The translations under genes were made by a program, and so were the position numbers. Of a DNA stretch of 35,178 nucleotides, positions 1-35,178 are shown one piece after another. The notes under the pieces are model-generated. The model was not told the DNA's origin. It made no database searches and saw only the letters and a list, made by a program, of their open reading frames with translations. The stretch lies in the NCBI GenBank assembly GCA_030613055.1, contig JAUWMR010000047.1:1-35178 (forward strand), in the 5' to 3' direction. This stretch comes from Desulfobacteraceae bacterium. GTDB lineage: Bacteria; Desulfobacterota; DSM-4660; Desulfatiglandales; Desulfatiglandaceae. Numbering within the stretch: position 1 is the stretch's first letter; each line of letters opens with the position of its first letter.

Positions 1-468
1 ACAATTTGATAAGCCTGGGGCCACAATGCAGATCCCCGACGTCCGTGGGGCGGTGGCCTGTGGTCAGCATTCATAGGCCTGATGGCAGAAGGCAGAAGGC
101 AGAAGGCAGAGGGCGGAGGTCGGAGGACAGAAGGCAGAAGGCAGAAGGCAGAGGTCAGAGGTCAGAGGGTCAGAGGCCGTAGGGCCTACAGGCCGGAGGG
201 TAGGGCCTATGCCCCGGAGAGCCATCACTGTAAATCATCAGGTTTATCTGCCAATAGAAATCCAGAAGATGCTGAAAGGCTCAGGCCGAATAAGGATACA
301 ACTGCTGTAAAGATATCTCAGCCGCAGATTTACCCCAGTACGATCATGCTGACCTACGGGGCAGGCACAGATGAACGCAGAAAAGTCTAAAAAAAACACA
401 GACTTGTTCTTAGTTGTTAAAAAAATAATCCTGAAAATCCTGTAGATCCTGTCTGACAAAAAAACCTC
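1..468. other. Intergenic region without a convincing gene
   Basis: No gene can be supported here. Positions 84-182 are a purine-rich short-unit array. Around 366-380 is a CACAGATGAACGCAG-like piece, and 424-455 holds three ATCCTG units with a 9-base period; both belong to repeat families found elsewhere in the window. Frame 2 is open from the window edge to a TAG at 74-76 and could be the tail of a gene lying to the left, but 24 codons are too few to identify it. Confidence 0.6.
84..182. repeat. GGCAGAA / GGTCAGA short-unit array, copy 1
   Basis: Degenerate 7-base units (GGCAGAA, GGTCAGA, GGTCGGA) run head to tail for about 100 bases. The same units in nearly the same order recur at 3551-3620. 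A frame through the array would encode low-complexity Arg/Lys/Glu/Gly sequence and is not taken as a gene. Confidence 0.85.
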
Positions 469-846
469 ATGACGAAATCAACAACCAAAATCCCCATCTC
501 CTCAATCATCTTTGAAGAAGACATCTATCCCAGGAAGGGAATCGATCATAAGCGTGTCGGCATATTTGCTGAGAATATCAGGGACGGCTTCAAGTTTGAG
601 CCTATCGAAGTAGAGCCCTATCCTGACAGACCAGGTAAATACCGCCTGCTTGATGGTGTACACAGGTGGAGCGCCTACAAGACAGTAGGAATGATGGAGC
701 CGGAGGCCATCATAAAGGATTTAAAGGGGACAGACCCGATGGTCTGGTCACTGGCCCTAAAAGATAAAGAAGATCTTGAAAGATTCAAGGAACTTGGCTG
801 GGGCATACTCATTGCGAAGAAATATTACTATTCCTTTCTTATATAA
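469..846 (+). CDS. ParB-like nuclease-domain protein, probably C-terminally truncated
   Basis: A 125-residue protein. Residues 8-90 resemble the ParB/Srx N-terminal fold: an opening segment PISSIIFEEDIYPR, then IEVEPYPDRPGKYRLLDG, then the motif DGVHRWSAYK (62-71), which in this family forms the nucleotide-binding/nuclease pocket. Related proteins normally continue into a helical or HTH region. Here the sequence after about residue 90 drifts into a Lys/Tyr-rich tail (IAKKYYYSFLI) that overlaps the end of the convergent ATPase gene by 8 bases, so the original 3' end was probably lost. No ParA partner is nearby, so chromosome partitioning is unlikely; an accessory or defence-type DNA-binding role is possible but unproven. 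Confidence 0.6.
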   Translation: MTKSTTKIPISSIIFEEDIYPRKGIDHKRVGIFAENIRDGFKFEPIEVEPYPDRPGKYRLLDGVHRWSAYKTVGMMEPEAIIKDLKGTDPMVWSLALKDKEDLERFKELGWGILIAKKYYYSFLI

Positions 847-1990
847 TTTCACCCTCCCATAGCATTTTACAGAATATGCGCCAGGGCAAGATACTGACAT
901 TGAGGCTCAATTTTCTTGGAAACTGGTCTCTTGAGATGATAAAGCTTTTTCGACATTTTTGTTCTTCATAAAACAGATGAAGTCCTTTAGTACTTTCACC
1001 TGCATTCTCAGAAGACTTGATTTCAAGGGCGACTTCCGCATCTCCCAGGATAAGATCGACTTCCGCACCACTGGCAGTTCTCCAAAAGGTAATGGGGAAA
1101 TCCAGCCTGCTATAATGTTTGTAGGCCCAGCATTCCTGAAGAATGAAGTGTTCAAAGGCCCTGCCATATTCTATAGTGCCAGGCATCAGGGATTTATACC
1201 CCAAAAGGGCGGAAACAATTCCCATATCAAAGAAAAAGAATTTAGAAGTTTCAATAAGTCTTCGTTTTTTTAATTTCTTCCATGGAAATAACTGTCTGCC
1301 AATTAATGTATCTTCGAGTATCTGATAGTACTCCCGAATTGTCTTCACAGAAACCCCGCTTTCTCTCGCCGCATTGGAGTAATTAAGCAGCATTCCATTG
1401 GTAATGGCAGCAGACTGGAGGAACCGGGAGAAGGCAGGTAGATTTCTGGTTAGTGCCTCGGCCTGGATCTCCTCTTTAAGATAGTCATTAACATAAGCCT
1501 TAAGATCCATTTCACTATCGGATGAAAAATAATGGGATGGCATAAGGCCGGTATAAAGGGCTCTGTCCAGATTAAAAGCTTTCAGTTCCTTTGTTACAAG
1601 AGGATAAAGTTCGAAACGCCACGCTCTGCCACCTAATAGATTGGCCTTTCCTCTCCTGAATTTCCTTGCACTGGAGCCCGACATAATGAACTGGTAGTTC
1701 TTATTTTCTATAAGCCAATGAATTTCATCCATCAGGTTAGGGATTTTTTGGACTTCATCAACTATCACCGTTCTTGAAGGCTGTGCTTCAAGAATCTGAC
1801 GTAACAGGGTAGGTCTCCGGCTCAATGATAAAAACAGGTCATAATCCAGTAAATCTATGAAATATGCATTGGGAAACAGTTGTTTTAATAAGGTTGTTTT
1901 TCCAGTCTTCCTGGGTCCCCACAAAAAAGCGGAACGGTTTGAGGGTAAATCAATCTGTTGAATTCGATTTATTAGTTTGTCCATTTCCAT
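839..1990 (-). CDS. AAA+ ATPase of the AAA_14 / DUF4143 family
   Basis: A 383-residue protein of normal family length. It has a Walker A motif GPRKTGKTT (25-33), a Walker B VIVDE (75-79) and the sensor-like segment FIMSGSSARKF. The C-terminal DUF4143 region contains GRAFEHFILQE and a PD-(D/E)XK-like core (SGAEVDLIL, then VALEIKSS). These ATPases are widespread, sporadically distributed accessory genes of unknown substrate. The start is at 1990 or two codons later at 1984; neither has a clear ribosome binding site. It converges on the ParB-like gene with an 8-base overlap. It appears intact. Confidence 0.85.
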   Translation of the reverse strand: MEMDKLINRIQQIDLPSNRSAFLWGPRKTGKTTLLKQLFPNAYFIDLLDYDLFLSLSRRPTLLRQILEAQPSRTVIVDEVQKIPNLMDEIHWLIENKNYQFIMSGSSARKFRRGKANLLGGRAWRFELYPLVTKELKAFNLDRALYTGLMPSHYFSSDSEMDLKAYVNDYLKEEIQAEALTRNLPAFSRFLQSAAITNGMLLNYSNAARESGVSVKTIREYYQILEDTLIGRQLFPWKKLKKRRLIETSKFFFFDMGIVSALLGYKSLMPGTIEYGRAFEHFILQECWAYKHYSRLDFPITFWRTASGAEVDLILGDAEVALEIKSSENAGESTKGLHLFYEEQKCRKSFIISRDQFPRKLSLNVSILPWRIFCKMLWEGEII

Positions 1991-2205
1991 GAGTGATTAA
2001 TATGATAAGATTTACCTTAAGTCAAATTATTTGTGATAATTTGGAGAAAACCCCAAATAAAATGAAAAACCTGAAAAAATTCAAAAAACTATAACGTGAG
2101 ACCTTTGCAGAACCTACTGAAAATCGCCGTTGCTTGTAACCTCTGGAGCAAAATCTCTCAAATTCAAAAAAAATATGATTGGAAATAATGGTCTGAATTC
2201 GGAAG

Positions 2206-2526
2206 TTGGCGAAAATGCTTCAGAAACGACAGAGCATGAGACACCTGCCAGCATCATTCTCTTTAGCTGGCTATGAAGAACTCATCCATGATATCGTAAA
2301 AAACGGGCACAATGTCGTATATCTCTATGACTTTAGCGGAATTTATTTCTATGCTGTACGGGGCTTTAGGGCGGACAATGAGTGGCTCATTATTTTTGGA
2401 CGGGGTGGGGTCATGGAAACCGCTTTTCCTCCGGATAATATGGATGAGTACTTAGCGACTCGTGGCTTTGTCCTTTTGGGTCGTGTTGAGGAGGTTATGA
2501 GATGGACAAGAGAAGCACACAACTGA
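2206..2526 (+). CDS. Hypothetical protein, first of an overlapping pair
   Basis: A 106-residue protein of no family I recognise. The central part (residues 20-70) is rich in aromatic residues (VVYLYDFSGIYFYAVRGF) and looks like a small alpha/beta fold; no membrane segment or metal motif is evident. ATG at 2206 is followed by another at 2215, and neither has a strong ribosome binding site. Its 3' end overlaps the next gene by 25 bases in another frame, so the two are probably co-translated. It sits among toxin-antitoxin genes, which makes an accessory two-gene module plausible, but the sequence alone gives no function. Confidence 0.55.
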   Translation: MAKMLQKRQSMRHLPASFSLAGYEELIHDIVKNGHNVVYLYDFSGIYFYAVRGFRADNEWLIIFGRGGVMETAFPPDNMDEYLATRGFVLLGRVEEVMRWTREAHN

Positions 2527-2783
2527 TGGATTATATTTCCAAAGCAATCGTTCACCCGGATGTAAGCGGCTTTGAAGCGCTTGAACTCCTGGATATTCGT
2601 AGTCGTCTGGCATCAAGAGAGCCTCTCCTAGATGAGCCGTCCAAGGCCCGCTTGGAAGAGCTTGATCGTCAGTTCCTTGAAATGTCAAGCATTTGGCTGG
2701 AACGTATTTCCCAGGTTGCACGGTTAGCAGAGATGCGGAGGAGATGCCATGTTCTTCCATCCCATTGGTGGTGTTGGGGTTGA
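2502..2783 (+). CDS. Hypothetical protein, second of an overlapping pair
   Basis: A 93-residue, mainly helical protein of unknown function. The ATG is well placed, with GAGGAGG about eight bases upstream, inside the end of the previous gene. The sequence has regular Leu/Arg spacing (ALELLDIRSRLASREPLL, then LERISQVARLAEMRRR) and ends abruptly at PSHWWCWG. A Trp-rich end like this could mean that the reading frame was cut by a small deletion, but there is no relative to compare with. The stop is followed at once by the vapBC promoter region. Confidence 0.55.
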   Translation: MDKRSTQLMDYISKAIVHPDVSGFEALELLDIRSRLASREPLLDEPSKARLEELDRQFLEMSSIWLERISQVARLAEMRRRCHVLPSHWWCWG

Positions 2784-2819
2784 CTTCAGGCTATTTGAGT
2801 ATATACTATAAATATATAC
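2780..2819 (+). promoter_or_regulatory. Predicted vapBC promoter with operator-like inverted repeat
   Basis: TTGACT (2780-2785) and TATACT (2802-2807) are separated by 16 bases. The inverted repeat GTATATA (2799-2805) / TATATAC (2813-2819) covers the -10 element. This arrangement fits autorepression by a VapB-type antitoxin. It is predicted from sequence only. Confidence 0.55.
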
Positions 2820-2838
2820 AATCAGAAGGGGCGATAAA

Positions 2839-3069
2839 ATGGAAACAGCAAAATTATTTCAGAATGGCAGTTCTCAAGCCGTAAGGCTACCCAAGGCATT
2901 CAGAATTCCTGGGAACGAGGTGAAAATATTCAAAAATGGGAACCAGGTTATACTGGAACCGATAGTAACTACATGGGACTCCTTGTTCGAGTCTCTCAGT
3001 GAATTTCCAGAAGACTTTATGGAAGATGGACGTAATCAGCCTCCCATGCAGAAGAGGGAGTTTTTCTGA
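2839..3069 (+). CDS. vapB: VapB-type antitoxin (AbrB/SpoVT fold)
   Basis: A 76-residue protein. The N-terminal half is a swapped-hairpin AbrB-like DNA-binding domain: AKLFQNGSSQAVRLPKAFR, then EVKIFKNGNQVILEP (to about residue 46), typical of the VapB group whose partners are PIN toxins. The C-terminal tail (residues 47-76, acidic and aromatic) is where such antitoxins wrap the toxin. The stop TGA at 3067-3069 overlaps the toxin ATG at 3069, so the two genes are translationally coupled. A promoter with an inverted repeat lies just upstream. Confidence 0.88.
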   Translation: METAKLFQNGSSQAVRLPKAFRIPGNEVKIFKNGNQVILEPIVTTWDSLFESLSEFPEDFMEDGRNQPPMQKREFF

Positions 3070-3470
3070 TGCACTATCTGCTTGATACCAATATTTGCAT
3101 ATACCTTATTAAGAAGCGTCCACCAAAGGTTCTTGAGCGTTTTAGGGAACATTCACCCCAAGATGTCGCCATCTCCACAATTACGCTTTTCGAACTTAAA
3201 TATGGGGTGGAAAAGAGCCAATACCGACAACGTTCCGAAGATGCCCTTGCCAAATTTCTTCTGCCATTGAACCTTATTGACCTGGATCGTTCCGCTGCCA
3301 TGGAAGCTGCAACGATTCGTGCGCAACTTGAAAAGACAGGGATGCCAATCGATCCTTATGATCTGCTCATAGCAGGCCTGGCCCTATCACGGGACATGAC
3401 ATTGGTCACCAATAATTCCAAGGAATTTGAAAAAATTCATCATCTGCGTCTGGAAAATTGGGTTAAATGA
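3069..3470 (+). CDS. vapC: VapC-type PIN-domain RNase toxin
   Basis: A 133-residue PIN-domain protein of full family length. The acidic metal-binding residues expected for a PIN RNase are visible: D6 in LLDTN, E42 in LFELKYG, and D98 in the segment IDPYDLLIAGLA, followed by the C-terminal TLVTNNSKEF block. VapC toxins cleave structured RNA, often initiator tRNA or 23S rRNA loops; the target here is unknown. It overlaps vapB by one base (TGATG). Both genes look intact, so this is probably a working pair. Confidence 0.9.
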   Translation: MHYLLDTNICIYLIKKRPPKVLERFREHSPQDVAISTITLFELKYGVEKSQYRQRSEDALAKFLLPLNLIDLDRSAAMEAATIRAQLEKTGMPIDPYDLLIAGLALSRDMTLVTNNSKEFEKIHHLRLENWVK

Positions 3471-3550
3471 TGCCGTGAACAGATTAGCTTGAGCAGTGAG
3501 CGGAAAGCAAAAAACGAGGACAGCAAGGGGGCAGTGGTCAAAAGACACAA

Positions 3551-3620
3551 GGCAAAAGGCAGAAGGCAGAAGGCAGAGGTCAGAGGGTCAGAGGCCGGAG
3601 GTCGGAGGGGAGAGGAGGAC
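3551..3620. repeat. GGCAGAA / GGTCAGA short-unit array, copy 2
   Basis: The same 7-base units as at 84-182, in the same orientation and order (GGCAGAA units, then GGTCAGA, then GGAGGTC units). The two arrays bracket the ParB-like, DUF4143, unknown and vapBC genes. The arrays are direct repeats and could support deletion of the interval. Confidence 0.85.
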
Positions 3621-3651
3621 CAGGGACACTGAGTAAACCCAACAAATTCCA

Positions 3652-4074
3652 ATGATCAGATACAATAAACTTCCTAAAAATATTGAATCACTCATACCCA
3701 AGGCGGTGGACTATCTTCAGGCAAGAACTGATATACATTTCGCGTATCTGTTTGGAAGCCTTGCAAAAGGTAAGCGTATGCCATTAAGTGATGTCGATAT
3801 TGCAGTTTATCTTTCTGATGATGCGAATATCATTGATAGCAAAATGGACATAATCGGGAAACTGATAGACCTTCTCGAAACAGATGAGATCGATATTGTG
3901 ATTCTGAACACGGCACCTCTCACACTCAGGATGAAGATACTCGAAAACAGAAAAGTGATAGTGGATAATTCACCCTTCATAAGGCACAGTTATGAGTCTC
4001 TTACAATGAGAAGTTTCTTTGACTTTTCTGTGAAAGAAAAGGGCATCCTGGCAAGTCTTCAGAAACAATCATAA
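3652..4074 (+). CDS. MNT-domain nucleotidyltransferase antitoxin (MntA-like), partner missing
   Basis: A 140-residue minimal nucleotidyltransferase. The active-site pattern is clear: G35-S36, ten residues, then D47-V-D49 (FGSLAKGK, then SDVDIAVYL), the layout seen in MntA antitoxins that AMPylate their HEPN (HepT) toxin. A helical second half follows. In the classic type VII system a HepT gene overlaps or directly follows. Here the next 100 bases hold no HEPN gene, and the following gene is on the opposite strand. It is either an orphan left after toxin loss or acts on a distant partner. No strong ribosome binding site is visible at this ATG. Confidence 0.8.
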   Translation: MIRYNKLPKNIESLIPKAVDYLQARTDIHFAYLFGSLAKGKRMPLSDVDIAVYLSDDANIIDSKMDIIGKLIDLLETDEIDIVILNTAPLTLRMKILENRKVIVDNSPFIRHSYESLTMRSFFDFSVKEKGILASLQKQS

Positions 4075-4173
4075 TGTCAAGGAGTTAGGTTTTTGAAAAC
4101 ACCTGGATGAATGGATGATAGGATGATTGCGGGATATTGCTGTAAGCGGAAAGGATAGAGGTCAGGGGGTTGG

Positions 4174-5400
4174 TTATAGTTTCCGGCCGAACTCCAGGGT
4201 GTTTTTGTTGATGCTGACGCGCATTTGTTGCTGGACCATCTCATGGCCCGTATCCGTAAAGGGCAAATAAACAAGGCCGGAATCGAGCACATCAAATCCG
4301 ACCTGCGGCAGCAGGGGCAGGATTTTCTTTTTATTAAGGGTCGAACTGGCTAAGGTTAGCTTCATGGCCTGGACTGCCTCGGCACGTGGAAGCGTTACCG
4401 GATAGAGATTCTTTTTGGGTATCATCTCCTCTGTATCAAAATGTCTCTGGGAAATTGTGAGCATTTTTGAGAGCTTTAAAAAGATCTTTGGCCGTATTTT
4501 AAAGGCCGGGGACCAGAAACTCATTTTTTCATTTTCCCATTCCTTTCCAACCACCCTGGGCTGATTGGTGATACGGATAAAATCAGCAAAAGAATTGATT
4601 TCCAGGCCCTTGCCCGTGACAGACGTTCTCCAAAAGGGCATGTAAACAGTATTATCACCCTCTCCGGGAACCGCCGTAAAGCTTACGGGGACAAACCCGC
4701 CTTTTGATGCCTCCCAGACAGTCTCACAATTCCCGCACGTCAGCACCACACTATCCCTTTCTCCCTCTAAATTCCATCCACACTTAGGACACAGTGTTGC
4801 CATGAATTTAAGTTTCCATGCCGGATTCTTTTTTATGGCAGACTGAAAAACATCCTGATCCTCCGGGATATTGATCATGGGTCTGTTTAACACTGCGTCA
4901 AAAAGCCTGTTTTTCTCAACATACATGGGAAAATAAATAAGGCTCAGGGTCTCTCCGATATAGGCACGGTGAAATATCCTGTCAGATGAGGAACCGGAGG
5001 AGAGCTTCGCGGCCTTCGCTAATATATCGGCTGCCTTGAGAGTGAACTTAAGGAACTCGCCTTCCGTATCCGGTGTGATAAATTTCATCTTCAATGCCTG
5101 GGGCCTGAGTCCCAAAGACACCGGAATACCCTTGAACTGAAGTCCCACACGCGTGATATCTACAACCCGGTGTCCGATGGTACGGCCCTGGCAGTAGTAT
5201 GCATTGCCTTTAAAGCGCAGATAAGGGGCATAGATAATATTCTTACCGGATGCCTTATGCGGCAACACAAACCGAAAATAATTGGGCGCGAAAAGGAAAT
5301 TCTGTACATTACAGTAAGGGCATTTAAGCAGGTGGTCTGTCTCATCTAATTCGATAGGCGCCCCACACTGGGGGCATTCTTGCTCGACTGTAAATCCCAT
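4174..5400 (-). CDS. Two-zinc-ribbon protein of unknown function
   Basis: A 408-residue soluble protein with no signal peptide or membrane segment. Two zinc-ribbon motifs are visible: C9-PQ-C12 with C27-PY-C30 at the N terminus, and C204-PK-C207 with C222-GN-C225 in the middle. Each ribbon is followed by a similar stretch: a YAPYLRF-type segment after the first and a YMPFWRTS segment after the second, with YLPFTDTG near the C terminus. This suggests a duplicated or triplicated beta-rich unit. Nucleic-acid or protein binding is possible, but I do not recognise the family. The ATG at 5400 lacks a near-consensus ribosome binding site. It diverges from the small membrane protein gene at 5658. Confidence 0.75.
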   Translation of the reverse strand: MGFTVEQECPQCGAPIELDETDHLLKCPYCNVQNFLFAPNYFRFVLPHKASGKNIIYAPYLRFKGNAYYCQGRTIGHRVVDITRVGLQFKGIPVSLGLRPQALKMKFITPDTEGEFLKFTLKAADILAKAAKLSSGSSSDRIFHRAYIGETLSLIYFPMYVEKNRLFDAVLNRPMINIPEDQDVFQSAIKKNPAWKLKFMATLCPKCGWNLEGERDSVVLTCGNCETVWEASKGGFVPVSFTAVPGEGDNTVYMPFWRTSVTGKGLEINSFADFIRITNQPRVVGKEWENEKMSFWSPAFKIRPKIFLKLSKMLTISQRHFDTEEMIPKKNLYPVTLPRAEAVQAMKLTLASSTLNKKKILPLLPQVGFDVLDSGLVYLPFTDTGHEMVQQQMRVSINKNTLEFGRKL

Positions 5401-5440
5401 TTTTGTCTTGAGTAATAACCTCTCAGTTTTAAAAAATATT

Positions 5441-5483
5441 TTAGACAGGATAACCCCGCGTTCCGCGGGGTTATCCTGTCTAA
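5441..5483. repeat. Perfect 20-bp hairpin with CAGGATAA arms
   Basis: Arms 5441-5460 and 5464-5483 are exact inverted copies around the loop TTC, with A/T runs outside both ends. The hairpin looks like a bidirectional terminator, but both neighbouring genes are transcribed away from it, so no gene ends here. Its right arm (CGCGGGGTTATCCTGTCTAA) recurs exactly at 34942-34961, showing that it belongs to a dispersed repeat. Confidence 0.8.
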
Positions 5484-5590
5484 AAAAAAGTGTCTAAGTA
5501 AATACAAAATTCATTTGCGGAATAATGGAAGTATAGATATCAAGTGTCTTGAGTGTCAAGCTTCAAAAGTCGAGGAGTCCTTGTAGCGTA

Positions 5591-5620
5591 TTGACAAAAA
5601 TTTAACTATTAGTTAAATTT
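5591..5620 (+). promoter_or_regulatory. Predicted promoter with overlapping palindrome
   Basis: TTGACA at 5591-5596 is followed after 17 bases by TAAATT (5614-5619). A perfect palindrome with 11-base arms (AAATTTAACTA / TAGTTAAATTT, one-base centre, 5598-5620) covers the spacer and the -10 element, as an operator would. It drives the gene at 5658. The regulator is unknown. Confidence 0.5.
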
Positions 5621-5657
5621 AAATAATTAAATTTCGAACGAATGTGAGGTATTTAAC

Positions 5658-5957
5658 ATGGTTTTTTTAAAGAGGATTCTTTTCTGGGGCGCTATAATAG
5701 CGGTTTGTTACGTTATATTGGGCTACCACTTCATTTTTTTCGGAAAAACACCCGAATTACTCAAAAAGACAAAATTAAATCTCCGCTATACTATCTTCAG
5801 CATTCCCGAAGATGAATTCCTAAAGAGCAACGAATCAATCCTTGATATAGACGCGCTGCGGGAAGCCGGTATTGGAGACCTGCTGGTAAAATATGGGAGG
5901 ATGACTGAGAAGAAAAAGGAAAAACTTCTGGCCGAGTACGAAGCAGAATCCAATTAG
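5658..5957 (+). CDS. Small single-pass membrane protein, unknown function
   Basis: A 99-residue protein. Residues 6-29 form one hydrophobic segment (ILFWGAIIAVCYVILGYHFIFF) preceded by a Lys-Arg pair, so it is probably anchored with a short cytoplasmic N terminus. The remainder is charged and helical, ending in a Lys/Glu-rich stretch. GAGG lies about ten bases before the ATG, and a promoter with a palindrome is upstream. Its stop codon overlaps that of the convergent siroheme decarboxylase gene by three bases. I know no family for it. The position next to heme genes hints at, but does not show, a link to cytochrome or heme metabolism. Confidence 0.65.
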   Translation: MVFLKRILFWGAIIAVCYVILGYHFIFFGKTPELLKKTKLNLRYTIFSIPEDEFLKSNESILDIDALREAGIGDLLVKYGRMTEKKKEKLLAEYEAESN

Positions 5958-6400
5958 ACCTCAAAATCGACCTTGATCTTATACATCTTGACGGCGGGCA
6001 GGTTTAGGATCTCCGTAACCCCTGTTTCCTCTGATATTTCTTCCAGAGCGTTATCTATATAGGCCATATCCTGGGCAATAAAAGTAAACCAGATATTATA
6101 TATATAGTTCCTCAGGTAGTTATGGGTAACACCCGGATAGCGATTTACAACCTTGACGAAATGATCGAGCTTTTCCTCGGGAACCTTTGCGGCACAGAGC
6201 GTGCTCGTAAAATTGAGCCTGCTGGAATTGAAATTACCTCCAATTCTCCTGATAATGCCCTCCTCCTTTAGCCTTTTTACCCTTTCAATCACATCAAATT
6301 CAGACAGATCAAGACGCCTGCCTAACTCCTGATATGGTCTGGGGTCGATGGGAAAATCAGACTGGATCTCATTTAGAATATTTTTGTCTATTTCATCCAT
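5954..6400 (-). CDS. Siroheme decarboxylase subunit (AhbA/AhbB type, Lrp/AsnC fold)
   Basis: A 148-residue protein. In the Ahb pathway the AhbA-AhbB pair removes two carboxyl groups from siroheme to give 12,18-didecarboxysiroheme. Residues 1-60 are an AsnC-like winged helix (MDEIDKNILNEIQ, then VIERVKRLKEEGIIRRIGG). Then comes the family signature PGVTHNYLRNYIYNIWFTF, which distinguishes these enzymes from transcription factors. The start at 6400 is preferred over an upstream in-frame ATG at 6487: it lies 7 bases after the ahbD stop and GGGTGAG precedes it. Only one subunit gene is present in the window, so I cannot say whether it is AhbA or AhbB. Confidence 0.85.
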   Translation of the reverse strand: MDEIDKNILNEIQSDFPIDPRPYQELGRRLDLSEFDVIERVKRLKEEGIIRRIGGNFNSSRLNFTSTLCAAKVPEEKLDHFVKVVNRYPGVTHNYLRNYIYNIWFTFIAQDMAYIDNALEEISEETGVTEILNLPAVKMYKIKVDFEV

Positions 6401-6407
6401 TACAAGC

Positions 6408-7466
6408 TCACCCGGGCTGATACGCGCACAATGGCTCTTCAGCCAAGAAATCACCGGTAGCCTCATAGGCCCTCGCCCTGCAACCACCGCAAACCCTGAG
6501 ATATTCGCATCTGCCGCATTTTCCCCTGTAAGCCGAAAAGTCCCTTAGCTGATTGAAGATCTCAGAATCCCGCCAGATCGAGCCAAAACTGGATTTCTTT
6601 AAGTCCCCGCAGTTGAGCTCAAGGTAACCACAGGGCTGCATAATCCCGTCATGAGATATAAAACAGAAGGCCGTACCCCCAAGACAGCCACGGGTCACCG
6701 CATCAAGGCCATAGGTCTTAAAGTCGACTTTTTCACCTCTGGCATGGGCCTCCTGGCGCATGATCCTGTAATAATGTGGCGCGCAGGTAGCCTTAAGTTG
6801 CAGGGGCACCTCTTTTCTCATTTGATAAAACCAGTGTAAAATCTTTTCGTATTCCAGCGCGTCAATCTCCTGGTTAACCATTTCTTTGGCACGGCCCGTA
6901 GGAACCAGGAGAAATATATGGTGGGCAGCAGCGCCTAACTGAACAGCCATGTCTAAGATATCTTTAATCTTACCGATATTGTGTCTTGTTACGGTCGTAT
7001 TAATCTGGAACTCCACATTCCCTTTTCTGAGCAACCGGATCCCCTCAACTGCCCTCTTAAAAGCTCCAGGTTCCTTCCTGAACCGGTCGTGCATGTCTTC
7101 ATCGGCCCCATCAATGGATATGCTTACTCTTTTAATTCCTGATGCCCTTATTTTTTCGACTATGTCGGGGGTCAACAGGGTCCCGTTTGTGGCCATAACC
7201 ATGCGAAGGCCCATTTGAGTGCCTTGCTCGGCTAATTCAAAGACATCCTCTCTTAGAATAGGTTCACCGCCGGTCAAAATGACAATCGGTTCTCCAACAC
7301 TGCTGATCTGATCCAGTATCTCAAGGCATTTGGAAGGACTGAGTTCCCCCGGATAGGGCCCCCGCTCAGATCCTGCCCTGCAGTGGACACAGTTAAGATT
7401 GCATTTCCTCGTAACCTCCCAGGCTACGAGTCTTAGATCGTTTTTATGCACAGATGAAGTTTCCAA
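6408..7466 (-). CDS. ahbD: AdoMet-dependent heme synthase AhbD (radical SAM)
   Basis: A 352-residue radical SAM protein. AhbD oxidatively decarboxylates the two propionates of iron-coproporphyrin III to give heme b, the last step of the siroheme route. The [4Fe-4S] cluster cysteines C22-x3-C26-x2-C29 are in the diagnostic LRLVAWEVTRKCNLNCVHC region. GGEP follows, and a SPASM-like C terminus with further Cys (MQPCGYLELNC, then GKCGRCEYLRVCGGCRARA) would hold the auxiliary cluster. The frame opens with TTG at 7466; a GTG at 7451 is an alternative, and neither has a strong ribosome binding site. It is translationally close to the siroheme decarboxylase (7-base gap). Confidence 0.9.
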   Translation of the reverse strand: METSSVHKNDLRLVAWEVTRKCNLNCVHCRAGSERGPYPGELSPSKCLEILDQISSVGEPIVILTGGEPILREDVFELAEQGTQMGLRMVMATNGTLLTPDIVEKIRASGIKRVSISIDGADEDMHDRFRKEPGAFKRAVEGIRLLRKGNVEFQINTTVTRHNIGKIKDILDMAVQLGAAAHHIFLLVPTGRAKEMVNQEIDALEYEKILHWFYQMRKEVPLQLKATCAPHYYRIMRQEAHARGEKVDFKTYGLDAVTRGCLGGTAFCFISHDGIMQPCGYLELNCGDLKKSSFGSIWRDSEIFNQLRDFSAYRGKCGRCEYLRVCGGCRARAYEATGDFLAEEPLCAYQPG

Positions 7467-7485
7467 TAAAATTGAAAGGAATTGC

Positions 7486-7686
7486 GACGCAGATTTTCGC
7501 AGATAAACGCGGATTCTTTTTTTTAATACTATATACTATAGATCTGTATTCATCTGCGTCCTAATAACTATTTTCTGGAGTTATCAAATGCCTTACGCCT
7601 GACTTCCGGTTTAGGACCAAAATTATTACTTTTTCAGTTAGTTCTATATGTTTAAAATCCTGATAATCTGTATTCATCTGCGTCCC
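7486..7686. repeat. CGCAGAT-family short-unit repeats between hemB and ahbD
   Basis: Three pieces of one dispersed family: 7486-7516 (GCAGAT units with a 10-base period), and two inverted copies ending in ATTCATCTGCGTC at 7541-7560 and 7665-7686. They fill most of the gap between ahbD and hemB. A related piece is at about 366-380. No gene is visible among them. Confidence 0.75.
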
Positions 7687-7748
7687 ACCCATCCAGCTCT
7701 TCAATTATTCCCGCCTTCTGCGGGATCTACGCTTCGCTCCGACAATCA

Positions 7749-8720
7749 TCAATCTTCAATCTTCAATCGCCCTGCCGCTTCCTTAGCAAAATAGGTAAGG
7801 ATCAGGTCCGCGCCTGCCCTTTTAATAGAGATAAGCATTTCCATCATGATCCTTTTCCCGTCTATCCATCCATTTGCTTCAGCGGCTTTTACCATTGCGT
7901 ATTCCCCGCTTACATTATAGGCGGCCACCGGAACCAGGCTCATGTCGCGGACCCGGGCAATAATGTCTAAGTACGGCAGTGCCGGCTTTACCATGATGAT
8001 ATCCGCGCCCTCTTCCATGTCCAGTTCAGCCTCTTTCAAGGCTTCAAGGGCATTGGCAGGGTCCATCTGGTATCCGCTACGATCCCCAAACTGCGGTGCT
8101 GAATCAGCAGCCTCTCGAAACGGGCCGTAAAACGCGGATTCATATTTTACCGCGTATGAAAGAATACAGATGTTCTGGAAATCTTCCTCATCAAGGGCCT
8201 TCCTTATGGCGGCAACGCGGCCATCCATCATATCGGATGGCGCGACAAAATCCGCTCCTGCCCTGGCATGGGATACTGCCTGGCGCGCGAGCAATTCAAG
8301 GGTCGCGTCATTGTCCACCGCACCGTCTTTTATTATCCCGCAGTGACCGTGATCCGTGTACTCGCAGAGGCATACATCTGTTATCACAACCATGTCCGGC
8401 AGTTTGTTCTTTATGGCCGAAACCGCAAGCTGAACAATGCCGTCATCTGCCCAGGACCTGCTTCCTGTCGCATCTTTTTTATCAGGCAACCCAAAGAGAA
8501 TAACCGAAGGAATTCCCAGCCCCCATAACTCCCATGCCTCTTTCACAAGTGTATCCACAGAAAATTGATACTGCCCGGGCATTGAGGAAATGGGGTCTTT
8601 TTTACCCTTGCCGGGTTTTACAAAAAGGGGAGCAATAAAGTCTTTCACGGAAAGAGTTGTCTCCCTCACCATATCCCTGATTGCAGGGGTCCTCCTGAGC
8701 CTTCGCGGTCGTATAATCAT
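7749..8720 (-). CDS. hemB: Porphobilinogen synthase (delta-aminolevulinic acid dehydratase)
   Basis: A 323-residue HemB. It condenses two 5-aminolevulinate molecules to porphobilinogen, the first shared step of tetrapyrrole synthesis. The Schiff-base lysines are K192 ([14 protein letters not shown]) and K245 ([13 protein letters not shown]). C117, C119 and C127 in [14 protein letters not shown] form the catalytic zinc site, so this is a Zn-type enzyme. The ATG at 8720 has GGAAGG about 6 bases upstream. Length and all motifs are normal. It lies in the same direction as ahbC and ahbD, although gaps of about 280 and 690 bases separate it from them. Confidence 0.96.
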
Positions 8721-8945
8721 TGTTTACCTTCCACCTCTCCCCTGAAACAATCCTTCCTCCTGCCACCGGCGCTTTAGCGCGTATCCAGGGTTCATTAAAG
8801 CATTTTTACGGCCTTTAACTTCTACTGTCAAGCAACTCATTGATAGACTCCACAAATTCATCTCCAGCCCTATAAACCGAAAGTGCATTATAATGTATTC
8901 TATTAATTTAAAAAAATATTGATTTTCTCTGTCCAACACTATATC

Positions 8946-8976
8946 ATGTACATGTTAACCATGGCAATGTACATGT
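8946..8976. promoter_or_regulatory. Paired ATGTACATGT sites upstream of the antitoxin gene
   Basis: ATGTACATGT occurs at 8946-8955 and again at 8967-8976. Each contains the palindrome ATGTACAT, and they are 21 bases apart, two helical turns. The position just before the Phd-type antitoxin start fits cooperative autorepression by antitoxin dimers. Confidence 0.55.
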
Positions 8977-8992
8977 CAGCAGGGAGGATCAA

Positions 8993-9220
8993 ATGATCAA
9001 AGTTTCCGCAACGAAATTCAGGAATAATATTTTCAAGTATCTTGACAAAATTGAAGAAGGCGAAACAATCGTCATTGAACGAAATAATCAGGAAGTAGCC
9101 CGTTTGATCGCAGACAATAAAACAGAATGGCGCGACCAAATGAAGGTTCAGCCGGAACTGCTTGTTTCTCCAGAAAAAATTATTGAACCGCTGGATGATA
9201 TTTGGGAGGAGTACACTTGA
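8993..9220 (+). CDS. Phd/YefM-family antitoxin
   Basis: A 75-residue protein. The N-terminal domain (MIKVSATKFRNNIFKYLDKI, then GETIVIERNNQEVARLIA) is the Phd/YefM DNA-binding fold. The C-terminal tail (residues 50-75, with EPLDDIWEEYT) would bind a toxin. GGGAGG precedes the ATG at an ideal distance. Its stop is followed two bases later by the ATG of a PIN-domain gene that is now cut short. The pair lies on the plus strand between hemB and ahbC, both on the minus strand, so it looks inserted into a heme gene cluster. Confidence 0.85.
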   Translation: MIKVSATKFRNNIFKYLDKIEEGETIVIERNNQEVARLIADNKTEWRDQMKVQPELLVSPEKIIEPLDDIWEEYT

Positions 9221-9222
9221 AG

Positions 9223-9393
9223 ATGACGCGCTATCTTCTGGACACCCATGCCCTGATTTTCTGGAGCGCAAAGGAATGGGTATCAGATGAATTCATTTCG
9301 CTGCTTGACAGGCAGGCAAAACAGGGCAATGTATTGGTTTCCTCCATAAGCTTTTGGGAAACCGCTTTGGATTTAAAAAACCAACTTCATTAA
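9223..9393 (+). pseudogene. Truncated PIN-domain toxin
   Basis: 56 codons of a VapC-like protein, against about 130 in intact relatives. The first PIN motif (RYLLDTHALIFW, with the catalytic Asp) and the second acidic motif (SSISFWETAL) are present. The third and fourth acidic blocks are missing. The stop TAA at 9391-9393 lies inside the 36-base repeat that adjoins ahbC, so truncation coincides with that repeat. The upstream frame could also start at 9202, but the ATG at 9223 right after the antitoxin fits the family. Loss of half the active site should make it inactive. Confidence 0.85.
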
Positions 9394-9425
9394 CTTTAGT
9401 CCCGCCTCGGCGGGATTAGGCACTT
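9390..9425. repeat. 36-base inverted repeat, left of ahbC
   Basis: This copy reads TTAACTTTAGTCCCGCC, two bases, then GGCGGGATTAGGCACTT. The inverse occurs at 10653-10688 with differences only in the two central bases. It contains the ahbC stop codon and the stop of the truncated PIN gene. The CCCGCC/GGCGGG core can form a hairpin. Confidence 0.9.
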
Positions 9426-10609
9426 TCTGAACTGGCGATCTCCTCATCCGTAAGATAACAGGCAGGATCAGCGGCCCAGATATCGCCGGTCACGGCCTCT
9501 GCCCTCACCCGAAAATTCCCCGCACAGATATCCAGCCACTTACATTGGGCGCAACGGCCTTTAACATGATTCATTTTTTCCTTGAGTTGTGCCATCAAGG
9601 GATTGGAAAGATCAGGCCAGATCTCGCTGAATGGTCTTTCAAGGACACTGCCGAAGCTGTAATGCCGCCAGAACTGATCGGCATGCACCGAACCGTCCCA
9701 GCTTACACACCCGATTCCACGGCCGGAACTGTTTCCCTCGTTCATCTTCAGGAGTTGGAGGACCTCCCCCGCCCGGGGATTTTTCTCTCTGAGCATTCTC
9801 AGGTAAATATACGGCCCGTCCGCGTGGTTATCCACGGTCAGGACCTCCTTGGCAATCCCGCGGTTATGCAAGTCTCCGGTCCTGTCCGTGATTAGATCGA
9901 CTACCTTGCGGGTTTCCTCATGATCAAGATCTTCTTCCACCATATCCGAGCCGCGACCCGCATAAACAAGATGGTAAAAACACGCCCTGGGGATATTGTA
10001 TTCCTCTAAAATATTAAAGATATACGGGATCTCACCCATATTCATGCGATTGATTGTAAATCTGAGGCCCACCTTAAGGCCCACTTCCTGGCAATTCTTT
10101 ATGCCGCAAAGGGCATCTCGAAAAGCGCCCTTTTTTCCCCGGAACCGATCGTTGACTTTTTCGGTTCCGTCTAAGCTTACACCCACATAAGAAAGCCCTA
10201 CCTCCTTTAGCTGTGCGGCCTTTTCTTTTGTAATCAGTGTCCCGTTTGTGGAAATGACGGCCCTCATTCCTTTTGAAACGGCATAATTGGCAAGCTCAAC
10301 CAGGTCTGGCCGCAATAAGGGCTCTCCCCCTGAAAAGAGCACCACGGGCACACCAAAGGCTGCAAGATCATCAAGCAGGCTCAATCCCTGGTCGTGGCTC
10401 AACTCCTTTTCATGGGTGTGACCCTCTGCCCGTGCGTAGCAATGAATGCAGTTGAGATTGCAGGCCTTGGTCACATTCCACACCACAACAGGTTTTTTAT
10501 CTATGGAAAACTGGAGCAGATGAGAAGGCAGATCCCCGGAATGCCTCCCGTAACGGAGGGCATCCGATGGTTCAACTGTGCCGCAATAGAGTTTGGAGAT
10601 GCCGATCAT
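9416..10609 (-). CDS. ahbC: 12,18-didecarboxysiroheme deacetylase AhbC (radical SAM)
   Basis: A 397-residue radical SAM/SPASM protein. AhbC removes the two acetate side chains of 12,18-didecarboxysiroheme as acetyl groups, giving iron-coproporphyrin III for AhbD. The N-terminal block is distinctive: IGISKLYCGTVEPSDALRYG, then LPSHLLQFS. The cluster cysteines are C50-x3-C54-x2-C57 (VTKACNLNCIHCYA), followed by GGEPLLRPDL. A SPASM-like end has GRCAQCKWLDICAGN and a final Cys in DPACYL. The ATG at 10609 lacks a clear ribosome binding site. The last codons and TAA lie in a 36-base repeat whose inverse is 44 bases upstream of the gene. Confidence 0.93.
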   Translation of the reverse strand: MIGISKLYCGTVEPSDALRYGRHSGDLPSHLLQFSIDKKPVVVWNVTKACNLNCIHCYARAEGHTHEKELSHDQGLSLLDDLAAFGVPVVLFSGGEPLLRPDLVELANYAVSKGMRAVISTNGTLITKEKAAQLKEVGLSYVGVSLDGTEKVNDRFRGKKGAFRDALCGIKNCQEVGLKVGLRFTINRMNMGEIPYIFNILEEYNIPRACFYHLVYAGRGSDMVEEDLDHEETRKVVDLITDRTGDLHNRGIAKEVLTVDNHADGPYIYLRMLREKNPRAGEVLQLLKMNEGNSSGRGIGCVSWDGSVHADQFWRHYSFGSVLERPFSEIWPDLSNPLMAQLKEKMNHVKGRCAQCKWLDICAGNFRVRAEAVTGDIWAADPACYLTDEEIASSESA

Positions 10610-10652
10610 AAGAAGAGCCTATTTATCCCGCTTATTGCGGGGAAGTGAGCTT

Positions 10653-10688
10653 AAGTGCCTAATCCCGCCACGGCGGGACTAAAGTTAA
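10653..10688. repeat. 36-base inverted repeat, right of ahbC
   Basis: Inverse of 9390-9425 (34 of 36 positions). A second small hairpin, CCCGC/GCGGG, lies next to it at about 10627-10641. Together the two repeats frame ahbC exactly. Confidence 0.9.
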
Positions 10689-10708
10689 ATGGTCAAAGGC
10701 CCTTAGCT

Positions 10709-12508
10709 TCAGCGCGCTTCAGGCGGGTATTCGTGGCTATAGTATTTCTTGATAAAGTTATTTACAAAATTCTCCATGTCTGAAACAGCTTCATCATTGA
10801 TGACAAAGCTCTCGATCCCGGATCGATCCTTCACAAGGTTCAAACCATATTCAAGCCTTTTTACCAGTTTAACTGTCAAAGGTCCTGCCTCCTGACCGGT
10901 CTGGATCGCCTGGCTTATTATCTCGTCCACGGCGCTCTCATCAAAGGAAACGCCCACCTCCAGTTTTTCGACCATGGAAGCTTCCTCAAGCTTGACCGCA
11001 TTGTGCATTTCCATGAAGTCATCAAATGCCGTATTAATGTCCGTGATGTTTTTCAGGTACAACCCTGCAATAAGATCCATCCGCCTCTCATAGATCTCAA
11101 GACCTGATTTCTCGGAAAAATCATCGGCCCTCGTGCGGATATATTCTTTGATATTCTCAAGCTCTCTTTTTTCGGCCATTTCAAACCGTTCAACACACTT
11201 CGGATCATCCGGATTCTTAAGCAATTGCTTGAGTTGAGCTTCGGGTTCTTCAACCACTTCCGGTGTCACTACAAATTTCCTGATCTTTGTAGATGGAAAC
11301 TTTTTTTCAAAAGGAATCAGGGCTTTTTCAATAGCACTGACAAGCCCCCGGGCCCCGGTCTTTTCCGCTGCCGCTATTTTCGCGATATTATTAAGAGACT
11401 CCTCTTCAAATTTGATATCAATCCCGTAGGCCCTAAAATCAAGCCGTTTACTTATAATAATAGGATTATTGGGGTTTTTCAGGATCTCGACCAAATCCTC
11501 CCTGGTAAGTTCATCAAAAACAACAACCACAGGGAGTCGCCCCACAAATTCTGACTCAAAACCAAAATCTATTAGATCCTTTGCGGTCACTTCTCTCAAT
11601 ATGTCCCAGGGCACCTCCGTTGGTCTGACATCCGCCTCAAAACCGATACCCTGCTTTTGAAGCCTCTTCTTTATGATTTCGGCCATCTCTCCAAATGCGC
11701 CGCTCATAATGAACAGGATATTCTTTGTATTTACCTCTCTTTTCTCTCTTTTTCCGGTTCTCCTGTAATGCTCGATGGCCTGTATCTGTGATATGGGATC
11801 ATGAGGCACTTTCAAATCCACCTGTGTCTCTTCCATTGGCTTTAAAAGCGCCCTCTGCACTCCGGTCCGGGAGACATCATGGCCAATTAGGTTCTGGGAT
11901 GATGAGATCTTGTCGATTTCATCAATATAGATAATCCCGTTTTCAGCCAGTTTAATATCATCATTTGCTTCATAGACCAGGTCACGCACAAGATCTTCCA
12001 CGTCTCCACCCACATAGCCGGTTTCGCTGAATTTCGTGGCGTCTCCCTTCACAAATGGAACACCTAACTTCTGGGCAATGAGCTTGATAATATAGGTTTT
12101 TCCAACACCGGTCGGTCCGATCATCAGCACATTGTTTTTAATCATTCCAACTCCGGACGTTCTCTCTTTCCCGCTATTTTTGGACGTATGCTTTATCCTG
12201 TTAAAATGGGTACAGACCTTGGTAGCTAAAACCGCCTTTGCCTGATCCTGCTTTACAACAAAACTATCTAAATAAGACTCCAGTTCTTCGGGCAGCATGT
12301 CGAACGAAAGAAGCGGCCCTGATTCTCCACCCGCGCCAGCATCACCGCTCTGAGCCGGTTCGGTTTTTGGAAAAACAAGCGGCGAGATAATCTTAACCCT
12401 GTTACCATATTTCTTGGAAAGATATTCGCTGAGTTCTTTTTCTAATTCTCTCTGATTCGGTATCTTTCCCTTTTCACGATTGTCATCTAATATTTTTTCG
12501 TTTTCCAT
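10709..12508 (-). CDS. ClpX-like AAA+ ATPase with C-terminal extension
   Basis: About 599 residues. Numbered from the upstream TTG at 12517: Walker A GPTGVGKT (134-141), pore-loop GYVG (167-170), Walker B IIYIDEIDK (195-203), an IGF tripeptide (291-293) like the ClpP-docking loop of ClpX, the block FVGRLPVVV, and sensor-2 TGARGL (387-392). The N-terminal zinc-binding domain of true ClpX is absent; about 70 charged residues replace it. About 170 helical residues are added after position 430. ClpX unfolds proteins for ClpP; keeping the IGF loop suggests this paralog may also dock on a peptidase. ATG at 12508 is preferred because AAGGA lies 9 bases before it, whereas the TTG directly touches that motif. 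The substrate is unknown. Confidence 0.8.
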   Translation of the reverse strand: MENEKILDDNREKGKIPNQRELEKELSEYLSKKYGNRVKIISPLVFPKTEPAQSGDAGAGGESGPLLSFDMLPEELESYLDSFVVKQDQAKAVLATKVCTHFNRIKHTSKNSGKERTSGVGMIKNNVLMIGPTGVGKTYIIKLIAQKLGVPFVKGDATKFSETGYVGGDVEDLVRDLVYEANDDIKLAENGIIYIDEIDKISSSQNLIGHDVSRTGVQRALLKPMEETQVDLKVPHDPISQIQAIEHYRRTGKREKREVNTKNILFIMSGAFGEMAEIIKKRLQKQGIGFEADVRPTEVPWDILREVTAKDLIDFGFESEFVGRLPVVVVFDELTREDLVEILKNPNNPIIISKRLDFRAYGIDIKFEEESLNNIAKIAAAEKTGARGLVSAIEKALIPFEKKFPSTKIRKFVVTPEVVEEPEAQLKQLLKNPDDPKCVERFEMAEKRELENIKEYIRTRADDFSEKSGLEIYERRMDLIAGLYLKNITDINTAFDDFMEMHNAVKLEEASMVEKLEVGVSFDESAVDEIISQAIQTGQEAGPLTVKLVKRLEYGLNLVKDRSGIESFVINDEAVSDMENFVNNFIKKYYSHEYPPEAR

Positions 12509-12517
12509 ATTATTCAA

Positions 12518-13151
12518 TCCTTTGTATTTGCAAAATAAAAAAAGCCGTAATAGTTCACCTATTAAAAGGCCTTTAGACGGGGTTACAGGATAAACAAGAT
12601 TTTATTTCCTGTACATCCTTAAATAAATCCTGTGTTACCAAAATATTAACTTTTCCCTGAACAGTCATGTCTATAGTTGACTAAACCCTGGCGTCGCAAA
12701 CCTGCACCTGCCAAAACCGCTACACTCGGAGCGTAACACGCCATCTGTTGCAGTGCTCGCTCCGGCAGGGATCTCTGGTAGAAAATTTTACTAAAACAGG
12801 ATAACTGTTTTGATTTACAAGATTAAAACAATCCAGTCCATCTTGTCAATCCTGTCAAAAGAATAGACGGCTGAACTATTGCAATTAAGCTTTATTGGCA
12901 AATTGTCGATCACCATCAGTTAATTTGAAATATATTCATTAACTTCAGGGATTTCAACCCCTATGTTTAAACCTTAAAATATTGACTCAATACCGCAATT
13001 CAATTAACTTATCATACGCAGTGCCTTCAGGCCATAAAGAACTTAGTCCGCTTCTCTCATCCCCGCTCTGTGAGCGGGAACAATAATGGAATAATGTTAG
13101 AGGCTTAAGGTTAGAGGCGGGAGGTTAGAGGCGGGCGGCAGGGGAAATCAC
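12518..13151. other. Intergenic region with dispersed repeat fragments
   Basis: No gene is visible. About 12585-12640 and 12790-12860 hold degenerate CAGGAT/ATCCTG units in both orientations. 13062-13078 forms a CCCGCTC/GAGCGGG hairpin. 13098-13141 is an AGAGGC-type array with a 14-base period that ends just before the purL ribosome binding site. A TTGACT at 12982 has no convincing -10 partner. Confidence 0.65.
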
Positions 13152-16145
13152 ATGACATCAAGGCTGGAAATCAGGTTAAAGCAGGGGCTGATGGATGCTG
13201 AAGGTGCAGGCATCCGTAAAAAATCAAGAGAATATTTCGGGTTTGAAGTTGATGACATTCGGGTGATCCGGGTTCTGACCATTGATGCTGACCTGCAATC
13301 GGACCAGCTAAAAAAAATACAAACCGAAATATTTACCAATCCTGTCACGGAAGAATCATCTTATTCCCCCCTAACCAAAGGCTTTGACTGGCTTATATGG
13401 ATCGGGTTCCGGCCAGGAGTCAGGGATACGGCCGGAAGCACAGCGACCGAGGCGATTGAGGACCTTTTAGGGAAAAAATTTAGACCTGATCAGGCCGTTT
13501 ATACATCAAAACTATATGAAATCAGAGGAAAACTTACCGAAGGACAGGTCCGCCAAATTGCCGGCGATCTATTAGCCAACGATATTATTCAACAGTGGAA
13601 GACCTATTCAAAAGATGGTTGGGACGCTGAAGAGGGAATCGGGTTCCTGGTGCCAAAGGTAATACTTGATCACGAACCTAATGTAAGCACGATCCCCATC
13701 CAGAGCGATGAGGAACTAAAAGAAATCTCACACAAACGCAACCTTGCCCTTCAAGACAGGGATATCCCTGTTATACGAGAATATTTTTTAAGGGATGATA
13801 TCCTCGCTGATCGTAAAAAAGTCGGCCTGGATCTGCCCACTGATGTGGAGTTAGAGTATATCTCGCAGGCCAGAAGCGACCACTGCAACCACAACACGTT
13901 CAGGGGCCTGTTCAAATACCATGACCTCTCAACAGGGCACAAAGAGGTCGTAGATAACCTCTTCAAATCATGCATTGAAACACCAACCCTTAAGATCAAG
14001 CAGGAAAAAGGCTGGGTTATATCCGTTTTGTGGGATAACGCCGGTGTCGGGCGCTTTGATGATGATCACTACTATGTAATTACGGCAGAAACCCATAACA
14101 GCCCGTCCAACATCGAGGCATACGGCGGCGCTATCACGGGAATTGTCGGTATTTACAGGGATCCCATGGGCACGGGTATTGGCTCAAAGCTGATCCTTGG
14201 AATGTATGGTTACTGTGTGGGACACAGGGACTACAACGGAGATCTGACGCCCCATCTTCACCCCCGGCGATTACTTGACGGGATCATTGAAGGCGTAAAA
14301 GACGGGGGAAACAAGAGCGGCGTTCCAACACCTTTCGGATTGCTCCTTTTTGACGAAAGCTATCTTGGCAAATGCCTTGTCTTTGTAACCGCCATGGGCA
14401 TCATGCCGGCCCGGATCAGCGGGAAATCATCCCACGAAAAAAAGACCACGCCCGGGGATCTGATCATCATGTCAGGGGGCCGCGTGGGCAAAGACGGGAT
14501 CCACGGGGTGACCGCGGCTTCTGAGACATACACCGAGCACACCCCGGCAGGGCATGTCCAGATCGGGGATCCTTATACCCAGAAAAAAATGCACGATTTC
14601 CTGTTGGAGTCGCGAGACGAGGGACTGATATCCTTTATCACTGATAATGGGGGCGGGGGATTGTCTTCCTCTATTGGAGAGTCAGCCCGGTTCAGCAATG
14701 GCTGTCAGGTGGACATGGAAAAGGTGCCCCTTAAATACGATGGCATGGACCAGTGGGAAATATGGATTTCTGAATCCCAGGAGAGGATGACCATAGCGGT
14801 AAAACCGGAACACCTGGAAAGATTCATGGAACTTTCCGATAAGCACGCGGTCGAGAGCACATTAATCGGTAAGTACAATGATTCAGGGTACCTGCAATTG
14901 AATTACAACGGAAAAACCTGCGCCTATGTCCGGATGGACCTTCTGGAATCTGATTTTCCCCAATGGGAATTCGATGCTGAGTGGATCCCTCCCGGGTTGC
15001 GAGGCCTTACAGAACCCGTCATTAATGAGCCGGAAAACCACGGCGACCTTCTTTCCGCCATGCTCGCCCGCCCCAATATATGTTCCCGTAACTGGATTGC
15101 ACGCCAATATGATCATGAGGTCCAGGGCGGAAGTGTGATAAAGCCATTAGTGGGAAAAAATCGCGACATCCCTGCCGACGCTACGGTTGTGAGACCAGTA
15201 CTCGAATCAAAAAAGGGAATCGCCGTCTCCCAGGCGCTTAACCCCTTTTATTCCCGGATTGACACATATCACATGGCATCTGCTACCATTGACGAAGCAG
15301 TTAGAAGGGTTCTGTCCGCAGGCGGAGATCCGGACCATTTAGGCGGGCTGGATAATTTCTGCTGGCCGACAATTGAATATAATTCCACAAAAAACCCGGA
15401 CGGGAAATACAAGGCCGCTCAATTGGTCAGGGCCAACTGGGCGTTGAGGGATTATTGTATAGCCTATGGGATCCCGCTGCTTTCGGGAAAAGACAGCATG
15501 TATATTGACGGGGACCTTGAAGGTCCTTACGGTGAAAGACGAAGGCTTTCGGGCCTGCCAACCCTGCTGTTCACGGTATGCAGCGTAATTGAGGATATCA
15601 CTAAGTGTATCACCATGGATGCCAAGTTCCCGGGTGATCTTGTCTATATCTCAGGTGAGACAAAAAACGAGTTGGGCGGAAGCGAATATTACCAGATGTT
15701 GGGCGCTGTCGGGCTCAACGTCCCCGAGGTAGATACAGAAGAACTCTGGCCCCGGTACGTAGCTCTGTATAAAGCCATTCAAGAAGGTATCGTTTCTTCC
15801 TGCCATGCCGTGACCAGGGGCGGCCTGGCGCTTCATCTGGCCATGGTTGCGATGGCGGGCGAACTCGGAATGGAAATCGATCTTTCACCGATCCCTGCCG
15901 CGTCCGGCCTTACCGTGAGCCAGACCCTCTATTCCGAGTCATGCGGCAGGTTTGTTTTAACAATAGCGCCCGAGAAAAAGGAAGCCTTTGAGAAGATCTT
16001 TTCCGGCATGAAAATAGGCCAGATCGGTGTCGTCACAGAAGCACCTCGTTTTTTTATTAAAAATGGAAAGGACAAACCAGTCGTTGACAAAGATGTAAAC
16101 GACCTCAAATATGCCTGGAAAAAGCCGTTCGGGGATTTGGTATGA
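13152..16145 (+). CDS. purL: Phosphoribosylformylglycinamidine synthase, PurS-like plus PurL fusion
   Basis: A 997-residue synthetase for the fourth step of purine synthesis (FGAR plus glutamine plus ATP to FGAM). Residues 1-160 are PurS-like (RLEIRLKQGLMDAEGAGIRK, then VYTSKLYEIRGKL). From about 200 the PurL core follows: LEYISQARSDHCNHNTF, then VITAETHNSPSNIEAYGGA with the ATP/Mg site, GNKSGVPTPFG, and in the second half LLSGKDSMYIDG and HAVTRGGLALHLA. The glutaminase domain is not fused and is encoded by the next gene, which overlaps by four bases (ATGA). A GGGGAAA ribosome binding site precedes the ATG. Size is between small PurL (about 750) and the fused enzyme (about 1250). Confidence 0.93.
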   Translation: MTSRLEIRLKQGLMDAEGAGIRKKSREYFGFEVDDIRVIRVLTIDADLQSDQLKKIQTEIFTNPVTEESSYSPLTKGFDWLIWIGFRPGVRDTAGSTATEAIEDLLGKKFRPDQAVYTSKLYEIRGKLTEGQVRQIAGDLLANDIIQQWKTYSKDGWDAEEGIGFLVPKVILDHEPNVSTIPIQSDEELKEISHKRNLALQDRDIPVIREYFLRDDILADRKKVGLDLPTDVELEYISQARSDHCNHNTFRGLFKYHDLSTGHKEVVDNLFKSCIETPTLKIKQEKGWVISVLWDNAGVGRFDDDHYYVITAETHNSPSNIEAYGGAITGIVGIYRDPMGTGIGSKLILGMYGYCVGHRDYNGDLTPHLHPRRLLDGIIEGVKDGGNKSGVPTPFGLLLFDESYLGKCLVFVTAMGIMPARISGKSSHEKKTTPGDLIIMSGGRVGKDGIHGVTAASETYTEHTPAGHVQIGDPYTQKKMHDFLLESRDEGLISFITDNGGGGLSSSIGESARFSNGCQVDMEKVPLKYDGMDQWEIWISESQERMTIAVKPEHLERFMELSDKHAVESTLIGKYNDSGYLQLNYNGKTCAYVRMDLLESDFPQWEFDAEWIPPGLRGLTEPVINEPENHGDLLSAMLARPNICSRNWIARQYDHEVQGGSVIKPLVGKNRDIPADATVVRPVLESKKGIAVSQALNPFYSRIDTYHMASATIDEAVRRVLSAGGDPDHLGGLDNFCWPTIEYNSTKNPDGKYKAAQLVRANWALRDYCIAYGIPLLSGKDSMYIDGDLEGPYGERRRLSGLPTLLFTVCSVIEDITKCITMDAKFPGDLVYISGETKNELGGSEYYQMLGAVGLNVPEVDTEELWPRYVALYKAIQEGIVSSCHAVTRGGLALHLAMVAMAGELGMEIDLSPIPAASGLTVSQTLYSESCGRFVLTIAPEKKEAFEKIFSGMKIGQIGVVTEAPRFFIKNGKDKPVVDKDVNDLKYAWKKPFGDLV

Positions 16146-17002
16146 ACTCAAGAAACTCAATAACCCCAAGGGCACTGGTCCTTACCGGTTATGGGTTGAA
16201 TTGCGATTATGAAACAGATTTCTCCCTGAAACTTGCCGGTGCGGAATCCCACATGATCCATATCAACGAGTTGATCAGCAAAAAAAGCGCGGGCAGGGCA
16301 ATATCCCTTGCCAGTTACCATATCCTTGTCTTTGGAGGTGGGTTCAGTTGGGCAGACGACCATGGTGCGGGTGTCCTTATTGCGTCAAAGATCAGGCAGC
16401 ATTTAGGGGACCAGATCGAACATTTTATCGAAGACGGCAAGCTAATATTAGGCATATGTAATGGATTCCAGGGACTGGTTAATCTCGGACTTCTCCCTGC
16501 TTTTGACTCCAAGTACCGTGAACGAAGTGTAGCCCTTACCTACAACGACTCCGGAAATTTTATTGATACCTGGGTGAATCTTAAATTCGATCCCGAATCA
16601 CCATGTGTCTTTACAAAAGGGCTTTTATCAATGGAACTGCCTGTACGGCACGGGGAAGGCAAATTCTACGCGGCTGATGATACGATTAAACGGCTCATTA
16701 AAAACAGGCAGGTCGTATTGCAGTATACCGATAAAAACGGGCAAAGGGCGGATGGCAGATGGCCTGTAAACCCCAACGGTTCCCTTGAGGATATTGCCGG
16801 AATATGCGATCCCAGCGGCCGGGTCTTTGGTCTTATGCCTCATCCCGAGGCATTCAATCATTTTACAAATCACCCGGACTGGACCAAAAAAAAGGAAGCG
16901 CTAATCCGGCAGGAAAATACTGTCATTCCCGAGGAAGGAGATGGCATTAAAATTTTCAGAAACGCGGTTGAATATATAAGAAGTACATATGGCCCCGGCT
17001 AA
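16142..17002 (+). CDS. purQ: Phosphoribosylformylglycinamidine synthase glutaminase subunit PurQ
   Basis: A 286-residue class I glutamine amidotransferase that supplies ammonia to the PurL product of the upstream gene. The nucleophile is C106 (LILGICNGFQGL) and the catalytic pair is H234 and E236 (GLMPHPEAFNH). The N-terminal segment ALVLTGYGLNCDYET marks the PurQ group, and its length is like that of glutaminase domains from large fused enzymes rather than short PurQ (about 225). The ATG overlaps the purL TGA, so the two are translationally coupled. It converges on manA, with 60 bases between. Confidence 0.93.
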   Translation: MNSRNSITPRALVLTGYGLNCDYETDFSLKLAGAESHMIHINELISKKSAGRAISLASYHILVFGGGFSWADDHGAGVLIASKIRQHLGDQIEHFIEDGKLILGICNGFQGLVNLGLLPAFDSKYRERSVALTYNDSGNFIDTWVNLKFDPESPCVFTKGLLSMELPVRHGEGKFYAADDTIKRLIKNRQVVLQYTDKNGQRADGRWPVNPNGSLEDIAGICDPSGRVFGLMPHPEAFNHFTNHPDWTKKKEALIRQENTVIPEEGDGIKIFRNAVEYIRSTYGPG

Positions 17003-17061
17003 AGGCGTGAGGCGTGAGGTAAATGACCCTCCCTGCAGCGAGCTACAGGGAATCATCAAGT

Positions 17062-18282
17062 TCAATGTACAACGCACCCGTTGGGGACCGAAGCTTTGTA
17101 GAGCCTTGCCTTCCCCTCAATCCTGTATCGGGACACCACGGCAGGAACAATAACCGATTCACCTCTGTTTAATGGCAAAATATCGCCGCTTTCCAGATCC
17201 CTTATATCCGCTTTGCCCTCCATACAGATCAGGATTTCCACACTTCGATTTCGAGTGCTTGTAAAAGGAGTACCTTTTTTCAATGAAATCACTGACAGTA
17301 CAAATTCCTTCGATGGTGCCGGATAAATTTCTTCTAAGTCGCCCTGCTCTTCCGGCTTTATCTTTGATACTGCCATGCTTTTGAAATTTACAATCCTGAG
17401 CAGTTCGGGAATATCCATATGCTTGGGAGTCAGGCCGCCCCTCAGCACATTATCCGAATTTGCCATAAGCTCAATGCCCACACCATCTAAATAGGCGTGA
17501 AGTTCACCGGCGGGGATATAAAGCGCCTCCCCCGGCTCTAATTCCACAAGGTTCAAAATAGCGGGTGAAAAAATACCCATATCTCCGGAATATGCCCGGT
17601 TAAGCTCGGCTATCCAGTGAAATACAGGCTCCTTGCCGGACCGCTTTTCAGCAATATCTGCCGCTTTACTTACAATCAATCGCCGCCGCGTTTTATTTAT
17701 TGTCATAAGAGAGGTAAAAAAGCGCTTCAGGCCATTGGAATCAGGGCATTTTTTTAGGTGGCCAAGCATTTCGGAAAGGCCCGGAGATGATATTTCATTC
17801 ATCAAATCAAGGATCTCTTCGGTTGAGCGAAAGCCTATCAGACCCTGGAAAGGAGTAAGCGCACAGAGTATTTCCGGTTTGTGATTTTCGTCCCTGTAGT
17901 TCCGGTTGGGTGCGTCAAGCGGTATCCCGCGCATATTTTCTCTTGCAAATCCCTCCCGTGCCTGTCCAAAATCCGGATGGACCTGTATAGATAAAGGTCT
18001 GGCAATAGCCAGTATCTTGAATAAAAACGGCAGCCTGCCGGAAAACTTTTCAGCGACACGCTCCCCTAAAACCGCCTCAGGACTCGTATTGATAACCTTA
18101 TTTAATGTTTTCCATTCACCATCTATCATGACCCTTGAAGGCGCTTTTACATGGGCCCCCATCCAGAGCTCTGCCATGGGTTTTCCTTTTGCCGCAGGTT
18201 CTCCGAGAAGATCCTGTATGGCTGTTTCTGACCCCCATGCGTATTCCTGAACCGGATTATCCAGTTTACTTATCTTTATCAA
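17062..18282 (-). CDS. manA: Mannose-6-phosphate isomerase, class I
   Basis: A 406-residue ManA that interconverts fructose-6-phosphate and mannose-6-phosphate. The zinc ligands expected for type I enzymes are visible: Q100 and H102 in PLSIQVHPDFGQA, E137 in ENHKPEILCAL, and the later His in YIPAGELHAYLDG. The start is TTG at 18282, with GAGG five to eight bases upstream and the typical opening KISKLDNPVQEYAWGS. It shares orientation with the phosphomannomutase and manC genes upstream, but a 279-base mobile repeat sits between them and may separate transcription. Confidence 0.93.
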   Translation of the reverse strand: MIKISKLDNPVQEYAWGSETAIQDLLGEPAAKGKPMAELWMGAHVKAPSRVMIDGEWKTLNKVINTSPEAVLGERVAEKFSGRLPFLFKILAIARPLSIQVHPDFGQAREGFARENMRGIPLDAPNRNYRDENHKPEILCALTPFQGLIGFRSTEEILDLMNEISSPGLSEMLGHLKKCPDSNGLKRFFTSLMTINKTRRRLIVSKAADIAEKRSGKEPVFHWIAELNRAYSGDMGIFSPAILNLVELEPGEALYIPAGELHAYLDGVGIELMANSDNVLRGGLTPKHMDIPELLRIVNFKSMAVSKIKPEEQGDLEEIYPAPSKEFVLSVISLKKGTPFTSTRNRSVEILICMEGKADIRDLESGDILPLNRGESVIVPAVVSRYRIEGKARLYKASVPNGCVVH

Positions 18283-18636
18283 TGCCTCATTCCTGTGCTA
18301 CGAACCTTTATGTTTTTCTAAGAGACTTTTTTGACAGGATTAACAGGATATTCAGGATATGAATTATTAAAACACATCCTGTTAATCCACATTTAAATCC
18401 TTTACTTTTCGTTTGATTTCAACCTTTCGTTCACTAAAATTAATAATTAAACCAACAGATTTTTTTAATAATCTTCTTAGTCAATTCCTTGTATTTCATT
18501 TATACACTTTCTTCAGCTTGTGATTCTTTTTTGATTTACCGGATAGCTAATGGGAGACTTAACCTTGTTTGTTCCGTTAAAACAGAATCTTGTATATCCT
18601 GTTATCCTGTCAGGTCTTTTTCAAATGACTAAACTG
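18283..18636. other. Gap occupied by a repeat element
   Basis: The 354-base space between manA and the phosphomannomutase gene is almost wholly the mobile element at 18333-18611, described in its own entry. Nothing else is visible. Confidence 0.8.
18333..18611 (-). mobile_element. MITE-like element with internally deleted GxxExxY gene, copy 1
   Basis: A 279-base element. Its ends are near-perfect inverted repeats: GACAGGATTAACAGGATA at the left, and the inverse of GACAGGATAACAGGATA at the right. On the minus strand an ATG opens MKYKELTKKII, and after an A7 run another frame encodes VGLIINFSERKVEIKRK, then VKDLNVD and a stop (18382-18384). From memory these match the first and last segments of GxxExxY-family proteins (PD-(D/E)XK-like, about 125 residues); the middle of about 85 residues is absent. 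A copy with the same junction is at 24606-24885. Confidence 0.75.
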
Positions 18637-20004
18637 CTATCCCTTCCCTACTTCATTTACGATATGGGCCAATTTCTCTTCTACCGTCTTTCTTATTTCT
18701 CCCAGGGTTTTTGAGTCCTGTGCCTCAAAGCGCAGCACTAAAACCGGCTGTGTATTGGACGCCCTCACAAGGCCCCATCCCCCATCAAACAGGACCCTTG
18801 CTCCATCAACGTCAATGACCTGGTATTCTTTTTTGAATTCTTCTACTAACCTTTCCACGACCAGGAATTTTATTTCATCACTGCATTCCGTTCTTATCTC
18901 CGGCGTTGTTACCGTGGGAGGAACATCAGAAAGGAGTTCCGATAATCTCTTGTCCGTATGAGAAAGAATCTCCAAAAGCCTGGCTCCAGCGTAAATAGCA
19001 TCATCATATCCATAATAACGGTTGGCAAAGAAGATATGGCCACTCATTTCTCCCGCTAATTCGCCCTTTTCTTCCTTGAGCTTGGCCTTGATCAGGGAAT
19101 GGCCAACTTTCCACATTATCGCCTTGCCGCCATGCCTCTCAATATCGTCAAACAGGGTTTGAGAACACTTCACCTCGGATATAAAGGTCGCCCCCGGCAC
19201 CTCTTTTAGAATAGCCCTGGAAAACAGGATCATCAACTGGTCGCCCCACATGATATTACCGTTTTCATCCACAACGCCAATCCGATCCGAGTCTCCATCA
19301 TATGCTATTCCCAGATCCGCCTTTTGCTCCTTAACGGTATCAATTAAAGTCTCCAGGTTAGCGGGCAGGGTCGGATCAGGGTGATGGTTGGGGAAGTTGC
19401 CGTCCATTTCACTGAAAAGCTCGGTCACTTCTGCCCCTAACTTGCGATACAACGGGCCTGCTATAACCCCGCCGGTCCCGTTTCCCGAGTCAATAACCAC
19501 ATTGCATTTTCGCTCACCCATCTTGAGAAAGGAAACAGATGTATCTGTATAAGCTTCTATTATATCGTTTGATTCAAATTTTCCCTTCCCTTGCTCGAAT
19601 TCACCCTTTTCTAACATTTTCCTGATAACCTGGATCTCTTCTCCGTGAATCGAGCCTTTGCCAAGACATATTTTCAGCCCGTTGTTGTCCGGTGGGTTAT
19701 GGCTTCCCGTAATTACAATTCCCCCTCCCACATTTAGATGAAACAGAGAGAAATAGAGAAGAGGCGTCGGGACAATATCAAGATCAACGATACTGCATCC
19801 GGTATCCAGAACCCCCTGGGACAGCCCTTTGTGGATCCGGGGAGAACTCAACCTGCAATCCCTTGCCAGGCTTATCTTCTGGACGTTGTTTCTAATAAAA
19901 TAGGTCCCAAGGGTTCTTCCAAGGTCGTATACAATATCATCCGTAAAATCTTTATCAGCGATTCCTCTTATGTCATATTCGCGGAACATGTAAGGGTTTA
20001 CCAT
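18637..20004 (-). CDS. manB: Phosphomannomutase / phosphoglucomutase
   Basis: A 455-residue alpha-D-phosphohexomutase of the AlgC/ManB type that converts mannose-6-phosphate to mannose-1-phosphate (and often the glucose pair). Visible sites: the opening FREYDIRGIADKDF, the phosphoserine loop S101 in ITGSHNPPDNNG, the Mg loop DGDSDR, the sugar-specificity loop GEMSGH and the phosphate-binding loop RASNTQPVL. ATG at 20004 has AGGAGA six bases upstream. It starts 16 bases after the manC stop, so the two are one transcription unit providing mannose-1-phosphate and GDP-mannose. Confidence 0.93.
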   Translation of the reverse strand: MVNPYMFREYDIRGIADKDFTDDIVYDLGRTLGTYFIRNNVQKISLARDCRLSSPRIHKGLSQGVLDTGCSIVDLDIVPTPLLYFSLFHLNVGGGIVITGSHNPPDNNGLKICLGKGSIHGEEIQVIRKMLEKGEFEQGKGKFESNDIIEAYTDTSVSFLKMGERKCNVVIDSGNGTGGVIAGPLYRKLGAEVTELFSEMDGNFPNHHPDPTLPANLETLIDTVKEQKADLGIAYDGDSDRIGVVDENGNIMWGDQLMILFSRAILKEVPGATFISEVKCSQTLFDDIERHGGKAIMWKVGHSLIKAKLKEEKGELAGEMSGHIFFANRYYGYDDAIYAGARLLEILSHTDKRLSELLSDVPPTVTTPEIRTECSDEIKFLVVERLVEEFKKEYQVIDVDGARVLFDGGWGLVRASNTQPVLVLRFEAQDSKTLGEIRKTVEEKLAHIVNEVGKG

Positions 20005-20020
20005 AGATAATCTCCTTTCA

Positions 20021-21109
20021 TTAAAGAATTGACGTTGGTCCCTTTCTCTTTATCTCTTCAAGTATTTTCTTTACTTCCTGGGATTTCTTCAGGTCAGCCA
20101 CGAGAATAACGTCACCGGTATTTACAATAACAAGATCCTTTAGCCCTAATCCCACCACAATTTGATTACCAGATTGATTGAAAACAAATGAAGACTTTGT
20201 ATCAAGAAGCAGATTTTTTCCTTGAACCAGGTTTCCATTCTCATCAGTTTCATTCCGCCGCAAATCATAAAGCGACTCCCAGCTTCCCACGTCGCTCCAC
20301 CCAAAATCCCCTGGAATACTCAAGACAGGAAGCCCTGTCTTTTCCATTATACCGTAATCAATTGAAATTGAAGGAAACTCTTCGTAAACAGATCGGAGTA
20401 TTTCCCCGTAATCGTCCCTGTCCATGCTCTCTTCTATTTTCAGAAGCCCTTCATACACCTCGGGGAGATGAATCTCAATCTCCTTGAGAATTATCTCAGG
20501 TGTAAAGATGAATATCCCGCCGTTCCAGAGATAGTCACCGCTCTCTAAATATTTCAGCGCGTTATTTTGTTCAGGCTTTTCCACGAATTCTTTTATATTG
20601 TAGACACTGACCCCGTCAATTTCGTCCTGAACCGAGCCCCTCCTGAGATATCCATATCCCGTTTCAGGGCGTGTTGGTACGATACCAATTGTAACGATGG
20701 ACCCCTGAAAGGCCAACTTACCACCAACTGAAAGAATGCCGCGAAACCGCTCCTCATCGGTAATGAAATGGTCGGCAGGCAAAACTGCCATGGGTTCATC
20801 AATAACTCCATGTTTTCTCATGTAGACCGCGGCAAGTCCAATACAGGGCGCCGTATTCCGTCCAAAAGGCTCTTCAAGAATCACGACCTGCTTTTGACCT
20901 GAAACCTTGTTCAAAAGATCGTGGTGCGCTTCATTGCCGACAATAATAGTATTTTCTTCCCTGCATATCGGACTGACCCTGTCAAGCGTCTGCTCGATCA
21001 TTGTCTTTGAACCGATAATGTCCAGAAACTGTTTTGGCAACTTAGACCTGCTTGCGGGCCAGAATCTGGTCCCCGAACCCCCTGCCATTATGATAGGATA
21101 GATTTCCAT
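20021..21109 (-). CDS. manC: Mannose-1-phosphate guanylyltransferase
   Basis: A 362-residue nucleotidyltransferase that makes GDP-mannose from mannose-1-phosphate and GTP. The N-terminal pyrophosphorylase signature is IIMAGGSGTRFWPASRS with KLPKQFL. FVEKPEQN, GDYLWNGGIF and DFGWSDVGSWESL follow. It stops at about 360 residues, so it lacks the C-terminal cupin isomerase domain of bifunctional AlgA-type enzymes; isomerase activity is supplied by manA. ATG at 21109 is chosen over one eight codons upstream because GGGAGAG precedes it and homology begins there. Confidence 0.93.
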   Translation of the reverse strand: MEIYPIIMAGGSGTRFWPASRSKLPKQFLDIIGSKTMIEQTLDRVSPICREENTIIVGNEAHHDLLNKVSGQKQVVILEEPFGRNTAPCIGLAAVYMRKHGVIDEPMAVLPADHFITDEERFRGILSVGGKLAFQGSIVTIGIVPTRPETGYGYLRRGSVQDEIDGVSVYNIKEFVEKPEQNNALKYLESGDYLWNGGIFIFTPEIILKEIEIHLPEVYEGLLKIEESMDRDDYGEILRSVYEEFPSISIDYGIMEKTGLPVLSIPGDFGWSDVGSWESLYDLRRNETDENGNLVQGKNLLLDTKSSFVFNQSGNQIVVGLGLKDLVIVNTGDVILVADLKKSQEVKKILEEIKRKGPTSIL

Positions 21110-21262
21110 AAAACTCTCCCTAATTGTTAACATTTAGCAACCATTCAGATTCTTTAGACCAAATACGATTTTAAGGAAACACAGATGGTTACTTCGCATT
21201 AAAATAGCCACAGTTATATTTTCTTCCACGGTAATCATCAAATTCAGATCACGTCTTCCACA

Positions 21263-23152
21263 TTATGTTTCTCCAATAATCGGCCTGTTGAGCAACCTGC
21301 TTACCCTGGACAGAAACCTCTTTGGATTTACCGGTTTAGTGAGATAATCGTCAGCCCCTGCATCAATTCCTTCAATTTCAGAATCAATTCCTTTTTTTGC
21401 TGTAAGCATTATTATTGGAATATAGCGTGTAGTTAGCTGGGACCTGAGCTTCTTAATAAGGGTTATTCCGTCCATTTCCGGCATCATATAATCAGTTACC
21501 AGAAGGTCCGGCTTTTCCTGATAGGCCAATTTTAAGGCATCTACACCATTTTTGGCAGCAATGGTAAGATAGTTTTCGGATTTCAATAAATGGCAAAGGA
21601 TTTTCAGGGTTACTTCGTTATCATCTGCCACTAAGATCTTAGTGGACCTCACGCTGCTGACTGATACCGAAGGCCTCGAAAGCTGAGCCGTTTCCGTTTC
21701 CTTCTCATCCGGAATGCCCGGCTCAGTAACGGGCTCCTGAAATATGTCCCTGGCTTCGGGTGGAGCCACGCGAAATATCTCCTCAATAGTCGTCAACCCC
21801 TTTAACGCCTTTTTTATACCCTCCTCGCTCAGAGATTGAAAACCTTCTTTCTCGGCCGCCTTTTTCAGGGTCACCGCCGGCATATTCGGTACTATAATCT
21901 CCTTTAAGGAAGGCGTTATCAGCAGGATTTCGAACAGGCCTAAACGCCCTGAATAGCCGGAGTACTGGCAGTCTTCACAACCTGCCCCTTTCCAAAAAGT
22001 GGCACTTTTGTCTTTTCCAATATAGGGAGAAAGGCGATCCTTCATTTGTGCGCTCAGGGGATCAGGCACCTTGCACTTCTTGCATATCTTCCTCACGAGC
22101 CTTTGTCCAATCACTGCCACAAGCGAAGAGGAGACCAGGAAGCTGTCTACCCCCATATCCTGAAGCCTTCCCACAGCGGAAGAGGCATCATTAGTGTGCA
22201 GGGTAGATAAAACTAATTGCCCGGTCTGCGCGGCCTGGAACGCGATGCCGGCGGTCTCGGTATCCCTTATCTCCCCTACCATGATTATATCCGGGTCCTG
22301 TCTCAAGATAGACCTGAGCCCTGCCGCAAATGTGATCCCTGCCTTTGGGTTTATCTGCACCTGATTGATTCCGTCAATATCGAACTCAACCGGGTCTTCC
22401 ACGGTTATGATATTGACTTTGGGGGTATTGAGCCTGTTGAGACAGGCATAAAGCGTTGAAGATTTACCGCTCCCCGTAGGTCCGGTTACAAGAATGATTC
22501 CCTGGGGCATGCTTAGGGCGTTTATAAACTTCTTAAGGTCTTTGTCAAGGACGCCCAATTCATTGAGCGTCATTTGCACGGTGTCGGGGTTCAGGATACG
22601 TATGGTCACTTTCTCACCATATGAGGTGGGTATGGTAGAAACCCTTAAATCATAACCCTTATTCCCGTACCTGATGTGAGACCTGCCATCCTGCGGTTTT
22701 CTTCGAATAGAAATGTCTATGTCTGACAAAATTTTGACTCTGGATACGAGAGACGCGTGGACATGCTTGTCCGTTTGCATTATTTCACACATGATACCAT
22801 CTATGCGGTAGCGAATAATGACTGCATCCTTATGTGGTTCAATATGTATATCACTCGCCTTGAGCCTGAGGGCATCGGCAAGTATGGAGTTTACAAATCG
22901 CACAACCGGCGGGAGTTCCGTTAGTTTCAGAAGGTCCTGTTCTTCCTTTTCATCTTCCTCCACCTCTTTGATAATCTCTACCCCCTCACCCAGGCCCGGG
23001 ACCGCTCCCAAGGCCTTTTCGAGATCGTTCTTTGGATAATACATCTCGATCGTTTCGACTATATCTCTTTGAGAAGATACTGCAATGTGTATAGGCATTC
23101 CTGTTACAAAACGCAGGTCATCTATCGCATAAAAATCCAAAGGATTGACCAT
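21263..23152 (-). CDS. PilB/GspE-type ATPase fused to a receiver domain (main part, frame broken)
   Basis: 629 codons, continuing the gene whose N terminus is at 23118-23498 in another frame. From MVNPLDFYAIDDL onward it has the secretion/pilus ATPase core: Walker A GPTGSGKS (224-231), Asp box TVEDPVEF, Walker B DIIMVGE (288-294), His box LVLSTLHTNDA, and the metal-binding C357-x2-C360 / C392-x2-C395. After a Pro/Glu-rich linker (about 465-500) comes a receiver domain (504-625) with phospho-acceptor D554 (LLVTDYMMPEMDG) and TAKKG / LTKPVN switch residues. Such ATPases power type IV pilus extension or type II secretion. The one-base insertion responsible for the break is in the T5 run (plus strand) at 23170-23174. 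Confidence 0.88.
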   Translation of the reverse strand: MVNPLDFYAIDDLRFVTGMPIHIAVSSQRDIVETIEMYYPKNDLEKALGAVPGLGEGVEIIKEVEEDEKEEQDLLKLTELPPVVRFVNSILADALRLKASDIHIEPHKDAVIIRYRIDGIMCEIMQTDKHVHASLVSRVKILSDIDISIRRKPQDGRSHIRYGNKGYDLRVSTIPTSYGEKVTIRILNPDTVQMTLNELGVLDKDLKKFINALSMPQGIILVTGPTGSGKSSTLYACLNRLNTPKVNIITVEDPVEFDIDGINQVQINPKAGITFAAGLRSILRQDPDIIMVGEIRDTETAGIAFQAAQTGQLVLSTLHTNDASSAVGRLQDMGVDSFLVSSSLVAVIGQRLVRKICKKCKVPDPLSAQMKDRLSPYIGKDKSATFWKGAGCEDCQYSGYSGRLGLFEILLITPSLKEIIVPNMPAVTLKKAAEKEGFQSLSEEGIKKALKGLTTIEEIFRVAPPEARDIFQEPVTEPGIPDEKETETAQLSRPSVSVSSVRSTKILVADDNEVTLKILCHLLKSENYLTIAAKNGVDALKLAYQEKPDLLVTDYMMPEMDGITLIKKLRSQLTTRYIPIIMLTAKKGIDSEIEGIDAGADDYLTKPVNPKRFLSRVSRLLNRPIIGET

Positions 23153-23498
23153 TGCAACAATGGAGTCCCTTTTTAACTTCCTTGATCGGAACGAGGAGAT
23201 AATTTTCAGCCATTTCAGGCGGCACTAAGGAGATAACCTCTTTTGTGATTTCTATCTTATCAAGGTTGAGCAAAGGGATCTTGAGCTGGCTGGCCAAAGC
23301 ACTGGCTATCTCCTTGTCATCGGCAGCGCCCATATCCATGAGAATCTGACCGATTTTCTTTTTCTGTGTTTTCTGTATATCCAGGGCATTGGCTAAGGTC
23401 TTCCCATCTATTAGCCCGGCCTTAACCAAAATCTCACCTAACTTCATGCGCCTTGTGGCACCACTTTGGGTTTTTTCAGTTTTATTAGTATTTGTCAT
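23118..23498 (-). CDS. N-terminal MshEN-type domain of the split PilB/GspE ATPase
   Basis: 126 codons, of which about the first 106 are genuine: RRMKLGEILVKAGLIDG, then QILMDMGAADDKEIASALA, then LVPPEMAENYLLVPIKEVK. This is the T2SSE N-terminal (MshEN) domain, which in several pilus ATPases binds c-di-GMP. After IKEVK the frame goes off into KGLHCCNGQ; removing one A restores KRDSIVAMVNPLDF and joins it to the following part. AAGGAT precedes the ATG. A c-di-GMP-binding role would suit the adjacent GGDEF gene, but binding residues were not verified. Confidence 0.85.
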   Translation of the reverse strand: MTNTNKTEKTQSGATRRMKLGEILVKAGLIDGKTLANALDIQKTQKKKIGQILMDMGAADDKEIASALASQLKIPLLNLDKIEITKEVISLVPPEMAENYLLVPIKEVKKGLHCCNGQSFGFLCDR

Positions 23499-23543
23499 TT
23501 GATAATCCTTATTATTGATTTACCAATAGTCCAAATATTTTTT

Positions 23544-23630
23544 GACGGGATGAACAGGATAAACACGATATTCTTTTATCCTGTTGATCTCTTAGTTCAG
23601 ATCCTTGATCTTACGCTTAATTTCAACTTT
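23544..23630 (-). mobile_element. Remnant of the GxxExxY-derived element, copy 3
   Basis: It begins with GACGGGATGAACAGGATAAA, like one end of the 280-base elements. On the minus strand 23592-23630 encodes KVEIKRKIKDLN and a stop, the same C-terminal end as in copies 1 and 2. The rest of the element is missing; a CTAAAGTG array takes over at the right. Confidence 0.7.
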
Positions 23631-23637
23631 AGGCACT

Positions 23638-24558
23638 TTAGATCACTTTAGTCACTTTAGGTACTTCCTTTGCTACGCAAACACAATTCCTCCCCTCACG
23701 CTTTGCCTTGTACATGGCTTCATCCGCCCGTCCGATAAGTGAGTCTACATTATCTTCCAATCCAAACAGGAAAGATGCCACCCCAAAGCTCGCGGTAATA
23801 CGGACGGACTGTGACTGATCCGGCAACTTGATCTTCATTTCCTCAACCTTTTTTCGCATCCTTTCCGCAACAGACCGGGACTGGGAGGCATCCACACCCG
23901 GCAGGCACACAACAAACTCCTCACCTCCATATCGCCCAACAAAATCATATGGCCTTGCAGACTTTGACAATTGCTCTGTAAATCGTTGAAGCACGAGATC
24001 ACCCACCTGATGACCATAATTGTCATTAACTCCTTTGAAATGATCTATGTCTGTCAGTATAAGAGAAAGTGGGCTCTTCTCTCTATTTGATCTGAGCAAG
24101 GCCTCCTCCATCTTTTCCATAAAAGCCCTTCTGTTTAACACGCCGGTTAAGGGATCAACAGTCGCTAACCGCAGTATCCGTTGTTCAAGTTTAATAATCC
24201 TTTTACCAATCTTGACCCGGTATTTCAATTCTTCCTGGTCAAAAGGTTTGATCAAAAAATCATCCGCTCCTGCCTCTAATCCCTCAATAATATCTTCCTT
24301 TCTTCCCTTTGCCGTTAGAACGATAAAGTAGACGTAATCGGCCTTTTCCATTTTACGAATATTGCGGCACAGTTCCAGCCCATCCATATCTGGCATCATC
24401 CAGTCCGAAATGACCAGGTTCGGGGCTTCAGGCTCCTGAAGTGCTTCCCACGCCTCTCTGCCGTCACAGGTCACCATTACATCGTATCCCCACTTGCGCA
24501 GGAAAGTCTCTAATAAGCGCCTGGAAACAGCGTTGTCCTCAGCGATCAGAACCTTCAT
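23638..24558 (-). CDS. Receiver-GGDEF diguanylate cyclase (PleD/WspR-like)
   Basis: A 306-residue response regulator that should make c-di-GMP from two GTP. The receiver domain is residues 1-120, with acceptor D52 (LVISDWMMPDMDG) and T/K switch residues in VLTAKG and LIKPFD. The GGDEF domain starts at DPLTGVLNRRAF; the active-site loop is GGEEF (211-215), and an inhibitory I-site R202-PY-D205 lies five residues before it, so product inhibition is likely. GGAGA precedes the ATG. The last residues (EVPKVTKVI) are encoded by a CTAAAGTG repeat array. It is directly upstream of the ATPase gene in the same direction. Confidence 0.94.
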   Translation of the reverse strand: MKVLIAEDNAVSRRLLETFLRKWGYDVMVTCDGREAWEALQEPEAPNLVISDWMMPDMDGLELCRNIRKMEKADYVYFIVLTAKGRKEDIIEGLEAGADDFLIKPFDQEELKYRVKIGKRIIKLEQRILRLATVDPLTGVLNRRAFMEKMEEALLRSNREKSPLSLILTDIDHFKGVNDNYGHQVGDLVLQRFTEQLSKSARPYDFVGRYGGEEFVVCLPGVDASQSRSVAERMRKKVEEMKIKLPDQSQSVRITASFGVASFLFGLEDNVDSLIGRADEAMYKAKREGRNCVCVAKEVPKVTKVI

Positions 24559-24884
24559 TTTTCATCTCCAAAAACCATTTTCCTACAAGTTCAACTTCTT
24601 TTTTTGACAGGATTTACAGGATATTCAGGATTAAAAGCATAAAATTCATCATGTTAATCCTCCCTGAAATCTTTTACTTTACGTTTGATTTCTACTTTTC
24701 GTTCACCAAAATTAATAATTAAACCAACAGGTTTTTTTAATGATTTTCTCAGTCAATTCTTTGTATTTCATTTTTTGTAAATTTTCTTCAGGTTAGGATT
24801 CTTTTTGATTTACTGGATAGCTACAATAAAACTTAACTTTGTCGGTGAATTTAAAACAAAATCATGTCTATCCTGTTATCCTGT
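24559..24884. other. Gap occupied by a repeat element
   Basis: The space between the kinase stop and the diguanylate cyclase start is nearly all the mobile element at 24606-24885. No gene, terminator or promoter could be recognised apart from it. Confidence 0.8.
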
Positions 24885-24885
24885 C
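24606..24885 (-). mobile_element. MITE-like element with internally deleted GxxExxY gene, copy 2
   Basis: 280 bases, alignable end to end with 18333-18611. Left end GACAGGATTTACAGGATA and right end TATCCTGTTATCCTGTC are inverted. On the minus strand an ATG opens MKYKELTEKII, and after an A7 run the next frame gives PVGLIINFGERKVEIKRK, then VKDFRED and a stop. The junction is at the same place as in copy 1. The last base overlaps the stop codon of the hybrid kinase gene. Confidence 0.75.
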
Positions 24886-27800
24886 TAAATGTTTTTATCA
24901 TGTGAGCTATTAACAAGTTTCTTGATTGCTTTGAAAAGCTCTTCTGCTCTTATCGGCTTGGTCACATAATCATCCATGTCCGCCTCCAAACACCTTTCCC
25001 GATCTCCCTTCATGGCATGGGCGGTCAGGGCAATGATAGGAATCCTCTGGATTGACGATTGATGATTGACGATTGATGATTGTTCTCCTGTATCACCGTA
25101 TTCGGGTTTTAACCCTCGAGTTTCATGTTTTCTAATTTCTTTTGTGGCTTCATAGCCATCCATCTCCGGCATCTGCACGTCCATTAGAATGAGATCAAAA
25201 TGCTCCGCTTTAAACTTGTCCACGGCCTCCCTGCCATTGGCTGCAACTACCGGAGTGTGTCCAGCCTTCTCAAGCATGCGGATCACCAACTTCTGGTTCA
25301 CGATATTATCCTCGGCCACCAGTATACGGAACTTTCCTTCTCTTTTTGGAGCAAAGGACGGCACCTGGGCTTCCCGCATGGAATGGCGCGTAATTAGACG
25401 TGCGGAATCTTTGTCCTGATCTTTCACAGCAAGAACCGTCATAATGGTATCAAAAAGGTCTGACTGGCTGATAGGCTTAGTCAGGTAGGCGGCAAGACCA
25501 AGTTCCCGGCACCGGGCAGCGTCTCCCCGCCTGCCCGCAGAGGTCAACATCATGATAATGGGTGCTGTAACCATTTTGTGCTTGCGGACTTCTTCAGCAA
25601 CGGCAAAGCCATCCATTTCAGGCATCACCGCATCCAAAAGCATCAGGACAAAGGCCTCGCCCCTGTTACTGGCCCGCTCCAGGGCTTTAAAACCTGCCTT
25701 TCCGCTTTCCGCTACGGTCGGCTTCATCTGCCAATTGGTCAGTATCTGTTGGAGAATACGCCTGTTTGTGGCGTTGTCATCCACTACCAGCACAGGAAGA
25801 CCCTTAACATCAACAGGTTCGAGAGCTATGGGCCGCCTTGATGGCGCTGCGCTTATGTCAAACCAGGCAGTAAAATGAATCTTCGTTCCCTTGCCAACCT
25901 CGCTTTCAAGCCAAATGCATCCACCCATCATTTCAACTAAATGTTTGGTGATGGCCAGTCCCAGTCCCGTACCACCATACTTGCGCGTAATAGAACCGTC
26001 CGCCTGGGCAAAGGGCTCAAACATCAATTTCTGCTTATCAGGGGGGATACCGATACCCGTGTCGGTGACTGTGAAATGCAAACAAATTTTATCCTCTTCC
26101 TCGGATTCCCTCTCCACATTCACAACCACCTCACCCTTTTCTGTGAACTTGACAGAGTTTCCCGCAAGGTTCACCAGGATCTGGCGCAGGCGACCGGGAT
26201 CGCCAGTTAGTATTTCAGGGATATCAGGCTGAACATTATAGGCCAGCTCCAGCCCTTTTTCATGAGCATGGACAGAGATGGTCTTCAATGTATCACCTAC
26301 ACTTTCCGACAGGTTGAAATCCACAAGATCGAGATCAAGCTTCTTTGATTCTATCTTGGAGAAATCAAGGATGTCGTTGATCAAGGTCAGAAGTGAATAA
26401 GAAGAGGACTTTACTATATCAAGATATTCCTGCTGCTCAGCGTTGAGTTCCGTATCCAGGGCCAGGTCCGTCATCCCGATAATCGCGTTCATGGGCGTGC
26501 GGATCTCGTGACTCATGTTGGCCAAAAATTCGCTCTTGGCACGGTTGGCATCCTCTGCTTCACGCCGCGCCTGAACCAGGGCAGTTATGTTCTGATAAGT
26601 AAGAAGTTGTCTCCCGTCCTTCAAGAGCACAACCCGGAACTGTATGATCTTGTCCTCGCCATCTTTACATCTCACTGTAAAGATCCTTGGTTTTCTTTCT
26701 CCAATCTTTGAGTCATTAACTGCATCCGCCTTCCAGACAGAAAACACCTGTTTACGGTATTCTTCATCAGGATAGGCCCTTTCAAACCAGGTCTGTTTAT
26801 CCGGAAGCTCTTCAATGGTATAGCCGAAAAGCTCTGTAAATTTCGGATTGAAGGATTCAAATGTCATATCTGGATTCGTAATGGAAATTCCGAATGGTGA
26901 GGATTCAACTAACATTTTGAATTTTTCCTCACTCTCCTGCAATGCCTTCTCTGATTTCATCCGCTCGGTAATGTCTCTACCTGAGCCCCGAACTCCGATA
27001 GGTCCTGTTGAATCATTGGCCAATGTATTTCTGTATTCAATGATATGTTCACGGCCATCCTTTGTAACAACAACAATTAAACCTTCATCTTTTTTATTTT
27101 CTTTTACTCTCTTCAGGTAATCTTCGAATTGATGCTTGTGCCGTTCAGGTATTAGATCCCTTATATTCATATTGGCCAGATCGTCATCACTGAACCCGTA
27201 TTCCCTTTTCCAGGCAAGATTAGTTTCAATAAGATTTCCCTCTAAGTCATGAAAATACAAAAAGTCAGATACGTTATTAAAAATATCCTGGTATCTCTCC
27301 CTGCTCTCCCGCAGCGCCTCTTCAACTTGCTTGCGCTCGGCAATCTCTTTATTGAGGTCGTCTATTGATGTTGTGGTCTTCTTCAAATCCCCGGTCATCC
27401 TGTCAAACGCCCTTGAGAGTTGACCAATCTCGTCCTTTGAGTCCGTGCCTGTTTTATAATCCAGATTACCCTGGCCTATTATCTCAGTTCCTTCATGCAA
27501 CTTACGAATAGGCCTGGTTATTAATCTTGAAATAAAACTACCTAACAACCACGCAACTAAAGGAAAAATAAGCATTATAATGACAAGGGTGATTTTTAAT
27601 TTGTTTAAAGGAGCAAATGCCTTGGATTCATCAATCTCTGCCATAAGACACCACTGCATCTCCGGGATATGGTCGTGAACCCCAATAACCTTAACACCTC
27701 TATAATCTGTATATACCAAAACTTCATGCTCATGTGGTGTTGCGCCAAACCGTCTAGCGTCTTCAAAACATTTTCTTGTGTTTTCGTTATCAACTCTGAG

Positions 27801-28478
27801 TTTAAGGAAGGTATCTTCTATGAAACGGGAAGGGGTTATCATATAGCCATGTTTATTTATCAGATAAATCTCGCCTGTCTTGCCAAGACCGGTCCTATCG
27901 GCAGTTATTTCATTTAACTTGCTCAGGCTAATCCTGCCAACAATTATACCCAGGAGAGATTTTGTTTCTCTATCTGTAATCGGAGCGGAAACAGCAATCG
28001 CTTTCTGCCCTGTTATTCTGGAAAAACAGGCATCCTTTATATACGGCCCTGATTTTGCTTCCAAAAAATAGGCATCAGTGGACCTGTCCAGGCCAATGTT
28101 TTTTCTATCACTGGAGGTAGCGACTTTACCCTTTTTGTCCAGGACAAAAACTTCATTTACAGATTCACCGGCCTCTTCTGTTTGCTCCAGTCTCCTTTTG
28201 GTAATATCATATTTTTTCGCGTATCCCGGATCATGTTCGCTTGAATTCAAAAAGCTCTCAAGAACTATGCTCTGGGATAACTGCGTTATCCTTTCTTTCT
28301 GGGTGTTCAGGAACGTCTCTACATGTAGTGTCCTTGAATGTGCAGTCGTCTTTAAGTGATTAAATATCGCGCTTTCCAGATTGTTTCTGGAAATACCATA
28401 AAAAACCGGGCCTGAAATAGCTATGAGTACTGCGCCTATAATAAAAAAAGGAAGGCTTATCTTGTTGGCAATCTTCAT
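24885..28478 (-). CDS. Hybrid sensor histidine kinase (Cache-HAMP-PAS-PAS-HisKA-HATPase-REC-REC)
   Basis: 1197 residues from ATG 28478, which is preferred over the ATG 24 bases upstream because GGGAGG is well placed before it. Order: TM1 (8-27), double-Cache-like periplasmic sensor (30-290), TM2 (295-316), HAMP (317-370), coiled coil, PAS1 (395-505), PAS2 (518-640), HisKA with H657 (NMSHEIRTPMNAIIG), HATPase (760-875, with GTGLGLAITKHLVE), REC1 with D949, and REC2 with D1100. REC2 has about 25 extra residues (1120-1144), encoded partly by a repeat array. It lacks its own Hpt, which is encoded next door, as in multistep phosphorelays. A small-molecule ligand for the Cache domain is likely but unknown. 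Confidence 0.93.
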   Translation of the reverse strand: MKIANKISLPFFIIGAVLIAISGPVFYGISRNNLESAIFNHLKTTAHSRTLHVETFLNTQKERITQLSQSIVLESFLNSSEHDPGYAKKYDITKRRLEQTEEAGESVNEVFVLDKKGKVATSSDRKNIGLDRSTDAYFLEAKSGPYIKDACFSRITGQKAIAVSAPITDRETKSLLGIIVGRISLSKLNEITADRTGLGKTGEIYLINKHGYMITPSRFIEDTFLKLRVDNENTRKCFEDARRFGATPHEHEVLVYTDYRGVKVIGVHDHIPEMQWCLMAEIDESKAFAPLNKLKITLVIIMLIFPLVAWLLGSFISRLITRPIRKLHEGTEIIGQGNLDYKTGTDSKDEIGQLSRAFDRMTGDLKKTTTSIDDLNKEIAERKQVEEALRESRERYQDIFNNVSDFLYFHDLEGNLIETNLAWKREYGFSDDDLANMNIRDLIPERHKHQFEDYLKRVKENKKDEGLIVVVTKDGREHIIEYRNTLANDSTGPIGVRGSGRDITERMKSEKALQESEEKFKMLVESSPFGISITNPDMTFESFNPKFTELFGYTIEELPDKQTWFERAYPDEEYRKQVFSVWKADAVNDSKIGERKPRIFTVRCKDGEDKIIQFRVVLLKDGRQLLTYQNITALVQARREAEDANRAKSEFLANMSHEIRTPMNAIIGMTDLALDTELNAEQQEYLDIVKSSSYSLLTLINDILDFSKIESKKLDLDLVDFNLSESVGDTLKTISVHAHEKGLELAYNVQPDIPEILTGDPGRLRQILVNLAGNSVKFTEKGEVVVNVERESEEEDKICLHFTVTDTGIGIPPDKQKLMFEPFAQADGSITRKYGGTGLGLAITKHLVEMMGGCIWLESEVGKGTKIHFTAWFDISAAPSRRPIALEPVDVKGLPVLVVDDNATNRRILQQILTNWQMKPTVAESGKAGFKALERASNRGEAFVLMLLDAVMPEMDGFAVAEEVRKHKMVTAPIIMMLTSAGRRGDAARCRELGLAAYLTKPISQSDLFDTIMTVLAVKDQDKDSARLITRHSMREAQVPSFAPKREGKFRILVAEDNIVNQKLVIRMLEKAGHTPVVAANGREAVDKFKAEHFDLILMDVQMPEMDGYEATKEIRKHETRGLKPEYGDTGEQSSIVNHQSSIQRIPIIALTAHAMKGDRERCLEADMDDYVTKPIRAEELFKAIKKLVNSSHDKNI
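25051..25085. repeat. ATTGACG/ATTGATG array inside the kinase REC2 coding region
   Basis: Five 7-base units (ATTGACG, ATTGATG, ATTGACG, ATTGATG, ATTGTTC), read on the plus strand. In the minus-strand kinase frame they encode SSIVNHQSSIQ within the extra loop between the receiver's third helix and fourth strand. Inverse units (CAATCAT) occur in intergenic DNA at 7744-7767 and 28530-28560. Confidence 0.85.
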
Positions 28479-28529
28479 TTTCTGCCTCCCAATTATTTTC
28501 ACCTCAAAATTTTAAGTAAGTAAAAGCGT

Positions 28530-28607
28530 CAATCATCAATCCGAACAATCATCAATCCTTCTTCGCCTATGAACCCCATTCTTCGTGCCCTTCGTGTTCT
28601 TCGTGGT
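28530..28607. repeat. CAATCAT and CTTCGTG short-unit repeats
   Basis: 28530-28560 has CAATCATCAATCC twice. 28581-28607 has CTTCGTG three times with a 9-base period. Both lie in the gap between the Hpt gene and the kinase. Confidence 0.75.
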
Positions 28608-28613
28608 TTAATT

Positions 28614-28979
28614 TCACCTTGATATCGAATTCATGGCTGCCACGAGATCCCCGATCTCCCGTTCGAGATCAGCCAGGGCTTCCTTCGCTTCTCCCAGATT
28701 TCCTTCTCTTCCAAAAACCTCAAGGCGATAGGCCGCCTCATATGTCCGCTTAGCTGCAAAATTGGCCACAGAACCCTTAAGACTATGGGCTGCCTGCTCC
28801 ACGACGTTGGAATCACCAGCTAAAATCCCTTCCTTGATCTGCTCCATCTGATTGGGAAAGTCCTTCAAGAATATCTCTATGATTTCCTTTAACAAATCCA
28901 TGTCCTCACCCACATTCTCAAGGGCCTCGGTCATGTCAAAAACCTGCTTCGAAAACTGATTTTGCTTTGTCGATGTCAT
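28614..28979 (-). CDS. Histidine phosphotransfer (Hpt) domain protein
   Basis: A 121-residue stand-alone Hpt protein, all helical. The phospho-accepting H65 is in the signature AAHSLKGSVANFAA. It would take phosphate from the receiver domains of the adjacent hybrid kinase and pass it to another receiver. The HTH-receiver encoded just upstream, the receiver-GGDEF and the ATPase-receiver are candidates. AAGGAG precedes the ATG. It lies between the HTH-receiver and kinase genes, all in the same direction. Confidence 0.92.
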   Translation of the reverse strand: MTSTKQNQFSKQVFDMTEALENVGEDMDLLKEIIEIFLKDFPNQMEQIKEGILAGDSNVVEQAAHSLKGSVANFAAKRTYEAAYRLEVFGREGNLGEAKEALADLEREIGDLVAAMNSISR

Positions 28980-29013
28980 GAAAACACTCCTTTTTCTAAT
29001 TTCTAATAGACAC

Positions 29014-29595
29014 TCATTTTGTCATGAGGATGTCCTCAATCGTATTTTTTAATTCCTCCAACCCAAAAGGTTTGGCCATGATTGCTTCCACCCTGTAGCG
29101 CCTTAACTTGGCAAGGTTTTCCTCTGTCGCATGGCCAGTTATAATAATAATTCGGGTGCCAGGGCTGGTCTGTTTGATCTTTTCTGCTAAATTAAAACCA
29201 TTTAGTTGCGGCATGAGCAGGTCCAGGAGCACAAGATCCGGCTTTGAATCCCCAATAAAAAGGGCGGCATCCAGAGGATTACTGAAGGTCTCTAATTGGT
29301 ACAGATATGGCATGTCAGCAGTCGAAAAGAAATTTTCCAGCAGATTCAAAATGGTATCGTCATCATCAACGGCCACTACCAGTTTCTTTTTCTCAATTTG
29401 CAGAAAAGAAGGAATGGGGATGCCCTGATCCTTTAAAAAATCCCTTAAATCCTCCTTTGTAACCTTGTACCTTCCACCGGGGGTTCGCGCCGCCTTTAGA
29501 GCCCCCTTCTTTATCCAGTTGGTGACAGTTACCCTGTGTATGCCTAAGATTTTTGCCAGATCGATTGATGAATAGCTTTCGTCAAAAATTCCCAT
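29014..29595 (-). CDS. Excisionase-type HTH fused to a response-regulator receiver
   Basis: 193 residues. Residues 8-58 are a MerR/excisionase-like helix-turn-helix (YSSIDLAKILGIHRVTVTNW, then RTPGGRYKVTKEDLRDFL). Residues 71-190 are a receiver with acidic pocket AVDDDD, acceptor D125 (LVLLDLLMPQLNG), a switch Thr in IIITGHA and a Lys in MAKPFG. The DNA-binding domain is at the N terminus, the reverse of most response regulators. GGAGAGAGGG is upstream of the ATG. It is first in the signalling locus and 34 bases from the Hpt gene, so it is a likely end point of the phosphorelay and may regulate the locus. Confidence 0.92.
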   Translation of the reverse strand: MGIFDESYSSIDLAKILGIHRVTVTNWIKKGALKAARTPGGRYKVTKEDLRDFLKDQGIPIPSFLQIEKKKLVVAVDDDDTILNLLENFFSTADMPYLYQLETFSNPLDAALFIGDSKPDLVLLDLLMPQLNGFNLAEKIKQTSPGTRIIIITGHATEENLAKLRRYRVEAIMAKPFGLEELKNTIEDILMTK

Positions 29596-29669
29596 ATTTC
29601 CCTCTCTCCTGAATCAGTTATACTTCCCGGTCAAATAACCATTTACCCCAATTTCAGACTTCGTTAAGT

Positions 29670-29826
29670 GTTTGAATAGTTGAGTAGTTAAGTGGTTAAA
29701 TTCACGGCCATATTTGTTTTTAGTCCCGCCGCGGCGGGAGACATTTATCATTTTGATATTTGTAACTTACTGAAATTATAACAATTATTTTCTAACTCAA
29801 CCACTCAACCACTCAACTATTCGACT
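29670..29826. mobile_element. Short inverted-repeat element with GTTGAGT arrays at both ends
   Basis: The left arm 29670-29700 (GAATAGTTGAGTAGTTAAG and on) and the right arm 29791-29826 (CAACCACT units, ending CAACTATTCGAC) are inverse copies built from 8-base units. The centre has the hairpin TAGTCCCGCC/GGCGGGA (29720-29738), also seen at the ends of ahbC. No coding capacity. Confidence 0.6.
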
Positions 29827-29987
29827 ATATCTGAATTTATTGAGAAATTACATCCACTTATATTTTGTTTTCTTTTATTGACATCACATTACTCTTCACT
29901 ACGAATATGACATTACATATCTCTATGCATCATGTCAATCTTTATTTTACGAAAGTATCATATTTTAATCTTACGCAACTTAATTAA

Positions 29988-30175
29988 CATTGACAGTCTT
30001 GTAAAAAGTATTTATCTGTCTTTTTTTGTCATTCCCGCCCCGCATAAAGTGCGGGATAAACTGCGGCGGGAATCCAGTCATTTCGGGCAGTTTTGGACTC
30101 CCGCCCCTCCCTTCTATGGGGCAAGCTCTTCGCGGGAGTGACGGTAAATTGGACTTTTTACGAGTTCATCAACAT
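29988..30175. mobile_element. MITE-like element with CTTGTAAAAAGT ends
   Basis: The terminal parts CTTGTAAAAAGT (29998-30009) and ACTTTTTACGAG (30153-30164) are inverted. Inside, GTCATTCCCGCC (30028) faces GCGGGAGTGAC (30132-30142), a nested second inverted pair with further CCCGC/GCGGG hairpins between. There is no open frame of note. The outer ends resemble GACTTTTTACGAG repeats I recall from other deltaproteobacteria. Confidence 0.6.
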
Positions 30176-30207
30176 TCGCTCTGATATATCGTACGCTCTA
30201 TTTATTC

Positions 30208-30236
30208 TTGACAGAACTTCTCAACAGTAGTAATTA
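30208..30236 (+). promoter_or_regulatory. Possible promoter for the small basic protein
   Basis: TTGACA at 30208-30213 is a perfect -35 match. The best -10 at 17 bases is TAATTA (30231-30236), which is weak. It is the only candidate close to the gene starting at 30277. Confidence 0.35.
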
Positions 30237-30276
30237 GCTGTGATTCGTACGCATCTATTTCAAGGAGATACTGCAA

Positions 30277-30417
30277 ATGGCTTCTATGGGAAAGAAGACA
30301 AAAATAATTCGTGAGAGAAAAAGAAAACCAAACAAGTCTAACCGGAAGGCTGATATGAAGCGCATCCAGAGGAATGCCGAAATACTTAAGGAATTGGCAG
30401 CACAATCAGAAAAATAG
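30277..30417 (+). CDS. 46-residue highly basic small protein
   Basis: Sequence opens MASMGKKTKIIRERKRKPNK and continues with NRKADMKRIQRNAEILKELA. About a third of residues are Lys or Arg. AAGGAG lies 8 bases before the ATG, and a strong terminator follows the stop by 40 bases, so this is a complete single-gene unit, not chance. The first half is an unstructured basic tail; the second half could form one amphipathic helix. Nucleic-acid or ribosome binding is a fair guess, but no family function is known to me. A start at the second ATG (30286) is possible, though the ribosome binding site favours the first. Confidence 0.75.
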   Translation: MASMGKKTKIIRERKRKPNKSNRKADMKRIQRNAEILKELAAQSEK

Positions 30418-30456
30418 TCCGGGGAGGTTAATACCCCCTGGGTCCAGTGATTTTTT

Positions 30457-30487
30457 AAAAAAACCCGCACAAAAAGCGGGTTTTTTT
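30457..30487 (+). terminator. Rho-independent terminator after the small basic protein
   Basis: Stem CCCGC (30464-30468) / GCGGG (30476-30480), extended by seven A-T pairs, loop ACAAAAA, followed by T7. It fits termination of plus-strand transcription from 30277. Confidence 0.85.
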
Positions 30488-30616
30488 CTTTACTTGAATA
30501 TACTTTTTGATTATAGATCTTAAAGAATGAACACTCATTCATTCCGGCAAATGTATAGTTCGCCATCCACTGGAAGACCGGATCTATCCATGATTTTTAG
30601 ATGGCATCAATCGACA

Positions 30617-30662
30617 ATCCGCCACAATAACGGCGGATCAATCCTTGCCCGCCTCTGGCGGG
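30617..30662. repeat. Two tandem GC hairpins before the thiolase gene
   Basis: ATCCGCC/GGCGGAT (30617-30623 and 30632-30638) and CCCGCC/GGCGGG (30648-30653 and 30657-30662, loop TCT). They sit 22 bases before the thiolase start. They resemble the CCCGCC palindromes elsewhere in the window; a role in the leader is possible but unproven. Confidence 0.55.
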
Positions 30663-30684
30663 TTCAATACCATAGGGAGTTAAC

Positions 30685-31938
30685 ATGAAAGAAGTCGTTA
30701 TTGTTTCTGCATGCAGGACAGCTATCGGAGCCTTTGGCGGAACACTGAGAGACCTGAACTCGCCCGTTGTTGGAAGTGTCGTCATGAAAGAAGCGATCAA
30801 CCGTGCCGGGATTAAGGCCGACATGATTGACGACGTCCGATTCGGCTGTTGTCTTGAACCGACAGATGCCATGAATGTAGCACGAGTTGCCGCCCTCATG
30901 GCAGGCATACCGGATAATATCACAGCGGTTACCGTTAACCGGGTATGTACCTCAGCTATGGAAGCGGTGATTTCGGGAATGGCCATGATACAGGTCGGTA
31001 TGGCTGAAATTATCCTGGCCGGAGGGGTGGAGCACATGTCAAGTGTAAACTATACTGTCCCTGGAGCACGCTGGGGGTGCCGCCTTCAGGATCACGTATT
31101 TGTCGATGCCTTGATTCATGGCCTGCACTGTGGTTCTCACCTGATTCCTCATCCCGAAGATGGCCCTGTAAAGGAGGGAATGCCTCTTGAACTCTTCAAG
31201 GGTAAACCTTATATCATGGGACATACCGCTGAATTCGTGGCCCAGTTACATAACATCAGCCGCGAAGAAATGGATGAAATTGCCCTGCGCAGTCACAACA
31301 ACGTGGAGAGGGCAACATTGGAAGGTGATTTCGCGGAAGAAATCGTCCCTGTGGAAGTGCCGCAGAAAAAAAAGAAACCGCCTGTTATTTTTGATAAGGA
31401 TGAACACTTCCGGCCGGGCCTTACAATGGAGAAATTAGCTAATCTCCCCCCTGCATTTATTCCCAAGACCGGCAAAGTTACAGCAGGCAATTCCTCAGGT
31501 ATCAACGATGGCTCAAGCGCAATGGTTATCATGTCGGCGGATAAGGCCAAAGAATTGGGCATCCAGCCAATCGCGCGAATCCGCGCCACAGGCCGCGGGG
31601 CCTGTCATCCCTCTGTAATGGGGTTAAGCCCTGTCCCGGCGGTCAAGAACCTGCTCAAAAATAATCCCGATCTCAAGCTGGAGGACTTTGAACTGATTGA
31701 ACTCAATGAGGCATTTGCCGCCCAGTACTTAGGTTGTGAAAAAGAATTAGGGTTGAATCGCGAAATTACCAACGTGAATGGCTCCGGCATCGGCCTTGGT
31801 CACCCGGTAGGATCAACCGGAGTTCGCATCATGGTTACCCTTCTCTATACCATGAAAAAACACGGCAAAACCCTGGGACTGGCAACCCTGTGCGGCGGCG
31901 GCGGCGTGTCCATGGCGTGTGCGCTGGAAATGATTTAG
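30685..31938 (+). CDS. Thiolase (acetyl-CoA C-acyltransferase family)
   Basis: A 417-residue thiolase that cleaves or forms 3-ketoacyl-CoA. The nucleophilic C88 is in VNRVCTSAMEA (most thiolases have CGSG or CSSG there). H373 is in GLGHPVGSTGVR, and the general-base C403 is in LCGGGGVSMA. The usual GGMESMS is replaced by GGVEHMSSVNY, and a region around residues 150-180 (HGLHCGSHLIPHPEDG) is unlike standard acetoacetyl-CoA thiolase. Substrate is therefore uncertain: beta-oxidation or anaerobic aromatic or branched acyl-CoA breakdown are options. GGGAG precedes the ATG. No other beta-oxidation genes adjoin it; it converges on recO. Confidence 0.9.
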   Translation: MKEVVIVSACRTAIGAFGGTLRDLNSPVVGSVVMKEAINRAGIKADMIDDVRFGCCLEPTDAMNVARVAALMAGIPDNITAVTVNRVCTSAMEAVISGMAMIQVGMAEIILAGGVEHMSSVNYTVPGARWGCRLQDHVFVDALIHGLHCGSHLIPHPEDGPVKEGMPLELFKGKPYIMGHTAEFVAQLHNISREEMDEIALRSHNNVERATLEGDFAEEIVPVEVPQKKKKPPVIFDKDEHFRPGLTMEKLANLPPAFIPKTGKVTAGNSSGINDGSSAMVIMSADKAKELGIQPIARIRATGRGACHPSVMGLSPVPAVKNLLKNNPDLKLEDFELIELNEAFAAQYLGCEKELGLNREITNVNGSGIGLGHPVGSTGVRIMVTLLYTMKKHGKTLGLATLCGGGGVSMACALEMI

Positions 31939-31996
31939 GAAAAAGATTCAAGGTGCAGGGTTAGCGACATATTTTTCCTTGCGCCATGCGCATCTC

Positions 31997-32740
31997 TTAT
32001 TCCAGATATTTAGCCGTTTTTAATCTCCGGTCAATTCTATATTCCATATGCAGTTTGAACACAGGTTTGATCTCGCTGATCATTTCATCGGTCAAGGGTG
32101 AATCCTCAACCTTGCTCCACGGCGTTGACTGGATTATCCTCAATGCCTTTACGGTATCAGGCCCTAATCCGGGAGAAATTTTTGATTCCTGCTCACATTT
32201 CATGCAGGCAATGACCCCTTTGCTCCTTTTAAAAACCACCCTTCCTTCCCCGGCGTAAGGCCGGCCGCACCCGCAGCACTTGTCCAGGTTAATTTTATAT
32301 CCTCCAAGGGCCATGGCCCTGGCCTCAAAGAGAATGCGGAGGGTATCGGTTCTTCCCCCCTCGTTCAGTGTAAGGAATGCGTTTTTCAACAGTTCAAACA
32401 TCTCCTTATCGGTCACACCCAGAGGAAAAAGGATTTCCGTAAGCTCAATCATGTAGCTTGCCAATGACAAAGAGGAGAAGTCGGACCTGAGCCCTGGAAA
32501 TGGGTTAATCAGCTTGCATGAATGAAGGAAATGGAGGTCTCCTTTTCTTTTCAACTCATATTCCAGACTTGTTAGACAAAATAGGTCCAGGCAATTGGCA
32601 AAACGCTTTTGGCTTTTCCGGCCTCCTTTTGCTACGCCTTTTAACCTGCCCCTTTCAGAGGTAAAAAAGGTGACCAGGAGATCGGATTCGCCAAACTCCT
32701 TGATCCGCATTATTATTGCCGGGGAGATGTGAGTGTTCAT
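31997..32740 (-). CDS. recO: DNA repair protein RecO
   Basis: A 247-residue RecO, which with RecR loads RecA on SSB-coated single-stranded DNA and anneals strands. The N-terminal OB fold opens with PAIIMRIKEFGESDLLVTFF and GRLKGVAKGGRKSQKRF. The C-terminal zinc finger has C155/C156, C158, C179 and C182 (CCGCGRPY, then CMKC). Length is normal. The start at 32740 has no strong ribosome binding site. It converges on the thiolase gene, 58 bases apart. Confidence 0.93.
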   Translation of the reverse strand: MNTHISPAIIMRIKEFGESDLLVTFFTSERGRLKGVAKGGRKSQKRFANCLDLFCLTSLEYELKRKGDLHFLHSCKLINPFPGLRSDFSSLSLASYMIELTEILFPLGVTDKEMFELLKNAFLTLNEGGRTDTLRILFEARAMALGGYKINLDKCCGCGRPYAGEGRVVFKRSKGVIACMKCEQESKISPGLGPDTVKALRIIQSTPWSKVEDSPLTDEMISEIKPVFKLHMEYRIDRRLKTAKYLE

Positions 32741-32836
32741 TAGGTAGTTCTCATCCGGGAATCTTTGATTTTAGGATGGGCAAGGATATGTTTTATTTTC
32801 TCCATCTTTAACATGTTGTTTATACAACTACAGGCC

Positions 32837-34075
32837 TTATTGAGTTGTTACACTCTTTTTAACAGCGCAAATCAAGGCAATTCCCAGTGCTGCCATCACC
32901 GCGTTAATGACAAATACATGATCATAACTCCCTGTGGTGTCCCTGAGTATACCTCCCACCCAGTGGACTAAAATGGCCCCGGCACCATAAAAAGGTGTCC
33001 AGACACCAATCACTGTTCCCATAACCTCTTTTGGGAAATAGTCACCGGCACAGGCTCCATACATAGGAAAGGTTACACCGTAAAAAATTGCCATAATACC
33101 CACAAATACATAGAGCATAACCCAGGATTCTCCACTAAAAATAATCCCGGCCAGGCATGCAGTAATGAAGGAATTTGAAATAATAAGGGTTGTTCTCCTG
33201 CCAAGGTAATCAGACAGGGGCAGGATTGTTAAGACACCTATAATCTGACATATCCCGTGTATTGTGGCTAAAAAGCTCGCCTTTTCCAGCGGCAATCCTA
33301 ACTGATACCTGGCATAGTCCACCATGAATGTTGTTATTCCATATAGGCTGTATGAGATGCAGAAATACGAAAGCCCAATGAGCCAGAATGTCTTACTCTT
33401 GAACACGACGGAAAGGCTGACTCCTTCCAGGTCGTTTTCTTGCTCCGGCCCATTTTGAGAAATGGGCTCATTTTGGCCCCATGGCAGATATCCCGCTGAC
33501 TCAGGATTGCTTCTCAGGAAGACCGCGTTTGCTGCGACCATTACCAATGCCCCGGCCCCTAAAAAATACCATGAATAACGCCAGCTAAAATATTTAACAA
33601 TCCACGGAAACACGACTCCCATTGTGGCAAAGCCCAGCCCGTAGCTTGTGGAAAGTATTCCTAATGCAAGGCCCCTGCGCTTGGTTGTAAACCAGCGCTG
33701 GACCACCGTAATAATCGGGGTCCACATGCCGCTGGCTCCTATGCCGACTACTGCATAAAAAAAGCACGCCGTCCAGAGGGATTTAACCGTTCCCATCAGG
33801 ATAATGCCCGCGCCCAGGATAAATGCACAGCACGTAATGACCCGTCTTCCCCCGAGTCTATCTGTCAAAAAACCGGTTAATGGCGTTAATAAAATATAGG
33901 AAAAGAGATAGGCATTGAAAATTGATCCTCCGGCCGTGCGACTGAAGCCGAGGTCCCTGATCATCTCGGGTAGGACAACACTGTAGCCCAACCGGACAGA
34001 GTAATTGATAAAAAGATTGACAAAGCACGTTGCAAGAATAATCCATGCCCAGTGGAGAGCACCTTTATTCCTCAT
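32837..34075 (-). CDS. MFS transporter, monocarboxylate/oxalate-formate antiporter-like
   Basis: About 412 residues with 12 predicted membrane helices. The loop 2-3 motif is DRLGGRRV, with its repeat in the second half DYLGRRTT, as in the major facilitator superfamily. The central cytoplasmic loop (about 195-225) is hydrophilic. Overall layout resembles the OFA/monocarboxylate group, so an organic acid substrate is likely but not proven. ATG at 34075 is preferred to the TTG one codon earlier, with GGGGAA upstream. It starts 24 bases after the thioesterase stop, in the same operon. Confidence 0.88.
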   Translation of the reverse strand: MRNKGALHWAWIILATCFVNLFINYSVRLGYSVVLPEMIRDLGFSRTAGGSIFNAYLFSYILLTPLTGFLTDRLGGRRVITCCAFILGAGIILMGTVKSLWTACFFYAVVGIGASGMWTPIITVVQRWFTTKRRGLALGILSTSYGLGFATMGVVFPWIVKYFSWRYSWYFLGAGALVMVAANAVFLRSNPESAGYLPWGQNEPISQNGPEQENDLEGVSLSVVFKSKTFWLIGLSYFCISYSLYGITTFMVDYARYQLGLPLEKASFLATIHGICQIIGVLTILPLSDYLGRRTTLIISNSFITACLAGIIFSGESWVMLYVFVGIMAIFYGVTFPMYGACAGDYFPKEVMGTVIGVWTPFYGAGAILVHWVGGILRDTTGSYDHVFVINAVMAALGIALICAVKKSVTTQ

Positions 34076-34099
34076 CAATTTATTCCCCTTTCCCTCGAA

Positions 34100-34534
34100 T
34101 TACAGCTTTTTCTCCAATCCAGGCAAAATGTCTTTTTTGCGGTAAACCAGGGCCTGACAGGTGGCAATTATTTGCCCATCGTCTTTTGTAACGTCAATCT
34201 GGTAAGTAGCCGTCCGATTTGACCGGAATATCTCTCTCGCTTCCGCCATTAGCACATCCCCTGTGCCAGTAGAGGCAAAAAAGGTGATGTTCATGTTAAG
34301 TGCCACGGCAACAGTTCCATGGGAGTTTGAGGCCAGCTCAAAGGCCTCATCAACCAGACCAAAGAGGGCGCCGCCGTGTGTGATACGATGGATATTAAGC
34401 ATTTCTTCTTCTATCTTTGCCCGTACCCTGGCATAGCCTGCCTTGATTTCCAGGACTTTGATGTTCATCAGATGGGCAAACGGTTCTTTCGTCGCAATCT
34501 CTTTCAATAATGTGGGAGCCTCTTTTCCGGTCAT
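34100..34534 (-). CDS. PaaI-like hotdog-fold acyl-CoA thioesterase
   Basis: 144 residues from the preferred ATG at 34534, which has GGAGA eight bases upstream; an in-frame ATG at 34573 lacks any such site. The hotdog signature is HRITHGGALFGLVDEAFELA, with the PaaI-type HGG, followed by NMNITFFAST and AREIFRSNRTATYQIDV. These enzymes hydrolyse (often aromatic) acyl-CoA thioesters, rescuing CoA. Together with the transporter it may release and export or import an organic acid. Confidence 0.88.
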   Translation of the reverse strand: MTGKEAPTLLKEIATKEPFAHLMNIKVLEIKAGYARVRAKIEEEMLNIHRITHGGALFGLVDEAFELASNSHGTVAVALNMNITFFASTGTGDVLMAEAREIFRSNRTATYQIDVTKDDGQIIATCQALVYRKKDILPGLEKKL

Positions 34535-34573
34535 TGAAATATTCTCCGTAAAAGGGTTGAAGATTTTTATCAT

Positions 34574-34976
34574 TTTAGTTTTTTGAAAAAATCGATCACA
34601 AATTATGAGGCCATGGGGATCCCTTTTTTTAGACAGGATAACAGGATAAACAGGAATCTATATTTTAAGTCACAAACAAGCCCTTATTGTAATAATCCTG
34701 TAAATCAAATAAAATATCCTGGCAATATACCTTACAGACAAACTCCGAATAAGGAATTTAATATAATCTCTTTGCGCCTTTCTTAAATATGAAATGAATA
34801 TTTAAAATAACTTCCGATCAATGGGGGAGAGCGGGTTAAACCCAAGCAATTACACATAAAGCAAGGAACTGTCTATCAGGATTTCTTAAGGATTTACAGG
34901 AATTCAAAAAAATCAAGTTAATCCTTGCCTGCCCCGCGGAACGCGGGGTTATCCTGTCTAATAAAGAACTGTGTAG
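34574..34976. other. Intergenic region with CAGGAT-family repeats
   Basis: No gene is visible in 403 bases. 34630-34655 has GACAGGATAACAGGATAAACAGG (9-base units). 34690-34725 has inverse ATCCTG pieces. 34872-34961 has a second set that includes a CCCCGCG/CGCGGGG hairpin (34932-34948) whose right arm repeats that of 5441-5483. The A/T-rich part between shows nothing. Confidence 0.7.
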
Positions 34977-35178
34977 TTACGTCTTGTCAATTATTACAAG
35001 TGCATCAACTGCCACCGGCTTGGTCCCCGAAATGATCACCGGGTTGATGTCGATCTCCTTGACCTTCTCATTCTCCAGGCCAATCTGTCCAACCTTGATC
35101 AGGATGTCCGCTAAAATATCCATGTCCGCTGCTTCCATACCACGTATGGCCTCCAGGATTTTATGTCCCTTGATATCA
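34977..35178 (-). CDS. Acyl-CoA synthetase (ADP-forming), C-terminal end, partial
   Basis: 67 codons run in from the right edge of the window to a TAA at 34977-34979. Text such as HKILEAIRGMEAADMDILAD, then EIDINPVIIS and AVDALVIIDKT, is the end of the ATP-grasp domain of acetate-CoA ligase (ADP-forming) or related protein acetyltransferases; IDINPVI is a conserved metal/nucleotide-site segment. The start and most of the protein lie outside, so the exact type (subunit beta or a fused enzyme) cannot be told. Confidence 0.8.
   Translation of the reverse strand, partial: DIKGHKILEAIRGMEAADMDILADILIKVGQIGLENEKVKEIDINPVIISGTKPVAVDALVIIDKT

Follow-up and report, generated by a model that had tools for sequence, protein, structure and literature searches.

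Introduction

Insertion sequences and MITEs are recognized by their terminal inverted repeats, a single gene, internally deleted derivatives and empty sites. Among other described systems, REPINs and REP sequences are dispersed extragenic inverted repeats that are tied to one protein family, the RAYTs or TnpA-REP proteins (PMC3116915; PMC8266576). The Rpn proteins (YhgA-like, transposase_31, PF04754) are recombination-promoting nucleases (PMC5350276), for which a role in toxin–antitoxin defence has been reported as well (PMC10327210). In addition, the intervening sequences of 23S rRNA, which are ∼430 nt in length and carry an ORF for the four-helix-bundle protein S23p, are suspected of being former mobile elements (PMC4990558).

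In this study, a 35 178-nucleotide stretch of a Desulfobacteraceae genome (the window) was analyzed together with GxxExxY genes from relatives of the source genome and from many phyla. An initial annotation of the window had described two short elements made from a gutted GxxExxY gene and had suggested that such genes travel as the cargo of, or as part of, a mobile unit with CAGGAT ends. The remnants in the window, the arms around full-length genes, the sites with and without elements and the encoded protein were examined, and the elements were compared with the known systems.

Gutted GxxExxY elements in the window

The remnants belong to the GxxExxY gene family (PF13366/TIGR04256, PDDEXK_3), the members of which are placed in the PD-(D/E)XK nuclease superfamily. 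Two copies with a head and a tail of the gene, and a third with a tail only, are located as follows.

18333–18611, minus strand: gutted CAGGAT-class GxxExxY element, copy 1, 82% identical end to end to copy 2; in the gap between phosphomannomutase-like and mannose-6-phosphate isomerase-like genes (names inferred from ORF translations)
18333–18358, plus strand: copy 1 left arm, GACAGGATTAACAGGATATTCAGGAT, three CAGGAT units with 9-bp spacing
18587–18611, minus strand: copy 1 right arm, inverted GACAGGATAACAGGATATACAAGAT, three CAGGAT-like units with 8- and 9-bp spacing
18467–18499, minus strand: copy 1 gene head, MKYKELTKKII (CAGGAT-clade HMM, E = 0.37)
18382–18456, minus strand: copy 1 gene tail, VGLIINFSERKVEIKRKVKDLNVD and stop, in a different frame from the head (CAGGAT-clade HMM, E = 5e-8)
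24606–24885, minus strand: gutted CAGGAT-class GxxExxY element, copy 2, flanked by genes for a response regulator and a hybrid histidine kinase
24606–24631, plus strand: copy 2 left arm, three CAGGAT-like units
24861–24885, minus strand: copy 2 right arm, three CAGGAT-like units
24739–24771, minus strand: copy 2 gene head, MKYKELTEKII (CAGGAT-clade HMM, E = 0.075)
24654–24728, minus strand: copy 2 gene tail, VGLIINFGERKVEIKRKVKDFRED and stop (CAGGAT-clade HMM, E = 5.5e-9)
23544–23630, minus strand: tail-only third copy, with an arm at 23544–23569 and the tail KVEIKRKIKDLN at 23595–23630 (CAGGAT-clade HMM, E = 1.7, weak)

The description of copies 1 and 2 as 279/280-base elements with common terminal inverted repeats was borne out by their alignment, which runs end to end over 279 bases (E = 6e-73) and in which the similarity ends at GACAGGAT...ATCCTGTC, save for a common poly-T run ahead of the left end. 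With at most one mismatch, GACAGGAT occurs 76 times in the window compared with an expected 27, a count that was reached by no shuffle. The initial annotation had also linked the head MKYKELT[K/E]KII and tail VGLIINF[S/G]ERKVEIKRK to a likely GxxExxY gene, and an HMM built from the CAGGAT clade's intact GxxExxY proteins agrees: on the minus strand it matches the two tails (18385–18480 and 24657–24752) and, in the correct order relative to them, the heads, the scores of which are weak, as expected for segments of 12–14 residues. No match of the remnants to the PF13366 profile was found at E ≤ 0.001, for which they are too short. In both copies the head and tail lie in different frames and meet at a run of seven A bases, the A7 junction that had been annotated. 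The third copy, with its tail beside an arm, was found as described, and its score is insufficient on its own.

Intact GxxExxY genes with inverted GACAGGAT arms are present at six loci in other genomes of the same phylum (L161, L162, L164, L165, L175 and L264). The proteins of this CAGGAT clade (G[FYS]GFLE[ST]VYEK...) are those that the window remnants resemble, and the remnants therefore derive from a real family of intact elements. Since they consist of the ends and the head and tail of such elements, with the gene not intact, the window copies correspond to the MITE-like derivatives that had been proposed. Two further elements lie elsewhere in the window.

7486–7686, minus strand: another gutted GxxExxY element, located between hemB and a gene for a radical-SAM protein, with arms of the CGCAGAT type
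7486–7514, plus strand: left arm of this element, GACGCAGATTTTCGCAGATAAACGCGGAT
7657–7686, minus strand: right arm, inverted GGGACGCAGATGAATACAGATTATCAGGAT
7625–7653, minus strand: gene head, KHIELTEKVI
7568–7624, minus strand: gene tail, NFGPKPEVRRKAFDNSRK and stop
12576–12856, no strand assigned: 281-bp CAGGAT-ended element, the interior of which matches neither copy 1 nor copy 2

The element at 7486–7686, which the initial annotation had overlooked, belongs to a different GxxExxY sub-branch from the CAGGAT copies. An intact orthologous GxxExxY element (L254) occupies the same hemB/radical-SAM junction in G019, a genome of a sister genus, and the window element differs from it by a single internal deletion of ∼305 bp at a short AAT repeat. 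The window element was thus gutted in place, which does not decide the origin of the two A7 copies. For the two A7 copies, the earlier proposal of a spread after the deletion is plausible: one junction at two sites fits it, with gene conversion as an alternative source of the common junction. However, other copies have different deletions, and the copy at 7.5 kb lost its middle where it stands. Related copies at G000:C84, G012:C430 and G019:C52 have ends of the same kind with different internal deletions, and the last of these, which occupies the site orthologous to that of window copy 1, has lost more of its interior.

Several other features were observed in the window. A perfect 37-bp palindrome at 5444–5480, GACAGGATAACCCCGCGTTCCGCGGGGTTATCCTGTC, is a pair of CAGGAT ends with almost no interior, and a further CAGGAT arm at 34632–34658 matches the right end of copies 1 and 2. 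A lone class-G arm (three CACGAAG units) lies at 28581–28605, just upstream of the hybrid histidine-kinase ORF, and no partner arm was found for it. Pairs of antitoxin-like and PIN-like ORFs, as judged by their translations, are located at 2839–3470 and 8993–9393, with a PF01850 match for the PIN at 3075–3437.

Inverted arms around full-length GxxExxY genes

GxxExxY genes are present in 28 of 41 relatives of the source genome as well as in many phyla. Among 161 full-length genes, 118 are flanked by inverted arms at a score of at least 30, again across many phyla (115 at the first count and 118 once a few more loci had been added). An earlier set of 104 full-length genes, taken from relatives and from the genome_contigs collection, contained 81 with inverted repeats at this score, compared with 13.5% for flanks exchanged among loci. 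None of 20 PIN-domain genes from the same genomes passed the arm test. Within 400 kb of the source genome, 73 small ORFs were examined and 3 passed, two of which match by position a GxxExxY gene (C19) and a four-helix-bundle gene (C84). Chance and base composition as the source of the arms are ruled out by the swapped flanks, the PIN genes and the other small ORFs. About one quarter of the full-length GxxExxY genes have no clear arms by the score method.

GxxExxY is normally the sole gene between the arms and the median element is ∼500 bp in length, which makes the term `cargo' in the initial annotation unlikely as worded, whereas the other half of that suggestion holds: the gene belongs to a mobile unit, which has inverted repeats at its two ends. 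Phages and plasmids were rejected as vehicles: one query found no match among 50 697 phage records and only two IMG/VR loci, and eight plasmid records, all typed as non-mobilizable, carry GxxExxY.

The source genome itself contains three PF13366 matches, none of which has CAGGAT ends and each of which has inverted arms of its own: CGCAGAG-type (L001), CACGAAA-type (L002) and ACACAGAT-type (L003, itself truncated). The initial annotation had named full-length genes without CAGGAT ends as evidence against its reading; such genes exist, and the reading is formally refuted if these ends are demanded of all GxxExxY genes. The presence of CAGGAT ends on every GxxExxY gene was rejected on the basis of the matches in the source genome and the other arms in the survey, and CAGGAT is the form that a general arm design takes in one clade. 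At several loci (L034, L050, L052, L055 and others), the reading frame of the gene continues without a stop through the upstream arm, which translates to NHETHENHEK, HEKHERHER or HHRGTEHTEK, so that automatic start calls may give GxxExxY proteins false N-termini.

Arm classes and the protein tree

An arm typically consists of three copies of a ∼7-bp unit, one per 8–10 bp, and the arms of a pair are inverted relative to each other. The unit is either C[AG]CN[GA]A followed by a last base or ACAGGAT. Classes were defined by the last base of the unit (G, T, C or A) and were labelled by pattern from the arms only; the spacing of the units is 8–9 bp in class G, ∼10 bp in class T (9 bp for CAGGAT), 10 bp in class C and 9 bp in class A. 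On the protein tree, the last base changes four times among 106 strict elements, compared with a mean of 26.7 and a minimum of 23 after shuffling, and four times among all 145 labelled elements, compared with 45.4 after shuffling. All four classes are present in the taxonomic family of the source genome; the host therefore does not set the arm class, and the host genome was rejected as its determinant. The arm class follows the protein tree rather than the host. Joint descent of linked parts alone could explain this covariation, and the conservation of the unit pattern across phyla speaks for function.

These data bear on the possibility that another host enzyme moves the arms and the gene in trans, with GxxExxY either carried along under selection or regulating the movement. 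Gutted and solo copies, in which no intact gene lies in cis, show that the ends can still move or be retained, as such an enzyme would allow; however, GxxExxY is the usual single occupant of the unit and the arm class tracks its clade in many phyla, so that the enzyme acting in trans would need to vary in step everywhere, and we consider this explanation improbable.

Empty sites and element borders

Two elements from different orders of the same phylum, L189 (in G094) and L263 (in G034), share 92.5% identity across 456 bp, in an alignment that stops within 0–3 bp of the outer arm edges in both. As in the window copies, the borders of the element are the borders of the arms. The empty site of L189 was resolved to the base by a paralogous copy of its flank in G094 (∼95–97% identical) and by a congener, both of which are without the element: the insertion has the 6-bp direct repeat ATTTTC on both sides and the empty site has no arm. 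This repeat was not seen at L263. In two congeners, L171 is missing from between its two flanking genes, and an empty site was also found for L182. L178, at the cusB–cusA junction, is absent in many members of a 76-genome family, with one alignment across the junction, and four of these relatives have solo arm pairs of ∼130 bp with no gene at this junction. For L254, the hemB junction reads through with no insert in the 16 genomes listed from the family of the source genome. At the cusB–cusA and macB junctions the exact insertion point is hidden by intergenic sequence that is too diverged. On these comparisons, the arm–gene–arm unit is almost certainly mobile.

Target-site duplications showed no excess at the arm borders across loci, and a wider search for direct repeats gave few extra cases, which were in part nested tandem copies; long direct repeats at L253 and L138 were rejected as target duplications because they are nested solo copies. 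Target-site duplication as a general feature was thus rejected, L189 being the one clear case at 6 bp. Some insertion-sequence families make no target-site duplication. In one gap of an ABC transporter operon (L298, L299, L302 and L171), one congener has a GxxExxY element and another has a solo element with a 7-bp period, which indicates that operon gaps are shared landing sites.

A homing-like process, in which GxxExxY would cleave a solo arm pair or a site free of the element, and the element would be copied in by recombinational repair instead of being moved by cut-and-join transposition, would make solo arm pairs targets as well as derivatives. The nuclease fold near those of Cas4 and Hjc, the lack of general target duplication, the gene-less arm pairs at the cusB–cusA junction where a relative has the full element, and the full elements that sit amid tandem solo copies are all in keeping with it. 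The armless empty site of L189 and the short direct repeat on both sides of its insert, the many relatives with an empty hemB junction and the coincidence of arm and element borders argue in the other direction, and we regard homing as possible but doubtful.

Genomic setting

Where the neighbours could be called, both genes are on the strand of the element in 42 cases and both are on the opposite strand in one; the neighbours of the three clearest gutted copies in the window are co-directional too. The simplest reading is that GxxExxY is read from host operon transcripts, and the bias suggests an importance of RNA or transcription beyond what a transposition model predicts in detail. This bias also favours a non-mobile regulatory or RNA cassette, in which the arms form a transcript stem (a terminator, an RNase III site or an autoregulatory operator) around the nuclease gene, in parallel to a proposal for the 23S rRNA intervening sequences. 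The inverted arms would pair in RNA, and the four-helix-bundle genes known from these intervening sequences (PMC4990558) are similarly laid out. However, empty sites, precise borders, inter-order spread and solo copies need movement of DNA, and the empty sites in particular make the cassette very unlikely as a full explanation, while leaving room for an additional role of the arms in RNA.

The GxxExxY protein

Intact relatives score 144 bits against TIGR04256 (cut-off 35) and 133–150 bits against PF13366 (cut-off 22). PF13366 is the sole family found in the scanned proteins, besides weak sub-threshold nuclease matches, and family searches of these proteins gave no DDE, HUH, serine or tyrosine transposase. 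Values of dN/dS between pairs are 0.05–0.23, a range that shows purifying selection on GxxExxY. The residues E, D, E-x-K and Q are invariant or nearly so in 60 sequences (D64, E74, K76 and Q88 being invariant or at least 90% conserved). The structure model (pLDDT 94.9) has an alpha-beta-beta-beta-alpha-beta core with D...E-x-K in the expected order, and a PD-(D/E)XK-type fold is confidently predicted from it; GxxExxY is presumably catalytic. The closest solved folds are Cas4 (4ic1, Z = 9.8) and, among a broad set at ∼7, Hjc (1gef, Z = 7.3), a likeness that may reflect a common fold only; the Z values below the top one are in the common range. A Foldseek search returned nothing under E = 0.001.

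Discussion

The observed arm design, its link to the protein clade, the mobility seen in empty sites and inter-order spread, and the selection on the protein are here brought together in a multi-step model, which we consider probable overall, of a minimal selfish element with a nuclease that recognizes its own arms. The element would comprise a left arm, the GxxExxY nuclease as its one gene and a right arm, in ∼430–725 bp. The PD-(D/E)XK nuclease, as a multimer, would bind the repeated units of both arms, bring the ends together and cut at the outer borders or close to them, with host repair finishing the insertion elsewhere by a chemistry that we infer. Insertion would be preferred in gaps between co-directional genes, the transcript of which would give expression of GxxExxY. 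The arm unit and the protein lineage would diversify jointly, and internal deletions would leave arms with a broken gene (gutted) or with no gene (solo). From the sequences compared, it is likely that GxxExxY itself mobilizes the element. A stronger proposition, towards which we lean only slightly, is that a stand-alone PD-(D/E)XK nuclease of ∼120 residues is the only mobility protein of a new superfamily of autonomous mobile elements in bacteria, the ends of which would be read by a protein–DNA code (three ∼7-bp units, with last base and spacing co-evolving with the clade).

If GxxExxY moves its own element, the latter would be among the smallest selfish elements known. We know of no PD-(D/E)XK nuclease that acts alone in transposition. 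A common protein family without an assigned role thereby gains a testable one, dispersed repeats such as CAGGAT, CGCAGAG and CACGAAA are explained as the arms of GxxExxY elements, and the clade-specific units provide natural variation for studying how a nuclease reads DNA. Searches of the open literature, which were not exhaustive, gave no prior description under TIGR04256, PDDEXK_3 or two arm sequences and only two passing mentions of GxxExxY; the arm–GxxExxY–arm unit is apparently a widespread and undescribed form of mobile DNA.

Comparison with known systems

In their layout, GxxExxY elements are small insertion elements that have non-autonomous derivatives; their enzyme and their ends, however, are new to us. 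They share with insertion sequences and MITEs the terminal inverted repeats, which mark the borders of the unit, the single gene, the internally deleted derivatives, and the occupied and empty sites. They differ from these in that family searches gave no known transposase class, in having no general target-site duplication, and in ends that are repeated units varying by clade. With REPINs and RAYTs they share short dispersed inverted repeats, a repeat sequence that goes with one protein family and non-autonomous copies. However, RAYT is an HUH tyrosine transposase, whereas GxxExxY is a PD-(D/E)XK nuclease inside the unit, and its arms are repeated ∼7-bp units with a PF13366 partner gene. The Rpn proteins are likewise a nuclease family that is abundant in bacteria and tied to DNA mobilization and horizontal transfer, but they belong to another Pfam family (PF04754 rather than PF13366), and to our knowledge no arm-bounded unit has been described for them. 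Cas4 and Hjc, the nearest solved folds to the GxxExxY model, are similar in structure, with no PDB sequence match at E ≤ 1.

The 23S rRNA intervening sequences resemble GxxExxY elements in having one small ORF within terminal inverted repeats; their protein is unrelated to GxxExxY, and the window copies lie between protein-coding genes and not inside a 23S rRNA gene. Among the four-helix-bundle genes of relatives (PF05635, 23S_rRNA_IVP; L190–L219), 12 of 21 have inverted arms at a score of at least 30, which are built of strict 7-bp-period units with autocorrelation at 7 and 14, and a four-helix-bundle gene with inverted arms also occurs in the source genome (C84, ∼42.7–43.0 kb). This suggests that the four-helix-bundle elements are a parallel family, which bears on the origin of the 23S intervening sequences.

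Follow-up and report, generated by a model that had tools for sequence, protein, structure and literature searches.

The window analysed here, that is, the whole stretch of DNA, comprises 35,178 nucleotides of contig JAUWMR010000047.1 from a Desulfobacteraceae bacterium. In the direction of transcription, its minus strand carries an HTH-receiver gene, a gene for a histidine phosphotransfer protein (Hpt), a hybrid histidine kinase, a REC-GGDEF cyclase, a motor gene and mannose-sugar genes. The features used below, with the means by which each was assigned, are as follows.

29014..29595, minus strand: HTH_17-receiver regulator, from the domain scan; its counterpart in the related locus L047 shows 90% identity
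28614..28979, minus strand: stand-alone Hpt with an HSLKG phospho-histidine motif, from the domain scan and motif
24885..28502, minus strand: hybrid histidine kinase with dCache, HAMP, PAS, HisKA, HATPase and receivers, from the domain scan
23638..24558, minus strand: REC-GGDEF diguanylate cyclase with a GGEEF active site and RxxD I-site spacing, from the domain scan and motifs
23118..23498, minus strand: ORF A, 126 residues, N-terminal half of MshEN, ending at a stop in its own frame, from the ORF list, Pfam and NCBIfam NF053729
23286..23444, minus strand: two 24-residue c-di-GMP motifs with a 5-residue spacer (ORF A residues 19-71), from motif scoring
23150..23180, minus strand: region in which MshEN is split by a frame change (position approximate), from the differing frames on either side and the single frame in relatives
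21263..23152, minus strand: ORF B, 629 residues, with the C-terminal half of MshEN, the T2SSE ATPase, a linker and a receiver, from the ORF list and Pfam
21770..22918, minus strand: T2SSE ATPase domain (ORF B residues 79-461), Pfam, 450 bits
21638..21769, minus strand: weakly conserved linker, 44 residues in the window copy, from the alignment
21302..21637, minus strand: receiver domain (ORF B residues 506-617), Pfam PF00072, 96.8 bits
21491..21493, minus strand: codon of the phospho-acceptor D554 (ORF B numbering), from the alignment
20021..21133, minus strand: mannose-1-phosphate guanylyltransferase-like gene downstream of the motor gene, with a counterpart in L047, from sequence
18637..20004, minus strand: phosphomannomutase-like gene downstream of the motor gene, with a counterpart in L047, from sequence

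The gene at 20021..21133 is a putative ManC and that at 18637..20004 a putative ManB, by their sequences.

The motor region at 21263-23498 consists of two ORFs in different frames that overlap by 35 bases, and no single open frame runs through it. The match to the Pfam MshEN profile is shared between them, with profile positions 2-39 of 90 in ORF A (22.5 bits against a cut-off of 23.1) and positions 45-85 in ORF B, and the frame of ORF B meets a stop codon just upstream. From these two observations we conclude that MshEN is cut by the frame change. The same place is open in relatives, where the search for the same fusion proposed in the first-pass annotation returned 20 single-frame MshEN-ATPase-REC proteins of 735 to 780 residues. 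As sequenced, the window copy cannot give one protein having both inputs, c-di-GMP and phosphorylation. A single motor with this domain order had been described for the window; its domains are all present, but they are divided between two ORFs with MshEN split, and the frame break had gone unmentioned.

The split in the window genome has two candidate causes: a gene that works but was misread in sequencing or assembly, or an allele that broke recently. Were the break real, the window copy would be a recent pseudogene or truncated allele from which only an ATPase-receiver protein without the c-di-GMP motif could be made. The position of the frame change inside MshEN, the start codon available at 23152 and the copy in genome G154, which is also broken though at another frame break, are consistent with this reading; on the other side, there is no further sign of decay, with ORF B intact and most differences between its receiver and ATPase and those of L047 at synonymous sites, and draft assemblies can contain erroneous frame changes. 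We consider a true pseudogene possible but less likely than not, and it would apply to the window genome alone, being compatible with a dual-input motor as the explanation for the family. Programmed frameshifting that joins ORF A and ORF B would make use of the 35-base overlap and restore the full domain set, but relatives read through the same place in a single frame and no shift signal was recognised in the sequence by eye, so that we give it almost no credence.

The distribution of the fusion was determined using ORF B as the query. At E<=1e-150, 14 of the 85 genomes of the order gave a match, the window genome counted, and a search of the class covered the identical 85 genomes and added nothing. 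The end of the ATPase and the receiver lie in one frame in all 13 of the other carriers, 11 of which are full length while two (G066 and G056) are contig pieces spanning the junction. Thus a receiver encoded as a separate gene, which the first-pass annotation had named as an observation that should count against the fusion, was not seen in these close relatives. At E<=1e-138, 13 of 395 genomes of the phylum matched, five from the order and eight from outside it. Outside the order the fusion is in one frame in G368, G329, G387 and G215, the G154 copy is frame-broken, G142 and G340 carry the protein without a receiver, and G159 has two distant copies. The G154 copy (L064, 6162-8392) is split within the end of the ATPase. 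Named carriers include Desulfoluna spongiiphila AA1, a named isolate with an intact copy, a Desulfoluna MAG, Desulfobacteraceae RAAP-1 and Deltaproteobacteria MAGs. Of the two G159 copies, one (G159:C188; L067, 8789-12715; 43% identity over the ATPase region) has the receiver as a separate gene just downstream and the other (L068) is fused, an arrangement that suggests how such fusions may arise.

A tree was built from the ATPase domain with 56 rows, leaving out L004, which is a copy of the window gene, and the partial or split L057, L058 and the 526-residue row of L064. Nineteen fused sequences, the window included, form one clade (bootstrap 95, SH-aLRT 93), to which the receiver-less G142 and G340 are sister (97/96). 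The fused sequences of G215 and G074 fall outside this clade (92/77), and those of G159 are separate. Since the receiver label needs three changes on the tree, either one gain with loss or two gains is possible. At the level of the family, then, the MshEN-ATPase-receiver fusion exists, but the window does not hold an intact copy of it.

ORF B ends in a complete Response_reg domain (profile positions 1-110 of 111), with D554 at the phospho-acceptor position as the first-pass annotation had it. When ORF B was aligned with the 20 relatives, D510, D511, D554, T584 and K606 were each found in 21 of 21 sequences, and the two acidic residues, phospho-acceptor aspartate, T/S and lysine looked for in a phosphorylatable receiver are all present in sequence. 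A lack of conservation at these residues had been named in the first-pass annotation as counting against the fusion; in this set they are invariant. The linker between ATPase and receiver varies from 41 to 52 residues across the 21 sequences, and its mean majority conservation is 0.336, compared with 0.754 in the ATPase and 0.719 in the receiver. Between the window and L047, dN and dS are 0.117 and 1.24 for the ATPase, 0.139 and 1.03 for the receiver, and 0.585 and 1.09 for the linker. These values indicate purifying selection on the receiver and much less on the linker, and together with the conserved residues they argue that the receiver is maintained as a working domain, probably on a loose tether. 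An AlphaFold2 model of six intact relatives from the named loci, with the Desulfoluna spongiiphila protein first, gave a mean pLDDT of 40.2 and a pTM of 0.26, with about 70-85 reached only in the MshEN motif region and part of the receiver. The model is too poor to place the receiver, and no domain arrangement was taken from it.

For the N-terminal input, the c-di-GMP motif of MshEN is described as two 24-residue motifs, 5 residues apart (PMC5013675, PMC10333796). Of the 11 positions scored per motif, ORF A has all 11 in one motif and 9 in the other, where K was accepted in place of R at the first position, and matches the c-di-GMP motif model NCBIfam NF053729 with 53.8 bits (cut-off 38). Paralogues from the same genome vary in this respect: L001, L002, L006, L007 and L008 keep 4-6 of 11 positions per motif, and L003 and L005 keep 9-10. 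By its motif, ORF A is a putative MshEN-type c-di-GMP receptor, and some MshEN domains are reported no longer to bind c-di-GMP (PMC5013675, section 12).

The match of ORF B to T2SSE (450 bits against a cut-off of 24.9) places it among the Type II/IV secretion ATPases, and its catalytic features are retained: K230 of Walker A and E294 of Walker B occur in all 21 sequences, the His-box H319 is present in 20 of 21 (one gap), and the four metal-type cysteines are present in 20 or 21 of 21. For the PilB equivalog TIGR02538 (cut-off 675.65), L047, L073 and ORF B scored 608.2, 612.2 and 541.6, and for the GspE equivalog TIGR02533 (cut-off 630.25) the intact relatives L047 and L073 scored 575.1 and 555.2 and ORF B 559.6. 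With both equivalog cut-offs missed, the fused protein is probably an extra, orphan motor that is PilB-like yet not PilB by the cut-off test. The window genome has 12 T2SSE matches; seven of the paralogues were scanned, of which L003 alone exceeds the cut-off for PilB (725.9 against 675.65), while L001 and L002 exceed that for GspE. No T2SSF platform gene shares a contig with the fused gene in ten of the ten genomes examined, so that in these genomes the fused gene does not have the setting of a pil or gsp operon motor. In the window genome, a lone T2SSF gene on contig C21, which has a PilS-like kinase in its region, may encode the PilC of a pilus system. The T2SSF neighbourhood of G154 had no pilus genes among the five proteins scanned.

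Several motors of the window genome bear different added sensory domains. L003 (1069-3390; own genome contig C47, 59988-61142) is an MshEN-ATPase with a C-terminal cNMP_binding domain, and L008 (1489-3813; contig C14) is a GAF-MshEN-ATPase paralogue.

The neighbours of the fused gene often include genes that could supply the two inputs. An Hpt gene lies within 8 kb upstream and on the same strand in 8 of 19 genomes (G000, G019, G020, G076, G074, G368, G387 and G154), as against 0.11 expected from each genome's own Hpt count, the set leaving aside G142 and G340, which have no receiver, and G159, whose copies are distant. Four of 26 records (the window, L047, L053 and L062) have a REC-GGDEF gene immediately upstream, the 26 including the receiver-less homologue at L065 and L066; the chance expectation over the ten genomes searched is 0.017 such neighbours within 2.5 kb, and the four genomes have only 5, 2, 6 and 3 GGDEF matches at E<=1e-20. 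In both comparisons the distance limits were chosen after the loci had been seen and independent genomes and even gene placement are assumed, and since the genomes are related the probabilities make the case look stronger than it is. Both kinds of neighbour, Hpt and REC-GGDEF, occur more often than chance would give.

The upstream Hpt is also found at the named loci L071, L083 and L084, and each of the eleven upstream Hpts has a phospho-histidine motif. The gap between the Hpt and ATPase genes is 42-135 bases (L056, L060, L071, L083 and L084), and in G154 the Hpt is in the same frame as a kinase. An Hpt near the gene was not found in 11 of the 19 genomes, at least five of which (G062, G023, G066, G056 and G073) have less than 3 kb of contig upstream, and none lies near either Desulfoluna copy. 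As a control, the listed non-fused ATPases of ten genomes, picked so as to contain all eight with an upstream Hpt, were read by eye, and none had a same-strand Hpt within 8 kb upstream; three (G000:C43, G020:C2 and G329:C4) had an Hpt 2-3 kb downstream. The Hpt gene of G000:C43 (L150, 3215-4789) is CheA-like, with Hpt, HATPase_c and a weak CheW, and lies a few kb from an ATPase of roughly 800 residues with a T2SSE domain. In G215 (L063, 11404-17287), CheW, MCP and CheA-receiver genes directly follow the fused ATPase.

Six of 26 records (L049, L051, L054, L057, L072 and L073) have pilin-like N_methyl genes close to the ATPase. A zinc-ribbon-like protein with a hydrophobic stretch, F1, was considered as a partner specific to the fused family and was dropped, since 47 of the order's 85 genomes encode F1-like proteins, many of them beside non-fused ATPases, and none was found in the window genome. 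F1-like genes were noted at L047 (13803-14381), L049 (3241-3816), L054 (6558-7136) and L057 (13783-14376); these small proteins have a B-box-like zinc motif below cut-off, and several adjoin a pilin-like N_methyl gene.

We base a function for the family on its domain content, the conservation of catalytic residues, the motifs for c-di-GMP, the purifying selection acting on the receiver, the recurrent Hpt and cyclase neighbours and, in other lineages, pilin-like neighbours. They point to a PilB/GspE-like accessory type IV filament motor in which c-di-GMP and phosphorylation would be integrated in one chain, a reading to which we give an even chance. Phosphotransfer, c-di-GMP binding, an effect on ATPase activity and the filament that the motor powers are inferred. 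The hybrid kinase, or CheA in one lineage, would hand phosphate to the Hpt, from which it would pass to the motor's tethered C-terminal receiver and, at loci with a REC-GGDEF cyclase alongside, to that cyclase's receiver as well. The c-di-GMP made by this cyclase would bind the N-terminal MshEN of the same motor, and one relay would then drive both inputs in a feed-forward manner, with the motor running only when both are set. That the same Hpt would feed both cyclase and motor is suggested by the gene order and by established two-component logic. The more specific proposal, that one phosphorelay phosphorylates a filament motor and activates the adjacent cyclase as a feed-forward coincidence detector kept across several desulfobacterial lineages, is a tentative one that we hold with less confidence than the motor function itself. 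Control of one motor by c-di-GMP and by phosphorylation had been suggested for the window in the first-pass annotation; the c-di-GMP motif and the recurrent Hpt and REC-GGDEF neighbours support it in part, but the ATPase falls under the PilB and GspE cut-offs and the window copy is split.

Several observations count against the dual-input filament motor: the split window copy, the contigs without T2SSF, the PilB and GspE scores below cut-off, the 11 of 19 genomes in which no Hpt was found near the gene, the receiver-less sisters G142 and G340, the separate receiver of G159:C188 and the poor structure model. The main rival, prompted by the mannose genes that follow the motor gene in the window and in L047, holds that the protein serves chiefly as a signalling ATPase in exopolysaccharide production and not as a filament motor, with c-di-GMP and phosphorylation setting a conformation that controls polysaccharide output. 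PilB of Myxococcus xanthus signals in exopolysaccharide regulation apart from pilus assembly (PMC5544727), and the platform protein absent from the contig would fit such a role. However, of the 26 records only those of the window and its near relative L047 have the mannose genes after the motor gene, 20 or 21 of 21 sequences retain the Walker, His-box and cysteine residues, and pilin-like genes are neighbours in six records; we therefore regard an exopolysaccharide role as unlikely. The receiver may alternatively be a phosphate sink or docking module that does not gate the motor. Its tether of variable length and the sisters that do without a receiver agree with this, but a purely structural module would not need five catalytic residues that are invariant in 21 of 21 sequences, and a sink would presumably not need to be fused to a motor, so that this explanation too seems improbable. 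A filament motor gated by both inputs remains our preferred reading.

Parts of this architecture are known from other systems. Like the fused family, the MshE/PilB extension ATPases (PMC5013675, PMC11656802) place a T2SSE ATPase after an MshEN that bears a pair of 24-residue motifs, but the passages on them describe no C-terminal receiver, and the fused family scores under the PilB and GspE cut-offs. Bdellovibrio Bd2402 (PMC5013675) likewise combines MshEN and a two-component receiver in one protein, and section 12 of the same source lists REC among the domains associated with MshEN, so the pairing of MshEN with a receiver is not new. The accessory extension motor TfpB (NF053534), known from the two-motor system of Acinetobacter baylyi (PMC8213720), is similarly an extra PilB-like motor beside another PilB. 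Fused-family proteins, however, score only 463.1 and 472.9 bits against the TfpB cut-off of 850. TfpB is not known to carry a receiver. The PilB-cNMP protein L003 and the GAF-ATPase L008 of the window genome resemble the family as MshEN motors with an added sensory domain, but this is a C-terminal cNMP_binding or an N-terminal GAF domain and not a receiver. In FimX-PilZ-PilB control a receiver and c-di-GMP binding also converge on a pilus motor, but both reside on a separate protein whose REC is without the phospho-acceptor aspartate (PMC11656802).

Pilus motors are known to respond to c-di-GMP and partner proteins. In the same account of type IV pilus control, two-component input sits on separate proteins such as PilG, PilH, PdeR or FimX (PMC11656802). 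A literature search found no characterised MshEN-ATPase-receiver protein; the architecture may figure in Supplementary Fig. 3b and Table 4 of PMC5013675. The present analysis contributes a predicted motor family of three domains that is conserved, keeps its catalytic residues and repeatedly has an Hpt or a cyclase gene beside it. If the proposal is true, a motor with its own receiver, Hpt and cyclase would allow two-component control to be studied with one protein and one phosphodonor.
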